DNA from: an uncultured Bacteroidales bacterium
GTDB taxonomy: Bacteria; Bacteroidota; Bacteroidia; Bacteroidales; Paludibacteraceae
DNA length: 60,893 bases
Assembly: GCA_902765485.1 (NCBI GenBank)
Contig: CACWZZ010000018.1
Span: 1 to 60,893, forward strand
Direction: 5' to 3'
Below the pieces are notes generated by a model. It did not search any database. It was not told where the DNA came from and saw only the letters and a program-made list of their open reading frames with translations. The position numbers and the translations under genes were made by a program. Positions 1 through 60,893 of the stretch are shown in pieces (position 1 is the first letter of the stretch; every line of letters begins with the position of its first letter).

Positions 1-3000
1 GACGAGGGCGAACGGTTTGAGGTACAGACCGCCGCCATTACCCTCCGCGGTATTATTCTGGATGACGCAGTTACGGATATGGGCATACTCGGTCACCACT
101 GCCGCAGCACCGATACGGTCCTCATAATCCGGCGAGTTGGCATGACCGTCCTCGATGAAAACTCCGTCCAACACGGCACGATGACGTTCGTCCGTCAGGG
201 ACGCCAACTGATTGCGGATCGGCGTATCTCCATCCATATAGTACTCCTCATCCGGTGTAAAGAGGTCATTGGTGAAGGTCACTACGTGGAATGTATTTCC
301 TTCCGCGCCGGTAGAAGAAGTGATCTTACCGGAGAAGACGGTACGATAGGTCAGCGGGTCGCGGCCCGTGAAATCCGTGGTGTAGCCACCCTTGACCTGT
401 ATGCCGTGCGGGATAATAAACGAATAGTCGAGCGTATTATCCACATAGTAATCGTTATTATGTTTGGTCGAACGCGTTGCGGTGTACCAGTCGTCATATT
501 CGCCGCTGACGGTACAGTTGGTATTATCTCCCTCCAGCCATACTTCAACCGTCCAGTATTTATTCGGCTGATCCGCTACATAGGTCCCCGCCTCGCCTTT
601 GTTATACATAGGCAGGGTCATGAGGTTATATTTGTATCGTCCTGCTGCATCCAGTACCAACTGCAACTTCTGTTTACAAGCCGCGTTCGCAGGCGAATCA
701 GCCGAAGCGTCACCACCGTGCGCATCGAAGGTCACGTAGAATATCGCCTGACCCGGATGAGTCGTCGTATCGGGTTTGATAGAGTACGCCGCGTTGAACT
801 CGTACGCACCCATATCTATCTGGCAGTCCTGCACACGTTTCGCAAACGCCACATCGTTGTCAGGCAGATGAGCCGCCTCCACGCTCTGATAGATGAATAA
901 GTCTCGGATTTGCGAATCGCTCTTTCCTTTGTGACTTAGCGCCGTATAGAACTCTACAGCAAACTCCTCGGTACCATGGTTGACGCAAACGGCTTTGTCG
1001 TCTATATAAAAATTCTCGCGCAGACGGAAGTCGTTCAGCGAAGCGGCACGACCGGCTACATAATTACCTCCCTCATCAAAGTCCGCCGCAAAAGGCGTAT
1101 TAGCAGCCGAAGGAGCTACACCGTTGAGGAAGGTGTTACCTGTACCGTATTTCTTGTCTCCCGACTTTGTCCAGTTATTCACATTATCCTTGGTGGTCGC
1201 ATTCGGCTGAGCAGCTGCGGACTGGATATAGCAATAGAGGAATGGGTTCACTTTGTCAACTCCAGCATTACGGTCACGGATGGCTATACCGTTATTACCA
1301 AAGATGATGGTGTTTGCCACAAAGAGGTTCGGATTGGATGAGGTTGCTAACGAAATAGCACCACCACTGATACTGCTACTTCCAGTTTCTACCAAAGTAG
1401 CGGTATTATAAGCGATGGTATTATTGAAGAATCGTCCCACGCAGAAGCCCAATCCACCGGCGGAGCCTTGCGAATAGTTATTAGCAAATAGGGAGTTGAA
1501 GCACGTACCCTCGTACATAAACATACCACCGGCAAATATCTGGTTATCCAAAAGAGCCGAAGCACTTCCTCGGGTAGAAGTATTATTGAGTACAAAGCAA
1601 CCTTCAATCGTAGAGGTAGCACCATCGCAGAACATTCCCGCTCCTTTGACACGCTGGCAGGCAGACACATTATTTATGACGATACAGTTCCGCAGGTGTG
1701 CACCTTCGTACATATTCACACCGGCACCACCGCCATGCGCCATGGCTTCGTCGTAAAGGAACCCGTGACGAATGGTAAAGCCATCCCAAGTAGCTTCATT
1801 ATACTCCACATAATGCGGATCCTCCTGTTTGGTAAGAGTAGCAGCTGTACGCAGGGCTTGGGTCGGTCCCCATACACGGTCGGTGTGCGGCAGAGCATCA
1901 TTGCCATATGCTCCTCCCATAGTGACAGGATCACCATTACCTCCACCGCCATACGTTGGCACACACACATCCGGCATGGTCAATACGCGTTTACGCAGTG
2001 TAGTTCTGTGAGTAGTAACCGTAGCGGAATACGTACTGGTGGAACTTCCCGTTGAACCGGGATGCTGCGTTCTTACATCCGAATAATCCGTTTGGCTATA
2101 TGTATTTCCCGGCATTACATGGATTAGTTTGAAGTTTTCCATCAATACCTCGCGGTTATTTCCTTTCGAACCGTCGAATTCGCCTATCTCTATGCTTACT
2201 TTCAATGAACCGTCTGCAGGTTGGGTGAAATTAAACGTATATCGATTTAACTCGGCTCGAGCCAAGTCTTTCGTAGTAGTCTCACTCTTATATCCCTTGC
2301 CTTTCGCATCAATAGGCGCCTTGTTGACCAGTGTATCTCCGTTAGCGCCAATAACTATAAAGTACACGCCGGTGGGTACATTGCCCGACTTGACGTCTCT
2401 ACCGCTACGGTAGTAGGCGTTCAGATCAACTTTAATCCTATAGTAACCCGCCGGCACATTTTTCATCGTTTGCCATACCTTGACGCCGGATAAGGATCCG
2501 TTACGAATAAACATGGCATTTTTATCCGTTGTGCCAACAATGACTCCATTTTCATATATGCTTTTATAATTATTACCTGTCTCAGTACACATCTGCTGTG
2601 CTTCGTATAAACCAATCACTCCATTACCAACACCAGTACTTCCAGCGGCAGTACTCGCTTGACCTGTGTAACTAAGATGCCAACAGTCTTTTTCTAGTGT
2701 AGGTGTACCGAAGTCAAATGAATGAAAATCACCTACCGTTTGATTATTTGTAGTATCCTCATCGTGGAATCTGGAACTTTGATAGTACGTGGCTGTCACA
2801 TCTTCTGTTGTCTCACTCGTCTGCCATGTATAAATACGGGTAATAACGCGGTCTGCTTCTACTTCTCCGGTTATGGTGGTATTTTCCACGAAATCAATAT
2901 CATCGTCCCAATACTTGACAGCATTTGTCTCCAAGTGCGTATTATCTCTCTTGGGATTGACATCCGAAATCTGCAGAATGGTCTCATAGTCAGTAGCATT

Positions 3001-6000
3001 TAATTTCTCTGCCGGTTTGGATTTGGGGATGTTTATTACATTCGACATCAATGCCTGACGTTCCGTAATACCCGGGGATTTATACTTGGTAGCCGGGAAA
3101 CCGCCTAATACCGTGACTGAGTCACGCATAACGAATCCCTTATAGTCGTTATACGTACCGGCACCAACCCATACTTGCACAGAGTCTTTATGCGCTTTGT
3201 TGTATGCGGAGGCTTTCTCTACTGCATACTGGAGACCACCCACATACCGCTCAGCACGAGTGTTCTTAATCCATCCGTTTGTGTTACAAGCGGAAGTAAA
3301 AGCACCTACACTACCGTAAGAGCCTGTATACGGGTTCGCGCGCCAGAATGTACGCGACGCGCCGGAAATCTCTCCGTACGGATAGCGCGGGTCTTCATAA
3401 GTTCCGGGGACAAAGCCTTCGGGTATACTGATAACACCTTCTCCATCAGGAAGTTCTGCTCTACTCTCCCGTAAACTATCTACGACTTCACGTCCCTCTC
3501 CGTCTCCGTCACCACCATAATAGATACTCTTATAGGTAATATGGTCGTGTACAGTAGCATCATGGGTGGTAGAATAGATCGTATGCGTATTCATCCACAC
3601 TTTACCCCAACCACCATTGTATTTCTCATTGGTGGTGAGGATAGGATTACCTTCGCTATCGAGGACGCGGTCACAGGTCAGTTCAGGGTCGATCTGGTCT
3701 CCGTCCGCCAGAGCAGGACCGTCTATATCATTCAGTACATACACGGTATTACCGGCGATGGCGTTTGCCCAAGAGGAACCATCGCGTTTGCCGGCACCAT
3801 TCGGCGTGACATAGATGACCGAACCGCTGATCGGCAGGTCGGTATCTTCCAACGCACCTATATCCGGTTCGCCACCATAGTTACGACGGGTATAATCCGT
3901 CAAATCGAAATCTTCTGCATCCGGACGCGGCACATTGTTGGCGCCATACGCAGAGACAGAAGCGGCATTGACGCAGGGGTTGTTATTCAGCGGTATATAA
4001 GAAACCTTACCTCCGTACAACGGCCGGTCGCCCTCCACCGAGTGACCGATATTACGCGCCGGATTGACGAAAACAGGATATGTAGCCTCATTACGGTCAG
4101 TTCGCGTGAGGTTGCATTGGTTATATTTCTCCGCCGGCATCGCTAATGTCAGAGGATGGTTTGCCGGCATTCCTGATGGTAAGCCCCATTCAATGGACAG
4201 ACTAAAACTATTTTGGAAGAAGCCATGCGGCTGGGTAGCATCGGAGGTATGGAGCTGGATATCGGCATCGAACATATTATACGTACCAAATACATAATCC
4301 TGCCCCTCCGGATTTACGGACAGCACATCGCTTGACTCCAGCGTAGAGCGGTCGTTCAATACCTCCGTACCGTTGCAATAGATAAGCGAGTTATCCACAC
4401 GGATGCATCCATGGTAATGCTCCAAGTTAATATAGCTTAATTTCCAATGCCTATTATCCGATTGAAGCGGATAGCCGACATTATTGACAATATCGCAATG
4501 GTCGATATCGATGAAGGCACGGCCGTTTGCGGTAATAACGCCGTTGTTCCCCGATTCGTAATCCGCGGTATTATTGCGGATAATACAGTTCACTACCTTC
4601 AATTCGGCATAGCAAGGTTCAATATATCTTCGGCCATCACCGGTAACATAGATAGCAGCACCTTTCGGCGCGGAGTTATTCGCGAGGCGGCAGTTACGCA
4701 GCTCATTACCCACCATGTCAATACGTTTGGATTGATCAGTAATGATTTCATTACTAACCAGCACACCTCCACCACCCATCACAGCACGAGTACCTGTTAA
4801 GTTATGGGCATTACCGTTGAGAAGCTGGAATCCATCGACGATCGTATATTCGGCATTCACGTACGTAAGCACGTGCGCGGAGTTGTTCGCATAAGCGACT
4901 ACACCTTTCTCGTCCGCTATATTGGCGGTAATGATAGTAGGATGGTTCAGCGGGTCGCGTCCTTCCGTATTCGTACGGCTCAGGGTATCGGGATAGCCGC
5001 CGTAGAGACGCATGTGCGACAGCGTACGGATAGAGGCGGTACGCATGTCTTTGCCCAGGTAGTTATTCGGTCCGGCGGTACTCTGCTCGCCTTCTTTGAC
5101 GAGCAGCTGAACGTAGTCATAGTCGGTATATTCCGTCGGATTGCCGGTCTCCGGATCCCATGCCGAAGGCAGATGATAGTGCGCACGACTACCTATCGCG
5201 CTACCCGGTGTCTCCACCAAATAAGTACGATAATACATCAGCGCATCACCGATTGAGTGCAACGGGGCCTCCCAACTTACACCGGAATAGGGCGGCGTAA
5301 CGAAATCACCTTCATCAAACTCTCCCTCATGATGCAAATCGACGAAAATAGTAGGAATAGGTGTAGCGTCTTTTCTCCCCTCCAATCCCTGCGGGGCTAT
5401 CATCGCATGGCGCATGTTATCCGGTTTGCGCACCAGTGCGCCCAGTGTCGAAGCCGGCTCGTACGGGTTGGATACCACACCATATTCCGTATGCGCATGG
5501 ATCAGCCACACCGGAGGATCCACCATCGCCGAAGACCATTGCACACCCTTTTGATCCAGATAAGAGTGCGAAGTCAAGTGCCAGATACGCGGACCGGGAT
5601 ACTGCACCGGATAGAGGTGTTTGAACACACCGGCGCCATAGATACCTGCCGTGGTATTGACTGAATCCCAGTTCAACGGCACTACCGTCGGGCTGAAGAA
5701 ACAGGGGAAGTTATCCGAACCGCCTTCCGCCGGCATGTTATGCTTGTCCAGCGAATAGACCGCCTCCTTGCGCACACCCGTCCAGTCCGTGATATCGTGG
5801 TTCATGAACGCCGTGTGATAGACGAAGGTCTCATATCCGGAGATACCTGTTTTCTGACGAACCGAGGCAAACTGGATATCGTTGTTCACATCGCAGCGGT
5901 TGCCCCAGAAAACGGAGTTGAAGATCTGACCGCAGTTGCGGACATAGATACCGCCGGTACGTCCGTGACGACGACCGTAATAAGTCACGTCCGGACCCAT

Positions 6001-7176
6001 ACAGTTATTCGCCGTTACGGTACAATGGTTCACCGTTCCGCCTTCCGCCAGGTAGATACCCGCACCTTCGGCGTTCGTCGTGTTATTGTTAACCACACAA
6101 GCTGTCGCGTGCGGGGAATAGTTACTGATGTCATCAATGGCCGGCTCGCCAGTAGCAGGATAGTCCTCCGGCACATGGCTGATGAATATACCTCCGCCGC
6201 ATCGCGCTGCGCAAGAGGTAATCTGGCAATGCCCTACCGACCCCTCATGGTCGATACATACACCGCCACCGTAACCTTGCGACACACCGATACCTGCGGA
6301 CTGACAGGCCTGAATCAAACAGAACTCTATCTCACCACCGCCGTCGGCGTAGATACCGCCGCCGCGCATGTTCGCCGAACAGCGCTCCACAATACAGCCT
6401 CTCATGCTGGTGTTACCAACCATATACACACCACCACCGAAGCCTGTATGCTCACGGAGGTTGATATTACGGCTGGAGGCATTACCCGACGAGATAACGC
6501 AACCGTCTATCGATGCCGGATGATCCAGCGGTTTATAGTGGTTTTTCAACTGGTCATCGGTAGTCGGCCAGATGCCGTTGGTCGCGAACCATACCACGTG
6601 GTACGAGCTCGCGGCATACGCCGTCGTATATTTACCGCGGATGGAGTCGAAGGTAAAGGTAGGAGGCGTAGAGGAGTGGTTTCCAGAAAGAATGGTCTTG
6701 TATTGAAAATCCCATTGGGAAGCAATCTCCGTGCCGGAGACAGTACCGATACCGGACTGGTCCGCCCAGTTCTCCTCGCAGGTCTTGCCGTTCGACATCA
6801 TACGCAGACCCGGTCTGCTCTCGGGAGCGCCTGCATTGAATCCTCCATAAACGTGGATACCGGCGTATATCTTGAAAGAGGTATTGAGCATCGAACCGCC
6901 GGACGACTCCGTCGATTCGGTAGGGACATAGGTGCCGTTGGCGATATAGACCGAACCGGAAGTGAGGTGGTTCGTTTCCAGATACTCATGCAGGTCGTTG
7001 ATAGCGTCCTGCACGCGGTTCATGGCGGTCTCCCACGATTTACCATCGTTGTCATACGCTCCGTTCGGGTGCACGTAACGAATAGTATCCGTCTGCGCGT
7101 ACGCGCCTACGCACGCACACACGTTCATTATTAATAATACTAATCCTAATATGTTTCCTCTATTTCTCAACAACAC
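1..7176 (-). CDS. Giant secreted right-handed beta-helix surface protein (3' end outside window)
   Basis: The minus-strand frame was followed from a GTG at 7176 and spot-checked at several places down to base 1; it stays open, giving at least 2,390 codons with no stop in the window. The N-terminus is a signal peptide: basic LLRNRGN, then a hydrophobic stretch ending in GAYAQ. A GGAG sits about 9 bases before the GTG; an ATG at 7128 would cut the signal peptide in half, so GTG is preferred. The body is rich in GGGIY/GGGVY turns, Asn ladders and 'NNTAEGNGGG'-type rungs, the signature of pectate-lyase-like parallel beta-helices found in Bacteroidota adhesins and polymorphic outer-membrane proteins. 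It is probably exported by Sec and displayed on the surface; a type IX sorting domain may lie beyond the edge. The many plus-strand open frames here are antisense shadows. It is the last gene of the fimbrial locus, separated from it by a repeat-type leader. Confidence 0.85.
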   Translation of the reverse strand, partial: MLLRNRGNILGLVLLIMNVCACVGAYAQTDTIRYVHPNGAYDNDGKSWETAMNRVQDAINDLHEYLETNHLTSGSVYIANGTYVPTESTESSGGSMLNTSFKIYAGIHVYGGFNAGAPESRPGLRMMSNGKTCEENWADQSGIGTVSGTEIASQWDFQYKTILSGNHSSTPPTFTFDSIRGKYTTAYAASSYHVVWFATNGIWPTTDDQLKNHYKPLDHPASIDGCVISSGNASSRNINLREHTGFGGGVYMVGNTSMRGCIVERCSANMRGGGIYADGGGEIEFCLIQACQSAGIGVSQGYGGGVCIDHEGSVGHCQITSCAARCGGGIFISHVPEDYPATGEPAIDDISNYSPHATACVVNNNTTNAEGAGIYLAEGGTVNHCTVTANNCMGPDVTYYGRRHGRTGGIYVRNCGQIFNSVFWGNRCDVNNDIQFASVRQKTGISGYETFVYHTAFMNHDITDWTGVRKEAVYSLDKHNMPAEGGSDNFPCFFSPTVVPLNWDSVNTTAGIYGAGVFKHLYPVQYPGPRIWHLTSHSYLDQKGVQWSSAMVDPPVWLIHAHTEYGVVSNPYEPASTLGALVRKPDNMRHAMIAPQGLEGRKDATPIPTIFVDLHHEGEFDEGDFVTPPYSGVSWEAPLHSIGDALMYYRTYLVETPGSAIGSRAHYHLPSAWDPETGNPTEYTDYDYVQLLVKEGEQSTAGPNNYLGKDMRTASIRTLSHMRLYGGYPDTLSRTNTEGRDPLNHPTIITANIADEKGVVAYANNSAHVLTYVNAEYTIVDGFQLLNGNAHNLTGTRAVMGGGGVLVSNEIITDQSKRIDMVGNELRNCRLANNSAPKGAAIYVTGDGRRYIEPCYAELKVVNCIIRNNTADYESGNNGVITANGRAFIDIDHCDIVNNVGYPLQSDNRHWKLSYINLEHYHGCIRVDNSLIYCNGTEVLNDRSTLESSDVLSVNPEGQDYVFGTYNMFDADIQLHTSDATQPHGFFQNSFSLSIEWGLPSGMPANHPLTLAMPAEKYNQCNLTRTDRNEATYPVFVNPARNIGHSVEGDRPLYGGKVSYIPLNNNPCVNAASVSAYGANNVPRPDAEDFDLTDYTRRNYGGEPDIGALEDTDLPISGSVIYVTPNGAGKRDGSSWANAIAGNTVYVLNDIDGPALADGDQIDPELTCDRVLDSEGNPILTTNEKYNGGWGKVWMNTHTIYSTTHDATVHDHITYKSIYYGGDGDGEGREVVDSLRESRAELPDGEGVISIPEGFVPGTYEDPRYPYGEISGASRTFWRANPYTGSYGSVGAFTSACNTNGWIKNTRAERYVGGLQYAVEKASAYNKAHKDSVQVWVGAGTYNDYKGFVMRDSVTVLGGFPATKYKSPGITERQALMSNVINIPKSKPAEKLNATDYETILQISDVNPKRDNTHLETNAVKYWDDDIDFVENTTITGEVEADRVITRIYTWQTSETTEDVTATYYQSSRFHDEDTTNNQTVGDFHSFDFGTPTLEKDCWHLSYTGQASTAAGSTGVGNGVIGLYEAQQMCTETGNNYKSIYENGVIVGTTDKNAMFIRNGSLSGVKVWQTMKNVPAGYYRIKVDLNAYYRSGRDVKSGNVPTGVYFIVIGANGDTLVNKAPIDAKGKGYKSETTTKDLARAELNRYTFNFTQPADGSLKVSIEIGEFDGSKGNNREVLMENFKLIHVMPGNTYSQTDYSDVRTQHPGSTGSSTSTYSATVTTHRTTLRKRVLTMPDVCVPTYGGGGNGDPVTMGGAYGNDALPHTDRVWGPTQALRTAATLTKQEDPHYVEYNEATWDGFTIRHGFLYDEAMAHGGGAGVNMYEGAHLRNCIVINNVSACQRVKGAGMFCDGATSTIEGCFVLNNTSTRGSASALLDNQIFAGGMFMYEGTCFNSLFANNYSQGSAGGLGFCVGRFFNNTIAYNTATLVETGSSSISGGAISLATSSNPNLFVANTIIFGNNGIAIRDRNAGVDKVNPFLYCYIQSAAAQPNATTKDNVNNWTKSGDKKYGTGNTFLNGVAPSAANTPFAADFDEGGNYVAGRAASLNDFRLRENFYIDDKAVCVNHGTEEFAVEFYTALSHKGKSDSQIRDLFIYQSVEAAHLPDNDVAFAKRVQDCQIDMGAYEFNAAYSIKPDTTTHPGQAIFYVTFDAHGGDASADSPANAACKQKLQLVLDAAGRYKYNLMTLPMYNKGEAGTYVADQPNKYWTVEVWLEGDNTNCTVSGEYDDWYTATRSTKHNNDYYVDNTLDYSFIIPHGIQVKGGYTTDFTGRDPLTYRTVFSGKITSSTGAEGNTFHVVTFTNDLFTPDEEYYMDGDTPIRNQLASLTDERHRAVLDGVFIEDGHANSPDYEDRIGAAAVVTEYAHIRNCVIQNNTAEGNGGGLYLKPFALV

Positions 7177-7204
7177 AATTCTGCTCCTTTTTTCTTCTAT
7201 TTTT

Positions 7205-7510
7205 GTTTTTATTTATAAATCGAAAATGCGTCGGTTCGGCGCTTGATGCGCCTTTGTCTAATCGCCCAAAGTCGTTCCTTTGTGCAAGCACAATGCCCGC
7301 CTTTGTTCGCTTATACTCCGTCCGGCACCCAATAGTGCCGTACTACCGCCTTACAAAAATGCGCTTCGCTTACTAAAATACCAAAAATCCATGCGGCGCG
7401 AAGGGATTATAACGGCGAATTGCGCTAATTGAGCTAATGATTAATTCGCTTAATTCGTTTAATTAGCCGTTTTATTAATCTGTCCAATCTGCTCTATCTG
7501 TGGATTATAA
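7205..7510 (-). repeat. ~300 nt leader-type repeat, copy 1, directly 5' of the beta-helix gene
   Basis: Read on the minus strand, this matches 15487-15785 over most of its length. The shared first half begins ATCCACAGAT.GAGCAGATTG and includes an AACGGCTAATT/AATTAGCCGTT-type inverted repeat and AAGCGAAGCGCATTTTTGTA. The shared last part contains a GGCGC/GCGCC hairpin and ends GCATTTTCGATTTA. The middle differs between copies but keeps a CGGCA/TGCCG-type hairpin (loop different) and here has TTGTGC-TT-GCACAA. It ends 28 bases before the GTG start at 7176 and accounts for the 430-base gap. Confidence 0.8.
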
Positions 7511-7607
7511 TATTTTCGTTTTAACTTTTATCTATTTTTATTTACAATTTTCGTGGTTTTGTCGTGGTTGTTTCGTGGTTGTTTCGGGGTTAAATGCTTA
7601 AATAGAT

Positions 7608-8696
7608 TTAATTATCTACTGTTTTGGTTTCTGTTTTGTTCTCCAATGGGGCGGTCAGATTGAAGTTCGCCCTCAGCCATGGCACAAACTTCGCCGTAGT
7701 ATCTACCCTCAGATTCAGCGTAGGCTGATAGCCTGTTCCTGCGCTGCCATTCGTCTTCAGCGTCATTTGCAGCGGGTAATATTGCTTTCCCCCGACTGTT
7801 ATGGTATAAGGGATGGTATAGAAATAATATCTTCCTTCCCACCATCTGCCTTCATCCTCACTATTGTCTATTATTGCGATGGATTCGTCGGTAGTCAATG
7901 CTGAGCCGGATACATTGCGCATGGGCTTGAAGCAATAGGCATTTCCGTTAAACAGGTTCCTTGCCTCCATATACGTCAGCCTTACCGCATTCTCCCGATC
8001 CTCTTTATTGATCCGCTTCTCTTCCTGCACATTCCATTTGATATCCACCTTCGCCGCGATATGATAGAGCAGGAGGTTTACATACGGCACTCGCTGAAAA
8101 TTACTATTGAACGAACCATAATAGTCCCCATTCAGCGTCAAGTTATACGGCGAGGAGTAGATATGCTGCAAGCTACTCTGTACTTCCGAAGTATTGAACG
8201 TCAAGCTCAGCAGATCGTCTAATGAAGCTATGCCGGATGAACTCCATGTCTTGTTAAAACTCAACCGCTCCGCCGAAGCTACCGCATATACGCGCCCGTA
8301 AAATTTAGAACCCCCTGCTGTGAGCGTCAGATTGATCTGCTCCGTATATTGGTATATACTGTCCTCCATCGTCGGTAGCGGTCCCGAATAGCGTTTGGGC
8401 TGCCAATCCGCATCCTTCAAAGTGCGCTCCTCCGCGTGCCATACCGACCATACCTTAGTGGTGTTATCCTGCTTCATCACAATGATATACAGATGGTAGG
8501 GGAACAGGAACAGCTCCGTCTCTCCCGGGTCGCCGATCGCTCTGCGCGCCGCAGGCGCATACCGTGCACTCTGCACCTCATTCGCCGGCAGACAAATCGA
8601 CAGCGGTAAACCTAACTTCTGCTCCGGCTCATTCACCTTGCATCCCGCCAACGCAAGTGCCATTACCAAAATCCCTATGTACCTTTCTACTTTCAC
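7608..8696 (-). CDS. FimB/Mfa2-like fimbrial lipoprotein
   Basis: The 362-residue protein has a lipoprotein signal (KVERYIGILVMALALAGC, lipobox LAGC), so it should be exported and lipidated. An N-terminal 'FLFPYHLYIIVMK' strand, a Trp-rich segment and an extended beta-rich body resemble the FimB/Mfa2 and Mfa-accessory families that anchor or cap type V fimbriae. The start is a GTG embedded in a GGTGAAA heptamer array, which also supplies the whole 21-base spacer after the upstream gene; the array may act as a purine-rich ribosome-binding region. It lies in a minus-strand run with an Mfa2-like gene and an Mfa1-like gene. The family call rests on context plus weak sequence resemblance; it could be another tip or accessory subunit. 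Confidence 0.6.
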   Translation of the reverse strand: MKVERYIGILVMALALAGCKVNEPEQKLGLPLSICLPANEVQSARYAPAARRAIGDPGETELFLFPYHLYIIVMKQDNTTKVWSVWHAEERTLKDADWQPKRYSGPLPTMEDSIYQYTEQINLTLTAGGSKFYGRVYAVASAERLSFNKTWSSSGIASLDDLLSLTFNTSEVQSSLQHIYSSPYNLTLNGDYYGSFNSNFQRVPYVNLLLYHIAAKVDIKWNVQEEKRINKEDRENAVRLTYMEARNLFNGNAYCFKPMRNVSGSALTTDESIAIIDNSEDEGRWWEGRYYFYTIPYTITVGGKQYYPLQMTLKTNGSAGTGYQPTLNLRVDTTAKFVPWLRANFNLTAPLENKTETKTVDN

Positions 8697-8718
8697 CTTT
8701 CAACTTTCACCTTTCACC
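8684..8718 (-). repeat. GGTGAAA heptamer array spanning an intercistronic stop/start
   Basis: Five consecutive 7-base units on the minus strand (GGTGAAA, GGTGAAA, GTTGAAA, GGTGAAA, GTAGAAA). The array begins at the last base of the upstream stop codon and contains the GTG start of the next gene, so the full spacer between two fimbrial genes is heptamer repeat. Confidence 0.85.
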
Positions 8719-9731
8719 TATCCTGTTATCAACTCATGTTCGTTTCCTTCTTTCCAGTCTAATTTGACACTCACGCCCACGTCTGTATTACCCACAGCGG
8801 TCACAGAACCATCGTCCTGCATCTGCACTTTGATGATTTCCAGTGTTCCGGCTCTGAGGGCATACGGTATAGACAACACCGTTTCCGTAATCTTGCCGTC
8901 CGGCATAGGCACATACACCCGTAACTGCCATAGCGAGTTATCCGCCGCTTTGATCTTTGCTTTCGCTCCGCCGGGCGCAGATACGGCGTCGCGGGAAGGA
9001 AGGGACAGCATGGCGTAGCATCCGTCCACCACTTTCTCCGCCTTTATCAGGCTATTATGCTTGAAGGCATAGGTGCTATCGTTGATACTGAAATCCGATG
9101 CCGTTCCGCTGAGCAGCACGCGCTCCATGCGCAGCGGCGTAGCAGACTGGTTCGTCTGCACGATAGCAACCGCGCTGGAAGCCATATAGAGATGCACATT
9201 AAAGGTCAGATTGCTGTCGCTCTGAGGCATGTACATATCTAATCGGGCGGTATAAATCGCTGTACTATGCGAAGGGAGCGTGTCTGCTTCGCGTTGCGCT
9301 ACGCGCATCGAAGAAACATACTGACCGCCCATCAGCGTCACGTTGTTATTCTCCACTATGTTCACCACAGCCAAATGGCGGTAGTCCTTACGGGGGATAT
9401 AGAGCGTATAGGACTTCTGCTTGGCATTGATCGTGTCGCTCTTGTGCTCCAATAGTTCGTCGGTTCCATCCAAGGAATAGAAACTCATGTCCAGATCGTG
9501 CGCGTGCCCCTCAAAATAGGGTTCAGACCACGCCTTCAGCGCGTCTGCCATAGGTTTCTCTATGTCCGACGATAGTTTCTCATCAATCGTCGTCTGCACC
9601 TCGGTAACGAGATTCATCTGATAATTGATGAGATAGTCCGCGCCGCAGACGGACAGGTCGTCATCAATCAGATTACAACCTGCCGTCGCGATCGCGAGTA
9701 CTAACAATACTATGTATTGATTTGCTTTCAA
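8718..9731 (-). CDS. FimB/Mfa2-family fimbrial anchor lipoprotein
   Basis: A 337-residue protein with a signal peptide and lipobox (LAIATAGC) followed directly by NLIDDDLSVCGADYLINYQM. The Asp-rich 'DDLS.C' opening after the lipidated Cys, followed by a beta-strand, is characteristic of the FimB/Mfa2 (DUF1812) anchors that fix Bacteroidales type V fimbriae in the outer membrane. Domain one runs to about residue 170 and a second beta-sandwich follows. It sits 15 bases downstream of the Mfa1-like gene on the same strand, the usual shaft-then-anchor order. Confidence 0.75.
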   Translation of the reverse strand: MKANQYIVLLVLAIATAGCNLIDDDLSVCGADYLINYQMNLVTEVQTTIDEKLSSDIEKPMADALKAWSEPYFEGHAHDLDMSFYSLDGTDELLEHKSDTINAKQKSYTLYIPRKDYRHLAVVNIVENNNVTLMGGQYVSSMRVAQREADTLPSHSTAIYTARLDMYMPQSDSNLTFNVHLYMASSAVAIVQTNQSATPLRMERVLLSGTASDFSINDSTYAFKHNSLIKAEKVVDGCYAMLSLPSRDAVSAPGGAKAKIKAADNSLWQLRVYVPMPDGKITETVLSIPYALRAGTLEIIKVQMQDDGSVTAVGNTDVGVSVKLDWKEGNEHELITG

Positions 9732-9746
9732 CTAATTCGTATTGAA

Positions 9747-11519
9747 TTATTCGAATTCAACATTATAGATGTTACCTGCCTGCCATGTCAGATCAACCGA
9801 GAAGCCGAGTTCCAGTTGCGGTGTACGGAGATCAGGCAGGGTGTTGTATGCCTTGCGGAGGTCCTTCAGCGTCAAGTTAGCCGTAGTGGTGAAGTCCTGC
9901 TTGAATACCTGACCAGAGGTCTTTGTAGCGGCTGCCGGATCCAACTCTGCAACTACATAGAATTTACCATGCAGCGGGATTAATTGGTTATCATAGCCAT
10001 AGAAGTCACGAACTTCATTCTGGAGCTCTACTGCGATACGTACTTTGCTAGAAGAACCTGCAGGAGAAGCAAGAACCAAAGTATGGTTAACATCAGAAAG
10101 AGATGTAGTAGCCTTCATAGTTGGACTATTCATGTTCTTGTCATAGATGGTGTACTCTGTACCTGCAGCGGTGCTGTTGAACTGATAGTCAACAGCTTGC
10201 TGACCACCTACGAACACAGCCTTTACAGGGAAACCTGCAGAGCAATTAACAGTAGGATGAGGGATTGACGAATTCGGTGCACCTACTGCTAAATCGGTAT
10301 TGTCTTCCAAAGAAGTTTCTTTCAATTTAACAGCTACATCCAGACGAGCAACTGCGAAGTTAACGGTATCCTTGATAGCTACCGCACGGGTCTTCGAGTT
10401 AACGGAAACAGGATCCGTGTGAGCGGCAAGAATAGCATCCCAGTCATTAGCTCCTTCATACATCGTTTTCTTCGAGGTATTCGAGGTCTTGATCGTAGAG
10501 TTAACAAAATACCACAAAGAAGCCGGATAAGTGAAGTTTTCCGGTTTAGTCATGTTAGGATAGTCACCCTCGGTAAACGTATGACTCGACGTAACATATT
10601 TGATGCTGATAGCGCCGTCCGGAAGACTAATATTTTCCGGGAATTTACGGATTTCAGATACCAGTATTACAGAATCATTTGCATCCACCGTAGCATAAGT
10701 AGCATTGGCAATAGCTGTACGGATGTTAGTAGCCAGAGTAGAAGAAGCAGCCAGAGGCTTGAGCGATCTGTTCAGGTCGGTCAGCATGCGAGACACTCCA
10801 AACGAAGACAGATATTTCAGCTCAGAAAAGGTCTTGAACATCGCTGCCATTGCGGCATTTTCTCCATCTGTATATTCATACCATGCTTTGGGTGTTGGTG
10901 TTGCTCCGTCGTTAGCTACAACGATGGTATTCAGGTATGCCAGCAGTTTGCCACCCGCCGTCCCGGTTTCAAGTCCTTTTGTCCGATAATTTGTTCCTGA
11001 ATGGATAGGTACCAGAGTGAATTGAATGTCTGAGGGATTGCCGGTAGTAATACCAATGGTGTCCAATACTCCTACATTGAATTTTTTAGCCGTATCTGTC
11101 TGCTCTACATTCGCCTGAGCATAGAACAAGAACGAGCTGGTGTTCAAAGGAATAGATACATCCTCATACAGTTTTGCACTGGAAGCAGCCTTTAATTCAG
11201 TACCTCCAAAAGCAGCCAAACGGATGTTGGAAGACAAACGCGTTTCACTGGTCGTGATCTTGCCCTGCTTTGCAAACGGAATAAGAATAACATCTTTCAT
11301 TCCTGTGAAATTGCTTGTCTCTTTCAGCACACTAGTACTCGGCATGCGGCGAGCACCATTGCTGACTTGACCAGGCATCGCAATAGAGAATTGGGTTTTA
11401 ACCACCTCCTGTTGCTTCTGCGGGGCATTTTGGTCGCCTTTACATCCTGTGAAAGCGACTGCGCTTGCCAGCAACGCTGCGCAAGCGATAAATGTCATTT
11501 TTCTCATACTTTTTAACAT
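9747..11519 (-). CDS. Mfa1-like major fimbrial subunit (type V fimbrillin)
   Basis: A 590-residue lipoprotein-type precursor: a basic start with Met at 1, 5 and 8 (MLKSMRKMTF), a hydrophobic core, lipobox AFTGC, then a linker carrying GARRMP, a plausible arginine-specific maturation site before the first strand. The following VILIPF segment and the long beta-rich body fit the fimbrillin N-terminal and Mfa1 C-terminal domains. In the family, the lipidated precursor crosses to the surface, is cut after Arg and polymerises by strand exchange. Codon use is more A+T-rich and repetitive than in the neighbours. An 18-unit heptamer array lies 84 bases upstream, between it and the OmpA-like gene. The exact start among the three Met codons is uncertain. 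Confidence 0.75.
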   Translation of the reverse strand: MLKSMRKMTFIACAALLASAVAFTGCKGDQNAPQKQQEVVKTQFSIAMPGQVSNGARRMPSTSVLKETSNFTGMKDVILIPFAKQGKITTSETRLSSNIRLAAFGGTELKAASSAKLYEDVSIPLNTSSFLFYAQANVEQTDTAKKFNVGVLDTIGITTGNPSDIQFTLVPIHSGTNYRTKGLETGTAGGKLLAYLNTIVVANDGATPTPKAWYEYTDGENAAMAAMFKTFSELKYLSSFGVSRMLTDLNRSLKPLAASSTLATNIRTAIANATYATVDANDSVILVSEIRKFPENISLPDGAISIKYVTSSHTFTEGDYPNMTKPENFTYPASLWYFVNSTIKTSNTSKKTMYEGANDWDAILAAHTDPVSVNSKTRAVAIKDTVNFAVARLDVAVKLKETSLEDNTDLAVGAPNSSIPHPTVNCSAGFPVKAVFVGGQQAVDYQFNSTAAGTEYTIYDKNMNSPTMKATTSLSDVNHTLVLASPAGSSSKVRIAVELQNEVRDFYGYDNQLIPLHGKFYVVAELDPAAATKTSGQVFKQDFTTTANLTLKDLRKAYNTLPDLRTPQLELGFSVDLTWQAGNIYNVEFE

Positions 11520-11602
11520 TTTTTTTGTTAATAATTAAGTTAATTTAATTGTTTTGTTTTCTGTTTTAATTTCTGTTTCGTATTTTATATATTTGTGATT
11601 AG

Positions 11603-11728
11603 TATTCAGCATTCAGCCGTCAGAGGTCAGCCATCAGACGTCAGCTATCAGCCGTCAGAGGTCAGAGGTCAGCCATCAGACGTCAGCCATCAGAGGTCAG
11701 CCATCAGCTATCAGCCGTCAGAAGTCAG
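11603..11728 (+). repeat. NNNTCAG heptamer array, 18 units (intergenic)
   Basis: 126 bases made of exactly 18 in-register 7-mers such as ccgtcag, aggtcag, ccatcag, acgtcag and ctatcag. It fills the spacer between the OmpA-like gene and the fimbrillin gene. Relative to those minus-strand genes it lies in the stop-rich (CTGANNN) orientation and is correctly outside their coding regions. Confidence 0.97.
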
Positions 11729-11746
11729 AGGGCTGAGGGCTTGTTT

Positions 11747-13300
11747 CTACTTTCGTTCGATGGAGACTTTGATGTAGCCTAAGTTACGCATGATGTGGCG
11801 CAGTTCGTCGCGCATGTAGCGATAGGTAGCTCCTCCGTGGAGCGCTTTGATCTTCCGCTCGCGCGCCTCCAGATCCGGCTCTTCGTCCATGATTGCAAAC
11901 ACTTCGTCGCGTCCCACAAATTCCACTTTCTCCAGTCTCTCGCGCAACTCCGTCCAGCTCTCGCCACCGTTCGTTACGGTGAAGAGGCTGTCCGCTAACT
12001 GCGGATAGGTTGCCTGCATATACCTTTTAATAGTCTGCGCACGTGCGCCTGCCAGGCGTGTGTTATATGCCAGACGTCCGTCGAAGGAAGCAAAGCCCGT
12101 TACGTCGATATGCGAGATCCGCAGCGTGGTATCCTCCAGGATCTCTCCGATGGCATCCATGATACCGCTCATCAGCTCCTCGTTCTCCAAGAAGGAGCGG
12201 TCCATCTTAGACACATCGACATCGAAATAGAGGTAACCGTTCTTCGGTCCGAGGCTGATTACCATGTGCGATACCTCTTCCTCCACCTCGTACTCCGGTT
12301 CGGTCGGTTCAGCCGGTTCCGGCTCCGGTTCGGTCTTGGCAATCGCTTTGTCCTCCTCCGGCTCCACAGGCACTACCGGTACTACCGGTTCGGTCTTCGC
12401 GATAGCCGTTTCATCCTGAGCCGGTGCCTCATGCTCCGGCGCACGCTCTTTGTCGCCCGGCGCCGGCTGCGCCGTTGTGTCTGTTGCTTGCGCCAGTTCT
12501 TCCGCGGCTTCTTCCGTAGCCGCAGCAGCCGCAGCAGCCGCCGTAGCCGCCGTAGCAGCCGCCGTAGCCAGTTTCTCGCAGTCGCAACGACGTGCGAGCG
12601 ATTCCTCGTCGCCGTCCAGAGGCACCACGAGGTTCACGCCCACTTTCGGAAGTACCAACCAACGTCCACCGGAAGCCGTCTTGTCGCCGCAATGCTTGCA
12701 TTCAAACCGGTCATACCAGCTGTATCCGGCATCGACACCACCCTCCAGTTCGATACTGAAATGCGGAGAGATCGGGAAATGCCAACCACCGCTGGCGCCC
12801 GCCATGATGGCGTCGCCTTGGTAACGACCGTCCTTCACCTCTTTGTACATCCAGCTCACCGGGTACGCGTCGCCCGCGACATTATAATGAGCGTACGCGA
12901 CATTAACCGATACGAAGCCGCGGTTGAACACATTACAGAACCAATATCGGGGAGCGATGCTCGCCATGATATGACGCCATTTGGGGAATTTCTTATCGTC
13001 CAGCGGGAAGGGATTGAAACCGACGCCCAGCTCAAGACTCCATTTGGGAGCGAGCTTGATCTCCAGCTGGAGGTTCGGCGTAGCCGCCGCGTCATAGAGC
13101 AGATTGTTCTTCAGCGCCACGACCTCTGTCTTCTGCTTCGTTGCCGGAGCTTCCGCTTCCGCGCTGTCCGCGACAGCGGTTGCCGCCGCAGGTGCGCCCT
13201 CGCTGACCTCTGCCGGCTCCTGGGCATATACGGAAAAGCCACCCCAGAACAGGAGTGCCAATACTACGAACCAATATTTTTGTACCTTACTAATCATCAT
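11747..13300 (-). CDS. DUF3575-OmpA-like outer membrane protein of the fimbrial locus
   Basis: I start the protein at the MMISKV Met pair (13300) rather than 16 codons upstream, because a TAATTTTG promoter box at 13318-13325 lies inside the longer frame. A signal peptide ends at VYAQ. After an Ala-rich spacer comes a DUF3575 barrel ('LKNNLLYDAAATPNL', 'APRYWF', 'AGASGGWHF'). Next is a low-complexity Ala/Thr and Pro/Glu linker (about residues 250-340), then a C-terminal OmpA-like peptidoglycan-binding segment ('YFDVDVSKMD', 'DVTGFASFDG', 'NTRLAGARA'). DUF3575 proteins accompany Mfa-type fimbriae in Bacteroidales and probably tie the fimbrial base to the wall. The poly-Ala and EPEPAEPTEPE runs are repeat-prone DNA. 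Confidence 0.75.
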   Translation of the reverse strand: MMISKVQKYWFVVLALLFWGGFSVYAQEPAEVSEGAPAAATAVADSAEAEAPATKQKTEVVALKNNLLYDAAATPNLQLEIKLAPKWSLELGVGFNPFPLDDKKFPKWRHIMASIAPRYWFCNVFNRGFVSVNVAYAHYNVAGDAYPVSWMYKEVKDGRYQGDAIMAGASGGWHFPISPHFSIELEGGVDAGYSWYDRFECKHCGDKTASGGRWLVLPKVGVNLVVPLDGDEESLARRCDCEKLATAAATAATAAAAAAAATEEAAEELAQATDTTAQPAPGDKERAPEHEAPAQDETAIAKTEPVVPVVPVEPEEDKAIAKTEPEPEPAEPTEPEYEVEEEVSHMVISLGPKNGYLYFDVDVSKMDRSFLENEELMSGIMDAIGEILEDTTLRISHIDVTGFASFDGRLAYNTRLAGARAQTIKRYMQATYPQLADSLFTVTNGGESWTELRERLEKVEFVGRDEVFAIMDEEPDLEARERKIKALHGGATYRYMRDELRHIMRNLGYIKVSIERK

Positions 13301-13317
13301 GTGTATAAAAAGTGGCG

Positions 13318-13325
13318 CAAAATTA
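13318..13325 (-). promoter_or_regulatory. -7 box TAATTTTG for the DUF3575/OmpA gene
   Basis: The minus strand reads TAATTTTG followed by CGCC, 18 bases before the MMISKV start. It matches the Bacteroidota TAnnTTTG element and excludes the upstream in-frame Met as the start. Confidence 0.65.
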
Positions 13326-13424
13326 CTATTATTTTTCGTATTATACAATAGTATAATCTTCTTTTTTACGCAAAGTTGAGAAAAATACGCACTTTTTTAC
13401 GTATTATCGAAAACAACCGTTCCC

Positions 13425-14636
13425 TTAGGACGGGAATTGTGCGCTCCATTCGGTAGGGGTCATTCCTGTTTCGCGAGCGAAGACGCGTCCGAAGACCGTT
13501 GGCGAAGAGAAGCCGCAACGGTCGGCAATCTCTTGTATCTTCAGCTCCGGCTGTTCGCGCATCAGACGCTTTGCTTCTTCGATCCGGTAATTCGTGACGT
13601 ACTGGTAGAAAGTGCAGCCGAAAGCACTATTGATCAGTTGGGAGAGATAGGTTCTATTGAGCGGCAGAATCCGCTGGAGATCCGTGAGACGGAAGTCCTT
13701 GTTCAGATACGGTTTCTCCGTCTGCATCCAACGTTCCAAAGCCCCGGCATAAGAGGAACTGTCGGAAGCAGGAGCATCGTCCTTCTGCGCCGCATTAGCG
13801 GAGACTGACTCCGGAGACGGCTCCATAGCGGGAACGGCGTCCGGCTTCGTTTCATTTTCCTCCTCGACCCAAGGGTTGGGACGGAAGACGATCTGGTCCG
13901 TGCTATACAAGATCATGAAGAAAAGGAACCATTGCTGGGTGAAGAGCCGCGTGGTATATTTGGCATAGAAGAGGAAACAGAGCGATCCACCGGCTATCAC
14001 CAGCATGATAATATACCGCACGATCCACTGGACGTCGATATTCTCCATGGAGCCGTAGTTATCCTCTATATATTTGTGGTAATCACGCACATACGAACCT
14101 ATCATCGCCAGCAGTACAAAGGGGTACGCCGCCAGAAGCCATCTCAGATCGACGTTCGGCAGGAAGGCATCAACCGTTCCGACGATGAGCACAGGCACTA
14201 ACTGGACACAGGCACGCCAGAAATTGAGCCATCCCGGGCGGAGCGCTTCGGTCAGATAGACCATCAGCAGCCATCCCAACACATCCCCCAACACGAACTC
14301 CCAGTTCGAAGGAGACAAAAAGTTCTCCGGATCGTCCGGTTCGCCATAGTTAATGATCTCAAACACCATATTAATGACCAGCAAGACCGTCCACGCGATC
14401 AACGCGTACGCGCTCACTCTGCGCAGACGCAACCCCTCGCTATGCTTCATCAACGACCACGCGCCTATTCCGCAGATCACCAATAGTGCTGTTCGCTGAA
14501 AAGGACTGATCACATTGAGATACAACTGCGTCGGAATAAACTGCGAGAAATAGTAACTCGCTACAACCGCAGCCAGCAACAAAATACCGAAGATGAACTC
14601 CGATTTATATTCTTGGTAGTATCTACGAAGAGTCAT
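13425..14636 (-). CDS. Membrane-bound AraC-family transcriptional regulator
   Basis: 403 residues. The N-terminal ~240 residues hold about seven hydrophobic helices. A soluble linker rich in Glu/Pro/Ser follows, and then a C-terminal AraC DNA-binding domain with two helix-turn-helix units ('LNRTYLSQLINSAFGCTF' and 'IQEIADRCGFSSPTVFGR', then the family's 'ARETGMTPTEW' ending). Membrane-tethered AraC proteins of this shape are common in Bacteroidota. Its position directly upstream of, and co-oriented with, the fimbrial locus suggests that it controls it; this is inference. A run of eight G (minus strand) lies between the presumed ribosome entry region and the ATG. Confidence 0.85.
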   Translation of the reverse strand: MTLRRYYQEYKSEFIFGILLLAAVVASYYFSQFIPTQLYLNVISPFQRTALLVICGIGAWSLMKHSEGLRLRRVSAYALIAWTVLLVINMVFEIINYGEPDDPENFLSPSNWEFVLGDVLGWLLMVYLTEALRPGWLNFWRACVQLVPVLIVGTVDAFLPNVDLRWLLAAYPFVLLAMIGSYVRDYHKYIEDNYGSMENIDVQWIVRYIIMLVIAGGSLCFLFYAKYTTRLFTQQWFLFFMILYSTDQIVFRPNPWVEEENETKPDAVPAMEPSPESVSANAAQKDDAPASDSSSYAGALERWMQTEKPYLNKDFRLTDLQRILPLNRTYLSQLINSAFGCTFYQYVTNYRIEEAKRLMREQPELKIQEIADRCGFSSPTVFGRVFARETGMTPTEWSAQFPS

Positions 14637-14640
14637 TTTA

Positions 14641-14648
14641 CCCCCCCC
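14641..14648 (-). repeat. Homopolymeric G8 tract just upstream of the AraC-type start
   Basis: Eight consecutive C on the plus strand (G on the coding strand), separated from the ATG by four bases (TAAA). It sits in the translation-initiation region of the regulator and is the kind of tract that slips during replication. Confidence 0.8.
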
Positions 14649-14751
14649 GCATTACAATTCGCTGATTCATAATCAGTTGCGCTATTTGTTTGCATTTTTC
14701 CCATTGCGATTATTCCTTCTTCCAAATAGGTTAAGATTTCCTATTTGACTG

Positions 14752-14759
14752 CAAAGATA
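14752..14759 (-). promoter_or_regulatory. -7 box TATCTTTG for the AraC-type regulator
   Basis: The minus strand reads TTTGCACATG, then about 17 bases, then TATCTTTGCAG, a complete Bacteroidota -33/-7 pair. It predicts a leader of about 105 nt before the ATG at 14636. Confidence 0.7.
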
Positions 14760-14853
14760 CTGCTTTTTTTCGACATGTGCAAATTTTTCTGCAATTTATT
14801 GCATTTTTCTTTTGTGGTATCCCGCTGTTCTCCCGCTCTCGTCGTATTAACAA

Positions 14854-14893
14854 CCCACTAATCACCCACTAATCACCCACTAATCACCCACTC
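14854..14893 (+). repeat. 11-base tandem repeat (CCCACTAATCA), about 3.6 units
   Basis: Three exact 11-mers CCCACTAATCA and a partial fourth. The flanking 14660-14850 holds the regulator's promoter and otherwise shows nothing. Confidence 0.9.
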
Positions 14894-14990
14894 ACGAACC
14901 GAAAGAAAGGTGAAAAATGAAAGGAAGAAGGAAGGTGAAAAGTGAAAGGTGAAAGGAGGAAGGAAGGGGGAGGAAAGGGAAAGGAGGAAG

Positions 14991-15089
14991 GGGAAATGCC
15001 GACTGGCAGTCGGCGCAATACAAAGAATCTAACGGCGGCAAAAATGCCACCGAAGGAAACAAAGAGGACGGCGGAGCCGTGCCCGATTC
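14991..15089 (+). repeat. 99-base direct repeat with REP-like palindromes, copy 1
   Basis: Nearly identical to 15186-15284, offset 195 bases. It contains GCCGACT-GGC-AGTCGGC and CGGC-GGA-GCCG hairpins. Copy 1 runs on into GCCCGATT-C-AATCGGGC (15081-15097), while copy 2 diverges after GATTC. Purine-rich GGTGAAA/GGAAGG-type sequence lies before each copy. Open frames here are low-complexity shadows; I see no gene in 14637-15799. Confidence 0.9.
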
Positions 15090-15185
15090 AATCGGGCGCA
15101 AAAGAAGAAAGGGGAGGAAGGAGAAAAATGAAAGGTGAAAGGACGAAGGAAGGGGGAGAAGGAGAAGGAGGAGGAAGAGAGGAAG

Positions 15186-15284
15186 GGGAAATGCCGACTG
15201 GCAGTCGGCGCAATACAAAGAATCTAACGGCGGCAAAAATGCCACCGAAGGGAACAAAGAGGACGGCGGAGCCGTGCCCGATTC
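15186..15284 (+). repeat. 99-base direct repeat, copy 2
   Basis: Second copy of the unit at 14991-15089, differing at about one internal base. The 87-base interval between the copies is an A/G-only-type tract (GAAGG, GGTGAAA and GGAGAAGG runs). Confidence 0.9.
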
Positions 15285-15335
15285 TTTTGTGCGCTTTTTC
15301 GCGTACGGGAGAAAAGTTTAAAAAAACGAAAATGC

Positions 15336-15454
15336 GGCAAGACGGCTACTGATGTAGCCTAATGGATACCGGCTTTTGCCCTCTTGTGAGCAAGCTCCCG
15401 GAGTTCAAAAACCAATACCCATTCCGCACGACTTCAATAAGTCGTCCGTCTGCC
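15336..15454 (-). ncRNA. Cloverleaf-like structured element, copy 1
   Basis: Four stems in the common order. P1 is GGCAAGACGG with CCGTCTGCC. P2 is GGCTAC-TGAT-GTAGCC. P3 is 15361-15378 with 15406-15423. P4 is CGACTT-CAAT-AAGTCG. The apical core CTTGTGAGCAAGCTCC is shared with the other copies. Four C.A/A.C oppositions in P3 become G.U pairs on the minus strand, so the RNA is assigned to minus. No family was recognised. Confidence 0.65.
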
Positions 15455-15486
15455 TTACGAAAATAATAAAAAATAAGAAAAATTTA

Positions 15487-15785
15487 ATCCACAGATTGAG
15501 CAGATTGGACAGATTAATAAAACGGCTAATTAAACGAATTAAGCGAATTAATCATTAGCCCAATTAGCGCAATTAGCCGTTATAATCCCTTCGCGACGCA
15601 TGGTATTTTTGGTATTTTTGTAAGCGAAGCGCATTTTTGTAAGGCGGTAGTACGGCAAATTGATTGCCGGACGGAGCGGGTCAGCAGGGCGACAGGGCGA
15701 GGAGCTCGCTCATCGAACAGACGCACGGCAGGAACGCAATGGCGCATAGAGCGCCGAACCGCCGCATTTTCGATTTACTAATAAC
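15487..15785 (+). repeat. ~300 nt leader-type repeat, copy 2, directly 5' of the CPBP protease gene
   Basis: Plus-strand counterpart of 7205-7510 with the same conserved beginning and end and a divergent middle. Here the hairpins are CGGCA-AATTGAT-TGCCG and GCGAG-GA-GCTCGC. It ends about 15 bases before the ATG at 15800, so both copies point into a coding region. Confidence 0.8.
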
Positions 15786-15799
15786 AAAATTAATATAGT

Positions 15800-16801
15800 A
15801 TGAAACGGAAATTGATACAGATTCTGACGTGGTTGGGGGTGATGGCAGGCCTGACGCTGGTGGCGATGGGAATATGGATCATCGGATGGCGCGGAGAACA
15901 GAGTACGGAGAGTTTGAAATGGTTACAAATGTTGCAAACATGTGCAACATTTTTGCTACCGCCGCTGTTTTGCGCATGGCTGTGGGAGAGCGATCATAAG
16001 CCCTTCCGATGGCTGCAGATGGACCGCGGCGCGAGTTGGCAGATCTTCGCTATCGCTATAGCGACCATGGTATGCGCCATTCCTGCGATTAACCTGCTGG
16101 CGGATCTGAACAGCAGATTCTTAGACTGGTTATTGGCGAATAGTGACTGGTCCAGAGGGACGATCGAATGGATGAAAGCGCGGGAAGAGGAGGCAACGGT
16201 TCTGACGGAGCGGTTCTTGCAAGCAGACAGTTTGGGCGGATTGCTGGTCAATATCGGTTTGATGGCACTCCTGCCGGCTTTGGCGGAAGAGATGAGTTTC
16301 CGAGGGGTGCTGCAGGGGGTGATGAGCCGTCAGACGTCAGCCATCAGCCATCAGACGTCAGCCATCAGCAGTCAGCCGTCAGCCATCAGCCGTCAGAGGT
16401 CAGAAGTCAGCCATGCGGCTATATGGGTGACGGCTTTTATCTTCTCGGCTATACATGTGCAGTTTTATGGGTTTGTGCCACGGATGCTGATGGGCGCTAT
16501 GTTCGGCTACGTGCTGGCATGGACGGGTTCGCTATGGGTACCGATCGTCATGCACTTTGTTAACAACGGCGTTGCGGTGGTGAGCTATCAGATTTCAGCC
16601 GTCAGATGTCAGCCTTCAGATTTCAGCCGTCAGCCGTCAGAGGTCAGCAGTCAGATGTCAGCAGTCAGCCTTCAGCCTTCAGAAACGAGCATCGCCGACA
16701 CGATAGGTGCCGGCGATACATGGTGGGTGGGCTTGATCAGCCTTGCAGCCGTTTGCGGGTTGCTTTGGCTGATTCGAGTATTATCCTGTAATAGTAAATA
16801 A
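15800..16801 (+). CDS. CPBP-family intramembrane protease carrying two heptamer arrays
   Basis: 333 residues with an N-terminal membrane region and the CPBP (CAAX/bacteriocin-processing) motifs: EEMSFRG (E163, E164, R168), the FIFSAIHVQFYGF helix, and HFVNN. These residues form the glutamate/histidine active site inside the membrane. Family members process prenylated or other membrane proteins; the bacterial substrate here is unknown. Two repeat-encoded inserts interrupt it. One of 12 heptamers (about residues 176-204) lies between the EExxxR helix and the next helix; one of 14 (about residues 262-294) lies after the HFVNN helix. Both are in frame and sit in loops, so the enzyme may remain functional. 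It follows the copy-2 leader by 15 bases. Confidence 0.88.
   Translation: MKRKLIQILTWLGVMAGLTLVAMGIWIIGWRGEQSTESLKWLQMLQTCATFLLPPLFCAWLWESDHKPFRWLQMDRGASWQIFAIAIATMVCAIPAINLLADLNSRFLDWLLANSDWSRGTIEWMKAREEEATVLTERFLQADSLGGLLVNIGLMALLPALAEEMSFRGVLQGVMSRQTSAISHQTSAISSQPSAISRQRSEVSHAAIWVTAFIFSAIHVQFYGFVPRMLMGAMFGYVLAWTGSLWVPIVMHFVNNGVAVVSYQISAVRCQPSDFSRQPSEVSSQMSAVSLQPSETSIADTIGAGDTWWVGLISLAAVCGLLWLIRVLSCNSK
16327..16410 (+). repeat. NNNTCAG array inside the CPBP gene, 12 units
   Basis: 84 bases, 12 perfect-register heptamers, encoding SAISHQT/SAISSQP/SAISRQR-type heptapeptides in frame between the EExxxR helix and the next membrane helix. Confidence 0.97.
16585..16682 (+). repeat. NNNTCAG array inside the CPBP gene, 14 units
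   Basis: 98 bases, 14 heptamers (ctatcag, atttcag, ccgtcag, atgtcag, ccttcag and so on), read in frame as SAVRCQP/SDFSRQP/SEVSSQM-type peptide near the C-terminus. Confidence 0.97.
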
Positions 16802-16953
16802 ACAAAGATAAATCCTTTGAGTGCTTTTGAAGCGTTGCTTCTTGCATGCTTAGGAGCCAAAAACTCCTTGTGAACAAGCTCACAGATAGTTTTTGACTCC
16901 TAACCTTGCACTCTTACGAGTTAAGCACTCAAAGCAATAAACAGAAATAAAAA
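16797..16953 (-). ncRNA. Cloverleaf-like structured element, copy 2
   Basis: P1 CTTTGAGTGCTT (16815-16826) pairs perfectly with AAGCACTCAAAG (16923-16934). P2 is GAAGC-GTT-GCTTC. P3 pairs TTAGGAGCCAAAAACT with AGTTTTTGACTCCTAA (15 of 16; the exception is C.A) and carries TGTGA/TCACA inside. P4 is ACTC-TTAC-GAGT. It is flanked by ATAAACAAAGATAAA and ATAAACAGAAATAAA. It fills the gap between two convergent genes. Confidence 0.75.
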
Positions 16954-16997
16954 TATTGTCAAATCAAAGCGACACGCAGAAACACAATGTGTTTTGA

Positions 16998-17729
16998 TTA
17001 CATATCTGCGTCCACGAGGATACGGCCGCAGAACTCGCACGGAATAATACGCTTGCGGGTACGGATGTCCAACTGGCTCTGAGCAGGTATCTTGGCGTGG
17101 CAACCGCCGCAGGAGTCACGCTCGATCTTCACGACAGCCAGACCGTTGCGGGCATTCTTACGAATACGCTTGAAGGCGGTCAGCAGACGATCGTCGATCT
17201 TCTTCTCCAATTCACCGGCTTTGAGCACGAGTGCTTCGGTTTCCGCTTTGGTCTCCGCCAAGATCTGGTCAAGTTCCGAACGCTTCTGGTTCAGATCAAC
17301 GGTACGCTCCTCAATGTCCTTGATCGTTTTCGCTTTCTCTGCCTGACGCGCTTCCAGCTCCGCAGTATAGTGCTTGATTTTGCGCTGCGATGCTTCGATC
17401 TCCAGCTCCTGGTATTCGATCTCCTTGTTGAGATTATCGAACTCGCGGTTGTTGCGGACAGTGTTCTGCTGCTCGCGGTAACGGGAGATAGAGGCGTTGG
17501 CGTTCTCGGTGCGTACGCGGTGGTCCGAGATCTGGGTTTCGCACTCTTTGATGTCATTCTCGATATTGACGAGACGGGTCTTGAGACCTTCCACTTCGTC
17601 TGCCATATCCTTCACTTCCTGGGGCAGTTCGCCCGCGAGGGTACGTAGTTCGTCGATCTTGGAATCGACTTGTTGCAAATCATAGAGGACTTTGAGTTTC
17701 TCCTCGATTGTTAATTCTCTTTTTGCCAT
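16998..17729 (-). CDS. Coiled-coil C4 zinc-ribbon protein (DUF164/CdsZ-like)
   Basis: 243 residues. Residues ~10-190 form a long antiparallel coiled coil (Glu/Lys/Leu-rich heptads). The C-terminus is a C4 zinc ribbon with CGGCH and CEFCGR. This is the usual length and order for the family, found across bacteria and proposed to act as a chaperone or regulator; a firm function is not known. It is transcribed away from Nif3 and DUF5606, which lie upstream on the same strand, the common Bacteroidota arrangement Nif3 then zinc-ribbon protein. Confidence 0.9.
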   Translation of the reverse strand: MAKRELTIEEKLKVLYDLQQVDSKIDELRTLAGELPQEVKDMADEVEGLKTRLVNIENDIKECETQISDHRVRTENANASISRYREQQNTVRNNREFDNLNKEIEYQELEIEASQRKIKHYTAELEARQAEKAKTIKDIEERTVDLNQKRSELDQILAETKAETEALVLKAGELEKKIDDRLLTAFKRIRKNARNGLAVVKIERDSCGGCHAKIPAQSQLDIRTRKRIIPCEFCGRILVDADM

Positions 17730-17754
17730 ATCGCGCGAGCTATCCTCGTAAGCG

Positions 17755-17775
17755 CCATAAAACCCCGTTTTATGG
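17755..17775 (-). promoter_or_regulatory. Perfect 9-bp hairpin in the leader of the zinc-ribbon gene
   Basis: CCATAAAAC-CCC-GTTTTATGG lies 26 bases before the start codon. The surrounding 17730-17880 is G+C-rich and full of short inverted repeats, unlike the A/T-rich spacers elsewhere, and may be a structured 5' leader. No known riboswitch was recognised. Confidence 0.45.
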
Positions 17776-17909
17776 GTAGTTACTCGGATGCTCTCGCTCT
17801 TCGGTCCGCAAACGCTGCGCTGGTTTACGTCCCGAGGTTAGAGAGCGCCTCTTAGCTCGCAAAGAGGGATAAAGTTATTAATTATTTTTAGTTAGTATTC
17901 TATATTTTG

Positions 17910-18071
17910 TATATAAATTAAGATAAAAACCTCTGTCGTTTGTAAGCCCGATGGGCTCTTGTATCTTTGCTCGCTGTAGCGTCCTTGTGAGCAAGCTCCC
18001 ATGCCGCTCCATCAACCAAATCTACACTCCTGCGGAGTACAAAACGCCCGAGGCAATAAAAAGAAATAAAC
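17910..18071 (-). ncRNA. Cloverleaf-like structured element, copy 3 (divergent)
   Basis: Imperfect P1 (CCTC..CGTTTGT with ACAAAACG..GAGG). P2 GCCC-GAT-GGGC. A weak P3 holds the conserved CCTTGTGAGCAAGCTCCC apex. P4 ACTCC-TGC-GGAGT. The flanks ATAAATTAAGATAAA and ATAAAAAGAAATAAA match the other copies. It lies between Nif3 and the zinc-ribbon gene. Confidence 0.6.
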
Positions 18072-18186
18072 GTTTCCTCTCTTTCTGTTAGTCAAAAATT
18101 ATCAAAAATTTATTAAACGGCGAATTTCGCTAATTAAACGAATTTTTATTGGTTCACGAATTAAACAAATTAAACGAATATTTCTT

Positions 18187-18984
18187 TTAGTATATATGAA
18201 TGGGAGTGTGGTCTTTTTCGCTGATGTAGCAGGTGAGACCTTGGGGAGCAAGGGGGGCGAGGAGGTCACGGAAGATGTCACGGGCATGCTTCTCGCTGAC
18301 CCAATGGTCAATGTCCACAATCGCAATCCGACCATCCGCCTCCTGGAACTCATGATACTTCACATCCGCCGTCAAGTACACATCCGCGCCCTGCGCAATC
18401 GCTTCCGGAATAAACTCCGCTCCGCTGCCACCACAGAGAGCAACGGTTTGAATTGAAAATTGAAAGGTGAAAGGTGAAAGGTGAGGGAGGGAGTAGCGGA
18501 TGTACGTGGTGTCCAGGCGCGCGCGTACGTGTTTTAAAAAGGAGTCAAAGGGCATGGGTTCGGGCAAGGAACCGATGACACCTAAACCGACCTCTTGCCC
18601 GGAGGGCTGTAAGACACGATAGTCCTGAAGCCCCAAGATGTCCGCGAGGCGGGTGTTGATGCCGCCGGGGACAGAGTCGAGGGAGGTGTGCGCCGAATAG
18701 ATCGCTATATCGTGCTTGATCGCTTTCTCGACGATACGCGCCTGCGGCGTCTGACCGCAGACCTGCTTCAGACCATGAAACAATAAGGGATGATGAGAGA
18801 TGATCAATTGGCAACCGAGCATAATAGCTTCATCGACCACATCTGTTGTCACATCTGTGGTCAAGAGGACAGACTGAATGTCCCGTCCCGTGTCACCTAC
18901 CTGCATTCCCGAGTTATCCCAAGACTCCTGGGCACTCCGTGGCGCTACAGATTCTATGCTATCAATAATGCTTTTTAAAAGCAT
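18187..18984 (-). CDS. Nif3-like dinuclear metal-centre protein (DUF34/YbgI)
   Basis: 265 residues with the family landmarks 'WDNSGMQVG', 'ISHHPLLFHG' (metal-binding His pair), 'YSAHTSLDS' and the C-terminal 'DIDHWVSE' region. It is a cytosolic hexameric protein with a two-metal centre; proposed as a GTP cyclohydrolase-like or hydrolase enzyme, true substrate unsettled. A heptamer-derived insert encodes HLSPFTFQFSIQ just before the second metal-binding lobe ('TVALCGGSG'), at 18450-18485. Its ATG is created inside an NNNTCAG array read on the opposite strand (CTGAATG), and its upstream spacer is that array. At 265 residues it is within the normal size range. Confidence 0.9.
   Translation of the reverse strand: MLLKSIIDSIESVAPRSAQESWDNSGMQVGDTGRDIQSVLLTTDVTTDVVDEAIMLGCQLIISHHPLLFHGLKQVCGQTPQARIVEKAIKHDIAIYSAHTSLDSVPGGINTRLADILGLQDYRVLQPSGQEVGLGVIGSLPEPMPFDSFLKHVRARLDTTYIRYSLPHLSPFTFQFSIQTVALCGGSGAEFIPEAIAQGADVYLTADVKYHEFQEADGRIAIVDIDHWVSEKHARDIFRDLLAPLAPQGLTCYISEKDHTPIHIY
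18450..18485 (-). repeat. GGTGAAA-type heptamers inside the Nif3 gene
   Basis: Plus strand gaattga-aaattga-aaggtga-aaggtga-aaggtga-g, about five units. On the coding strand it reads TTTCACC repeats, encoding SPFTFQF; the other strand carries TGA stops. The orientation is therefore the readable one. Confidence 0.85.
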
Positions 18985-19066
18985 TCAGCGTTCAGCGTCC
19001 AAGCCTTCAGCTATCGGAAGTCAGCTGTCAGCCGTCAGAAGTCAGCCTTCAGCAATCAGCCTTCAG
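18982..19066 (+). repeat. NNNTCAG array forming the entire DUF5606-Nif3 spacer, about 12 units
   Basis: Degenerate but continuous heptamers. On the minus strand its first unit supplies the TGA stop of DUF5606 (19058-19056) and its last supplies the ATG of Nif3 (18984-18982). The 71-base gap contains nothing else. Confidence 0.9.
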
Positions 19067-19481
19067 ATTCTTCAGATTCTTCTTCGATCTTAAAGTCCGT
19101 GATTCCTGCGTTAATGAGGATGTTATACCATTGGATGAGTTTGCGGATGTCGGAAGGATAGACGCGGTCGCGGTCCCAGTTAGGGAGCACCTCGTCAAAC
19201 CAAGCCTGCAGCTCCGCATTGGAGGCCTTCTTCGGGTCAAGCGCAACGGGCTTGAGTCCCTCCTTCTTGCCGGCATTGGTGAGGACCTCGTGGAGGGCGA
19301 TGTCGTCCGCGTCGGTGAACATCGATACATCGCTGAGGGCAACGATCTTGTCGCGCGCATAAGTCGGCATACGCTTGCCGTCCACCAGACTCTCCACAAT
19401 CAGCATGTTATTGCCGCGACTAACCAAACGATACAAACCCGGCTTGCCGGTGATTGCCAGTATTTCCGTCAATTTTGTCAT
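19056..19481 (-). CDS. DUF5606 domain protein
   Basis: 141 residues, a small conserved Bacteroidota family recognised by its opening MTKLTEILAITGKPGLYRL, then 'LDPKKASNAELQAWFDEVLP' and the closing 'DIRKLIQWYNILI'. Function is unknown; it is probably cytosolic with no signal peptide. The C-terminus is acidic (EEESEESEG) and runs into an NNNTCAG array that provides the stop codon. It shares a divergent promoter region with the CNNM gene. Confidence 0.85.
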   Translation of the reverse strand: MTKLTEILAITGKPGLYRLVSRGNNMLIVESLVDGKRMPTYARDKIVALSDVSMFTDADDIALHEVLTNAGKKEGLKPVALDPKKASNAELQAWFDEVLPNWDRDRVYPSDIRKLIQWYNILINAGITDFKIEEESEESEG

Positions 19482-19512
19482 AAGTTTCCTGTTCTTTTTT
19501 CGAAATCGGCTG

Positions 19513-19560
19513 CAAAATTACAACAAAATTTGCATATGTGCAAGAAAAATTGTAATTTTG
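19513..19560. promoter_or_regulatory. Divergent promoters sharing one central -33 block
   Basis: A minus-strand TAATTTTG (19513-19520) faces DUF5606 and a plus-strand TAATTTTG (19553-19560) faces the CNNM gene. Between them lies TTGCATATGTGCAA, a near-palindrome that can serve as -33 element in both directions. Confidence 0.65.
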
Positions 19561-19578
19561 CAGCGTTTTTAGAAATAT

Positions 19579-20664
19579 ATGGGATTACTTTTGTTATTTT
19601 TACTCGGGTCGATGACGATCAGTTTCGTGTGCTCCGTGCTGGAGTCGGTTCTGATGAGTACCTCTCTGAGCTATATCAATCTACGTGAAGAAGAGGGCTA
19701 TGCGCCCGCTAAACTGATGAGCAGTTACAAGGAGAACACGGGTCGTCCTCTGGCGGCTATTCTGTCTCTGAATACGATAGCGAACACGATCGGTGCCGCG
19801 GGCGTGGGTTCACAAGCGACGATTCTCTTCGGCTCCAAATGGTTCGGACTCGTTTCCGCCGTCACTACGATCCTGATTCTCGTATTCTCGGAGATCATCC
19901 CGAAGCGCATCGGCACGACTCACTGGCGCGAGTTGATGGGTTTCACGGCGCGTATGATCCGCGTACTGATCATCGTGCTATACCCGTTTGTATGGCTGAT
20001 AGAGCTGATCACCCGCATGTTCCCCGACAAGGAAGACGAGCCATCGGTGAGCCGCGAGGAAGTGCTGTCAATGGTGAATGTGGGCGAAGAGGAAGGTGTG
20101 GTGGATGAGGACGAGAACAAGATCTTCTCTAATCTGATGCGTCTGGACAGCATCCATGCGTACGACGTGATGACGCCGCGCGTGGTAGCGAAGATCGCGC
20201 CGGAGAACATGACGCTTCGCGCTTATTACGATTCGGACGAATACGACCATTTCTCGCGTATTCCGCTGTACAAGCCCGAGTCGCCGGAGTATATCACGGG
20301 TTATATCCTGCGCAACGACGCGCTGGAGGATCTGACAGAAGATCATTTCCGCAAGACCTTAGGCAGTATCAAGCGACCGCTGCCGGCGTTCGACCAGGAT
20401 CTGACGCTCGGTACGATCTTCGACAGCATGCTGAAGCAGAAGAGCCAGATTGCGCAAGTGATCGACGAATATGGTATGTTCGTTGGCATCCTGACGCTGG
20501 AGGATATTATCGAGACTATCTTCGGTCTGGAGATCATCGACGAGAACGACACCGTGATCGACATGCAGCAGTATGCCCGCGAGCGTTGGGAGCAACGGCA
20601 GAAGAAATATATGAAGGTACCAAGTGACAAGGGACTAAGTGACAAGGGACAGGAAACAGAATAA
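19579..20664 (+). CDS. CNNM/CorC-type transporter, DUF21 plus CBS pair
   Basis: 361 residues: an N-terminal DUF21 membrane domain with four hydrophobic segments ('LSLNTIANTIGAAGVGSQA' and 'FSEIIPKRIG' are family signatures), then a CBS pair ('VMTPRVVAKI' and 'VIDEYGMFVGILTLEDIIETIFG'). It lacks the C-terminal CorC_HlyC domain seen in longer members. Proteins of this class transport or control Mg2+/other divalent cations; older databases call them hemolysins. The last residues (PSDKGLSDKGQ) come from a 15-base tandem repeat and are unlikely to be functional. Confidence 0.88.
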   Translation: MGLLLLFLLGSMTISFVCSVLESVLMSTSLSYINLREEEGYAPAKLMSSYKENTGRPLAAILSLNTIANTIGAAGVGSQATILFGSKWFGLVSAVTTILILVFSEIIPKRIGTTHWRELMGFTARMIRVLIIVLYPFVWLIELITRMFPDKEDEPSVSREEVLSMVNVGEEEGVVDEDENKIFSNLMRLDSIHAYDVMTPRVVAKIAPENMTLRAYYDSDEYDHFSRIPLYKPESPEYITGYILRNDALEDLTEDHFRKTLGSIKRPLPAFDQDLTLGTIFDSMLKQKSQIAQVIDEYGMFVGILTLEDIIETIFGLEIIDENDTVIDMQQYARERWEQRQKKYMKVPSDKGLSDKGQETE

Positions 20665-20674
20665 TTTTAAGAAC

Positions 20675-20831
20675 ATAAACATAGATAAACACTTTTAAAT
20701 GCTTTAAAGCTTTGCTTTTTGTGTACTTTGGTGCTAAAAACTCCTCGTGAGTAAACTCCCGGATAGTTTTTATCCCCAAAGCCCACACCCCGGAGGGGTA
20801 AAGCATTCAAAAGCAATAAACATAAATAAAA
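20675..20831 (-). ncRNA. Cloverleaf-like structured element, copy 4
   Basis: P1 CTTTTAAATGCTTT (20692-20705) pairs with AAAGCATTCAAAAG (20800-20813), one A.C opposition that becomes U.G on minus. P2 AAAGC-TTT-GCTTT. P3 CTTTGG...AAAAACT with AGTTTTT...CCAAAG. P4 ACCCC-GGA-GGGGT. The same arms as copy 2 with largely different bases, so pairing is conserved by compensatory change. Flanks are ATAAACATAGATAAA and ATAAACATAAATAAA. Confidence 0.75.
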
Positions 20832-20873
20832 TTTTTTCTTTCACCTAGGAAATTACTCGGAAGGAGGAAGAGA

Positions 20874-21356
20874 ATGAGGAAGAGAATGAGGAAGAAGAGC
20901 GACATACGGATACTGAACAAGAAAGCTAAGTTTGAATATATCATCCTGGACCGGTACACGGCAGGTATTCAATTATTCGGCACAGAGATCAAATCGATCC
21001 GCGAGGGTAAAGCTTCGCTGGTCGATTCATGGTGCGCGATAGAACACGGCGAGATATACGTCAAACAGATGCATATCGCTGAATACCGTTTTGGCAGTTA
21101 TGCCAACCACGAAGCCAAACGCGACCGCAAGCTGTTGCTGCAACGGCGCGAAATACGCAAACTGGAAAAAGCAACCAAGGACACCGGCAAGACCATTATT
21201 CCGCTGGTGCTTTTTATCAACGAGAAAGGGCTGGCGAAGATGGAGATTGCGCTCTGCCAAGGCAAGCACACGTATGACAAGCGGCAGAGCCTGCGTGAGG
21301 CAGACGACAAACGGCAAATGGCGGCTGTCAGCCGTCAGCTGTCAGCCATCAGATAG
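20874..21356 (+). CDS. smpB: SsrA-binding protein SmpB with array-derived tail
   Basis: 160 residues. The SmpB core is complete ('[24 protein letters not shown]', '[19 protein letters not shown]', '[21 protein letters not shown]'). SmpB binds tmRNA and takes it to stalled ribosomes for trans-translation. The basic C-terminal tail, which follows mRNA into the decoding centre in the family, ends in [11 protein letters not shown], encoded by an NNNTCAG array that also supplies the stop (TAG within cagatag). The N-terminus overlaps a 12-base repeat giving three candidate starts (MRKRMRKK); the first is listed, but the one at 20886 is as good. No ssrA gene is seen here. Confidence 0.93.
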
Positions 21357-21427
21357 CCGTCAGCTGTCAGCCATCAGATAGCCGTCAGCTGTCAGCCATT
21401 AGATAGCCGTCAGCTGTCAGCCATCAG
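21325..21427 (+). repeat. NNNTCAG array with a 25-base higher-order unit, at the smpB 3' end
   Basis: Heptamers ctgtcag, ccgtcag, ccatcag arranged as four copies of ccgtcag-ctgtcag-ccatcag joined by 'atag'. The first unit encodes the last SmpB residues; the linker TAG is the stop codon. Later copies are untranslated. Confidence 0.95.
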
Positions 21428-21461
21428 ATATTAGATGAAAGCAAACAATATATAATATAAT

Positions 21462-22997
21462 ATGAGTAAAGCATTATTGATGATTTTAGACGGCTGGGGC
21501 ATCGGTGACAAGAGCAAATCCGATGTGATCAGCTGCACGCCGACACCGCACTGGGATGCGCTGTTGGCCAAATACCCCCATTCGCAGTTACAGGCGAGCG
21601 GGGAGAATGTAGGTCTGCCGGACGGACAGATGGGTAACAGTGAGGTGGGACACCTGAATATCGGAGCGGGAAGAGTTGTTTATCAGGACTTGGTGAAGAT
21701 CAACCGCTCTATCCGCGACAATTCGATTATGCAGAACCCGGAGATTATTGCCGCTTACAAAGCCGCGCAGGCAGCAGGCAAGAAACTGCATATCATGGGT
21801 CTGTGCTCCACCGGCGGCGTACATAGTTCGCTGGACCACTTGTTTAAGTTGGTGGAGATCGCGAAAGAATACGGTGTGGCAGAGAAGACCTTCGTACACT
21901 GTTTCATGGACGGTCGTGACACCGATCCGCGTAGCGGCAAAGGTTTTGTAGCCGACCTGCAGAAAGTATGCGACGCAAACGGCGCACATATCGCTTCTAT
22001 CATCGGTCGTTTCTATGCGATGGACCGCGACAAGCGCTGGGAGCGCATCAAAGTGGCGTATGATCAGCTGGTGAACGGCGTTGGTCGTCAGGAGACCGAC
22101 ATGGTAGCCGCTGTGCAAGGTTGCTACGACCGCCATACGGAGGAGCATAAGGACACGGATGAGTTCATGGAGCCGCTGGTGAACGCGAATTGCGACGGAC
22201 GGATTGCCGAAGGCGATGTAGTGATTTTCTTCAACTACCGCAACGACCGCGCGAAAGAGATCACTATCGTTCTGACCCAGCAAGACATGCCGGAGCAAGG
22301 AATGAAGACTATTCCGGGGTTGCACTACTGCTGCATGACGCCGTACGACAGTTCGTTCCAAGGGCTGCATATCCTGTTCCCGAAAGAGAACGTGGAGAAC
22401 ACGTTAGGCGAGGTAGTAAGCCGGTTGGGCATGAAACAGCTGCGTATTGCGGAGACGGAGAAGTTCGCACACGTGACCTTCTTCTTCAACGGCGGTCGCG
22501 AGGCAGAATACCCGGGCGAGGAGCGAATACTGATTCCGAGTCCGAAAGTGCCGACGTACGACCTGAAGCCGGAGATGAGTGCTCCGGAAGTGACGGAAGC
22601 GCTGGTGGCAGCTATCAAGACCCAGAAATTCGACTATATCACCCTCAATTTCGCGAACGGCGACATGATCGGTCATACGGGTGTGTATGACGCTATCGTG
22701 AAAGCGGTGAAGTGCATCGACGAGTGCTCGCACAAGGTGATTGAGGCAGCGCTGGAGAACGGATATGAGATCATCGTCATTGCCGACCACGGCAACTGCG
22801 ACTATGCCATCAATCCGGACGGCACGCCTAATACGGCTCACTCGCTAAATCCGGTTCCGTTCGTGTATATCAGTAAGGATCACACGGACGCGCACGTGGA
22901 GGACGGTATCCTCGCGGACGTAGCTCCGTCGCTATGCCATATCATGGGCATCGAGCAGCCGAAGGAGATGACAGGAAGATGCCTAATTAAGGACTAA
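21462..22997 (+). CDS. gpmI: 2,3-bisphosphoglycerate-independent phosphoglycerate mutase
   Basis: 511 residues, the normal length for this Mn2+-dependent enzyme, which interconverts 3- and 2-phosphoglycerate in glycolysis. Visible motifs are [12 protein letters not shown] with the metal-binding Asp, '[15 protein letters not shown]' carrying the phosphoryl-accepting Ser, '[11 protein letters not shown]', and near the C-terminus 'NGDMIGHTG' and 'IADHGNCD', which supply metal ligands. It is cytosolic, starts at ATG after an A/T-rich leader, and its stop lies in the first of three ggactaa heptamers. The minus-strand open frames across it are shadows. Confidence 0.97.
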
Positions 22998-23014
22998 GGG
23001 ACTAAGGACTAAGG
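22991..23014 (+). repeat. GGACTAA heptamers at the gpmI stop
   Basis: ggactaa-g-ggactaa-ggactaa-ggac; the gpmI TAA stop is the end of the first unit. A third heptamer type behaving as a gene-end spacer. Confidence 0.8.
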
Positions 23015-23021
23015 ACAAAAA

Positions 23022-23050
23022 GAAAGCGGCGCGAAAGCGTCGCTTCTTTT
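23022..23050 (+). terminator. Intrinsic terminator after gpmI
   Basis: AAGCGGCGC-GAAA-GCGTCGCTT stem with one G.T pair and a GAAA loop, followed by CTTTTG. About 25 bases after the gpmI stop. Confidence 0.7.
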
Positions 23051-23090
23051 GTCGGTTTCGTTAGGAAACCGCTCGATGAGCAACAAGCGA

Positions 23091-23291
23091 TTACTCAGCA
23101 GCCGGAGCCTCAACAGGAGCCTCAGCAGGAGCCTCTGCGGGAGCCTCCTCAACAGCAGCGCTGTCTGCCTTTTGGCAGCAAGCAACACTGTCTTTGCAGC
23201 ACTCTTTCTCTGCGCATTTTTTGTCGCAGCACTTGTTGCCGCAGCTCATTGCAGCGAGTGCAACAGCTACGATAAGAAGCATTTTTTTCAT
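23091..23291 (-). CDS. Small Cys-rich lipoprotein-like protein
   Basis: 66 residues. The signal peptide MKKMLLIVAVALAAMSC ends in a lipobox-like AMSC. A Cys-rich core follows (CGNKCCDKKCAEKECC, later CC), then an AEAPAEAP tail made of an imperfect 12-base repeat. The Cys/Lys spacing suggests metal binding or disulphides; no family was recognised. It is a paralogue of the next gene upstream, with nearly the same signal peptide. Confidence 0.6.
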   Translation of the reverse strand: MKKMLLIVAVALAAMSCGNKCCDKKCAEKECCKDSVACCQKADSAAVEEAPAEAPAEAPVEAPAAE

Positions 23292-23339
23292 TGCTTAATA
23301 CAGTTTTTAGTAGTTTTTAGTTAATAGAGTTCCGAACAA

Positions 23340-23570
23340 TTATTTGTTCTTCTCAACCTCAGCAGCAACGTCCTCGCCGAGATCAACAGCGCGCTCGATC
23401 AGCGATTGCTCTTTAGCGGGCTCTTCAGCCTCAGCAGCCGGTTCAGCAGCCGGTTCAGCAACTACCTCAACAGCAGGAGCAGCCTCTTCAGCCTCAGCTT
23501 TCTCTGCCTCCTTGTTTGCGCAGCTGAGTGCAGCAAGAGCAACAGCTACGATAAGCATCATCTTTTTCAT
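23340..23570 (-). CDS. Small acidic lipoprotein-like protein, paralogue of 23091-23291
   Basis: 76 residues. The signal peptide MKKMMLIVAVALAALSC with lipobox ALSC is shared with its neighbour. The mature part is mostly Glu/Ala/Pro repeats, then a short amphipathic C-terminal segment (LIERAVDLGEDVAAEVEK). It lacks the Cys cluster, so the pair share export but not the presumed core. The promoter is a minus-strand TACTTTTG at 23646-23653. Function unknown. Confidence 0.6.
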   Translation of the reverse strand: MKKMMLIVAVALAALSCANKEAEKAEAEEAAPAVEVVAEPAAEPAAEAEEPAKEQSLIERAVDLGEDVAAEVEKNK

Positions 23571-23645
23571 AACTCAAAGAATTTTTTAAACATGTTTTTT
23601 GTTAATAAAGCCTTATTTTTTTCCGCCTTTTTGCGAAAAACGGCA

Positions 23646-23693
23646 CAAAAGTACTAACTTTTTTGCATATATCCAAAAAAAATTGTAATTTTG
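23646..23693. promoter_or_regulatory. Divergent promoters for the small lipoprotein and PASTA genes
   Basis: Minus-strand TACTTTTG at 23646-23653 and plus-strand TAATTTTG at 23686-23693, with TTTTGCATATATCC between. The arrangement mirrors 19513-19560. Confidence 0.6.
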
Positions 23694-23713
23694 CGCAATA
23701 ATTTGTGTTTTTT

Positions 23714-24532
23714 ATGAAGAAAATGGAGTTTTTTGATAAATCAGACCTGAAATTTATCGGTTGGAACATCGTCATTGCCATCGTTGTAGGTATTGGAATC
23801 TTAGTCGCTCTGATCGCTTATCTGCGTCGTTACACGGAGCACGGAGTGGAAGTAGATGTGATTGACGTCCGCGGTTTGGTGGTAGCGGAGGCTAATCCTC
23901 TGCTGGCGGATCAGGGTCTGCACCTGGTGGTAGTCGATTCAACGTATTCGGACAAAGTGCCGTTTGGCACGATTGTTGAGCAAGATCCTAAGCCGATGAG
24001 CCATGCCAAGCACGGACGCGCGGTCTATGTGACGATCAATGCGACGACGAAGCGCCAAGTGACGATGCCGAACTTGCAGGACATGAGTTACCGTCAGGCA
24101 GAGACGACGCTTCGCGGAATGGGTCTGGAGGTGGATTCGATATACGAATACGAGCCGTCCGAGTTCCGGGACCTGGTGCTGGACGTCCAGTGCAACGGAG
24201 TGAGTGTACAGCCGGGTGAGAAATTAGCGGTCGGCACGAAGGTGCGTCTGGTGGTCGGTTTCGGACGGGGTACCGAAGAAGTGGAAGTGCCTTCCGTCAT
24301 CGGTCTGACCCTTCAGGACGCGCGCAGTCTGCTGCTGAGCCGGCGGTTAACGATCGGCGCTGTGCATTACGACGAGCCGAGTGAAGAGGGCGTGACGCAA
24401 TACGTCTATCGGCAGACGCCGAGCGCCGGAGAGCGTCTGATTGAAGGCGAGACGGTTGCGCTGAGGCTGTCGGCGGACATCGAGAAAGCCGCGAGCGGAG
24501 GTGGTGCGCCGAGCGAGGAAGAATGGTTTTAG
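23714..24532 (+). CDS. Membrane-anchored PASTA domain protein
   Basis: 272 residues from the ATG at 23714 (a GTG three codons upstream is possible but lies near the promoter). One membrane helix (about residues 15-40) is followed by three PASTA repeats, the family fold that binds peptidoglycan or beta-lactam-like ligands ('DVRGLVVAEANPLLADQGL', 'MPNLQDMSYRQAETTLRGMG', 'VPSVIGLTLQDARSLL'). No kinase domain is present. In Bacteroidota this gene commonly sits just before an RluD-type synthase, as here. It probably faces the periplasm in the cell-wall context. A GAATTGA heptamer run follows the stop. Confidence 0.87.
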   Translation: MKKMEFFDKSDLKFIGWNIVIAIVVGIGILVALIAYLRRYTEHGVEVDVIDVRGLVVAEANPLLADQGLHLVVVDSTYSDKVPFGTIVEQDPKPMSHAKHGRAVYVTINATTKRQVTMPNLQDMSYRQAETTLRGMGLEVDSIYEYEPSEFRDLVLDVQCNGVSVQPGEKLAVGTKVRLVVGFGRGTEEVEVPSVIGLTLQDARSLLLSRRLTIGAVHYDEPSEEGVTQYVYRQTPSAGERLIEGETVALRLSADIEKAASGGGAPSEEEWF

Positions 24533-24534
24533 GG

Positions 24535-24559
24535 AATTGAGAATTGAGAATTGAGAATT
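24535..24559 (+). repeat. GAATTGA heptamers after the PASTA gene
   Basis: Three consecutive GAATTGA units and a partial fourth directly after the stop codon. Confidence 0.85.
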
Positions 24560-24564
24560 TTAAG

Positions 24565-24720
24565 TAAATAAACAAAGATAAAGACTTTGAGTGCTTTTGA
24601 AGCGTTGCTTCTTAAACAAACAGTCATCAAAACCTGCTTGTAAGCAAGCTTCCAGACAGATTTTGCTAACTATTTGTTTCTCTACGAGTAAAGCACTCAA
24701 AGCAATAAATAGAAATAAAA
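24565..24720 (-). ncRNA. Cloverleaf-like structured element, copy 5
   Basis: P1 CTTTGAGTGCTTT (24585-24597) with AAAGCACTCAAAG (24690-24702). P2 GAAGC-GTT-GCTTC. P3 AAACAAACAGTCATCAAAA with TTTTGCTAACTATTTGTTT (16 of 19; two of three exceptions are C.A). The apical arm is GCTTG-TAAG-CAAGC. P4 CTC-TAC-GAG. Flanks are ATAAACAAAGATAAA and ATAAATAGAAATAAA. P1 and P2 equal copy 2 while P3 is different in sequence but still pairs. Confidence 0.75.
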
Positions 24721-24773
24721 TTTTTATTGGTCCAAAATTACCAACAATTTGCATTGCTGACCAAATCAAAAAG

Positions 24774-25835
24774 ATGCAAAACACAGAAGACATAGAGACC
24801 GAGGAGTTGTGGGAGAGATGGCGATGCGAGGTAGATAAAGGTCAAGGCAAAGAGCGGATCGACAAATACCTGGCAGAACACATGACCAACACCAGCCGCA
24901 ACCGCATTCAGAATGCGGCTGATGCAGGGAATGTATGGGTAAACGGGCAGGCTGTGGCTTCTAACTACAAGGTCAAACCGGGTGACGTGATCCAAGTGCT
25001 GCTGGATCATGAGCCGCACGATTTCACCATCACGCCGGAGAATATACCGCTGGATATCGTCTATGAAGACGAGGATCTGCTGGTGGTGAACAAGCCTGCA
25101 GGGCTGGTGGTTCATCCGGGACACGGGAACTACGAGCACACGCTGCTGCACGCGCTGGCATGGCATTTTGAGCATTCAGCCGTCAGCCATCAGCCTTCAG
25201 AGGTCAGAAATCAGATAGATATCAATGATCCGGCGATCGGGTTAGTACACCGGATTGATAAAGATACCAGCGGATTGCTGCTGATCGCCAAGACGCCTGA
25301 GGCGAAGACGAACCTCGCGAAGCAGTTTTTCGACCACACGACCGAACGGGCGTATAATGCGTTGGTGTGGGGGACGTTCAAAGAGGAGAGCGGGACGATA
25401 GAAGGTGCCTTGGCGCGGGACAACAGAGACCGTACGATCTACCGCGTTTGGGATCCGGAGGAGTGTCCGCAAGCCAAAGAGGCTGTGACGCACTGGCGGG
25501 TGATAGAGCGTTTTCCGTACGTGACGCTGGTCGAGTGCCGTCTGGAGACGGGGCGTACCCATCAGATCCGTGTGCACATGAAGCATATCGGTCACCCGCT
25601 TTTCAGCGATGAGAAGTATGGAGGTTGCGAGATTCTGAAGGGTCTTCGCACGCAGAAATACAAGCAGTTTATTGAGAATTGCTTTGCGTTATGTCCGCGA
25701 CAAGTGCTGCATGCCAAGACACTGGGTTTCACTCATCCGCGGACCGGAGAAAGGATGCACTTCGACAGCGAATGGCCGGAAGATATGCAAAAGCTGATTA
25801 ACAAATGGAGGGACTATACTCAGGCTATACTGTGA
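24774..25835 (+). CDS. rluD: RluD-family 23S rRNA pseudouridine synthase
   Basis: 353 residues from the ATG at 24774; the longer open frame upstream would run through the structured element. An S4 RNA-binding domain (about residues 20-90, 'GKERIDKYLAEH', 'NVWVNGQ') precedes the catalytic domain with 'LLVVNKPAGLVVHPG', the active-site motif HRIDKDTSGLLL (catalytic Asp) and 'ETGRTHQIRVHM'. It converts uridines of large-subunit rRNA to pseudouridine. A six-heptamer array at 25173-25214 encodes SAVSHQPSEVRNQ in the variable loop before the catalytic motif. It follows the PASTA gene, as is usual in the phylum. Confidence 0.92.
   Translation: MQNTEDIETEELWERWRCEVDKGQGKERIDKYLAEHMTNTSRNRIQNAADAGNVWVNGQAVASNYKVKPGDVIQVLLDHEPHDFTITPENIPLDIVYEDEDLLVVNKPAGLVVHPGHGNYEHTLLHALAWHFEHSAVSHQPSEVRNQIDINDPAIGLVHRIDKDTSGLLLIAKTPEAKTNLAKQFFDHTTERAYNALVWGTFKEESGTIEGALARDNRDRTIYRVWDPEECPQAKEAVTHWRVIERFPYVTLVECRLETGRTHQIRVHMKHIGHPLFSDEKYGGCEILKGLRTQKYKQFIENCFALCPRQVLHAKTLGFTHPRTGERMHFDSEWPEDMQKLINKWRDYTQAIL
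25173..25214 (+). repeat. NNNTCAG array inside rluD, 6 units
   Basis: cattcag-ccgtcag-ccatcag-ccttcag-aggtcag-aaatcag: 42 bases, 14 codons, in frame, in a loop between the S4-linked region and the HRIDKDTSG active site. Confidence 0.97.
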
Positions 25836-25865
25836 GTATATTCAGGTTATACTGTGGTTATACGA

Positions 25866-25917
25866 ATAACATAATAATCACATAATAATAACATAATAAT
25901 CACATAATAATCTCATA
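25866..25917 (+). repeat. 11/22-base A/T-rich tandem repeat before porX
   Basis: AATAATCACAT and AATAATAACAT units alternate between rluD and porX, giving a 22-base higher-order period. Confidence 0.85.
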
Positions 25918-25935
25918 ATGTTAAGAGGACAAGAT

Positions 25936-27561
25936 ATGAACAGAATACTTTGGGTTGACGACGAGATTGATCTGTTGCAACCGTACATTATTTATCTGAA
26001 AGAGAAAGGTTACGAAGTAGTGACCGCGAGCAACGGCGAGGACGCGATAGAAGCTATCAGCCGTCAGACGTCAGATGACAGCCATCAGCTATCAGCTATC
26101 AGTATTGTATTTCTGGACGAGAACATGCCGGGTATGTCCGGTCTGGAGACGCTGCAGGAGATCAAACGGATTCATCCGGAGGTGCCGGTAGTGATGATCA
26201 CCAAAAGCGAAGAGGAACATATCATGGAGCAAGCGATCGGCGGCAAGATCACGGATTATCTGACCAAGCCCGTTAACCCCAGTCAGATATTGCTTTGTCT
26301 GAAGAAACATATTCACCAGCAAGCGATCGTCAGCGAACAAGTGCAGCAGAGTTACCGTCAGGAATGGAGCGACATCACTTATCTGATCGACACCGCGACG
26401 ACCATCGAAGAATGGCAAGCCATCGAGCGGATGTTGAGCAAATGGGAGTTGAGCCTTCAGGATTCAGAATTCAGCAATCAGATGAGCACCATGCACAGCC
26501 TGATCGAAGACCAGCGCACGCAAGCCAATGCAGCTTTCGGCAAATGGATCAGCAAGAATTACGAGGGATGGTTCGGGGAGCCGTCAGCCATCAGCCATCA
26601 GCCATCAACCGTTAGAAGTCAGCCGTCAGAAAGACCGATTATGTCGCAGGACGTGATGAAGCACGCGGTATTTCCGCTACTGGACAAAGGGGAGAAAGTG
26701 CTGCTATGCGTGATCGATAATTTCCGGTACGACCAATGGAAGACCATTCAGCCGCTGATCAGCGAATTCTATACTATCCGGACGGAAGAGCAATACACTT
26801 CGATCCTGCCGACCGCTACTCAATACGCGCGAAATGCTATTTTCTCGGGTCTGCTGCCGCTGCAGATACAGGAGATGTATCCGCAGTACTGGGTAGAAGA
26901 AGGCGACGAGGAGAGCAAAAATTTATACGAGAAAGAGTTGGTGCAGACGCTGCTGGACCGCTATCGGAGACGGGAGAGTTTCAATTACTGGAAAGTGAAC
27001 GAGAGCGATTTTTGCGAGCGCGTGATAGCCCAATTGAAGGGCGTGAAGACACCTCTCAATATCGTGGTACTCAATTTCATCGATATGCTGTCCCATTCGC
27101 GCACGGAGAGCAAAATCATGAAGGAGCTGGCGAACGACGAATCGGCATACAGGAGTCTGACGATGAGTTGGTTCAAGCACTCGCCGACACATGAGTTATT
27201 GCGTCGTGCAGCCGAGTTGGGATTCACGCTGGTTCTGACGACCGACCATGGCACAACAAGAGTGAAGAACGCCGTGCAGATCATTGCGGACAAGAACACC
27301 AACACCAACATCCGCTACAAAGTGGGCAAAGCGCTTAATTGCGGATCGAAGAACGTGATGGCGATCGAGCAGCCGAAACGCGTAGGTCTGCCCTGCCCGA
27401 ACGTGAGCAGCAGTTATATGTTCTGCACGGGCAGCGATTTCTTCGCATACCCGAATCAGTTCAATTATTACGCCCAGTATTTCCGCAACACGTTCCAGCA
27501 CGGCGGCATATCGCTGGAAGAGATGATTATTCCGCTGGTGACGCTGGTGCCGAAGAGATGA
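25936..27561 (+). CDS. porX: PorX-like response regulator with PglZ (alkaline-phosphatase-fold) domain
   Basis: 541 residues from the second in-frame Met (MNRILWVDDE). The receiver domain has the acidic pair D8/D9, phospho-acceptor D61 in FLDENMPGM, and TKPVNP with the conserved Lys. A helical middle follows, then a PglZ domain ('CVIDNFRYDQWK', 'FSGLLPLQIQEMYP', 'LTTDHGTTR' with metal-binding Asp/His). PorX is the cytosolic regulator of type IX secretion, partner of PorY and SigP. Three heptamer arrays interrupt it: before the D61 strand (26054-26102), in the helical linker (26454-26481), and between linker and PglZ (26581-26629). All keep the frame and lie in predicted loops. The next gene overlaps by four bases. 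Confidence 0.92.
   Translation: MNRILWVDDEIDLLQPYIIYLKEKGYEVVTASNGEDAIEAISRQTSDDSHQLSAISIVFLDENMPGMSGLETLQEIKRIHPEVPVVMITKSEEEHIMEQAIGGKITDYLTKPVNPSQILLCLKKHIHQQAIVSEQVQQSYRQEWSDITYLIDTATTIEEWQAIERMLSKWELSLQDSEFSNQMSTMHSLIEDQRTQANAAFGKWISKNYEGWFGEPSAISHQPSTVRSQPSERPIMSQDVMKHAVFPLLDKGEKVLLCVIDNFRYDQWKTIQPLISEFYTIRTEEQYTSILPTATQYARNAIFSGLLPLQIQEMYPQYWVEEGDEESKNLYEKELVQTLLDRYRRRESFNYWKVNESDFCERVIAQLKGVKTPLNIVVLNFIDMLSHSRTESKIMKELANDESAYRSLTMSWFKHSPTHELLRRAAELGFTLVLTTDHGTTRVKNAVQIIADKNTNTNIRYKVGKALNCGSKNVMAIEQPKRVGLPCPNVSSSYMFCTGSDFFAYPNQFNYYAQYFRNTFQHGGISLEEMIIPLVTLVPKR
26054..26102 (+). repeat. NNNTCAG array inside the porX receiver domain, 7 units
   Basis: ctatcag-ccgtcag-acgtcag-atgacag-ccatcag-ctatcag-ctatcag, encoding SRQTSDDSHQLSAIS immediately before the phospho-acceptor strand. 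Confidence 0.92.
26454..26481 (+). repeat. NNNTCAG array inside the porX linker, 4 units
   Basis: ccttcag-gattcag-aattcag-caatcag, read as LQDSEFSNQ. Confidence 0.8.
26581..26629 (+). repeat. NNNTCAG array before the porX PglZ domain, 7 units
   Basis: ccgtcag, three ccatca(g/a), ccgttag, aagtcag, ccgtcag, encoding SAISHQPSTVRSQPS. Two units carry point changes, which suggests ageing of the array. Confidence 0.95.
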
Positions 27562-28373
27562 TAAATTATTTGCTCATAGCGATCAGTGTGCTGACGTGGA
27601 ATACAGCCCGAATGGGCGGTTTCGCGAAGCCGGAGAAGAACGAGGTGATACAGTATCTGATGTCACAGGATGCAGACGTGATATGCCTGCAGGAAGTGGA
27701 CGTCTATAAGGATGCCAAATACCTCACTCTGGCGGAAGTGCGCGCCACGTTCAGCAAGAAATATCCGTACTCGTATATCGATTTCTCGGTCTATAACAGC
27801 CGGCATCAGTTCGGGACGATGGTATGGGCGAAATATCCCTTGATTCACAAACAGAGTATCCATTATGAGACGCGGGGCAACCTCTCTAACCGATGCGACA
27901 TAGTGGTGGGAAAAGACACTATCCGACTGATCAACAACCATTTAGAGTCCTATAGTTTCTCTCACGAGGACTTGAGCGAAGCCGAAGCGCGGCGCAACTA
28001 TGAGGGTGTGATGGAGAGCATTCGGAGGCTGAAAGCCAAATGGGAGCGGGCTATTCCGCTGCGTAACAAACAAGCGCAAGTGATCCGCGAAGAGATCGAG
28101 AAGAGTCCTTATCCCGTGATTGTAGTGGGCGATTTCAATTCGACCTCATTCAGTTACGCCTATCGGCATATCAGCGAAGGGCTGCACGACGCCTGGAGCG
28201 AGACCCATTATATATGGGAATGGGGCGCGACCTGCGAGAAAAAAGGATACGGTCTGCGAATAGACTATATCCTTTGTTCCGACCCTTTGCGTCCCGTGAA
28301 ATGCTTCATTCCAGACGCACCGGGTTCCGATCACAAGCCGGTCGTAGCCACGATCGAAATTCTACGGCGTTAA
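27558..28373 (+). CDS. Endonuclease/exonuclease/phosphatase family hydrolase
   Basis: 271 residues from the ATG that overlaps the porX TGA (ATGA), implying translational coupling. EEP-fold landmarks: 'SVLTWNTARMGG', 'DVICLQEVD' (metal-binding Glu), 'INNHLES', 'VVVGDFNS' (catalytic Asp/Asn) and 'GSDHKPVVATI' (catalytic His). The opening stretch MINYLLIAISVL is hydrophobic and may be a signal anchor. The substrate (nucleic acid, lipid or sugar phosphate) cannot be told from sequence. It ends convergent with, and four bases over, the rhomboid gene. Confidence 0.85.
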   Translation: MINYLLIAISVLTWNTARMGGFAKPEKNEVIQYLMSQDADVICLQEVDVYKDAKYLTLAEVRATFSKKYPYSYIDFSVYNSRHQFGTMVWAKYPLIHKQSIHYETRGNLSNRCDIVVGKDTIRLINNHLESYSFSHEDLSEAEARRNYEGVMESIRRLKAKWERAIPLRNKQAQVIREEIEKSPYPVIVVGDFNSTSFSYAYRHISEGLHDAWSETHYIWEWGATCEKKGYGLRIDYILCSDPLRPVKCFIPDAPGSDHKPVVATIEILRR

Positions 28374-29134
28374 ACGCGCTTCTGGTAGTGGTAGTCATCG
28401 AATTTACCACCCTTCTCCGAGCTATCCAAGCGCTCGTGAATACCGAGTTTGGATTTCAGATCCCGCCAGCACTCACCGGGTTCGCGCCAGTTCATCTTCC
28501 TCCAATAGAGAATCAGCAGCCAGCCGAATAACATACCTCCGAGGTGAGCAAAATGCGCCACATTATCCGCTGTGAATCCGGCCACGGATCCCAGTCCGGC
28601 AAAGAGCTCAATGGCGGCATATAATATAACGAACGTGCGCGCACGGATAGGAATCGGGATAAAGAGGATATACATCGGCACATCGGGATAGAGCCATCCG
28701 AAAGCGAAGAGGATACCGAATACGGCTCCTGAAGCTCCGATGGTGTTCATATAATAGGCATATTGCGCCAGCGCTGCAGCACCATAAGAGGAAGCCATAT
28801 TGCTGAGCATCATCATCCATACCAACTCCTGGATAACAGCTGCACCTATTCCGCACACGAAATAATAAATCGCGAAGCGCCTTGCTCCCCACTCCTGCTC
28901 AATCATGGGCGCGAACATCCATACCGCAAACATATTGAAGAATATGTGGCTGAAGTTCGCGTGGAGGAACATATAGGTAATCGGCTGCCACCAATGGAAC
29001 GAAGATGCCGAGACATAGTGCAAGCCACACAAGGTATTCAGGTCTATTCCATATCGCTGCACAATAGCAGCAAGGAAAAAGACCACAAAATTAGCTATCA
29101 GCAGATAGCGCGTAACAGTAGGTATATTTCTCAT
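28370..29134 (-). CDS. Rhomboid-family intramembrane serine protease
   Basis: 254 residues with six or more membrane segments. The catalytic Ser is in IGASGAVFG and the catalytic His in AHLGGMLFGW; the His-rich 'FLHANFSHIFFNMFAVW' helix is the third family signature. It cleaves membrane proteins within the bilayer; the substrate is unknown. A TAACTTTG box at 29143-29150 on the minus strand lies only nine bases before the ATG, so the mRNA would be almost leaderless or the start is the next Met. Confidence 0.92.
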   Translation of the reverse strand: MRNIPTVTRYLLIANFVVFFLAAIVQRYGIDLNTLCGLHYVSASSFHWWQPITYMFLHANFSHIFFNMFAVWMFAPMIEQEWGARRFAIYYFVCGIGAAVIQELVWMMMLSNMASSYGAAALAQYAYYMNTIGASGAVFGILFAFGWLYPDVPMYILFIPIPIRARTFVILYAAIELFAGLGSVAGFTADNVAHFAHLGGMLFGWLLILYWRKMNWREPGECWRDLKSKLGIHERLDSSEKGGKFDDYHYQKRV

Positions 29135-29266
29135 AACGAGTGCAAAGTTACAGTTTTTTTACGATATAAACATACAAAAAGCACACCAAATCGTCAAAAA
29201 AGCAGTTTTTTTTGCCAAAAATGCATTTTTTTTTGCCAAAATATTTGGTATATAAAGAAAAAGTTG

Positions 29267-29274
29267 TAACTTTG
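29267..29274 (+). promoter_or_regulatory. -7 box TAACTTTG for the HU gene
   Basis: TTTGG at 29244, then TAACTTTGCAG; followed by a leader of about 60 nt to the ATG at 29338. Confidence 0.7.
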
Positions 29275-29337
29275 CAGTCGCAAAATTGGGAGTAGAACCC
29301 ATAGTTCACATTATTAATAACCAAAAAAACAAAAGTT

Positions 29338-29601
29338 ATGAACAAATCAGAACTTATTAAAGCAGCCGCTGAGAAGGCAGGTGTATCTGCAGCAGCCGCA
29401 GCAAAAGTTATCGACGCAGCTCTTGAGGCAGCAGTAGAGGCAGTAAAGAAAGGTGAGAACGTACAGCTCGTAGGCTACGCTACTATCGCCGTTGCAGAGC
29501 GCGCAGCACGCAAGGCTAAAAATCCGCGTACCGGTGCAGTAGTTGAGGTACCGGCAAAGAAAGTAGTTCGTATCAAACCGGGTGCTAAATTTGCTCTCTA
29601 A
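29338..29601 (+). CDS. HU-family DNA-binding protein
   Basis: 87 residues, the standard HU length. MNKSELIKAAAEKAGVS opens the helical dimer part; the beta-arm follows ('ERAARKAKNPRTGAVVEVPAKK') with the RNPxTG-like motif slightly altered to KNPRTG; 'VRIKPGAKF' closes it. HU bends DNA and organises the nucleoid. It has a strong promoter before and a clear terminator after, so it is transcribed alone. The first half is Ala-rich with GCA codon runs. Confidence 0.95.
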   Translation: MNKSELIKAAAEKAGVSAAAAAKVIDAALEAAVEAVKKGENVQLVGYATIAVAERAARKAKNPRTGAVVEVPAKKVVRIKPGAKFAL

Positions 29602-29623
29602 TCAAGGCAATGTAGCTTCATAA

Positions 29624-29658
29624 ACGAGTTGCCCTAATACACGGGCAGCTCGTTTTGT
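29624..29658 (+). terminator. Intrinsic terminator after HU
   Basis: ACGAGTTGCCC, an 8-base loop, GGGCAGCTCGT, then TTTGT. The stem has a single T.G position. Confidence 0.8.
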
Positions 29659-29679
29659 CTGTTTATTCAAATAAGGTAT

Positions 29680-30264
29680 ATGCTGAATATTATTTTATGT
29701 GGTGCCCCGGGCAGTGGCAAGGGCACACAATCCGGTTTTATCACGGAGAAATACGGTCTGCAACACTTGTCCACAGGCGATGTATTACGCGCCGAGATTG
29801 CTTCCGGCAGTGAGTTAGGAAAACAAATCGATGCATTGATCTCGCAAGGTAACTTAGTGCCGGACGAGATGATGTACGGCGTAATTGAGAACTATATCTC
29901 TTCTCTGCCGAAGGACAGCAAGGGTATGATTTTCGACGGTTATCCCCGTACGGTGGCGCAAGCAGAGTCGCTGACCGAGTTGCTGAAGAAATACAACATG
30001 GAGGCGATCATGATTGATTTGCTGGTAGATGAGCAGTTGCTGATCCAGCGTCTGATCGAGCGCGGCAAAGTGAGCGGTCGCGCGGACGACAACCTCAATA
30101 CGATCCGCCACCGTATCGCCGTTTATCACAACCAGACCGAGCCTATCGCCCATTATTACCTGCACCACGGCAACTATTGCCCGGTGAACGGCAACCACGG
30201 TATGGAGGATGTGTTCCTGCAGATCGAGCGCATCATTGAGCGGTTTCTAGAGGAGAGACGTTAA
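29680..30264 (+). CDS. adk: Adenylate kinase, short form
   Basis: 194 residues. P-loop GAPGSGKGTQ at 8-17, 'LSTGDVLR' AMP-binding segment, 'GYPRT' and the 'RADDN' Arg. The LID is the short type without a zinc site. It catalyses ATP + AMP to 2 ADP in the cytosol. It is followed after 40 bases by obg, a common Bacteroidota order. The stop-to-start spacer contains a gttaaa(c/g) run of seven-to-nine-base units. Confidence 0.95.
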   Translation: MLNIILCGAPGSGKGTQSGFITEKYGLQHLSTGDVLRAEIASGSELGKQIDALISQGNLVPDEMMYGVIENYISSLPKDSKGMIFDGYPRTVAQAESLTELLKKYNMEAIMIDLLVDEQLLIQRLIERGKVSGRADDNLNTIRHRIAVYHNQTEPIAHYYLHHGNYCPVNGNHGMEDVFLQIERIIERFLEERR

Positions 30265-30304
30265 GCTGTTAAAGCGTTAAATTGTTAAACTGTTATATAG
30301 AGTT

Positions 30305-31492
30305 ATGGCTACTAATTTTATCGACTACGTGAAGATCTACTGCCGCTCGGGTAAGGGCGGCGCAGGATGCATGCACCTTCACCGCGCCAAGTATCTGCCG
30401 AAAGGCGGTCCGGACGGCGGCGACGGCGGTAAAGGCGGGTCGGTAATCCTGCATGGCAACCGCAATCTATGGACGCTGCTGCACCTGAAATACCAGAAGC
30501 ATATCATGGCGACAGACGGCGGCAAGGGTGGTCAGAGCCGTTCGTTCGGAAAAGACGGCGAGGACAAGATCATTGAGGTGCCCTGCGGAACGGTGGTCTA
30601 TGACGGCGAGACGGGTGAGTTCATCTGCGAAGTGAAGGAGCATGACGAGCGCGTGGTGCTGCTCAAAGGCGGTCGCGGCGGTCTGGGCAACTGGCATTTC
30701 CGCACGGCTACCAACCAAGCGCCCCGTTATGCCCAGCCTGGTGAACCGGCTCAGGAGCGGACGGTGATCATGCAACTCAAAGTGCTGGCGGATGTCGGTC
30801 TGGTCGGTTTCCCGAATGCCGGCAAGTCCACGCTGCTGAGTGTGGTCTCTGCTGCCAAGCCGGAGATAGCGGATTATCCGTTCACGACGCTGACGCCGCA
30901 GTTAGGCATCGTCTCCTATCGCGACGGTCGTTCGTTCTGCATGGCGGATATCCCCGGAATCATCGAAGGAGCGAGCGAAGGCAAGGGTCTGGGACTGCGG
31001 TTCCTGCGTCATATCGAGCGCAATGCGGTGCTTTTATTTATGGTTCCGGCTACCAGCGAAGACATAGTCGCGGAATACAATATCCTTCTTCGCGAGTTAG
31101 AACAGTACAATCCGGAGCTGCTGACCAAGGCGCGGATCTTAGCCGTCAGCAAGACGGATGTGCCGCGTCTGGACGAAGAGGGCAACGAGTTGCCGGATAT
31201 CAGATCGCAGCTGTCAGCTATCAGCGATCAGATCGGTATTCCGGTGCTGCCTATCTCGTCCCTCACGGGCGAGGGAATAGACGCGCTGAAAGATGCGCTG
31301 TGGGTGGAACTGAACAAAGAGCAGAACCAAGTGATTGAGATCAGCCATGCGCCGATTGATGTGACAGCGATTGAGCCATCAGAAGTCAGCCTTCAGCCAT
31401 CAGAGGACGAAGAGGAGCACACTATCTACCTCAACGAGGTAGAGGAAGAGTGGGATCTCGACAAATACAAGGGAATCGGTTGGGATGAATAA
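30305..31492 (+). CDS. obgE: Obg-family GTPase with two heptamer inserts
   Basis: 395 residues. An Obg glycine-rich domain (residues 1-160, many GGxGG turns) is followed by a GTPase domain with G1 GFPNAGKST, switch II DIPGIIEGAS and G4 as SKTD (usually NKxD). Obg couples GTP state to large-subunit assembly and growth control. After G4 the helix before 'IPVLPISSLTGEGIDALK' (G5 region) contains RSQLSAISDQ from five heptamers. The C-terminal tail holds a second run (PSEVSLQPSE) before an acidic end. The G4 variant is worth noting; the protein is otherwise complete. It overlaps the ClC gene by eight bases. Confidence 0.95.
   Translation: MATNFIDYVKIYCRSGKGGAGCMHLHRAKYLPKGGPDGGDGGKGGSVILHGNRNLWTLLHLKYQKHIMATDGGKGGQSRSFGKDGEDKIIEVPCGTVVYDGETGEFICEVKEHDERVVLLKGGRGGLGNWHFRTATNQAPRYAQPGEPAQERTVIMQLKVLADVGLVGFPNAGKSTLLSVVSAAKPEIADYPFTTLTPQLGIVSYRDGRSFCMADIPGIIEGASEGKGLGLRFLRHIERNAVLLFMVPATSEDIVAEYNILLRELEQYNPELLTKARILAVSKTDVPRLDEEGNELPDIRSQLSAISDQIGIPVLPISSLTGEGIDALKDALWVELNKEQNQVIEISHAPIDVTAIEPSEVSLQPSEDEEEHTIYLNEVEEEWDLDKYKGIGWDE
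31197..31231 (+). repeat. NNNTCAG array inside obgE, 5 units
   Basis: atatcag-atcgcag-ctgtcag-ctatcag-cgatcag, in frame in the helix after G4. Confidence 0.85.
31376..31403 (+). repeat. NNNTCAG array in the obgE C-terminal tail, 4 units
   Basis: ccatcag-aagtcag-ccttcag-ccatcag, read as PSEVSLQPSE. It is the last NNNTCAG array before the accessory island. Confidence 0.92.
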
Positions 31493-33272
31493 GTTCTACG
31501 ACAGGATGATTGAGTGGCGGGAACGCCATATCAGCGAGAAGGATCTGGTTCTTCTCCTGTCGTTCTTTGTAGGTGCTTTCTCCGCCGCAGCCGCAGCTAT
31601 TCTGAAATCGTTTATCCATCTGATCCAGTGGCTGGTAGAGGAACAGTTGATCGGCGACAGCGGGCATACATGGTGGTACCTGATCACACCGATCATCGGT
31701 ATCACGCTGGCTGCTATTTTCGTGAAATACATCGTGCGGGACGATATCTCGCACGGTATTACCAAGATTCTATACGCTATCTCACAGCGTAAATCTATTA
31801 TCAAAGCGCATAACATGTGGTCGTCCATCATCGGTTCGGGTCTGACGATCGGTTTCGGCGGATCGGTCGGAGCAGAGGCGCCTATTGTGCTGACCGGTGC
31901 GGCGATCGGTTCGAACTTGGCGAAAGCTTTCCGGCTCGACCAAAAGACGATGATGCTGATGATCGCTTGCGGCGCAGCCGGCGCCATAGGCGGTATCTTC
32001 AAAGCGCCTATTGCGGGCTTGGTCTTCACGCTGGAGGTGCTGATGATGGATCTGACGATGACCTCCGTAGCGCCGCTGCTGATCTCTTCGGTCACAGCGA
32101 CGGCGATCTCGTATATACTGACCGGAACAGAGCCTATGTTCCCGCTGGACAGCACGGAGGCGTTTATGGTAGAGCGCATACCGTGGTATCTCGTGCTGGG
32201 CTTTGTCTGCGGTCTGGTGAGTCTCTATTTCACCCGAGGCATGAACGGCTTGGAGCAGTGGTTCAAGCACTCGATTCAGAACATGTGGGTCAAGCTGCTG
32301 CTCGGAGGCATGACGCTGAGTGTGCTGATCTTCATTTTCCCGCCTCTGTACGGCGAGGGTTATGATGTCATCCGCCAACTCATCAACGGCGACTGCATGT
32401 CGGCTCTGGAGAACAGTCCTCTGGAGCATAACGAATGGGCGGCGCGTAACGGGTCATGGTTGCTGCTGACTTATTTCGGTTTTATCATTTTATTCAAGAT
32501 CGTTGCGAGTGTTGCGACGAACGGTGCCGGAGGCGTCGGAGGTATCTTCGCACCCTCGCTTTTCATGGGCGCAGTTACCGGATTCCTGACCGCACGGATC
32601 ATGAACATGACCGGACTGAGTGTGCCGGAAGCCAATTTTGCGTTGGTGGGCATGGCAGGTCTGATGTCGGGTGTGATGCACGCACCGCTGACCGGTATCT
32701 TCCTGATTGCCGAACTGACCGGCGGGTATCACTTGTTTATGCCGCTGATGATCGTTTCGGTGATCTCGTATCTGACGATCATGCTCTTCGAACCGCACTC
32801 GTTGTACGCGATGCGTCTGGCGCAAAAGGGCGAACTGCTGACCCATAACAAAGACCGTAACGTATTGACTCTCTTGAAGATGGACAGCGTGCTGGAGACG
32901 GATTTCATTACGATCTTCCCGGAAATGACGCTGGGTGAGTTGGTCAAAGTGATCAGCGAGAGCAAGCGTAATATCTTCCCTGTGATCGATCAGGAAGGGC
33001 ATCTGAAAGGTATCTTGCTGCTGGACGAAGTGCGCAATATCATGTTCCAGCCGCGTCTATACAAGCGTTTTACGGTGGGTCAGTTGATGACTTCTCCTGC
33101 CGCTATTCTGCGGTTTGACCTGCCGATGGAGAAAGTGATGGAGGTCTTTGAGGACACCGGTGCATGGAACTTGCCGGTAGTGGATCAGGACCGCCGGTAT
33201 CTGGGCTTCGTCTCCAAATCCAAGATCTTCAATTCTTACCGCCACGTCCTTGTTCACTTCAGCGAGGAGTAG
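31485..33272 (+). CDS. ClC-family chloride channel/antiporter with C-terminal CBS pair
   Basis: 595 residues. The ClC membrane domain (to about 430) has the selectivity motif GFGGSVGAEAP, 'GGIFKAPIAGLVFTLEV' and 'GGVGGIFAPSLFMG'. A CBS pair follows ('FPVIDQEGHLKGILLLDEV', 'LPVVDQDRRYLGFVSKSKI'). Members move Cl- with or without proton exchange across the inner membrane, gated by nucleotides at the CBS domains. The ATG overlaps the end of obgE, so the two are likely co-translated. It is the last core gene before the island. Confidence 0.93.
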   Translation: MNKFYDRMIEWRERHISEKDLVLLLSFFVGAFSAAAAAILKSFIHLIQWLVEEQLIGDSGHTWWYLITPIIGITLAAIFVKYIVRDDISHGITKILYAISQRKSIIKAHNMWSSIIGSGLTIGFGGSVGAEAPIVLTGAAIGSNLAKAFRLDQKTMMLMIACGAAGAIGGIFKAPIAGLVFTLEVLMMDLTMTSVAPLLISSVTATAISYILTGTEPMFPLDSTEAFMVERIPWYLVLGFVCGLVSLYFTRGMNGLEQWFKHSIQNMWVKLLLGGMTLSVLIFIFPPLYGEGYDVIRQLINGDCMSALENSPLEHNEWAARNGSWLLLTYFGFIILFKIVASVATNGAGGVGGIFAPSLFMGAVTGFLTARIMNMTGLSVPEANFALVGMAGLMSGVMHAPLTGIFLIAELTGGYHLFMPLMIVSVISYLTIMLFEPHSLYAMRLAQKGELLTHNKDRNVLTLLKMDSVLETDFITIFPEMTLGELVKVISESKRNIFPVIDQEGHLKGILLLDEVRNIMFQPRLYKRFTVGQLMTSPAAILRFDLPMEKVMEVFEDTGAWNLPVVDQDRRYLGFVSKSKIFNSYRHVLVHFSEE

Positions 33273-33307
33273 ATCCTCCACCGACCGATGAGCGACCGAT
33301 GACCGAG

Positions 33308-33466
33308 AGAAGACCGAGACACAACCGAGAAATGAGCGACTGAAAAGTTGCTCATTTTTTTGTGATTTTTTGTTCCAAAACGCCCAAAAACGGCACTCCC
33401 AAATTTAATTTCCGCCATAAAACTTGCATATGTCTGAAAAAAGTTGTAAATTTGCACGCAAATTTG
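33308..33466 (+). repeat. Duplicated terminator-promoter cassette, copy 1
   Basis: 159 bases nearly identical to 34750-34908. It begins agaagaccgagacac, contains an intrinsic terminator (33332-33361: ATGAGC.ACT-GAAA-AGT.GCTCAT then T7) and ends with a -33/-7 promoter (TTGCATATG; TAAATTTG at 33447-33454). It closes the ClC transcript and starts the DUF1016 transcript. Confidence 0.9.
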
Positions 33467-33493
33467 TTTCGAATAGAAAACAGACAAAGATTT

Positions 33494-34693
33494 ATGGCAG
33501 ATATAGAAATGATCACATTAGCCCAAGCTGTAGAGACTATCAAAACGGCTATCTTGCAAAGCCAGGCACGTGCAGCAAGAAGCGTCAGTGCAAATCAGTT
33601 AGCACTTTATTTCTCTGTCGGCGGATATATCTCGCTGAATACTCGCCAACAACAATGGGGAAGCGGAGCAATAAAAGCAATAAGTGAAAGGTTGCAGAAA
33701 GAGTTACCCGGACTTCAAGGTTTCAGTGCTGAAAGTATCAACAAAATGCGCCGATTCTATGAAGAATGGTCGGCTATTGTATTTCAGTCGCCGTTGGCGA
33801 CTAATATTGAAAATGTAATTCAACAGCCCGTGGCTGGCGAAATTCAGTCGCCGCTGGCGACCCAATTGCAGATAGTCCCTTCTCGCCTTGATTTCTCAAA
33901 CGATGTATTCGATGTGGAGATGGCTCACGATTTCCTCTCGATTAGTTTCACGCATCATATGGAAATTCTCTTCAAGACCGAGACTCTGGAGCAACGCCTA
34001 TTCTATATCCAAAAATCGGCAGAGTTCAATTGGAACAAGTATGAGTTACGTGACCAACTGAAGAAAGACCTGTACAGGCATCAGTCTTTGATGCCGAATA
34101 ATTTTCTGAAATCGCTACCCAAACATTCACAGGCACTTAAAGCAATAGAGATGTTTAAGGATGAATACTTGCTGGATTATATCAATGTGGAGGAACTCAA
34201 TGCGCGCGACAAATCGGAAGTGGATGAAAAAATCGTGGAGCAGGAAATCATTCATAATGTCAAGAACTTCATTATGATGTTTGGTCACGACTTTACGTTT
34301 GTTGGTAACCAATATCATTTGGAGAAGTTTGGAGAGAATGAGTTTATAGACTTACTTTTCTATAATCGAGAACTGGCGTGCATGGTGGCTGTTGAGTTAA
34401 AGAAGGGCAAGTTCAAACCGGCATATTTGGGTCAATTGCAGTCCTATTTGCAAATTCTGGATACGGACATTCGCAAGCCGAACGAAAATCCGTCTATTGG
34501 AATCATTCTCTGCCGCGAAGCAAACAAAGCCTATGTGGAGTTCGTAATCCAAAAATACGATAGCCCGATGGGCGTAGCCACATATAAGACATCTGCCGAC
34601 ATGCCGGAAGAGCTTCGCAAGGCACTACCGGATGAACAGCAATTGAAAGAGTTGCTTTCGGACGCGGAAGAGAAAGACGAAGACGTAAAATAG
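33494..34693 (+). CDS. DUF1016 (YhcG-type) PDDEXK nuclease protein
   Basis: 399 residues from the ATG at 33494; the longer frame runs back across the promoter. The N-terminal DUF1016_N domain ('SVGGYISLNTRQQQWGSGAI', 'FSAESINKMRRFYEEW') is followed by a C-terminal PDDEXK nuclease fold: 'FIDLLFYNRELACMVAVELKKGKF' supplies D...E-x-K. Such proteins are common in defence islands and with type I restriction genes; the exact role is not established. A LATNIEN/LATQLQI tandem repeat lies mid-protein, encoded by an imperfect DNA duplication (ttcagtcgccg.tggcgac). Confidence 0.9.
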   Translation: MADIEMITLAQAVETIKTAILQSQARAARSVSANQLALYFSVGGYISLNTRQQQWGSGAIKAISERLQKELPGLQGFSAESINKMRRFYEEWSAIVFQSPLATNIENVIQQPVAGEIQSPLATQLQIVPSRLDFSNDVFDVEMAHDFLSISFTHHMEILFKTETLEQRLFYIQKSAEFNWNKYELRDQLKKDLYRHQSLMPNNFLKSLPKHSQALKAIEMFKDEYLLDYINVEELNARDKSEVDEKIVEQEIIHNVKNFIMMFGHDFTFVGNQYHLEKFGENEFIDLLFYNRELACMVAVELKKGKFKPAYLGQLQSYLQILDTDIRKPNENPSIGIILCREANKAYVEFVIQKYDSPMGVATYKTSADMPEELRKALPDEQQLKELLSDAEEKDEDVK

Positions 34694-34749
34694 GTTTTGG
34701 AAGATAATTGAAAAATCGAATTGCTTGTCTCCACCGAGCGATGAGCGGG

Positions 34750-34908
34750 AGAAGACCGAGACACAACCGAGAAATGAGCGACTGAAAAGTTGCTCATTTT
34801 TTTGTGATTTTTTGTCCCAAAACGCCCAAAAACCACGTTCCCAAATTTAATTTCCGCCATAATACTTGCACATCTCCAAAAAAAGTTGTAAATTTGCACG
34901 CAAATTTG
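34750..34908 (+). repeat. Duplicated terminator-promoter cassette, copy 2
   Basis: 159 bases matching 33308-33466. Terminator at 34774-34803, promoter box TAAATTTG at 34889-34896. It ends the DUF1016 transcript and starts the fic transcript. Confidence 0.9.
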
Positions 34909-34941
34909 GTGCAGAAAGAAAATAAAGCAAAAAGGATAGAT

Positions 34942-35922
34942 ATGGCAGACTTATTGCAAACCATAGAACGCTACCGTCAATTGGGCATTGAGGAACAGAT
35001 TGACTACAAGAAATTCTACTTGTATTCCATCATTACGCACTCTACCGCCATAGAGGGCTCTACCGTCACGGAGATAGAGAACCAACTGCTCTTCGATGAA
35101 GGCATAACTGCTCCCGGCCGCACACTCCAAGAGCAGATGATGAATCTTGATCTCAAGGCTGCGTACGAGGAGGCGCAACGATTAGCCGAGCGTCATACTG
35201 CCTATGGTGTGGATATGCTATGTCGCTTGTCCGCTATCGTAATGAGAAACACAGGAAGCACGTATAACACGCCGTTGGGTTCGTTCTCTGCCGCAGAAGG
35301 AGAATTGCGTAAAGTGAATGTGACGGCAGGTTTTGGCGGACGCAGTTATCTGGCGCACGAGAAAGTGCCGCAGGCGCTGGCGGATTTCTGTAGATGGCTC
35401 AATAACGAGCGTGCTTCGTTACCCCAGAACAATATCCTTGCCGCCTATCGTTTGTCTTTCGTGGCACATTACCGCTTGGTAAGCATCCATCCTTGGGCAG
35501 ACGGCAATGGGCGTATGTCGCGTCTGGTGATGAACATGCTGCAATGGGAGTTCGGGCTTATTCCGGTTAAGGTGCTCAAAGAGCAGAAAGCCGAGTATAT
35601 CCAAGCGCTTAACGACACGCGCGACAAGCAAGACGAGTCAATCTTCCCAGCTGTTATGATGCGTTTGCATAACACCAACTTGCAAGCGGAGATAGAAGCC
35701 TTTGTGGCAAGCCAAGAGACAGGTGTCCCTCAAGGTGTCCTTCAAGATGTCCCTCAAGACATTGCTTCTCTGATTAAAGAGAATCCGAAGATCACGCGTG
35801 AAGAGTTGGCGAAACTGCTGCATGTGAGTGTTAAGACCATCGGTCGCCGCCTTGCCAAACTACCGCATATCAAATATGTTGGCAGTGGCTATAGTGGTCA
35901 TTGGGAGATAATCGAAAAATAG
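34942..35922 (+). CDS. Fic domain protein with C-terminal winged helix
   Basis: 326 residues from the ATG at 34942, past the promoter. An inhibitory-helix-type motif STAIEG sits near the N-terminus ([ST]xxxE[GN]); the catalytic Fic motif is HPWADGNGRMSR, with catalytic His and the GNGR phosphate loop. A Trp replaces the usual Phe. Fic enzymes attach AMP (or other nucleotides) to protein Ser/Thr/Tyr. A 12-base tandem repeat gives GVPQGVLQDVPQD as a linker to a C-terminal HTH ('ITREELAKLLHVSVKTIGRRLAKL'), a layout seen in Fic regulators and toxins. The substrate is unknown. Confidence 0.92.
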   Translation: MADLLQTIERYRQLGIEEQIDYKKFYLYSIITHSTAIEGSTVTEIENQLLFDEGITAPGRTLQEQMMNLDLKAAYEEAQRLAERHTAYGVDMLCRLSAIVMRNTGSTYNTPLGSFSAAEGELRKVNVTAGFGGRSYLAHEKVPQALADFCRWLNNERASLPQNNILAAYRLSFVAHYRLVSIHPWADGNGRMSRLVMNMLQWEFGLIPVKVLKEQKAEYIQALNDTRDKQDESIFPAVMMRLHNTNLQAEIEAFVASQETGVPQGVLQDVPQDIASLIKENPKITREELAKLLHVSVKTIGRRLAKLPHIKYVGSGYSGHWEIIEK

Positions 35923-36022
35923 CATCGTCTGTCCCCACCGACCGATAGCGGGACAAGACCGTGAGAAAAAATCGCAAATAAAGAAAATAACAAAAAATTT
36001 AACATTATAAATATAATCACAT

Positions 36023-36976
36023 ATGGCAACTCTGAAAATCAAGGTACCTATTTACATCTCTTCTCCTTTAGAAGATCCTGTTGACTCGCATCCTGATATG
36101 TGTCAACGGCTTGAAGAACTAATTAGCGCGTATAATGATCGTAGACCTGAGGACAAATTATCTGTAACGCAGCGAACAAAATTAAAACAGAAAGTGATAA
36201 AATACATTCACACAGATAAATATACTTTTGATGTTGAAGATGAAAACACACCGGCATTATTGTTGCGCATAGAAGAATATAAAAAGAACAACAAAGATTT
36301 GTATATTGAGAGCCCGACTGCGACTGCTGCAAGGGACATTACTCCCGAAGATAAAATAGGAAGCAATTTTAACTATGTACTACTATACCCGTTGCTCCGT
36401 TATAATGGTAACAATTTAGAAAACAGATGGGTGGCATTTGTGTATAATGATCCAAGCAAAGAAGATATTGACATTAGGACTACCATCTATTCGGTATTAT
36501 CTAAGATATTAGGTTTGTCTGTTAAAATGGTTATTCGGGAAGCTACCAAGAGGCGTTTGTCTATTACTCCGTCCTTTCCTAAGGTTACGGCAAGTTATGT
36601 TCTTGTCAACAACTTCCCCAATGACAGAGTTGAACTAACAGAATATCAAGAATCATGCAAGACTACAAGAAAAAGAGTCTTTAAGAATTTGCCTAGGGAA
36701 AGTTTTGAACTTTTGAAGAATGAGCAGCAACCCGATGATGTGTTATCTATGAAAATAACAGCTCAATTCAACAAGAATGAGACTGTTAAAATGACTTATG
36801 AGCGCAATGAAGAACAAGTGCTGATGCAAACGCTGATAGAAGAAACAAATGGCTATGAAATTTCTTTAGCTCCGGAAGATGTAGTAACAATGCATCACCC
36901 CGCGAAAGTCAAACATTATTTACGTGAAATTATTACACGTTTCTTAAGTAATGAAGCACCTAATCGTGATGAATAG
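36023..36976 (+). CDS. Unrecognised cytosolic protein, partner of the membrane protein downstream
   Basis: 317 residues, no signal peptide or membrane segment. Mixed alpha/beta composition with Lys/Glu-rich stretches, clearly lower G+C than the core genes. I recognise no family. Visible features are an opening strand (LKIKVPIYIS), a hydrophobic pair around 'NFNYVLLYPLLRYNG', and repeated 'MKITAQFNKNETVKMTYERN'-like strands near the C-terminus. It overlaps the next gene by eight bases, so the two are probably co-translated. It lies between fic and the type I restriction genes, which makes a defence-linked role possible. Confidence 0.75.
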   Translation: MATLKIKVPIYISSPLEDPVDSHPDMCQRLEELISAYNDRRPEDKLSVTQRTKLKQKVIKYIHTDKYTFDVEDENTPALLLRIEEYKKNNKDLYIESPTATAARDITPEDKIGSNFNYVLLYPLLRYNGNNLENRWVAFVYNDPSKEDIDIRTTIYSVLSKILGLSVKMVIREATKRRLSITPSFPKVTASYVLVNNFPNDRVELTEYQESCKTTRKRVFKNLPRESFELLKNEQQPDDVLSMKITAQFNKNETVKMTYERNEEQVLMQTLIEETNGYEISLAPEDVVTMHHPAKVKHYLREIITRFLSNEAPNRDE

Positions 36977-37391
36977 CGATATGGAACATATTATGGCATG
37001 GTACACTATGTCTTATTCGGTGCTACTTGGATTAGCGGGGATATTTTTTACACTGTTCACCGTGATATATGCCCTTATTGACAACAAAAAAAGCAGCATC
37101 TCTTTTCTGGAAAGTAAAAGAAAACGAGGAATTGCGTCACCGCGCCAGAAAGCAGACCTGAAATACTGGAATGATTATAAATCCTCGTTACGAACATTGA
37201 ACAATCATGTGTTAGCACTTTTTATCATCTCTGTTATACTATGTCTTGTTTTCGTAGTGCTATCCTTCAAAAAGATACATTACCAGTGGCTTACATGGAG
37301 TCTTGTAGGAATAGAAAGCTTAATGGGAGGATACATTGTATATGTATTTGCAAAATTTATTGTCTCCTATTTTAAAAGCATGAAAGATTAA
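36969..37391 (+). CDS. Small integral membrane protein of unknown function
   Basis: 140 residues from the ATG at 36969, which overlaps the upstream stop; an ATG six codons earlier is possible. Three hydrophobic segments: about residues 12-34, 79-101 and 109-130, with a basic cytosolic loop (ESKRKRGIASPRQKADLKYW) between the first two. No family recognised. The size and topology resemble membrane effectors or sensors paired with a cytosolic partner in defence systems; this is inference from context only. Eight bases separate it from hsdM. Confidence 0.72.
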   Translation: MNSDMEHIMAWYTMSYSVLLGLAGIFFTLFTVIYALIDNKKSSISFLESKRKRGIASPRQKADLKYWNDYKSSLRTLNNHVLALFIISVILCLVFVVLSFKKIHYQWLTWSLVGIESLMGGYIVYVFAKFIVSYFKSMKD

Positions 37392-37398
37392 CTCAACA

Positions 37399-40300
37399 AT
37401 GAATAAACAACAACTTGCCGCACGCATTTGGGCTTCGGCGAATAAGATGCGTTCTAAAATAGAAGCCAGTGAGTACAAGGATTATATCCTCGGTTTCATC
37501 TTCTATAAATACCTCTCCGACAAGGAAGAAGCGTTCATGCTCTCAGAGGGCGGCATGACGCAAGCCGAATTGGTGCAAGTGGAGGAACAAGATGAAGAAA
37601 TCGTGCAGTTCTGCCAAACGAACTTAGGTTATTTTATAGCTTATAACAACCTCTTTTCCACATGGCTTAAACCCAATGCGGATTTCGGAGTGGAGAATGT
37701 CACTAAGGCGTTAAGTGCGTTTGAGCGTCTTATCAATGAGAATTATAAAAAACTGTTCGATGGTATCTTCTCATCCCTCAGTGCCGGACTGACAAAATTA
37801 GGTTCTACAGCCGCCCAGCAATCGAAAGCTATCTTGGATTTGCTTTCGCTTATCAAAGATATTCCGACGGATGACCGGCAAGGATATGATGTATTGGGCT
37901 TTATCTATGAGTATCTTATTGGTCAGTTTGCAGCCAACGCAGGCAAGAAAGCGGGTGAGTTTTACACGCCGCACGAAGTGAGCCTGTTGATGTCCGAAAT
38001 TGTGGCAAGCCATTTGCATGACCGCAAGACCATATCCATATATGACCCTACAAGCGGTTCCGGTTCATTGCTGCTCAATATCGGTCGCGCTATTAGCAAG
38101 CATACCACCAACAGAGACAGTGTGCATTACTATGCGCAAGAACTGAAATCTGCTACTTATAACCTGACGCGGATGAATCTGGTTATGCGTGGTATCAAGC
38201 CCGGAAATATCGAGGTGAGGAATGCAGATACGTTAGAGGAAGACTGGCCGAAAGACGAGCGCACGGGCGCACCGACTCTATATCTGGATGCGGTAGTTAG
38301 CAATCCGCCTTATTCGCAAGCATGGAATCCCAATAACAAAGAGTTGGATCCGCGTTACCGTTACGGCGTAGCCCCGAAAGGGAAAGCCGATTATGCGTTC
38401 TTACTGCATGACTTGTACCACCTTAAGCCGGAAGGTATTATGACAATCGTTCTGCCGCATGGTGTTCTTTTCCGTGGCGACCCTGCCAAAGACGAGGCGG
38501 AAGGAGTAATCCGCAAGAATCTGATTGAGAACAATCATATAGATGCGATTATCGGTTTGCCGGCGGATGTGTTCTTCGGAACAGGAATAGCCACTATTAT
38601 TATGGTGCTTCGCCAGAAACGCGACAGGGATGATGTGCTGTTTATAGATGCAAGCAAAGGCTTTATCAAATCCGGCAAGAAGAACAAACTACGTGCTTCT
38701 GATATCCGTCGAATCGTGGATACTTATACAGCGTGGCAGAATATAGATAAATACTCGCGCCGTGTCAGTCGTGAGGAAATACGCACCAACGGCTACAACC
38801 TGAATATCCCTCGCTATGTGGACTCAAGCGAAGCTGCGGAGACTTGGGATCTGTATGCAACGATGTATGGCGCTATTCCTAATCGGGAAATAGATGCGTT
38901 GCCTTATTGGAAGCACCTGCCAACACTGCGTGATTCTATTTTTGAGCGTATCAGTCCGACGCACAGCCAACCGCGTATGGGGTATGATTCATCCATTGGC
39001 ATTCGTTTGTTTATTGAGACAGACAAGAGTTTTGCGCAACTCAAAACCGATTATAACCGCACAATGGATGGATTGGTGGATTATCTCAATAAAGAACTGC
39101 TGCAATCCATCGCCGCTATTCCTACCAACCAAGAGGAAGATATTATTTCTGCGGAACTGTTCGGGCGGCTTGGCAAGCACCCTGTTTTCAATCCGTATGA
39201 TGTCTATCAGCTCTTGGATGACTCATGGCAAACGATTGCTGCCGACCTTGAAATCCTGCAAACAGAAGGATGGAACAGTGTGCGAGAGATAGAGCCGAAC
39301 ATGGTACTCAAAAAGAAGAAAGACAAAGATACAGGAGTAGAGACAGAAGTAGAAATACAGGACGGCTGGCGAGGTCGTATTATGCCGTTTGAACTGGTAC
39401 AACAACTCTTCCTGTCGGACGAACTGGAGCACAAAGCGAATCTGCAACTGCAAATAGAGGAACTGACAAGCGATATAGAAGATAAGCTGCGCGAACTAAA
39501 CGACGAGAACCGCGAGAAATATATTGATGCCGAGACAGAAAAGTTCGACGCTAAACTACTTGCAGCGGATGTGAAGGCTATGCAGAAAGACCCGGATTTG
39601 AAGGACCCGGAACTAATGGAACTGCAACGCTTGATCAGTAAGCAGAAAGAGACGAGCAAGGAACTCAAAGCCCTCGAAACGGCACTTATTGATCTTACCT
39701 GCCAACGCATAGAGCAACTGACTGACGAGGAAGCCTATGCACTTCTGCGCGAAAAATGGATTAAACCGCTTTGCACAAAAGTCTTTGCGCTGCCTGAGGA
39801 ACTGCTCAGTGCTATTGAGAAAGAGGTTAACCAACTTATCAAGCGCTATTCCGATACGCTTTTAAGCGTTGGACAAGAGATAGAGAAAGCCGAGAAAGAA
39901 CTGGCAGGGTTATTAGGCGAACTGACAGGCGACGAAGCCGATATGCAAGCTTTACAATCTTTATCAACGCTGAACGGTGGATTAGTAGTGCTAAACAAAA
40001 TGATTCCGCAGGGAGGGCAAAAAACTCCCGCTATCCGTTTCAAAGGATTTGAGGGAGAATGGAGCTCTTCTCCTTTGAGTAAATATTTAATTGTTTCTAA
40101 TGAACGTAATGAAAATAATCTTTATTCTGCTCAAGATATCCATTCTGTATCTGGGGAATATGGAGTTGTAAATCAGATAGAGTTTCAGGGACGCTCATTT
40201 GCTGGAGCTTCCTTATTGGGTTATCGTGTTATCCATAATGGAGAAATCGCTTATACCAAGTCTCCCTTAAAGTTAAATCCGTATGGCATAATAAAGGCGA

Positions 40301-40632
40301 ACAAAGGCAAAACAGGTATAGTATCAGCTTTGTACGGTGTATATAAAATAGAACATGCTAACGCTGACTTCATCCAATACTATTTTGATTTAACATCTAG
40401 AATAAATAATTACCTACGTCCTCTCGTAAATAAAGGAGCCAAAAATACTTTGCTTATTACAGATGAAGAAGCCTTAACTGGGAATGTCATATTTCCCAAA
40501 GTAGAGGAACAGACTAAGATTGCGCAGTTTATAGGGAGTGTATCTAAACTCCTTACATTACACGAAAAACGATTTAACCTTTTAAAACATACCAAACAGG
40601 CATTATTGGAACAAATGTTTGTAAATGAGTAA
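37399..40632 (+). CDS. Type I restriction-modification: fused HsdM and half-HsdS
   Basis: 1,077 residues. HsdM N-terminal domain (1-150), then N6-adenine methyltransferase: GEFYTPHE at about 186, AdoMet motif DPTSGSGS at about 216, catalytic NPPY at 302-305. Residues ~650-860 are long coiled coils. From about 868 the sequence is a specificity subunit: 'TPAIRFKGFEGEW' is the standard opening of a target-recognition domain, followed by a single TRD and the closing 'QTKIAQFIGSVSKLLTLHEK....LKHTKQALLEQMF' coil. A normal HsdS has two TRDs; here there is one, fused to M. It would have to dimerise to read a bipartite, probably palindromic site. It is followed immediately by a transposase gene, then hsdR. 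Confidence 0.92.
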   Translation: MNKQQLAARIWASANKMRSKIEASEYKDYILGFIFYKYLSDKEEAFMLSEGGMTQAELVQVEEQDEEIVQFCQTNLGYFIAYNNLFSTWLKPNADFGVENVTKALSAFERLINENYKKLFDGIFSSLSAGLTKLGSTAAQQSKAILDLLSLIKDIPTDDRQGYDVLGFIYEYLIGQFAANAGKKAGEFYTPHEVSLLMSEIVASHLHDRKTISIYDPTSGSGSLLLNIGRAISKHTTNRDSVHYYAQELKSATYNLTRMNLVMRGIKPGNIEVRNADTLEEDWPKDERTGAPTLYLDAVVSNPPYSQAWNPNNKELDPRYRYGVAPKGKADYAFLLHDLYHLKPEGIMTIVLPHGVLFRGDPAKDEAEGVIRKNLIENNHIDAIIGLPADVFFGTGIATIIMVLRQKRDRDDVLFIDASKGFIKSGKKNKLRASDIRRIVDTYTAWQNIDKYSRRVSREEIRTNGYNLNIPRYVDSSEAAETWDLYATMYGAIPNREIDALPYWKHLPTLRDSIFERISPTHSQPRMGYDSSIGIRLFIETDKSFAQLKTDYNRTMDGLVDYLNKELLQSIAAIPTNQEEDIISAELFGRLGKHPVFNPYDVYQLLDDSWQTIAADLEILQTEGWNSVREIEPNMVLKKKKDKDTGVETEVEIQDGWRGRIMPFELVQQLFLSDELEHKANLQLQIEELTSDIEDKLRELNDENREKYIDAETEKFDAKLLAADVKAMQKDPDLKDPELMELQRLISKQKETSKELKALETALIDLTCQRIEQLTDEEAYALLREKWIKPLCTKVFALPEELLSAIEKEVNQLIKRYSDTLLSVGQEIEKAEKELAGLLGELTGDEADMQALQSLSTLNGGLVVLNKMIPQGGQKTPAIRFKGFEGEWSSSPLSKYLIVSNERNENNLYSAQDIHSVSGEYGVVNQIEFQGRSFAGASLLGYRVIHNGEIAYTKSPLKLNPYGIIKANKGKTGIVSALYGVYKIEHANADFIQYYFDLTSRINNYLRPLVNKGAKNTLLITDEEALTGNVIFPKVEEQTKIAQFIGSVSKLLTLHEKRFNLLKHTKQALLEQMFVNE

Positions 40633-41889
40633 ATGTCCTCCGAACATGACATATGGCAGCCGCAGGAGCCGGGCAAAGCGTGGAAAGGAGCCGGGCTATA
40701 CCATATCACGCTGACAATACCATCGCGTGAGCCTTTGTTGGGCTCGCTTGTTATCCCCGAAAACGATCCCGCCCAAGCAAGGGTGGATTATAGCGATTTG
40801 GGGCGGGCGGTTCTGGATTATCAGATTGCTAATGCAGCCCATTATCCCGAGATACAGATTCTCCATTATTGCCTTATGCCCGATCACCTCCATGCCGTCT
40901 GGTATGTCCGCAAGGCTATGCCCCGCGGCATTGAATCTGCGGTGCGCGGCTTCTGGCAGGGCGTCAAGAAAGCAGGCCGGGCGTACTCCTATCTTTCTTC
41001 TCTTACTCCCGAATCCGATTCGGGGGAAGGAAAGAAAATATACAACGAGATCCCAAGTTCAGGCAAAAACAATAAACTCTACGCCATAGCCGAGCATCTG
41101 CGAGGGCAGATACCCGATGCGGCATACGCCGCTCTCCCGCCTGTCTTTACAGAGATGCCCTTCATCCGCCCGATGGGGCAACGGCGGCAGCTGCCAACGA
41201 CCATCCGCTATATAGATATGAATCCGCAGCGATTGGCGACGAAAAAACTCAAGCCGGGCTTCTTCCGCGTACAGGAGGGCATCGAGATAGCAGGGCGCAC
41301 CTATCGTGGCATCGGCAATATCTCATTGTTGCAGGCAACAAAATATGCGCCCGTTCATGTGCGGCGGACGATGATAGACGAGGCTATGCATGGCGATAAT
41401 ACACGGCTGCGCAATTATATGAACGGCTGTGTGCTGGCAGCACGTCAGGGAGCTGTGATGGTCTCGCCCTTTATCTCCGACAAGGAGAAAGAGGTGATGG
41501 TTGTTCTTCTAGCGGAGGAGCATCCTATCATCTATATCGCGGACAATGGCTTCCGCGATTATTACAAGCCAAGCGACGGCTTGTTCGACTCCGTCGCCGC
41601 CGGGCGCGTACTGATTCTCAGCCCTTGGGAATACGATCCCGCCAAGCGCCATATAACGCGCGCGGAGTGCGTGGCGATGAATCAGATGGCGGAGGAGATA
41701 TGCGCCCTTTCATCTCCCAGCCCCGAATCCGATTCGGGGGAACAAAAGGAAACACAAAACGGAACCCTCGATTCGGGGGAACAAAAGAAAACACAAAACG
41801 AAACCCTCGATTCGGAAGAAGGTGGCGGAAACCTCGCTTTTTCTTCTCTTACGCCCGAATCGGATTCGGGCATAACACCGATAAAATAA
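40633..41889 (+). CDS. Y1/HUH transposase-like protein (RAYT-type) with internal REP-like palindromes
   Basis: 418 residues starting directly at the hsdMS stop. The HUH signature is at 85-87 (CLMPDHLH), preceded by YHITLTI and followed by a Tyr-containing 'IRYIDMNPQRL' block like the RAYT 'YIHxNP' element. RAYTs are single-strand nucleases that move REP palindromes. The protein is about twice the usual RAYT length; the extension (from about 230) is unrecognised. The gene carries CCCGAATCSGATTCGGG palindromes (41008-41024, 41721-41739, 41853-41871) and half-sites, read as PESDSG. It separates hsdMS from hsdR without an obvious promoter. Activity is uncertain. Confidence 0.78.
   Translation: MSSEHDIWQPQEPGKAWKGAGLYHITLTIPSREPLLGSLVIPENDPAQARVDYSDLGRAVLDYQIANAAHYPEIQILHYCLMPDHLHAVWYVRKAMPRGIESAVRGFWQGVKKAGRAYSYLSSLTPESDSGEGKKIYNEIPSSGKNNKLYAIAEHLRGQIPDAAYAALPPVFTEMPFIRPMGQRRQLPTTIRYIDMNPQRLATKKLKPGFFRVQEGIEIAGRTYRGIGNISLLQATKYAPVHVRRTMIDEAMHGDNTRLRNYMNGCVLAARQGAVMVSPFISDKEKEVMVVLLAEEHPIIYIADNGFRDYYKPSDGLFDSVAAGRVLILSPWEYDPAKRHITRAECVAMNQMAEEICALSSPSPESDSGEQKETQNGTLDSGEQKKTQNETLDSEEGGGNLAFSSLTPESDSGITPIK
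41008..41024. repeat. REP-like palindrome 1 in the RAYT gene
   Basis: CCCGAATC-C-GATTCGGG, perfect 8-bp arms. Confidence 0.9.
41721..41739. repeat. REP-like palindrome 2 in the RAYT gene
   Basis: CCCCGAATC-C-GATTCGGGG, 9-bp arms; half-sites (CTCGATTCGG) follow near 41767 and 41806. Confidence 0.9.
41853..41871. repeat. REP-like palindrome 3 at the RAYT gene end
   Basis: GCCCGAATC-G-GATTCGGGC, 9-bp arms with the central base changed. It is preceded by the same TTCTTCTCTTAC as palindrome 1. Confidence 0.9.
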
Positions 41890-41898
41890 AACACCCAT

Positions 41899-44800
41899 AT
41901 GTACGATAGCGAACTACAATTTGAGCGCGATTTGGTAGCGTTCATGACTACCAAAGGTTGGAGCAACAAAATCTTGAAGAACTGCACCGAGCAGCAGCTG
42001 ATAGAGAACTGGGCAAACATTCTCTTTCAGAACAACTCCGGCATTGATTCATTGAACGGTTGTCCGCTTACGTCAACCGAGATGCAGCAAATTATTGCGC
42101 AAGTCAATGCCTTGCGCACACCTTGGGCGCTTAATGGCTTTATTAACGGTAAGACGGTAAATATCACTCGTGACAATCCAAATGACAAACTCCACTGCGG
42201 AAAGACCGTCAGTCTATCTATCTACGACCGCAGTCAGATTGCATCGGGCAGTAGTGTGTATCAGATAGCCGAACAACCGCAGTTCCCGACAGCCCATCCT
42301 CTTGCCAGCGACAGACGCGGCGACCTAATGCTACTCATCAACGGTATGCCGGTATTTCATATCGAACTCAAACGCTCCCGCGTGGATGTGTCGCAGGCAG
42401 TCGCTCAGATACGCAAGTATTACAAAGAGGGCATTTTCTCGCAAGGTATATTCTCGCTTGTACAAGTGTTTATAGCAATGAATCCCGAAGAAACGGTGTA
42501 TTTCGCGAACCCCGGTCAATATGATGCTTTTTCTCCGCAATACCAATTCCATTGGGCGGATTTCAATAATGAGCCTATCAACGATTGGAAAAGTATCGCT
42601 ACTCATCTGCTTTCTATCCCGATGGCGCACCAGATGATAGGTTTCTATACCGTTCCCGACAAACTGGCAGGCAATCTAAAGGTAATGCGCAGTTATCAAT
42701 ATTATGCAGCATCTGCTATCGCTGACCGCGTGGCAACATGCCGGTGGGAAGAGAAAGATCCGTTTGGTGGTTATATATGGCATACGACAGGAAGCGGCAA
42801 AACGATGACTTCTTTCAAATCCGCCCAACTGATGGCTGATTCAGGCAAAGCCGATAAGGTGGTCTTCCTCATGGACCGTATCGAGTTAGGCACCCAAACG
42901 GCTCTCGAATACCGGGGATTCAAGACCGATCTGGAGGAAGTGCAAGAGACAGAAGATACCGCTGACCTCATTGGCAAACTGGATAGTCCCGATAAGCAAA
43001 ATACGCTTATTGTCACCTCTATTCAGAAGATGAGCCGTATTGTGCCGAACAACAGAAACAGCCACCAACTCAAACGGATAAACCAGAAACGAATAGTAAT
43101 CATCATAGATGAATGTCACAGGGATGTGTTCGGCGATATGCTGAGCACTATCCGCGCTACATTCACGCATGCTATCTTCTTTGGTTTTACGGGTACGCCT
43201 ATTCATGAGGAAAACAAAAAGATGCTGCTTACTACCGCAGCTGTTTTTGGCAATGAGTTGCACCGCTACAGTATAGCAGACGGTATCCGCGATGAGAACG
43301 TGCTGAAGTTTGACCCGATTATGAAAATAGTGTTCCCTGACGATGAAATGCGTCGTAAGGTGGCACTCTACAAAGCCCATGCGGACGACGAACAACAAGC
43401 GTTGGCGGACGAGAAGAAAAAAGCCGTTTATCTGCATTATATGAACGAAGTGCCAATGGCAGGCAAGACAGAAGCAGATGAAGGCATTGAGGATTATATC
43501 CCAAAAGCACAATACAAAGAAGGCAAGTACCAACGTGCTATCGTGGAAGATATACAAAAGCATTTCCCGTCGCTCAGTTTGGGCGGTAAGTATCATGCTA
43601 TCTTTGCGACATCTTCTATCGAGGAAGCATTTGAGTATTATGTGTATCTTCGTACCTTTGCGCCTGAATTGAAAACGACCTGTTTGGTTGACCCGTCTAT
43701 TGATAACGAGGGGAAGGGAGAAGTCAAGGAGGAGGTTTTGCTGAAGATCTTGGAGGATTATAATGCCCTGTATAACAAGAGCTTTACCATGCCTCGCTAT
43801 GCAGCATTCAAGAAAGATGTTGCTCTCCGATTGGCGCACAAGGATCTGTACAAAGGCATAGAGAATAATCCGGCGCAGTGTCTGGATGTATTGGTAGTAG
43901 TCAACCAAATGCTTACCGGTTATGATTCCCATTGGGTAAATACCTTATATCTTGATAAAGAACTACGCAACGAAAATCTAATTCAGGCATTCTCTCGCAC
44001 CAACCGTTTGAACGGACCCGATAAACCGCACGGAACAATATGCTACTATCGCTATCCGCATACCATGAAACGAAATATCGAGCAAGCTATCCGGCTCTAT
44101 TCGGGAGACAAGCCGCTTGGTATAATGATGGCGGAGCAATTGGAAGTGCATATACAGGCGATCAATACTGCTTACGCTCAGATACAACTCCTGTTCAAAA
44201 CAGCCGGTATAAAAGACTTTTCCAAACTTCCGGAAGAAAAAGATATACAGGGGCAATTCTCCAAACTGTTCAAAGAACTAAACCGGCATCTTAATGCCGC
44301 TAAAGTGCAAGGTTTTACTTGGGACAAACTGCAAGGCAATATTTTCCAGACTGAGGCGGAGGGAGAACATGAAGCGGTTAGTATGTCTATGGCTATTGAC
44401 GAAACAGCTTATGGCGCATTGCTGCAACGTTATAAAGAGATATACCGCGTTCCGCGAGATAAACCAACGGAAGAAGTTACATTCGAGGTAGATCCCTATA
44501 TTATTTCTATCAATACAGGAGCTATTGATACGGAGTATATGAATGCCCGTTTCCGTAAATATATGCGGACGTTGGATAACTATGCTACCAAAGAAGAACA
44601 GGCGCAAGCGTTAGAGGAACTGCATCGCTCATTCTCTACTTTGACGCAAGAAGAACAAGACTTTGCGGAACTGTTCTTGCATGATGTTCAGCGCGGACAA
44701 ATACATGTGGATGAATCCAAGACGTTGCGCGATTATCTCACGGAATATATGACACGTGCCAAGAATGACCGTATTCACCGTTTTGCAGAAGCATTGGGAT

Positions 44801-45018
44801 TGAATGAAGATATATTGCGTGAAATAATGACAAACTACATGCCCGATGATATTATACCGCCGGGACCGTTTGAGCAATTGCGTCTTAGTGTGAATAAAGA
44901 AAAAGCGAAAGCATGGTTTGAGCAACACGAAGGAGTGCCAATTCAATCCTTCCGCATCAATATGCGTATAGATCGTATTCTTCGTGCTTTTATTGAAGAA
45001 GGCGGATTTGAAATATAA
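41899..45018 (+). CDS. hsdR: Type I restriction endonuclease subunit R
   Basis: 1,039 residues, normal for HsdR. N-terminal nuclease fold with 'GDLMLLINGMPVFHIELKRS' (PD-ExK type). Translocase: Walker A TTGSGKT at about 296-302, DECH box at 404-407, 'GFTGTPI', and the C-terminal helicase lobe 'NQMLTGYDSHWVNTLYLDKEL' and 'QAFSRTNRL'. With M and S it cleaves unmethylated DNA far from the recognition site after ATP-driven translocation. No truncation is seen, so the system looks intact despite the transposase gene upstream. Confidence 0.95.
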   Translation: MYDSELQFERDLVAFMTTKGWSNKILKNCTEQQLIENWANILFQNNSGIDSLNGCPLTSTEMQQIIAQVNALRTPWALNGFINGKTVNITRDNPNDKLHCGKTVSLSIYDRSQIASGSSVYQIAEQPQFPTAHPLASDRRGDLMLLINGMPVFHIELKRSRVDVSQAVAQIRKYYKEGIFSQGIFSLVQVFIAMNPEETVYFANPGQYDAFSPQYQFHWADFNNEPINDWKSIATHLLSIPMAHQMIGFYTVPDKLAGNLKVMRSYQYYAASAIADRVATCRWEEKDPFGGYIWHTTGSGKTMTSFKSAQLMADSGKADKVVFLMDRIELGTQTALEYRGFKTDLEEVQETEDTADLIGKLDSPDKQNTLIVTSIQKMSRIVPNNRNSHQLKRINQKRIVIIIDECHRDVFGDMLSTIRATFTHAIFFGFTGTPIHEENKKMLLTTAAVFGNELHRYSIADGIRDENVLKFDPIMKIVFPDDEMRRKVALYKAHADDEQQALADEKKKAVYLHYMNEVPMAGKTEADEGIEDYIPKAQYKEGKYQRAIVEDIQKHFPSLSLGGKYHAIFATSSIEEAFEYYVYLRTFAPELKTTCLVDPSIDNEGKGEVKEEVLLKILEDYNALYNKSFTMPRYAAFKKDVALRLAHKDLYKGIENNPAQCLDVLVVVNQMLTGYDSHWVNTLYLDKELRNENLIQAFSRTNRLNGPDKPHGTICYYRYPHTMKRNIEQAIRLYSGDKPLGIMMAEQLEVHIQAINTAYAQIQLLFKTAGIKDFSKLPEEKDIQGQFSKLFKELNRHLNAAKVQGFTWDKLQGNIFQTEAEGEHEAVSMSMAIDETAYGALLQRYKEIYRVPRDKPTEEVTFEVDPYIISINTGAIDTEYMNARFRKYMRTLDNYATKEEQAQALEELHRSFSTLTQEEQDFAELFLHDVQRGQIHVDESKTLRDYLTEYMTRAKNDRIHRFAEALGLNEDILREIMTNYMPDDIIPPGPFEQLRLSVNKEKAKAWFEQHEGVPIQSFRINMRIDRILRAFIEEGGFEI

Positions 45019-45021
45019 CTT

Positions 45022-45753
45022 ATGGATATTAATTGGCTGGATATATTAAATGCTATACTCGTGTTTGTTGGCACGTGCGGCACTGCCTTTCTTGTGTGGA
45101 AAGCTTGCCAGAAGCCAAAAGCAAAATTGCGCTTTAGTAACGGGAAGAAAGAACTTACTTTCTCTCCTCACTATTATAATGAGACGCTAAAGTATTACGT
45201 TGTACCATATCCGGATCTTTCTCAATTTGACAAATATCACGCAGTCGCAGAAAGATATCAAAATTTACACAAGAATGACAATCGTTTCCTGCTAACGTTT
45301 AGGCTTTCCAATACTGGCGCTTTTCAGTTGGAGAATTATCGCGTAGAAATAGATTATAATAAGAGTCAATGCTCTGCATACCAAATCAAAGAGCACCGTT
45401 TGGGCGAACCATTGATGGATTTTCCCTCTTTTGATGGTGTCAGCTTTAGTAAAGAAAAATCAATGGTTATAATGGCTCCAGTAGGAGTTATGTCTCCTCT
45501 TAATCAAAATGACCATGAAGATTACTCATTTCAGGTAACACCTAAAATGGAAGCAAAAGAAATTGAGTTGAATTGGCGAATTATTGCCAAAGACTTTTCA
45601 GACAAGGGTAAATTTGTAATTCACCTCAAACCAATCATCACTAAGTTTACGAACATCAAACCTGTGTACCGTGCAAGTGAAATTCCCGAAGGAGCAGAGC
45701 GAGTTGATGATTTAACCCCGTACATTAAAGAATTTGAAGAACTATTAAAATAA
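45022..45753 (+). CDS. Membrane-anchored protein of unknown function
   Basis: 243 residues; one N-terminal helix (about residues 8-27, 'LDILNAILVFVGTCGTAFLVW') followed by a soluble beta-rich domain with 'RFLLTFRLSNTGAFQLENYRVEI', reminiscent of an Ig-like or C2-like sandwich, facing the cytosol or periplasm. I recognise no family. It begins three bases after hsdR and is followed 12 bases on by a GIY-YIG gene, so it is probably part of the same transcript. Confidence 0.7.
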   Translation: MDINWLDILNAILVFVGTCGTAFLVWKACQKPKAKLRFSNGKKELTFSPHYYNETLKYYVVPYPDLSQFDKYHAVAERYQNLHKNDNRFLLTFRLSNTGAFQLENYRVEIDYNKSQCSAYQIKEHRLGEPLMDFPSFDGVSFSKEKSMVIMAPVGVMSPLNQNDHEDYSFQVTPKMEAKEIELNWRIIAKDFSDKGKFVIHLKPIITKFTNIKPVYRASEIPEGAERVDDLTPYIKEFEELLK

Positions 45754-45765
45754 CACCATGATATC

Positions 45766-46500
45766 ATGACTACAGGATATGTATATATAATGATAAATCC
45801 GAGTTTTAAGGAGAATATCATCAAAGTGGGACAAACAACGAATATTGAGAAGAGAATTAAAGATTTGTCTCACTCTTCCGGCATTCCTACGCCGTTTCAA
45901 GTATATGCCTTAATGAAAACAACACATTACGTGGAGGTGGAAAGAGCGTTGCATAATATACTTGAAAAAGTAGTACATAAACGAGTAAATGCTAAACGTG
46001 AATTCTTTGAAATAAAACCGGATGAGGCATATTTTCTAATGCAGCAGTTGGCTCAGTTTATAGAAGATGCAGAAATAACATTAGCGAATGAGCAAATAGA
46101 TTTGACTTTTACACCGGATAAAGATGCGCAACATAAATATGTGAAAGCTGAGAATCTGACATTGGAGACATATAAATATTACGAGTTCAACAAGGAGTTG
46201 TATAACCAACTGAAAGCAGAACTACTGAAATTGCATGAAGGTGTACAAATTGTATATAAGCAGAAATATGTTGCATTCAAATATAAAACCAATTTTGTCG
46301 ATGTTGTATTCCAAAAGCAAGGTTTACGCCTGACCATCAACTTAAAATACTCTGAGATAAACGATCCTAAACATCTTACGGAAGACGTTTCGCACAAAGG
46401 AAGATGGGGAAATGGCGAGGTGTCAATGCATGTGATAAACGAAGATTGTATTGCAGACGCAATAACTTTTGCCGAGCAAGCTTTATCCAAGCAAATTTGA
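45766..46500 (+). CDS. GIY-YIG family (T5orf172-type) protein
   Basis: 244 residues. The first ~100 show the T5orf172/MUG113 version of the GIY-YIG fold: GYVYIMINP, 'IKVGQTTNIEKRIKDLS' with the conserved Arg, 'VERALHNIL' and 'REFFEI' with the metal-binding Glu. The C-terminal half is unrecognised. Such proteins are predicted single-metal nucleases often found in phages and defence islands. Catalytic residues appear intact. Confidence 0.82.
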   Translation: MTTGYVYIMINPSFKENIIKVGQTTNIEKRIKDLSHSSGIPTPFQVYALMKTTHYVEVERALHNILEKVVHKRVNAKREFFEIKPDEAYFLMQQLAQFIEDAEITLANEQIDLTFTPDKDAQHKYVKAENLTLETYKYYEFNKELYNQLKAELLKLHEGVQIVYKQKYVAFKYKTNFVDVVFQKQGLRLTINLKYSEINDPKHLTEDVSHKGRWGNGEVSMHVINEDCIADAITFAEQALSKQI

Positions 46501-46520
46501 AGTAAAGATGTCCAAGTAGC

Positions 46521-47756
46521 ATGAACAGACTTGTTCTTATAGGAAACGGTTTTGACTTAGCGCACGGCTTGAAAACAAGCTATGCGGACTTCATCAATTG
46601 GTACAAGGCACACAGGGTAGAGTCATTAGGAAAAGAACACTCCAATGTGTCTAAGGATCCTTTGTGTACAATCCAACTGAAAGAACGCCAAGCATTAAGT
46701 ATCTATGTTTCAAATCTTTTCTGGGCAAATCAAAATGTTACACACTTAGAGATTTTTGATTACATAGTACAGAATACAGATGAATTTAAGGTGACTTTTT
46801 CTCCATTCTTTGAGCGAATTAATAAAAGCATAGAGACAAAACGATGGGTAGATATTGAGGAAGAATACTACATATTGTTAAGAGCGTATGCTCTGGAATA
46901 TGGGGTTAATGACGAAGCCAGACAACAATACTTGGAATCTCTGAATGAACAGATGGATTTCTTAAAAGAATCGCTCGTTCAATATATCAAGGAAGTTACC
47001 ACAAAGCAACCAGAAATTAAAGCAAGTATTGAGAAGGCTATCTATGCTCAATTCGAACCTGAGGATATATCTATTGAAGGAGAGGAAAAATTAGAAGAGC
47101 ATAAAAAGTTTCTGGAAGATCCCCGAAATGAATCGTTAATAGACGAAAAGATTGTTAAATACGGACTTTCCGAATCAGAGACTCGGAATTGGGTTCAATG
47201 GTATAGAGAAGCAAAAGATAAAACATCCGTCTTATATCCGCCTGTTTTCTTGCTACCTGATGAAATTATGCTTTTGAATTTCAATTATACACCCACTGCT
47301 GAAATATATGCCAAAAGATATGATAGTTTCGCGGATAACCATATTCATGGAGATATAAGTTATCCATTGAGTGTTATATTTGGCTATGGAGATGAGATAG
47401 ATGAAAATTTTAAGCGACTTAAGGAGTTAAACGAAAATGAGTGCTTAAGAAATGTCAAGTCTATCCGCTATCAAGAAGCTCCGAATTATCGCGCAGTATT
47501 GCGTTTTATAGAATCGGCTCCATTTCAGGTTTTAGTAATGGGACATTCGTGTGGCAATTCAGATAGAACATTACTAAATACCATATTCGAACACAAAAAT
47601 TGTGTATCTATCAAGCCATATTATTATAAAAAAGAAGATGGGACTGACAATTATATAGAGATGGTGCAAAACATCAGCCGCAATTTCACAGATATGAAAC
47701 TCATGCGCGACCGCGTAGTCAACAAAACCCAATGCGAACCATTAGTTCATGATTGA
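46521..47756 (+). CDS. AbiH-family abortive infection protein
   Basis: 411 residues. It opens with MNRLVLIGNGFDLAHGLKTSY, the AbiH signature, and has the later family block 'LNFNYTPTAEIYA' and 'HGDISYPLSVIFGYGDE', then 'VLVMGHSCGNSDRTLL'. AbiH halts phage growth by an unknown mechanism in Lactococcus; homologues occur widely as single-gene defences. It is complete. A 20-base spacer from the GIY-YIG gene suggests one transcript. Confidence 0.9.
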   Translation: MNRLVLIGNGFDLAHGLKTSYADFINWYKAHRVESLGKEHSNVSKDPLCTIQLKERQALSIYVSNLFWANQNVTHLEIFDYIVQNTDEFKVTFSPFFERINKSIETKRWVDIEEEYYILLRAYALEYGVNDEARQQYLESLNEQMDFLKESLVQYIKEVTTKQPEIKASIEKAIYAQFEPEDISIEGEEKLEEHKKFLEDPRNESLIDEKIVKYGLSESETRNWVQWYREAKDKTSVLYPPVFLLPDEIMLLNFNYTPTAEIYAKRYDSFADNHIHGDISYPLSVIFGYGDEIDENFKRLKELNENECLRNVKSIRYQEAPNYRAVLRFIESAPFQVLVMGHSCGNSDRTLLNTIFEHKNCVSIKPYYYKKEDGTDNYIEMVQNISRNFTDMKLMRDRVVNKTQCEPLVHD

Positions 47757-47797
47757 AATGCACTACAGATTGTTTTTGACAACCTTTGCAAAAAAAA

Positions 47798-47911
47798 AAT
47801 GAAAAAAGTTGCTTTGGAGGTGATAGATTTCAGGTCTTTTTTGACTTATATATGGAGGGATATATATAAACACGAATCTATTAACACAAAAACGCAAATG
47901 AACATGAACAA
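47798..47911 (+). promoter_or_regulatory. Duplicated promoter region, copy 1 (sigma-70-like boxes)
   Basis: Shares most of its sequence with 49823-49967. It has TTGACT at 47841-47846 and TATAAA at 47865-47870 with an 18-base spacer. The overlapping inverted repeat TTATATAT-GGAGGG-ATATATATAA could be an operator. It ends in AAATGAACATGAACAAAA, which here starts the sigma-4-like gene. The spacing looks like an ordinary bacterial sigma-70 promoter rather than the Bacteroidota type. Confidence 0.65.
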
Positions 47912-48227
47912 AACTTTACCTTTTGACCCTTGGCACGACAGGCACGAAATTAACATGGAACCGGATCAGATGGACAGGTTTTCCGAGGATGAAAGTCTCT
48001 TCGCCGAGCAGTCATCCGAAAGACAATATGTTATAGCCGAAGCTCTGGACAACCTGCCTAATCCGCGGTACCGCAGATTATTGATCGGGCTTTATCGTGA
48101 GCATTGCACGCCGCAACTGATGGCAGAAGAATTGGAAGTCTCCCTTCCTAATTTCTACAATCTCCACCGCCGTGCTCTTGCATCCCTGAAATCCCAAATG
48201 GAAAAGCAGACCAACCAAACGAATTGA
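47898..48227 (+). CDS. Short sigma-70 region-4-like HTH protein
   Basis: 109 residues from MNMNKTLPFD (the longer frame covers the promoter). The C-terminal half resembles sigma region 4: 'ALDNLPNPRYRRLLIGLYREHCTPQLMAEELEVSLPNFYNLHRRALASL', i.e. the helix-turn-helix that reads -35 DNA. Sigma region 2 is absent, so it is likely a regulator rather than a full sigma factor. It follows AbiH. Confidence 0.65.
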   Translation: MNMNKTLPFDPWHDRHEINMEPDQMDRFSEDESLFAEQSSERQYVIAEALDNLPNPRYRRLLIGLYREHCTPQLMAEELEVSLPNFYNLHRRALASLKSQMEKQTNQTN

Positions 48228-48249
48228 AATTTTGCCTCTAAACATTTTG

Positions 48250-48382
48250 GGGATAGTGCGTGTTTCGGCTCTAAAAATTTGCGGGATAGTGTAAAATATG
48301 CCTTTCATACTATTTCTTTAGTAAGATTATGGGATGTATAGCAACAGTCCATATAAAAAATGCATAAATTTACGGGATAGTG
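48250..48382 (+). promoter_or_regulatory. Three direct repeats of GGGATAGTG upstream of the HTH gene
   Basis: GGGATAGTG, preceded by A/T-rich ATTT, occurs at about 48250, 48283 and 48374. The first two are part of a 23-base repeat (CTCTAAA.ATTT..GGGATAGTG) at 33-base period. Candidate operator or iteron-like sites; nothing else is seen in 48228-48420. Confidence 0.5.
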
Positions 48383-48426
48383 CAAGTTTTTGCTAAGAAA
48401 AATTTGCGTAAATAAAATAAAAGCAG

Positions 48427-48466
48427 TATCTTTGCAGCGCATTTGAGTGTTCGCGATTCGCGAACG
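48427..48466 (+). promoter_or_regulatory. Promoter and palindromic operator of the HTH/metallophosphoesterase pair
   Basis: The -7 box TATCTTTG lies at 48427-48434; GTTCGCGA-T-TCGCGAAC (48450-48466) falls about 10-25 bases into the predicted transcript and is followed by a third half-site (GGCGAAC). Well placed for autoregulation. Confidence 0.6.
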
Positions 48467-48485
48467 GCGAACAAAACAATGTAAA

Positions 48486-49049
48486 ATGCTTAATTTCAAC
48501 GATATGAAAGAGCAAGATATTGTTATATTATTAAAGAAATTAACAAGCAAAGGACGCAACCTTTCTGTTCGTAAACTGGCTGAAGAACTCAATATGAGTG
48601 CTTCAAGTGTAAGCGAGAGTTTGGAACGCAGTAAAAAAGCGCAATTGGTAGATCGTAACAAAAAACGAGTGAACACGCTGGCGCTACAGGAGTTTATGGT
48701 TCATGGTCTCGGTTATGTCTTCCCTGCAGAGACTGGACGCGTCATCCGTGGTATTCCTGCATATGTAAGTGCCTCACCGATAAAAGAACAAGTTTCCAAT
48801 TCTTCCGAGCAGTTTGTTTGGCGCTACGCAAAAGGCGATGCACGCGGGCAACAAATAACACCGCTGTATCCTTCAGTGCCGGAAGCCGCCTTGCGCGACG
48901 AGCAGTTGTACCAATTGCTGGTCATCGCGGACACCCTGCGTATGGGGCGTTCCCGCGAAAGAGAGATTGCTGTTGCAGAACTTAACAAATACATCCAGCG
49001 TTATGTCGAGGAACAAGAAGAGTGCTATGAAGATCCAATTTGTGAGTGA
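48486..49049 (+). CDS. Winged-helix DNA-binding protein
   Basis: 187 residues from MLNFNDMKEQD (the earlier frame starts at the promoter). Residues 10-65 form an HTH of MarR/Lrp-like appearance ('GRNLSVRKLAEELNMSASSVSESLERSKKAQLVDR'). The rest resembles no family I know but contains 'FVWRYAKGDARGQQITPLYPSVPEAAL'. It overlaps the metallophosphoesterase gene by 23 bases in another frame, so the two are made together. Probably a repressor acting on the palindrome at 48450. Confidence 0.75.
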   Translation: MLNFNDMKEQDIVILLKKLTSKGRNLSVRKLAEELNMSASSVSESLERSKKAQLVDRNKKRVNTLALQEFMVHGLGYVFPAETGRVIRGIPAYVSASPIKEQVSNSSEQFVWRYAKGDARGQQITPLYPSVPEAALRDEQLYQLLVIADTLRMGRSREREIAVAELNKYIQRYVEEQEECYEDPICE

Positions 49050-49827
49050 TTTGCATCTGGAGTTTCCGGACAACCGCACGTGGTTGGCGGCGCATCCATT
49101 GGAGGTAACGGGCGATATATTGCTTATTGCCGGAGATTCAGCCTACCTTGACCTGCCGGATTCCGGACGTGAGACATATAAGGCGTACGATTTCTGGGAC
49201 TGGGCTTCACGCAACTATAAGCAAGTCATTGTGTGCCTCGGTAACCATGATTTCTACGGCTACTATGACTTGGCAACTATGCCGGATGGTTATTGTCTGG
49301 ACATCCGCCCGAACGTAAAAGCGTACTACAACAGCGTAGTGCATCTGCCGGATGTAGATATCATTGTCTCTACCCTTTGGTCATTTATTGAGCCGGATAT
49401 AGACTTTATAGTCGAACGTAGTGTGAGTGATTTCTACCGCATCAAATATGAAGGTCACCGCTTAAATGCACAGAATTTCAATGCAGAGCATGAGCGTTGC
49501 TTAGCTTTTATCAAACAGTCAGTAACAGAGAGTAAAGCCAAAACAAAAATCGTTTTGACACACCATGTGCCCACGCAGTTATGCACAGTTGATGAATTCA
49601 AAGGAAGCACAATCAATGGTGCCTTTACGGTTGAATTGGGCGATTACATTGCAGATTCGGGTATCGACTATTGGATTTATGGTCACTCGCACCGTAATAT
49701 GGATGCGAAGATTGGAAAAACACAAATCATCTCCAACCAGTTTGGCTATCTCTCCCATGGCGAACCACAAAACAATTGTTTTGATCCAAAACGGTATATT
49801 GAACTTTCAGCTTTGCAATCGGAATGA
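49027..49827 (+). CDS. Calcineurin-like metallophosphoesterase
   Basis: 266 residues from MKIQFVSDLHLEFPD. Metal-binding blocks in order: SDLHLE, 'LLIAGDSAYL' (GD; the next residue differs from the usual GDxx), GNHDFYGY, 'VLTHHVP' and 'WIYGHSHRN'. All five conserved phosphoesterase motifs are present, so it should be active. The substrate is unknown; similar cytosolic enzymes act on nucleotides or RNA. Operon with the HTH protein. Confidence 0.9.
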   Translation: MKIQFVSDLHLEFPDNRTWLAAHPLEVTGDILLIAGDSAYLDLPDSGRETYKAYDFWDWASRNYKQVIVCLGNHDFYGYYDLATMPDGYCLDIRPNVKAYYNSVVHLPDVDIIVSTLWSFIEPDIDFIVERSVSDFYRIKYEGHRLNAQNFNAEHERCLAFIKQSVTESKAKTKIVLTHHVPTQLCTVDEFKGSTINGAFTVELGDYIADSGIDYWIYGHSHRNMDAKIGKTQIISNQFGYLSHGEPQNNCFDPKRYIELSALQSE

Positions 49828-49967
49828 AAAAAGTTGCTTTTTAGGTGATAGATGTCTTATCCCCGAGGGAACGATCACTACGTGTGCAGGTCTTTTTTGA
49901 CTTATATATGGAGGGGTATATATAAACGCAAATCTTTTAACACAAAAAAGTAAATGAACATGAACAA
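49823..49967 (+). promoter_or_regulatory. Duplicated promoter region, copy 2, with leader ORF
   Basis: Second copy of 47798-47911, with an extra ~35 bases (around 49853-49888). TTGACT at 49897-49902, TATAAA at 49921-49926, again 18 apart. A 12-codon ORF MNMNKITHLSRI (49954-49992) shares its start with the N-terminus of the 47898 gene, and its TGA overlaps the rhuM ATG. Confidence 0.65.
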
Positions 49968-49988
49968 AATAACACATTTATCAAGAAT

Positions 49989-50999
49989 ATGAATGAGAAC
50001 AATCCAGACAACGGAAACATACTGATCTACCAAAGCGAAGACGGTTTGACGCACATTGATGTGCGCATGGAGAATGAAACTATCTGGCTCACACAGCAAC
50101 AGATGGCTGAACTCTTTCAGACATCCCGCACGAATGTAGTGGAACATATTCAACACATTTATGAGGAAGGAGAATTGACAATAGAGGCAACCTGTCGGAA
50201 TTTCCGACAAGTTCAGCGAGAAGGTAGTAGAATGGTGACACGGGAGATACCTTTCTACAACCTCGATATGATTATTTCCCTCGGCTATCGTGTCCGTTCG
50301 GTGATAGCTACGCGCTTCCGTCAATGGGCGACAAAACGCCTCAACGAATATATCGTCAAAGGCTTTACGATGGATGACGAGCGGCTGAAGAACTTGGGTG
50401 GTGGCAACTACTGGAAAGAATTGCTTAACCGTATTCGTGACATCCGTTCGTCGGAAAAAGTGCTTTACCGGCAAGTGCTGGATCTGTACGCAACGGCTGT
50501 TGACTATGACCCGAAAAGCAATTTGTCCGTTGAGTTCTTCAAGATTGTGCAGAACAAATTGCATTTTGCTGCACACGGGCACACCGCAGCGGAGGTAATT
50601 TACCAGCGGGCAGACAGTGAGCAACCGTTTATGGGAATGACAAATTTCAAAGGTGATTGGCCGACGCTCAAAGAAGCCTTTATCGCAAAGAACTATCTTT
50701 CTACGGATGAACTAAAGGTGCTCAACAACCTTGTTTCCGGATACTTTGACTTTGCTGAGATACAGGCCATGCGGCATGTCCCGATGTACATGAGTGATTA
50801 TATTGCGCAATTGGATTCAATACTCTCTTCTACAGGACAGAAACTATTGGATAATGCAGGGCAAGTCAGCCATCAGCAAGCAATAGACAAAGCTACGGAA
50901 GAATACAGAAAATGGCAGAACAACACCCTTTCTCCCGTAGAAGAAGCCTACTTGGAAACTATCAAATCTCTTGAGCAACAGACTAAAAAGTTTAAATAA
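49989..50999 (+). CDS. RhuM-family protein
   Basis: 336 residues. The family core is clear: 'ETIWLTQQQMAELFQTSRTNVVEHIQHIYEEGEL', 'YNLDMIISLGYRVRSVIATRFRQWAT' and 'LNEYIVKGF', followed by the region 'FFKIVQNKLHFAAHGHTAAEVIYQRAD'. RhuM proteins come from pathogenicity islands and accompany restriction genes; they are proposed to belong to the DNA-binding/Doc-linked class, and function is not settled. Its translation may be coupled to the leader ORF. Confidence 0.9.
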   Translation: MNENNPDNGNILIYQSEDGLTHIDVRMENETIWLTQQQMAELFQTSRTNVVEHIQHIYEEGELTIEATCRNFRQVQREGSRMVTREIPFYNLDMIISLGYRVRSVIATRFRQWATKRLNEYIVKGFTMDDERLKNLGGGNYWKELLNRIRDIRSSEKVLYRQVLDLYATAVDYDPKSNLSVEFFKIVQNKLHFAAHGHTAAEVIYQRADSEQPFMGMTNFKGDWPTLKEAFIAKNYLSTDELKVLNNLVSGYFDFAEIQAMRHVPMYMSDYIAQLDSILSSTGQKLLDNAGQVSHQQAIDKATEEYRKWQNNTLSPVEEAYLETIKSLEQQTKKFK

Positions 51000-51131
51000 C
51001 TCATGCCCGATGATGTCCTGACACCCACCCATCGCCGGGACGCATAAAAACAAAATCTATCTACGCGGGCAGAAAATGGGATTCCCAAATAAATTCCCAA
51101 GTCAAAATTTGCATATCTCACTAAATTGTAG

Positions 51132-51139
51132 TACTTTTG
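51132..51139 (+). promoter_or_regulatory. -7 box TACTTTTG for the TonB receptor gene
   Basis: TTTGCATATC at 51110-51119 and TACTTTTGCAGCGG at 51132. The predicted RNA starts right before the start-codon repeats. Confidence 0.7.
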
Positions 51140-51142
51140 CAG

Positions 51143-51238
51143 CGGAAATGATCCGATGAAGCGGAAATGATCCGATGAAGCGGATAAAACTCATGAAGCG
51201 GATAAAACTCATGAAGCGAGTGCTCATGAAGCGGATAG
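51143..51238 (+). repeat. 18/19-base tandem repeats multiplying the start codon
   Basis: AGCGGAAATGATCCGATGA twice, then AGCGGATAAAACTCATGA twice and a shorter unit. ATGAAGCG appears five times, four of them in frame with the TonB receptor. Confidence 0.9.
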
Positions 51239-53850
51239 CAGTCATATTCATTGGCATCGTGTGCGCGGCGGGGTTAATGGCGCAACGGGCGGAAAGCTAC
51301 ACCATCAGCGGCTATGTGACAGACGCGGCAAGTGGTGAGCGGCTTATCGGCGCGACCGTGTATGACACCGTCTCCCACCAAGGCACCGTGACCAATACCG
51401 CCGGATTCTATACGCTGACAGTTAAAAGCCAGAAGGCCCTCAAAGCCCCCCTCAGTCCCCCCATGGAGGGGGGAAGAACGGGAGTGGTGCTGATTGCTTC
51501 TTATGTGGGGTATGAGCCGTCAGCCATCAGCATTCAGCCGTCAGAAGTCAGCATTCAGCCGTCAGCCATCAGCATTCAGCCGTCAGCCATCAGCATTCAG
51601 CCGTCAGAAGTCAGCAGTCAGCCGTCAGCCATCAGCATTCAGCCGTCAGAAGTCAGCAGTCAGACTATTAATTTTGAGTTAAAGCTGGCTACGCAGTTGC
51701 AGGAAGTGACTGTGCAGGGACATCAGTCGGTTTCTGCGCCGGAGAATGTGCAGATGAGTGCGATTGAGGTGCCGGTGACGCAGATTCTGGCTATTCCGGC
51801 TATCGGGGGTGAGGTGGATGTGCTGAAAGCCATTCAGTTATTGCCGGGTGTGCAGAGCGGCGGCGAAGGGAGCGCGGGTCTGTATGTGCGCGGCGGCGGA
51901 CCGGATGAGAACCTGGTGATGCTGGACGGTGCGCCGCTATACAATATCAACCATGCCTTGGGTATGTTCTCCGTCTTCAACGCCGACGCGATCAAGAACG
52001 TGACGCTGTACAAAGGCAATTTCCCTGCGCGGTTCGGTTCACGACTCAGTTCGGTCATTGATGTGTGGCAGAAAGACGGCAATAACACGTTCTGGCATGG
52101 CGGCATAACGGTCGGGCTGATTGCCAGCAAGATCAATCTGGAAGGTCCTATCTTCAGCAAAGCGCAGTTGGACAGCCTGAAAGCCGGACATTCCCCTCGC
52201 GCCAAGACGACCTTTAATATCTCTGCACGCAGAACGTATTTCGACCTGCTGACTTCTCCTATTATTGCAACGGTAGCCGCGACCGAAGGAATGTCGCTTT
52301 GGGCAGGGTATTATTTCTATGACATCAATGCCAAGTTGAGCCACACTTTTTCCGATAAAGACCGTTTGAGCGTGGGTATCTATAGCGGCTCGGACGTGGA
52401 ATACCTGCGGATGCGGCAGAGAGATGTCTATACCGACAGCCGCGCGGAGATGCAGATGGGTATGCGTTACGGGTGGGGCAACACGCTTGCCACCATCGAC
52501 TGGCAGCACAAGATCAACCACCGGCTTTTTCTCAATACGCGGGTGTTCTACAGCGGCTACCGCAGCAGGTTGAGCCAGTCCATGAGCGAGAAGAACATGG
52601 AAGAGACAGGCAGCAGTTTTGAGCAGGAGATGGGTTATAACAGCCAGATCAACGATGTGTCCGTTTCCTCCAAACTGGAATACAGTCCTAACCAGAAACA
52701 CAAGGTGCAAGCCGGAATAGAATATATCTTCCATCATTTCCAGCCGTCCATCCAGAACACGATGTTTTACTCCTCGGGCGATTCCGCTTCGGGGGCGTTC
52801 AATATGGACACGACTATCGGCAATAGAGCCTTGTACGGACATGAGGTTGCGGCTTATATCGAAGATACATGGAGTCCGGTCGGATGGTTCAGGCTGAACT
52901 ACGGCGCACGGTTCAGTATGTACGGCATCCGCGGCAAAGTGTATCCTTCCGCCGAACCGCGGATCGGTATGCGTTTTCTGGTGCATAAGGATGTGGCTAT
53001 CAAAGCGAGTTATTCGTACATGAGCCAGTATGTGCATTTGCTGAGCAACAGTTCGCTATCGCTACCGAGCGATATGTGGGTTCCTGTGACGCACGATGTG
53101 CCTCCTATGCGGTCTATGCAGGTAGCGGCAGGGATCAGTTACAACATCCTCGGACAAGTAGAGTTGAGCGTAGAAGGTTATTACAAGCGGTCGCTGAACC
53201 TGATCGAATACAAAGAGGGCGCTTCTTATGTGAGTTACTCGTCCGACTGGCAAACCAAAGTGGCAATCGGCAACGGCTGGAGTTACGGCGTGGAGTTTCT
53301 GGTGCAACGCAAGATCGGTCCCGTGACGGGTTGGATCGGTTATACATGGAGCAGGACGATGCGGCAGTTTGACGAGATCAATTACGGCAAGCCGTTCCAT
53401 GCCAAGTACGACCGCGAGCACGACCTGAGTATCACGCTGCAATACCAGATCACACCGCGGATTGATATTGCGGGTACGTGGGTGTATGCGACCGGCAACC
53501 GCGGCACGCTGGTGACGCAGACCTATTACGACGATACGATGAAGCGGTATGTAGAGTACTTCAGCGAGCGCAACGGGTATGTCCTGCCGGATTATCATCG
53601 GCTGGACTTGTCCGCCAATTTCCATTTCCCGCACAAGCGTTCGGAGCAGGGCAAGAAAGGCAAAGCGGACGGTTATTACGGCAAAGGCGGCTGGCTGCGG
53701 CATGCGGAGCATGTGCTCAATATCAGCTGCTACAACGTCTATTGTCATATGAATCCGATGTTTGTCGAGCTGGATCCCTATAGCGGCAAGTTATACCAGA
53801 TCAGTATGTTCCCGATATTGCCGAGTATCAGTTATATGTTTAAGTTTTAG
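51175..53850 (+). CDS. TonB-dependent outer membrane receptor with carboxypeptidase-like N-domain
   Basis: 891 residues. Four in-frame starts within the tandem repeat; the last (MKRIAVIFIGIVCAAGLMAQ) gives the cleanest signal peptide. A CarboxypepD_reg-like domain (about residues 40-180: 'YTISGYVTDAASGERLIGATV', 'YTLTV') is interrupted by 21 heptamers encoding seven heptapeptides (SAISIQP and SEVSIQP types). The plug follows ('MSAIEVPVTQILAIPAIGGEVDVLKAIQLLPGVQSGGEG', 'YVRGGGPDENLVMLDGAPLYN'), then a 22-strand barrel ending in F. Substrate unknown. It is followed by DUF4249, the standard Bacteroidota receptor/lipoprotein pair. Confidence 0.93.
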   Translation: MKRIKLMKRIKLMKRVLMKRIAVIFIGIVCAAGLMAQRAESYTISGYVTDAASGERLIGATVYDTVSHQGTVTNTAGFYTLTVKSQKALKAPLSPPMEGGRTGVVLIASYVGYEPSAISIQPSEVSIQPSAISIQPSAISIQPSEVSSQPSAISIQPSEVSSQTINFELKLATQLQEVTVQGHQSVSAPENVQMSAIEVPVTQILAIPAIGGEVDVLKAIQLLPGVQSGGEGSAGLYVRGGGPDENLVMLDGAPLYNINHALGMFSVFNADAIKNVTLYKGNFPARFGSRLSSVIDVWQKDGNNTFWHGGITVGLIASKINLEGPIFSKAQLDSLKAGHSPRAKTTFNISARRTYFDLLTSPIIATVAATEGMSLWAGYYFYDINAKLSHTFSDKDRLSVGIYSGSDVEYLRMRQRDVYTDSRAEMQMGMRYGWGNTLATIDWQHKINHRLFLNTRVFYSGYRSRLSQSMSEKNMEETGSSFEQEMGYNSQINDVSVSSKLEYSPNQKHKVQAGIEYIFHHFQPSIQNTMFYSSGDSASGAFNMDTTIGNRALYGHEVAAYIEDTWSPVGWFRLNYGARFSMYGIRGKVYPSAEPRIGMRFLVHKDVAIKASYSYMSQYVHLLSNSSLSLPSDMWVPVTHDVPPMRSMQVAAGISYNILGQVELSVEGYYKRSLNLIEYKEGASYVSYSSDWQTKVAIGNGWSYGVEFLVQRKIGPVTGWIGYTWSRTMRQFDEINYGKPFHAKYDREHDLSITLQYQITPRIDIAGTWVYATGNRGTLVTQTYYDDTMKRYVEYFSERNGYVLPDYHRLDLSANFHFPHKRSEQGKKGKADGYYGKGGWLRHAEHVLNISCYNVYCHMNPMFVELDPYSGKLYQISMFPILPSISYMFKF
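51517..51663 (+). repeat. NNNTCAG array inside the TonB receptor gene, 21 units
   Basis: 147 bases, exactly 21 heptamers, 49 codons. Five of the seven heptapeptides share 'IQP' or 'SQP' ends, showing recent duplication of 21-base blocks (ccgtcag-ccatcag-cattcag). Confidence 0.97.
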
Positions 53851-53854
53851 GAAG

Positions 53855-53945
53855 CCGTCAGATGTCAGCATTCAGCCGTCAGATGTCAGCATTCAGCCGT
53901 CAGATGTCAGCCATCAGCCGTCAGATGTCAGCCATCAGATGTCAG
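53855..53945 (+). repeat. NNNTCAG array between the TonB receptor and DUF4249 genes, 13 units
   Basis: 91 bases, 13 heptamers, mostly ccgtcag-atgtcag-cattcag triplets. It fills the spacer and reads open into the DUF4249 frame, but its peptide is probably not translated since MMNYYK has its own signal peptide. Confidence 0.97.
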
Positions 53946-53962
53946 AAAGACAAAAGAGAGAT

Positions 53963-55060
53963 ATGATGAATTATTATAAGATAATATGGTTTTGCGTTGC
54001 TGTGGTGAGCCTCAGCGGATGCAGGGATATGTTCTACCGCGAGGTGGATTTCACGGTAGAGGGCGAGAATGAGAAGATTGTGGTGAGCAGCGAGTACCCT
54101 ATCGGCGAGTCTTTTTCAACCCGCATCTACCACTCTACCCTTGCCAACCAAGCGCTATCCAAGGGCGAAAGCGGGACGGGTGTCGGCGATGCAGATGTGC
54201 GTGTACGCGCCAACAGCGGCGCATGGCAACGGATGTACAGTCTTTCGGACAAGCCATACTATTATATGCAGGACTCGGCAGACCAAGCTGTTTACTTCCG
54301 TCCTTTGGACACGGTGGAGATGTACGTCTCTCACCCCCATTACCCTGCTGTCTCCGTTCGGCAGGTTCTGCCCTGCAAGACGGAAGGGAGAGTGGTCAGG
54401 TGCTATCCCATGCAGGAAGGATGGATCGCTTTGGACATAGAGTTAGATCCTTATCACGGCAATCCGGATGATATGATCGGCATCGGGATACTCCTCGGAA
54501 GCGCCCTGATGGCAAACAAATCCGACACGGCAGACAAGCAGACAGAGGTTCTTAATCTGGAATATCTGTATAGCACGTCGGCTGATTTTGCGCAGGCGCA
54601 GAATCTACAGAGCGAGGGCTATTATGCGGGGTCACATGCGGAATTTCTCTTCCTGCCTGCTTCGGCATTGCAGGACACGCTGCGGCTCTCCCTTTTTGCC
54701 GATGGATGGCAGCTGAATAATAAGAGGGAATATATCAACCGAAATAACTACTATCCGGTCGGCGTACAGGATCTGACTCTGGAGGTTCGTGCCTATACTC
54801 ACGACAGCTATCTGTATGAAGTGTTCCGCAGGAATAGCACGGGTGTGGTGCTTCCACCTCCGAGCGGCGTGCCGACCCAGAATGGCAACATCGTACAGGA
54901 GATACTGGAGGAGATCGCTTCTGCTTTAGGAGGTCAGGAGATGATTCCTCCGTTCACGAATGTAGAAGGAGGCTTGGGGTGCTTCCGGGCGTATTCGTAC
55001 TCCTATATTATTGCTGAGCCGCGTAGAGTTCTTCCTTGCACGCCTTCAACAACGCCGTAG
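53963..55060 (+). CDS. DUF4249 domain lipoprotein
   Basis: 365 residues from MMNYYKIIWF, with lipobox SLSGC. 'FYREVDFTVEGENEKIVVSSEYPIGESFSTRIYHS' is the DUF4249 opening, a beta-sandwich predicted on the cell surface beside its TonB receptor. 'YVSHPHYPAVSVRQVLP' and 'FRAYSYSY' follow family order. It probably helps capture the receptor's substrate. The gene follows the array by 17 bases, in operon with the receptor. Confidence 0.87.
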   Translation: MMNYYKIIWFCVAVVSLSGCRDMFYREVDFTVEGENEKIVVSSEYPIGESFSTRIYHSTLANQALSKGESGTGVGDADVRVRANSGAWQRMYSLSDKPYYYMQDSADQAVYFRPLDTVEMYVSHPHYPAVSVRQVLPCKTEGRVVRCYPMQEGWIALDIELDPYHGNPDDMIGIGILLGSALMANKSDTADKQTEVLNLEYLYSTSADFAQAQNLQSEGYYAGSHAEFLFLPASALQDTLRLSLFADGWQLNNKREYINRNNYYPVGVQDLTLEVRAYTHDSYLYEVFRRNSTGVVLPPPSGVPTQNGNIVQEILEEIASALGGQEMIPPFTNVEGGLGCFRAYSYSYIIAEPRRVLPCTPSTTP

Positions 55061-55273
55061 CCTCAGCCGCGAGACGTTTGTATTTTCTTCCGTTACTCCT
55101 CCGACTTTCTCCCGATGTTCTCCCGACGTCGTCGGCTTCCGATTACGTGTCGTTTACGTCTCGTTTACGTGTCGTTTACGTGTTTGAAAGCAGAAAGAGA
55201 GCTATTTTCCTTTGCCGCCCAAGATAAATCATGTATGTGGCAAAAAATACACCTATTAGGGTTAAAAAATGAA
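55061..55273 (+). repeat. Spacer with 11-base tandem repeats after DUF4249
   Basis: TGTCGTTTACG, TCTCGTTTACG, TGTCGTTTACG in tandem at 55148-55180, and TTCTCCCGA repeated 11 bases apart at about 55106-55127. No gene is seen in this stretch; the open frames across it lack any recognisable protein. Confidence 0.75.
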
Positions 55274-55342
55274 GATTTGTACGATTTGAGAGTAGATTTG
55301 TACGATTTGAGAGTGAAGTTTCAAAAAAAAGGAGTAATTTTG
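55274..55342 (+). promoter_or_regulatory. Double GATTTGTACGATTTGAGAGT site and promoter, copy 1
   Basis: The 20-base element occurs at 55274-55293 and 55295-55314 (period 21) and the -7 box TAATTTTG begins at 55335, a further 21 after the second element ends. The same element spacing recurs at 60297-60365. Confidence 0.75.
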
Positions 55343-55394
55343 CAGCGCAGTTTTGAATCGATTATAATCGTAACGCTTAAATTTTGTACTGCTT

Positions 55395-55877
55395 ATGAAA
55401 AAAATTCTGTTTTTCGCCCTCGCGCTAATGGCTGGCGCAGCATGGGCACAGGACGAACAGCCTGTGCAGAAACTGAACGTTCATATGATGGACGGACAAG
55501 TAGTAACGTTCTTGTTAGATCAAGAACCGGTGACGAAGTTCGAGCCGGGACAGTTGATCCTGAAGACTTCGGGTACATCCCCCATCATCTACCTCATCGA
55601 GAACGTACGTAAGTACACTTACGAGGGTCTGCCGGAAGGTATCGACTCTCCGGTCGTAACACCGGGTAGCATCCTTATTCGCCAGAATAACGAGATGATG
55701 GTCATCGACGGTCTGCCCGACAAGGCAAACGTAGCCGTGTATACGACGGACGGTAAGATGTTGTTCACCAAACGGGCGGTAGCCGGTCAGTCCACGATGC
55801 TGATCATGGGTACCTATCCCGCAGGAACCTATATTATTCACGCAGGCGGTGCCTCCTTTAAATTCGTGAGAAAATGA
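55395..55877 (+). CDS. Small secreted protein with type IX sorting-like C-terminus, copy 1
   Basis: 160 residues with signal peptide (cut after AWAQ). The mature part has 'LNVHMMDGQVVTFLLDQEPV', 'FEPGQL', 'IENVRKYTYE', and a C-terminal ~75-residue beta-domain: 'VAVYTTDGKMLFTKRAVAG', 'LIMGTYPAGTYIIHAGGASFKFVRK'. That ending matches the layout of Por/type IX C-terminal sorting domains (VxIYxxxGK, LPAGxYxI..GGxSxKxVR). Paralogue of 60404 with ~70% identical residues by eye. It overlaps the next gene by four bases (ATGA). Confidence 0.75.
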   Translation: MKKILFFALALMAGAAWAQDEQPVQKLNVHMMDGQVVTFLLDQEPVTKFEPGQLILKTSGTSPIIYLIENVRKYTYEGLPEGIDSPVVTPGSILIRQNNEMMVIDGLPDKANVAVYTTDGKMLFTKRAVAGQSTMLIMGTYPAGTYIIHAGGASFKFVRK

Positions 55878-58417
55878 AAAACATAGTTAATCGTGCCTTG
55901 TGGGCTAAGAAACGGGTGTTATTAGCTCTTAGCTTTTGGCTCTTAGCCATTGGCTTCGTAAATGCGCAAGAAGCGTTCTATATCTATCGTAATGACGGCG
56001 ATTTCAACGGATTCTTCTATGATGAAGTGATCGAGATGCGGCAGTCCAAGATCGGCGTGGACTCCGTCGAGTATGACAAGTGGGTGACGCAGGAGATTGT
56101 TCTTGCGGATACGACCTACCGCATCCCTCTTGCTGCGATCGACTCGATCGGTTTCCAACAGCCGGAGATCATCATCAATCCTGACGTGCGGCACATGGAT
56201 CTGTTGGGTATGACGCCTTATGTGACTGCGCGTGATAGCCAAACGCTGACTTTCTCCAATGATTTGCCTTCGAACCTGATGCCTCAGGTAGGAAATGTGC
56301 TCTTTGGTATGGAAGGCATTTTTGAGGAACTGAACTTCGGCGGTCGAGTAACGAGTGTACGTAATGATGGAAGCGGTATTATTGTAGAGACCAACCAACT
56401 AACCAAGATGTCCGATATCTTCATTCAGTTTATTGGCATAGAAGAGGTCGGCTATTCGGAGGACAATCCCCAGCAACTGAGCTATCGTGCGGCAGGAATG
56501 AATAAAATCAGGCAAGATGGCGGACATTATTCTGCGAACCTATTTGATATCAATACGGCTTTGCACATTCCTCTCTTACCGGATAGACCCGTTAACGGCT
56601 CTCTTGATCTAAACATCGGGTTTAAATGCAAAATGGCCATGATGTACCAGATTACCGACGATGTCTATTTTATTAAGTACGCAGCACGAACGGATCTGGA
56701 TATGCAGGCCGGACTTACTATCAGTGCAAGTGTAGATACCGCATATTCAGTTCCGCTCATACCAGAACCTTTTGGTGTCATCAAATGGCCGGTTTATCCG
56801 CCTTTCCCGCTTATTGAGATCAAGCCTGTTCCTCGTCTCGGATATCGTTGGGGAGGTAGTTTGACTGCGCAGTTGAAGCTTCCTGCCGTCAAGGGATATC
56901 TCTGTTTCTCCATCATTATTGACAGCGATCTGCCCTATGGTATGACCTATACGGAGAATAAAGATCTTATTGCTCCTGATTTGAAGGGAATTTTTGATAC
57001 CTTCTTAAAATCTGATGCAGAAATAAGGGTAGATGGTTTTTATCAGGTAGGACTACAAGAAGAGGTGGCAGTAGAAACCAATCCTATTTTTGGCGCCATC
57101 ATTCATGCCAAAACCGGTGTCGATTTCTGGGCCGGGCCTAAAATAGACGGTTCGTTCAATGTGGATATGAGATCTTTCGTTACCAGTGACGACGGTCCGT
57201 ATATCTTCCGGGATAGCCATATAGGAATAAGTCCTCTGTCATTGGATATGGAGGCTTTTGGCTTGTATTCGTATTACGGATTGGACAAACCGGTTAAACA
57301 TAAATGGGTGGAAGGAAACTGGGATATCATACCGAAAATAGAATTCCATGCCTTCCCGAAATTCACGCGATTTGAAGCGTACCATAACGACTCTCTGCAC
57401 CAGGCTCACGCGGCATGGAGAGCAGAGCCGCGACGCGTTATATGGCCGTGTAAATCGGGTATCGTTATGTACCGACTAGAAAAGGGGCAAGCTAAATTTG
57501 TAGCACATGACTATGATGCGCAGCCTGAGTTTGGTACCGAGATGAACGACCGGTTCGATGTCGATTTCGGGACAAAAGGTATGAAGCAGGGCGCGTATAA
57601 AATCGCACCGTCCTTACTGCTCAATGGTACCGACTACCCCGTGCGTAGCTTGGCGCAGGATATTTATGTGCCGTACATCCTGGAGATAGATAAAGACACC
57701 GTGCATTTCAATGCCATGGGATCGAATGAGCAAGTGGTCAATGTGGTGACTAATTATGAGAGACTGGAATTCGTTGGTCACGGAGGAAGCCAATATACGA
57801 TTGATACGTTGGAGCAAGAAGGAAACTACCGAGTGAGATTCACTATGGCGCCGAATATACATATGTTCAAACCGTATGATAGCTCCAAAGAGGGTACTAC
57901 GTTTACCCTTACCGGACGATCGGAGGATGGACTTGTGCATACATCGCGTAATATTGAATTTACAATGGATCCGAATGAGTTGACGAATGTGTATGCCGAT
58001 ATATGGGGGGAGTTTAAATATATGGAAGATGGAATTAAGCACGATGCGATAATACGCTACAAAGGCGCTGTAACAGCCACTGGGACAGGTAACAGTATAC
58101 AAATCAACGGTACGCAAGGTAATATATCGCTCAATATGACCCTCCTTTACCAACCTTATGATGCAGCAAGTCCGGACGTTGCTATAGAAGATCAGATTAT
58201 GGTTTCTGGAACGCTGAGTGACCCTGTCACAACAATCACTTTTGAGGGCGTGCAGGGGACCGAAGACGGCGGTTTCGGAGGGAAACTTGGCGAAGGTCTG
58301 ATCGGGACGATGACTGGAACATGTCGGTCGCACCCCATGCTGGATGATGAAGAAAAGAGCATCCTCGGATCTATCATCGTGAGAGCTCCCGGAGATCCCT
58401 CTCCATTTGAATTGTAA
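55874..58417 (+). CDS. Large secreted protein, partner of the small secreted protein
   Basis: 847 residues; a signal peptide (ends FVNAQ) after a basic start. The mature N-terminus 'AFYIYRNDGDFNGFFYDEVIEMRQSKIG' with 'IDSIGF' resembles the Bacteroidota pattern of extracellular proteins with repeated beta-strand domains; beyond that I do not recognise a family. It lies in operon with the CTD-like small protein by overlapping ATGA. Its role on the surface is unknown. A second such start follows the copy at 60404. Confidence 0.75.
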   Translation: MKNIVNRALWAKKRVLLALSFWLLAIGFVNAQEAFYIYRNDGDFNGFFYDEVIEMRQSKIGVDSVEYDKWVTQEIVLADTTYRIPLAAIDSIGFQQPEIIINPDVRHMDLLGMTPYVTARDSQTLTFSNDLPSNLMPQVGNVLFGMEGIFEELNFGGRVTSVRNDGSGIIVETNQLTKMSDIFIQFIGIEEVGYSEDNPQQLSYRAAGMNKIRQDGGHYSANLFDINTALHIPLLPDRPVNGSLDLNIGFKCKMAMMYQITDDVYFIKYAARTDLDMQAGLTISASVDTAYSVPLIPEPFGVIKWPVYPPFPLIEIKPVPRLGYRWGGSLTAQLKLPAVKGYLCFSIIIDSDLPYGMTYTENKDLIAPDLKGIFDTFLKSDAEIRVDGFYQVGLQEEVAVETNPIFGAIIHAKTGVDFWAGPKIDGSFNVDMRSFVTSDDGPYIFRDSHIGISPLSLDMEAFGLYSYYGLDKPVKHKWVEGNWDIIPKIEFHAFPKFTRFEAYHNDSLHQAHAAWRAEPRRVIWPCKSGIVMYRLEKGQAKFVAHDYDAQPEFGTEMNDRFDVDFGTKGMKQGAYKIAPSLLLNGTDYPVRSLAQDIYVPYILEIDKDTVHFNAMGSNEQVVNVVTNYERLEFVGHGGSQYTIDTLEQEGNYRVRFTMAPNIHMFKPYDSSKEGTTFTLTGRSEDGLVHTSRNIEFTMDPNELTNVYADIWGEFKYMEDGIKHDAIIRYKGAVTATGTGNSIQINGTQGNISLNMTLLYQPYDAASPDVAIEDQIMVSGTLSDPVTTITFEGVQGTEDGGFGGKLGEGLIGTMTGTCRSHPMLDDEEKSILGSIIVRAPGDPSPFEL

Positions 58418-58447
58418 CTCTCTCCCTTTATTTCCTTCCACTCTTTC

Positions 58448-58473
58448 ATCCCTGTCACCCGCGTGGCAGGGAT
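58448..58473 (+). terminator. Terminator-type hairpin after the large secreted protein gene
   Basis: ATCCCTGTCAC-CCGC-GTGGCAGGGAT, then GATTGTTT. The same hairpin with a proper T tract is at 60222-60254. Confidence 0.6.
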
Positions 58474-58625
58474 GATTGTTTATACTCCGCCGCGCCCTGA
58501 TGGTGTTTATTTAGGTAAGCCATCTTGCAAGAATTGAAAGAGACCCATATAGGAAATGCCTTTTTCATCAGTCCAGGGGGCGATGTCATCGCCGACGATG
58601 ACTATTTTGCGGAAATTGTGCAAAT

Positions 58626-58716
58626 ATTTATCCGTATTTTTGTACTAATTTGCACTAAAATGCGGTTAGAAACACCATTTATCCGCACTTTTGTACTAAA
58701 TTGCACTAAATTACGG
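58626..58716 (+). repeat. Two 40-base direct repeats in a 520-base gene-free stretch
   Basis: ATTTATCCGTATTTTTGTAC and its following bases at 58626-58665 recur at 58677-58716 (about 85% identical). Each holds a TTTTTGTACTAA-like block and a TGCACTAAA block. The first copy includes TATTTTTG, a -7-type box. A terminator-type palindrome follows at 58814. The open frame 58525-58824 over this shows no recognisable protein. Confidence 0.7.
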
Positions 58717-58813
58717 ACAAGTTCAAACTCTCATCCTCCGCGGTGCCAACCAAATATTTGTTGTACCTTGCACCGAATTGTGAAACTTCTGCTCAACAAA
58801 AAAATAACATCTT

Positions 58814-58842
58814 TCGCAGCATAAATGCTGCGATCGCTTTTT
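58814..58842. terminator. Perfect TCGCAGCAT-AA-ATGCTGCGA hairpin with T tract
   Basis: 9-bp arms followed by TCGCTTTTTAG. It lies upstream of the ATPase gene promoter and could end a short transcript starting near 58640. Confidence 0.7.
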
Positions 58843-58890
58843 AGTCTAAAATTTTTTTCATAAACATTTGCATATTTTAGAAAAAAGCAG

Positions 58891-58898
58891 TACCTTTG
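58891..58898 (+). promoter_or_regulatory. -7 box TACCTTTG for the ATPase gene
   Basis: TTTGCATATT at 58867 and TACCTTTGCGG at 58891, about 44 bases before the ATG. Confidence 0.7.
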
Positions 58899-58941
58899 CG
58901 GCGGATTTCAGTGATTAATCACCAAAATATGCTGTAAAGTT

Positions 58942-60198
58942 ATGGAATTTAATCGAGATTTGTACCTTCAGAAACTCATTAGCGCAAGCAAAAATGACAT
59001 GATTAAAATCGTTACCGGTATTCGTCGGTGCGGTAAATCCTATCTGCTGTTTGAGATTTTCCGTAACTATCTGTTATCCCAAGGAGTGGCAGAAGATCAT
59101 ATTATCGGCTTGGCATTAGATGACAACCGCAACAAAGATTTGCGCAATCCGGATAAACTACTGGAGTACATTGATAGCCAACTTATTCAAGATGGGCAGA
59201 CTAGTTATGTTATCTTGGATGAAGTACAGATGGTAGATGATTTTGTGGGTGTACTACTTAGTATGACCCATATGCGGAATGTACAGACATACGTTTCCGG
59301 CAGTAATAGCAGGTTCCTTAGCAAGGATGTGGTAACAGAGTTCCGTGGTCGAGGCTGGGAAATACGGGTTCGTCCGCTGAGTTTTGCTGAATATTTAGAG
59401 GGCGTAGGTGGTGATAAACGCGACGCATTGGAAGATTACTATACTTACGGCGGTCTGCCGGCAGTAGCGAAGATGGAAACAGCGGAAGAAAAAGAAGCGT
59501 ACCTGAAGGATTTATATCGCACCATCTATCTCAAAGATATTATTGAGCGCAACCGTTTGCAGAACGAGGAGGGTTTGGAGGAGATTTTCCGCGTGTTGGC
59601 ATCATCAATGGGCACAGCAGTAAATCCTACAAAGATAGCGAATACCTTCAAGTCGGTAGCAAACATAAAAATATCAAGTCATACAATTACCAAATATATA
59701 GAATACTTGAAGGATGCATTTTTGGTAAGCGAGGCACTGCGTTATGATGTGAAAGGTCGTAAGTATATCGGGTCTGATAGTAAGTTCTATTTTGAAGACC
59801 CGGGCATCCGGAATGCTATCATCGGTTTTCGCCAAGTGGAATACAGCCACATGATGGAGAACGTACTATATAACGAACTTTGCGCGCGCGGTTATAGCGT
59901 GGATGTAGGATTGGTAGAGGTTTGGGAAAAGAATGAAGAAGGGAATATCGTTCATAAACGAATTGAAGTGGACTACGTTATTAACCGTGGTTCACAGCGC
60001 ATATATGTGCAATCGGCATACTCGATGCCGGATGAGGAAAAACGGGATCAAGAGCAGCGACCGCTGATAAAAATAAACGATAGTTTCAGGAAAATCATCA
60101 TCTCCGGCGAACATAAAGGCAAATTTTACAATGATGAAGGAGTCTTACGGATAGGAGTATTTGATTTTCTATTAGACAGAGACTGCCTGAACGAATAA
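58942..60198 (+). CDS. AAA-family ATPase with DUF4143 domain
   Basis: 418 residues. P-loop GIRRCGKSYLL at about 25-35, Walker B 'SYVILDEVQMV', 'YVSGSNSRFLS' and 'EFRGRGWEIRVRPLSFAEYL' sensor/box region, then DUF4143 ('FYFEDPGIRNAI', 'MENVLYNELCARGYSVDVG', 'EVDYVINRG'). The terminal part has a PDDEXK-like arrangement in many members. The family is common in Bacteroidota and archaea and its job is not established. The gene has its own promoter and terminator, a stand-alone cassette between the duplicated secreted-protein pairs. Confidence 0.92.
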   Translation: MEFNRDLYLQKLISASKNDMIKIVTGIRRCGKSYLLFEIFRNYLLSQGVAEDHIIGLALDDNRNKDLRNPDKLLEYIDSQLIQDGQTSYVILDEVQMVDDFVGVLLSMTHMRNVQTYVSGSNSRFLSKDVVTEFRGRGWEIRVRPLSFAEYLEGVGGDKRDALEDYYTYGGLPAVAKMETAEEKEAYLKDLYRTIYLKDIIERNRLQNEEGLEEIFRVLASSMGTAVNPTKIANTFKSVANIKISSHTITKYIEYLKDAFLVSEALRYDVKGRKYIGSDSKFYFEDPGIRNAIIGFRQVEYSHMMENVLYNELCARGYSVDVGLVEVWEKNEEGNIVHKRIEVDYVINRGSQRIYVQSAYSMPDEEKRDQEQRPLIKINDSFRKIIISGEHKGKFYNDEGVLRIGVFDFLLDRDCLNE

Positions 60199-60221
60199 AC
60201 AGACGTTCTCTCCCTCTCCCC

Positions 60222-60254
60222 ATCCTTGTCACCCGCGTGGCAGGGATTTTTTGT
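60222..60254 (+). terminator. Intrinsic terminator after the ATPase gene
   Basis: ATCCTTGTCAC-CCGC-GTGGCAGGGAT followed by T6; stem with G.T pairs. Nearly identical to the hairpin at 58448. Confidence 0.8.
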
Positions 60255-60296
60255 GTCTGCCGTCAATTTTTCCATATGCAGTGATATAATCCGTCA

Positions 60297-60365
60297 CTTT
60301 TGTACGATTTGAGAGTCGATTTGTACGATTTGAGAGTGCTTTTTCATAAAAAAGCAGTAATTTTG
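60297..60365 (+). promoter_or_regulatory. Double TTTGTACGATTTGAGAGT site and promoter, copy 2
   Basis: Elements at 60297-60316 (first bases differ) and 60318-60337, then TAATTTTG at 60358-60365, with the same 21-base steps as at 55274. The following GCAGCGC is also shared. Confidence 0.75.
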
Positions 60366-60403
60366 CAGCGCAAAATTGGGTAATAAACAAAAACAACATA
60401 CCT

Positions 60404-60886
60404 ATGAGAAAACTTTTACCTCTTCTTTCTGCCTTGCTCCTCTGCCTTGGAGTATGGGCGCAGGACGCAGCTGTCCAGAAACTGAATGTTCACATGATGG
60501 ACGGACAGGTGGTAACGTTCCTTTTGGATCAGGAGCCGGTGACGAAGTTCGAGCCGGGACAGCTGATCATTCAGACCTCAGGCGATGCGCCGATCATCTA
60601 CCTCATCGAAAACGTACGCAAGTACACGTACGAAGGTCTGCCGGAAGGTATCGATGCACCGATAGCAGCTCCGGGTACGATTGTGGTGCGGCAAGGAAAA
60701 GACATGGTGGCGTTGGACGGTCTGCCCGACAAGACGACAGTCTCCATCTATTCCGCGGACGGCAAGCTGCTTGTCAGCCGTCAGGCTATAGGCGGCCAAA
60801 CGACGGTACTTCCTATGACCGCGTTCCCCGCAGGTAACTATATTATTAACGCAGGCGGTGCCTCCTTTAAATTCGTGAAACAATGA
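60404..60886 (+). CDS. Small secreted protein with type IX sorting-like C-terminus, copy 2
   Basis: 160 residues, same length as the copy at 55395. Signal peptide (ends VWAQ), core 'LNVHMMDGQVVTFLLDQEPV' identical to copy 1, C-terminal sorting-like domain 'VSIYSADGKLLVSRQAIGG', 'FPAGNYIINAGGASFKFVKQ'. The middle is highly conserved between copies while signal peptide and C-terminus drift. Preceded by the same promoter and double operator, followed by an overlapping start. Confidence 0.78.
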   Translation: MRKLLPLLSALLLCLGVWAQDAAVQKLNVHMMDGQVVTFLLDQEPVTKFEPGQLIIQTSGDAPIIYLIENVRKYTYEGLPEGIDAPIAAPGTIVVRQGKDMVALDGLPDKTTVSIYSADGKLLVSRQAIGGQTTVLPMTAFPAGNYIINAGGASFKFVKQ

Positions 60887-60893
60887 AAACAGC
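60883..60893 (+). CDS. Start of the next gene (partial), probably a large secreted partner
   Basis: ATGAAAACAGC at the window edge overlaps the previous stop as ATGA, exactly as 55874 overlaps 55877. Only three codons are visible; the assignment is by analogy to the first cassette. Confidence 0.45.

Follow-up and report, generated by a model that had tools for sequence, protein, structure and literature searches.

What kind of element accounts for five intergenic spacers that fold alike while differing in sequence? The spacers lie in a 60,893-nt stretch of contig CACWZZ010000018.1 (hereafter the window) from an uncultured bacterium of the Paludibacteraceae. The initial annotation, made without database searches, described them as one design with compensatory changes and so implied a new structural RNA family. 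The five structures, the changes quoted for stems P1, P2 and P4, and the flanking ATAAA motifs are indeed present in the sequence. The reading favoured here, to which we give a probability of roughly 0.58, is that they are copies of small mobile DNA elements, non-autonomous and falling into two related families, with the cloverleaf kept as DNA on the bottom strand.

Two families of cloverleaf elements

The five structures do share a similar three-armed shape, but they fall into two sequence families (Table 1). Four of them (16797, 17912, 20674 and 24567), all on the + strand, belong to family A. The fifth, 15323, is similar in shape and has its own conserved ends; the family-A model matches it only at E 3.0 (1.06 in another run), and it is therefore assigned to a separate family, B, with two further copies in the window, at 7217 (+) and 15632 (-), that the initial annotation had overlooked. 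The family-A model was built from seven copies in the same genome, and three of the window copies (16797, 20674 and 24567) match it by construction as members of the seed. The 17912 copy is matched at E 1.0e-12 though it lies outside the seed, and the model also matches copies elsewhere in the same genome.

Table 1. Cloverleaf elements and related sites in the window
Feature	Position	Strand	Context or structure	Basis
Family-A cloverleaf copy	16797..16950	+	Between a CPBP-protease-like gene and a convergent zinc-ribbon gene (gene names by eye)	E 5.1e-25 (seed); DNA fold z -6.66
Folded part of the 16797 copy	16815..16934	+	P1 16815-16826/16923-16934, P2 16829-16841, P3 16843-16910, P4 16911-16920	Predicted fold and per-helix covariation
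Family-A copy	17912..18069	+		E 1.0e-12 (non-seed); fold z -0.85
Family-A copy	20674..20829	+	CBS-domain gene / smpB spacer	Model match (seed)
Family-A copy	24567..24718	+	Between PASTA gene and rluD	Model match (seed)
Right-hand tail remnant of the complete mobile form	24746..24772	+	Adjoins rluD start	DNA match E 4.4e-6
Family-B cloverleaf	15323..15465	+		E 2.2e-29 (in seed of family-B model R3)
Family-B copy	15632..15776	-	Tail to tail with 15323	E 1.3e-31 (in seed of R3)
Family-B copy	7217..7361	+	Outside the interval of the initial annotation	E 2.3e-32 (in seed of R3)
Element-free site	22997..23014		3' of gpmI; RGIG4295 and RUG13776 carry an element here with intact left end

Of 61 genomes, 22 contain family A, all of them in the window's own genus; a second draw of 41 genomes has it in 25. 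Family B was found in 14 of the 61 at E<=0.01 and in 8 of the 61 at E<=1e-6. Neither occurs in 24 genomes of other families, and the host genus is apparently one of ruminant-gut Paludibacteraceae. Among the 118 copies (of 140) that could be placed relative to genes, 3 lie within long reading frames; the others are flanked by genes on strands (-,-) in 48 cases, (+,+) in 39, (+,-) in 15 and (-,+) in 13, and no gene-strand preference is seen.

Conservation of the fold

The inference that pairing is kept while sequence changes was borne out when a covariance model was built and many more copies were collected. In an alignment of 135 distinct family-A copies, which was fitted to the model and so favours structure, the covariation score was 0.567 (0.180 after shuffling), paired cells amounted to 90.9% (67.9%), and 1237 cells were changed on both sides (327.5). 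At least one two-sided change occurred in 44 of the 45 pairs (40.3 shuffled), and shifting the partner by 1-3 columns lowered pairing to 39-47%. DNA folding of single copies gave uneven z-scores: -6.66, -4.25 and -4.85 for three family-A copies, -0.85 for 17912, and -2.89, -1.76 and -2.00 for three family-B copies. One fixed T.G pair (top strand) adjoins an internal mismatch in the family-A fold, an arrangement that suggests recognition by a protein. As the initial annotation had surmised, no known RNA family is apparent: Rfam has no match in the window at the gathering threshold, a relaxed search returned nothing credible, with scores far below gathering, and a tRNA scan found none.

Evidence of mobility

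Some copies are plainly mobile, and this argues against the step from conserved pairing to a new RNA family. Inverted ends (TAGTAGTGTTGCGATAATTTTAAG for the predicted full insertion sequence) flank the cloverleaf on both sides at 16 loci, and complete family-A copies are 199-332 bp long, less than any transposase gene. Target duplication was scored at 15 of these loci, the remaining one lying at a contig end; a 9-bp duplication is exact in 6 of the 15, has one mismatch in 2, and is absent in 7. A recognisable left end is present in a minority of copies (28 of the 139 with enough flank). The initial annotation had named a transposon end or an Rfam match as evidence against its proposal; the former was found for part of the copies, and the latter was not.

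Insertion polymorphism is seen at shared sites near smpB and gpmI, where the element is present in some close relatives and absent from others. The 20674 copy in the smpB spacer, for example, is absent from RUG13776 and present with altered stems in RGIG4295, and about 75 extra bases in this spacer appear and disappear together with the element. No target duplication is readable at either filled-versus-empty site. For smpB and for PASTA alike, 30 of the 39 loci matched are listed; the element occupies 1 of the 30 for smpB and 2 of the 30 for PASTA. Tail-to-tail pairs show neither these inverted ends nor convincing duplications. The elements share several hallmarks of MITEs: they are short and non-autonomous, with terminal inverted repeats (in a minority of copies), target-site duplication and insertion polymorphism. 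Strong covariation is the usual sign of a functional RNA, and its occurrence within a mobile DNA element serves as a warning.

The full family-A form begins with a short inverted left end and, directly within it, the cloverleaf; an AT-rich tail and a matching right end complete it. Because about half of the testable complete copies carry a 9-bp target duplication, the elements are probably moved by a DDE-type transposase supplied in trans; the ends and duplications are observed, and the enzyme is postulated from them. Most copies have no recognisable ends and would be end-deleted remnants, cloverleaves left behind in intergenic spacers.

Searches by end pattern, by tail DNA, in viral contigs, and in plasmids and phages (one complete copy as query) yielded no autonomous element or transposase, and the inverted end pairs at the loci examined span at most 662 bp. 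The one viral-contig match to the end pattern (L266) gave no inverted pair. Searched genome-wide, the end pattern (one end type) is absent from copy-rich genomes G002, G006 and G018. Insertion sequences that occur as repeats are often missing from draft metagenome assemblies. In the copy-rich draft genomes G000, G001, G002, G006 and G029 the Y1 transposase family PF01797 is not matched at E<=0.001; among 41 genomes it is matched at that level in 16 and exceeds the cut-off in 12, which include element-bearing G018, G022 and G035. The MITE-like DNA reading is slightly weakened by the Y1 matches in these last three and by the missing end pattern in three copy-rich genomes.

Strand and chemical nature of the fold

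When the top strand is read as RNA, G-U pairs are rarer than A-C mismatches (36 versus 98 of 4521 cells). These counts omit the fixed T.G pair and also P4, where slips of register in the alignment, which was fitted to the model, produce spurious T.G and C.A cells. With all pairs included the counts are 194 versus 176 of 5951 cells, and RNase P RNA from the same genus, used as a control, gives 168 versus 13 of 1690. These counts speak against a top-strand RNA. For the bottom strand, a neutral filter gave 88 wobble-type and 34 A-C-type cells of 4387, a ratio similar to that of RNase P RNA (30 versus 11 of 1454). Wobble counts as proof of a DNA fold were accordingly dropped, since under the neutral filter they speak only against the top strand as RNA.

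The loop bias points to the bottom strand. Triloops of the form TNC greatly outnumber GNA in both P2 (61 versus 1; n=119) and P4 (60 versus 3; n=82), and the P3 apex is CAAG in 75 of 124 copies; read on the bottom strand, the loops take the forms c(GNA)g, c(GNNA)g and g(CNNG)c, and loops of these forms are unusually stable in DNA. Among the bottom-strand loops are g(CUUG)c and GNRA-type loops, which are favoured in RNA as well.

Orientation follows GC skew at 64 of 80 family-A loci (57 of 72 once loci sharing sequence are merged) and in 16 of 20 cases for family B, and is kept at 29 of the 41 loci where genes run the opposite way. The bias is weaker by copy (85 of 126) and not significant among end-bearing copies alone (15 of 23). 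At about 80% of loci it is the bottom strand that is rich in C; by convention the leading strand is the G-rich one, with the C-rich strand as its template. Placed on the leading-strand template, the bottom strand would least often be single-stranded, and the opposite orientation may be rarer through deletion linked to replication or through less frequent insertion. Loops and orientation both fit a DNA fold, and the cloverleaf is most likely kept as a DNA structure on the bottom strand.

It is unlikely that the pairing is instead selected in a bottom-strand RNA, either a small RNA or an mRNA element, that the mobile DNA has dispersed. The strong covariation, the g(CUUG)c and GNRA-type loops, and the RNase P-like wobble ratio are consistent with such an RNA. 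Its transcription, however, would by the leading-strand convention meet the replication fork head-on at about 80% of loci, the copies have no gene-strand preference, and the fixed T.G pair would become an A-C mismatch; the empty Rfam search also counts against it.

Changes at fixed sites

At some fixed sites the interior of the element has diverged more quickly than the flanks: interiors are 85% alike at smpB, with flanks 97-98% alike, and 67% alike at rluD, with flanks 95-99% alike. Whole hairpins are replaced by multi-base paired changes, and in the close relative RGIG4295 the 17912 spacer holds a family-B copy in place of family A. At the gpmI site of RUG13776 a simple core swap was considered and set aside; because a left remnant is found there and in G000:C9:31 kb, family B seems to have entered a family-A copy, with replacement inside it. 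Interiors would thus be replaced or re-paired, probably via exchange with other copies.

These replacements, together with a large excess of two-sided over one-sided changes (1014 versus 26 in family A; 280 versus 55 in RNase P), would also be expected of a fold without function, namely a selfish palindromic repeat in which template switching during replication, with gene conversion between copies, keeps the arms complementary. Template switching is described as a source of compensatory changes (PMC8794818), and should by the account in PMC8604942 invert the loops as well. The loops are not inverted (TTC 36 and GAA 0, TGC 16 and GCA 0, GAT 11 and ATC 0), with TTT 19 and AAA 7 as the exception, and the fixed T.G pair beside its mismatch would hint at a protein partner, so that we also consider a functionless fold improbable.

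A rather doubtful further reading is a new kind of mobile DNA that folds as a single strand, in which the bottom-strand cloverleaf is itself the substrate of a putative recombinase; this enzyme would insert it, pair it tail to tail and, at fixed sites, exchange single hairpin modules or an entire cloverleaf family, the inverted-end form being one vehicle only. Least probable is a recombination site that folds as a single strand, in the manner of an integron attC or a REP/IS200-type end, and is mobilised by a recombinase acting on single strands: neighbours 0.6-6 kb apart share orientation in 21 cases versus 5, orientation is tied to GC skew, sedentary integrons put the folded attC strand on the leading-strand template in 25 of 30 cases (PMC5371416), and three element-bearing genomes have PF01797 over the cut-off, but the five copy-rich draft genomes have no match, the spacers are flanked (by eye) by ordinary chromosomal genes with no cassettes, and inverted ends with 9-bp duplications indicate a DDE transposase. 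An integron cassette array, prompted by the same-orientation clusters, was dropped on gene content, and a REP/RAYT identity was set aside on the Y1 results for the five genomes, the three with a match notwithstanding.

If the DNA reading is true, the family is also a tool: it provides a branched DNA structure, oriented with GC skew, in about 140 natural variants, and its site-matched pairs with replaced stems would let selection, template switching and gene conversion be told apart.

Comparison with known systems

Palindromic cores are also found in the bacterial MITEs ERIC, Correia, QMITE2 and BOX/RUP/SPRITE, which are likewise small, non-autonomous, intergenic and multi-copy, with inverted ends, short target repeats and stable folds. 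Judged by the descriptions of these MITEs, the present elements differ in their three-arm branched cloverleaf, nearly all of whose pairs covary, in their skew-linked orientation, and in interiors that change at fixed sites. Integron attC sites conserve fold over sequence as unbranched hairpins associated with an integrase and cassettes; the branched fold and chromosomal gene context here fit neither their form nor their setting. REP/BIME sequences and REPINs with RAYT transposase are extragenic palindromes and inverted pairs, whereas the present elements are far longer and branched, and Y1 has no match in five copy-rich genomes and is matched in three others.

Pneumococcal BOX, RUP and SPRITE are described as clustering and inserting into one another (PMC10969869). 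BrickBuilt of Porphyromonas gingivalis is a MITE in another Bacteroidales genus that, as described, carries a minisatellite and not a cloverleaf (PMC4596501). The GC clusters of yeast mitochondria differ in their location, their length (42 nt for the main type) and their 2-nt target site nucleotides, and yet, as portrayed in PMC4478555, they too are palindromic mobile DNA under structural constraint, with merger and shuffling, and with stand-alone and merged forms at one site.

The cloverleaf families and their distribution

Families A and B are a new pair of MITE-type (non-autonomous mobile) elements with a branched fold, so far restricted to one genus; they are regarded as new because no earlier description was found in the searchable literature. 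The window, contig C18, comes from a draft genome (2.1 Mb, 82.8% complete). All five cloverleaf structures claimed in the initial annotation are present, but only four belong to a single family, A. The fifth, near 15336, matches the family-A covariance model at chance level (E 3.0) and falls into family B, which resembles family A in its three-arm layout and has conserved ends of its own. The family-A model, seeded with seven copies from the same genome, also finds further copies elsewhere in that genome. As the initial annotation supposed, no Rfam family reaches its gathering score in the window, and the matches from a relaxed search all lie far below it.

Family-A and family-B copies located in the window by covariance models
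Family	Positions	Strand	Basis
A	16797-16950	+	Family-A model match, in seed
A	17912-18069	+	Family-A model match, E 1.0e-12, not in seed
A	20674-20829	+	Family-A model match, in seed
A	24567-24718	+	Family-A model match, in seed
B	7217-7361	+	Family-B model match, in its seed
B	15632-15776	-	Family-B model match, in its seed

Short CAGCCGTCAGCCATCAG-type repeats occur within and between genes (16345-16410, 16596-16690, 21320-21440), some inside a CPBP-protease-like gene, and simple repeats resembling this type adjoin several insertions.

Model searches placed family A in 22 of 61 genomes. Every one of these belongs to the window's genus, and the 24 genomes from other families of the order have no copy; in a second draw, 25 of 41 genus members carried it. 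Family B, found in the same genus only, occurs in 14 of the 61 at E<=0.01, where the weakest matches are partly fragments or cross-matches to family A, and in 8 at E<=1e-6. Copy numbers are lower bounds because the genomes are drafts, and are likely to be so too because contigs break in or at element ends (genome:contig G035:C4, G035:C24, G009:C11, G023:C43). A pattern search of public genomes returned 50 stretches with Bacteroidales or Paludibacteraceae in the title, and many of these titles give the rumen or another part of the ruminant gut as the source; the window's genus probably belongs to the ruminant gut as well. Pattern searches of viral contigs gave no family-A element, and BLAST with one complete copy as query gave no match in plasmids and phages. 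Family-B copies are densely clustered at G007:C19 23675-27209 and G036:C16 7106-18003, where several pairs are tail to tail. Four family-A direct repeats at fetched locus L132 (7103-8500, G029:C20) form two close pairs, whose neighbours differ in loop and stem.

Covariation and the folding molecule

That pairing is kept despite sequence change, as first proposed for these elements, is upheld by a covariation score of 0.567 against 0.180 after shuffling (143 model-aligned family-A copies, 135 distinct); an earlier, smaller set (43 matches, 39 distinct) gave 0.439 against 0.179, both alignments being fitted to the covariance model, which favours the structure. Among the 135 distinct copies, 90.9% of cells are paired (67.9% shuffled), both-sided change is seen in at least one copy at 44 of 45 pairs (40.3 shuffled), and 1237 cells show it (327.5 shuffled). 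Single-copy DNA folding is strong in three family-A copies (z -6.66, -4.25, -4.85), not strong in 17912 (z -0.85) and modest in family B (z -2.89, -1.76, -2.00). A fixed T.G pair (A4 columns 80 and 103, + strand), beside an internal mismatch below the apex, may be a protein recognition mark.

An RNA read from the + strand is opposed by the pair counts: G-T pairs are outnumbered by A-C mismatches (36 versus 98 of 4521 cells, leaving out arm P4, for register slips, and the fixed T.G pair), unlike in RNase P RNA (168 versus 13 of 1690; 30 of 38 genus genomes with a match) and 11 tRNAs (22 versus 0 of 239). Over all 45 pairs the counts are 194 and 176 of 5951. For the - strand, a filter treating both mismatches alike gives a wobble ratio of 88:34 (4387 cells), near that of RNase P under the same filter (30:11 of 1454), and the wobble test therefore leaves room for an RNA from this strand. 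The loops are strand-specific. On the + strand, TNC accounts for 61 of 119 P2 triloops and 60 of 82 P4 triloops, against 1 and 3 for GNA, and the apex loop is CAAG in 75 of 124; read on the - strand, the triloops become c(GNA)g and the apex g(CTTG)c, and most four-base P4 loops belong to the GNNA type. The motifs c(GNA)g, c(GNNA)g and g(CNNG)c are unusually stable DNA loops. Such hairpins are treated in general terms in PMC10527192. It appears probable that the cloverleaf is kept as DNA rather than RNA.

Mobility and ends

The smpB spacer holds an element in the window and in the close relative RGIG4295. It is missing from RUG13776 (90-92% alike), where about 75 neighbouring bases are gone with it, and the filled and empty sites show no readable target duplication. 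Thirty of the 39 smpB loci found in the genus were inspected, and the element is in the window's own alone; for the 39 genomes with a PASTA match (30 loci inspected), it is in the window's genome and G029. The site 3' of gpmI (22997-23014) has no element in the window, and both relatives have one there with its left end intact.

Twenty inverted-end pairs were found, 16 of which enclose a cloverleaf (199-332 bp overall). Apart from L051, which starts at a contig end, an exact 9-bp target repeat flanks 6 of 15 (L079, L082, L084, L092, L111, L112), a repeat with one mismatch flanks 2 (L083, L127), and 7 have none (L006, L047, L055, L060, L087, L095, L116). A match to transposon ends, which the initial annotation counted against its own reading, is borne out in part: inverted ends and duplications give a minority of copies MITE anatomy. 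Only 28 of 139 copies keep a recognisable left end; the others may have lost their ends. The genome-wide pattern for one end type is present in 16 of 41 genomes and missing from copy-rich G002, G006 and G018. No parent element emerged from the end-pattern genome search, the tail DNA match or the inverted-end pairs in fetched loci, and a DDE transposase acting in trans would move the elements.

At L251 1501-1750 (G000:C6, ~49.3 kb) a right-type transposon end lies beside three tandem 65-bp units, each containing a TGTCGCATATTTGCGACA hairpin. The short stretch CGCCAAGTGGGCACATAAAA replaces the right flank of the cloverleaf in two species (L081 4260-4300; L060, right edge of the core).

Changing interiors and orientation

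Six site pairs between genomes have matching sequence on both sides of the element; the core is the more divergent part in five of them and the better conserved in one. Between the window and RGIG4295 at smpB, identity is 97-98% in the flanks and 85% in the core; P2, P4, one pair of the closing stem P1 and one P3-base pair are replaced in matched fashion, and P3 has a small number of unmatched changes besides. The window's core at rluD is 67% identical to that of RGIG4295 (flanks 95-99%) and 62% to that of RUG13776 (93-97%). Little difference is seen between RUG13776 and RGIG4295 at rluD (cores 89%, flanks 93-96%), L104 and L128 (69%, 75-77%) or L088 and L097 (91%, 85-87%). Site 17912 holds family A in the window and family B in RGIG4295, and at G000:C9:31 kb a family-A P1 stem is, by eye, interrupted by a family-B copy. 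Template switching can create matched stem changes without selection, as PMC8794818 describes, but it is expected to leave loops inverted as well, and these are scarce except for TTT (19) and AAA (7). Interiors are probably exchanged between copies.

Gene context was assigned for 118 of 140 copies; long reading frames contain 3 of these, and the remaining 115 have no gene-strand preference (gene strands -,- 48; +,+ 39; +,- 15; -,+ 13). The + strand is the G-rich strand at 64 of 80 loci (p 6e-8), at 57 of 72 once sequence-sharing loci are merged (p 7e-7), and still at 29 of 41 where genes run the other way. Counted by copy the figure is 85 of 126; end-bearing copies alone give 15 of 23, which is not significant, and family B 16 of 20 (20 of 30 loci fetched, several from the same clusters). 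In most bacteria the leading strand is the G-rich one; if so here, the folding strand lies on the leading-strand template. The other orientation may be lost or avoided. Neighbours 0.6-6 kb apart share orientation in 21 cases and oppose in 5; among 18 cases of family-A neighbours less than 400 bp apart, 14 are tail to tail, 4 share orientation and none is head to head. Some tail-to-tail pairs (L080, L105, L141, L145) share a different outer boundary, ~TTTCCCA..TCTTTGAAAGTA, with no convincing target duplication.

Merger and shuffling are described for yeast mitochondrial GC clusters (PMC4478555), comparable to what the cloverleaf interiors would undergo. Most sedentary integrons (25 of 30; PMC5371416) have the folded attC strand on the leading-strand template, as would be the case for the cloverleaf's folding strand.
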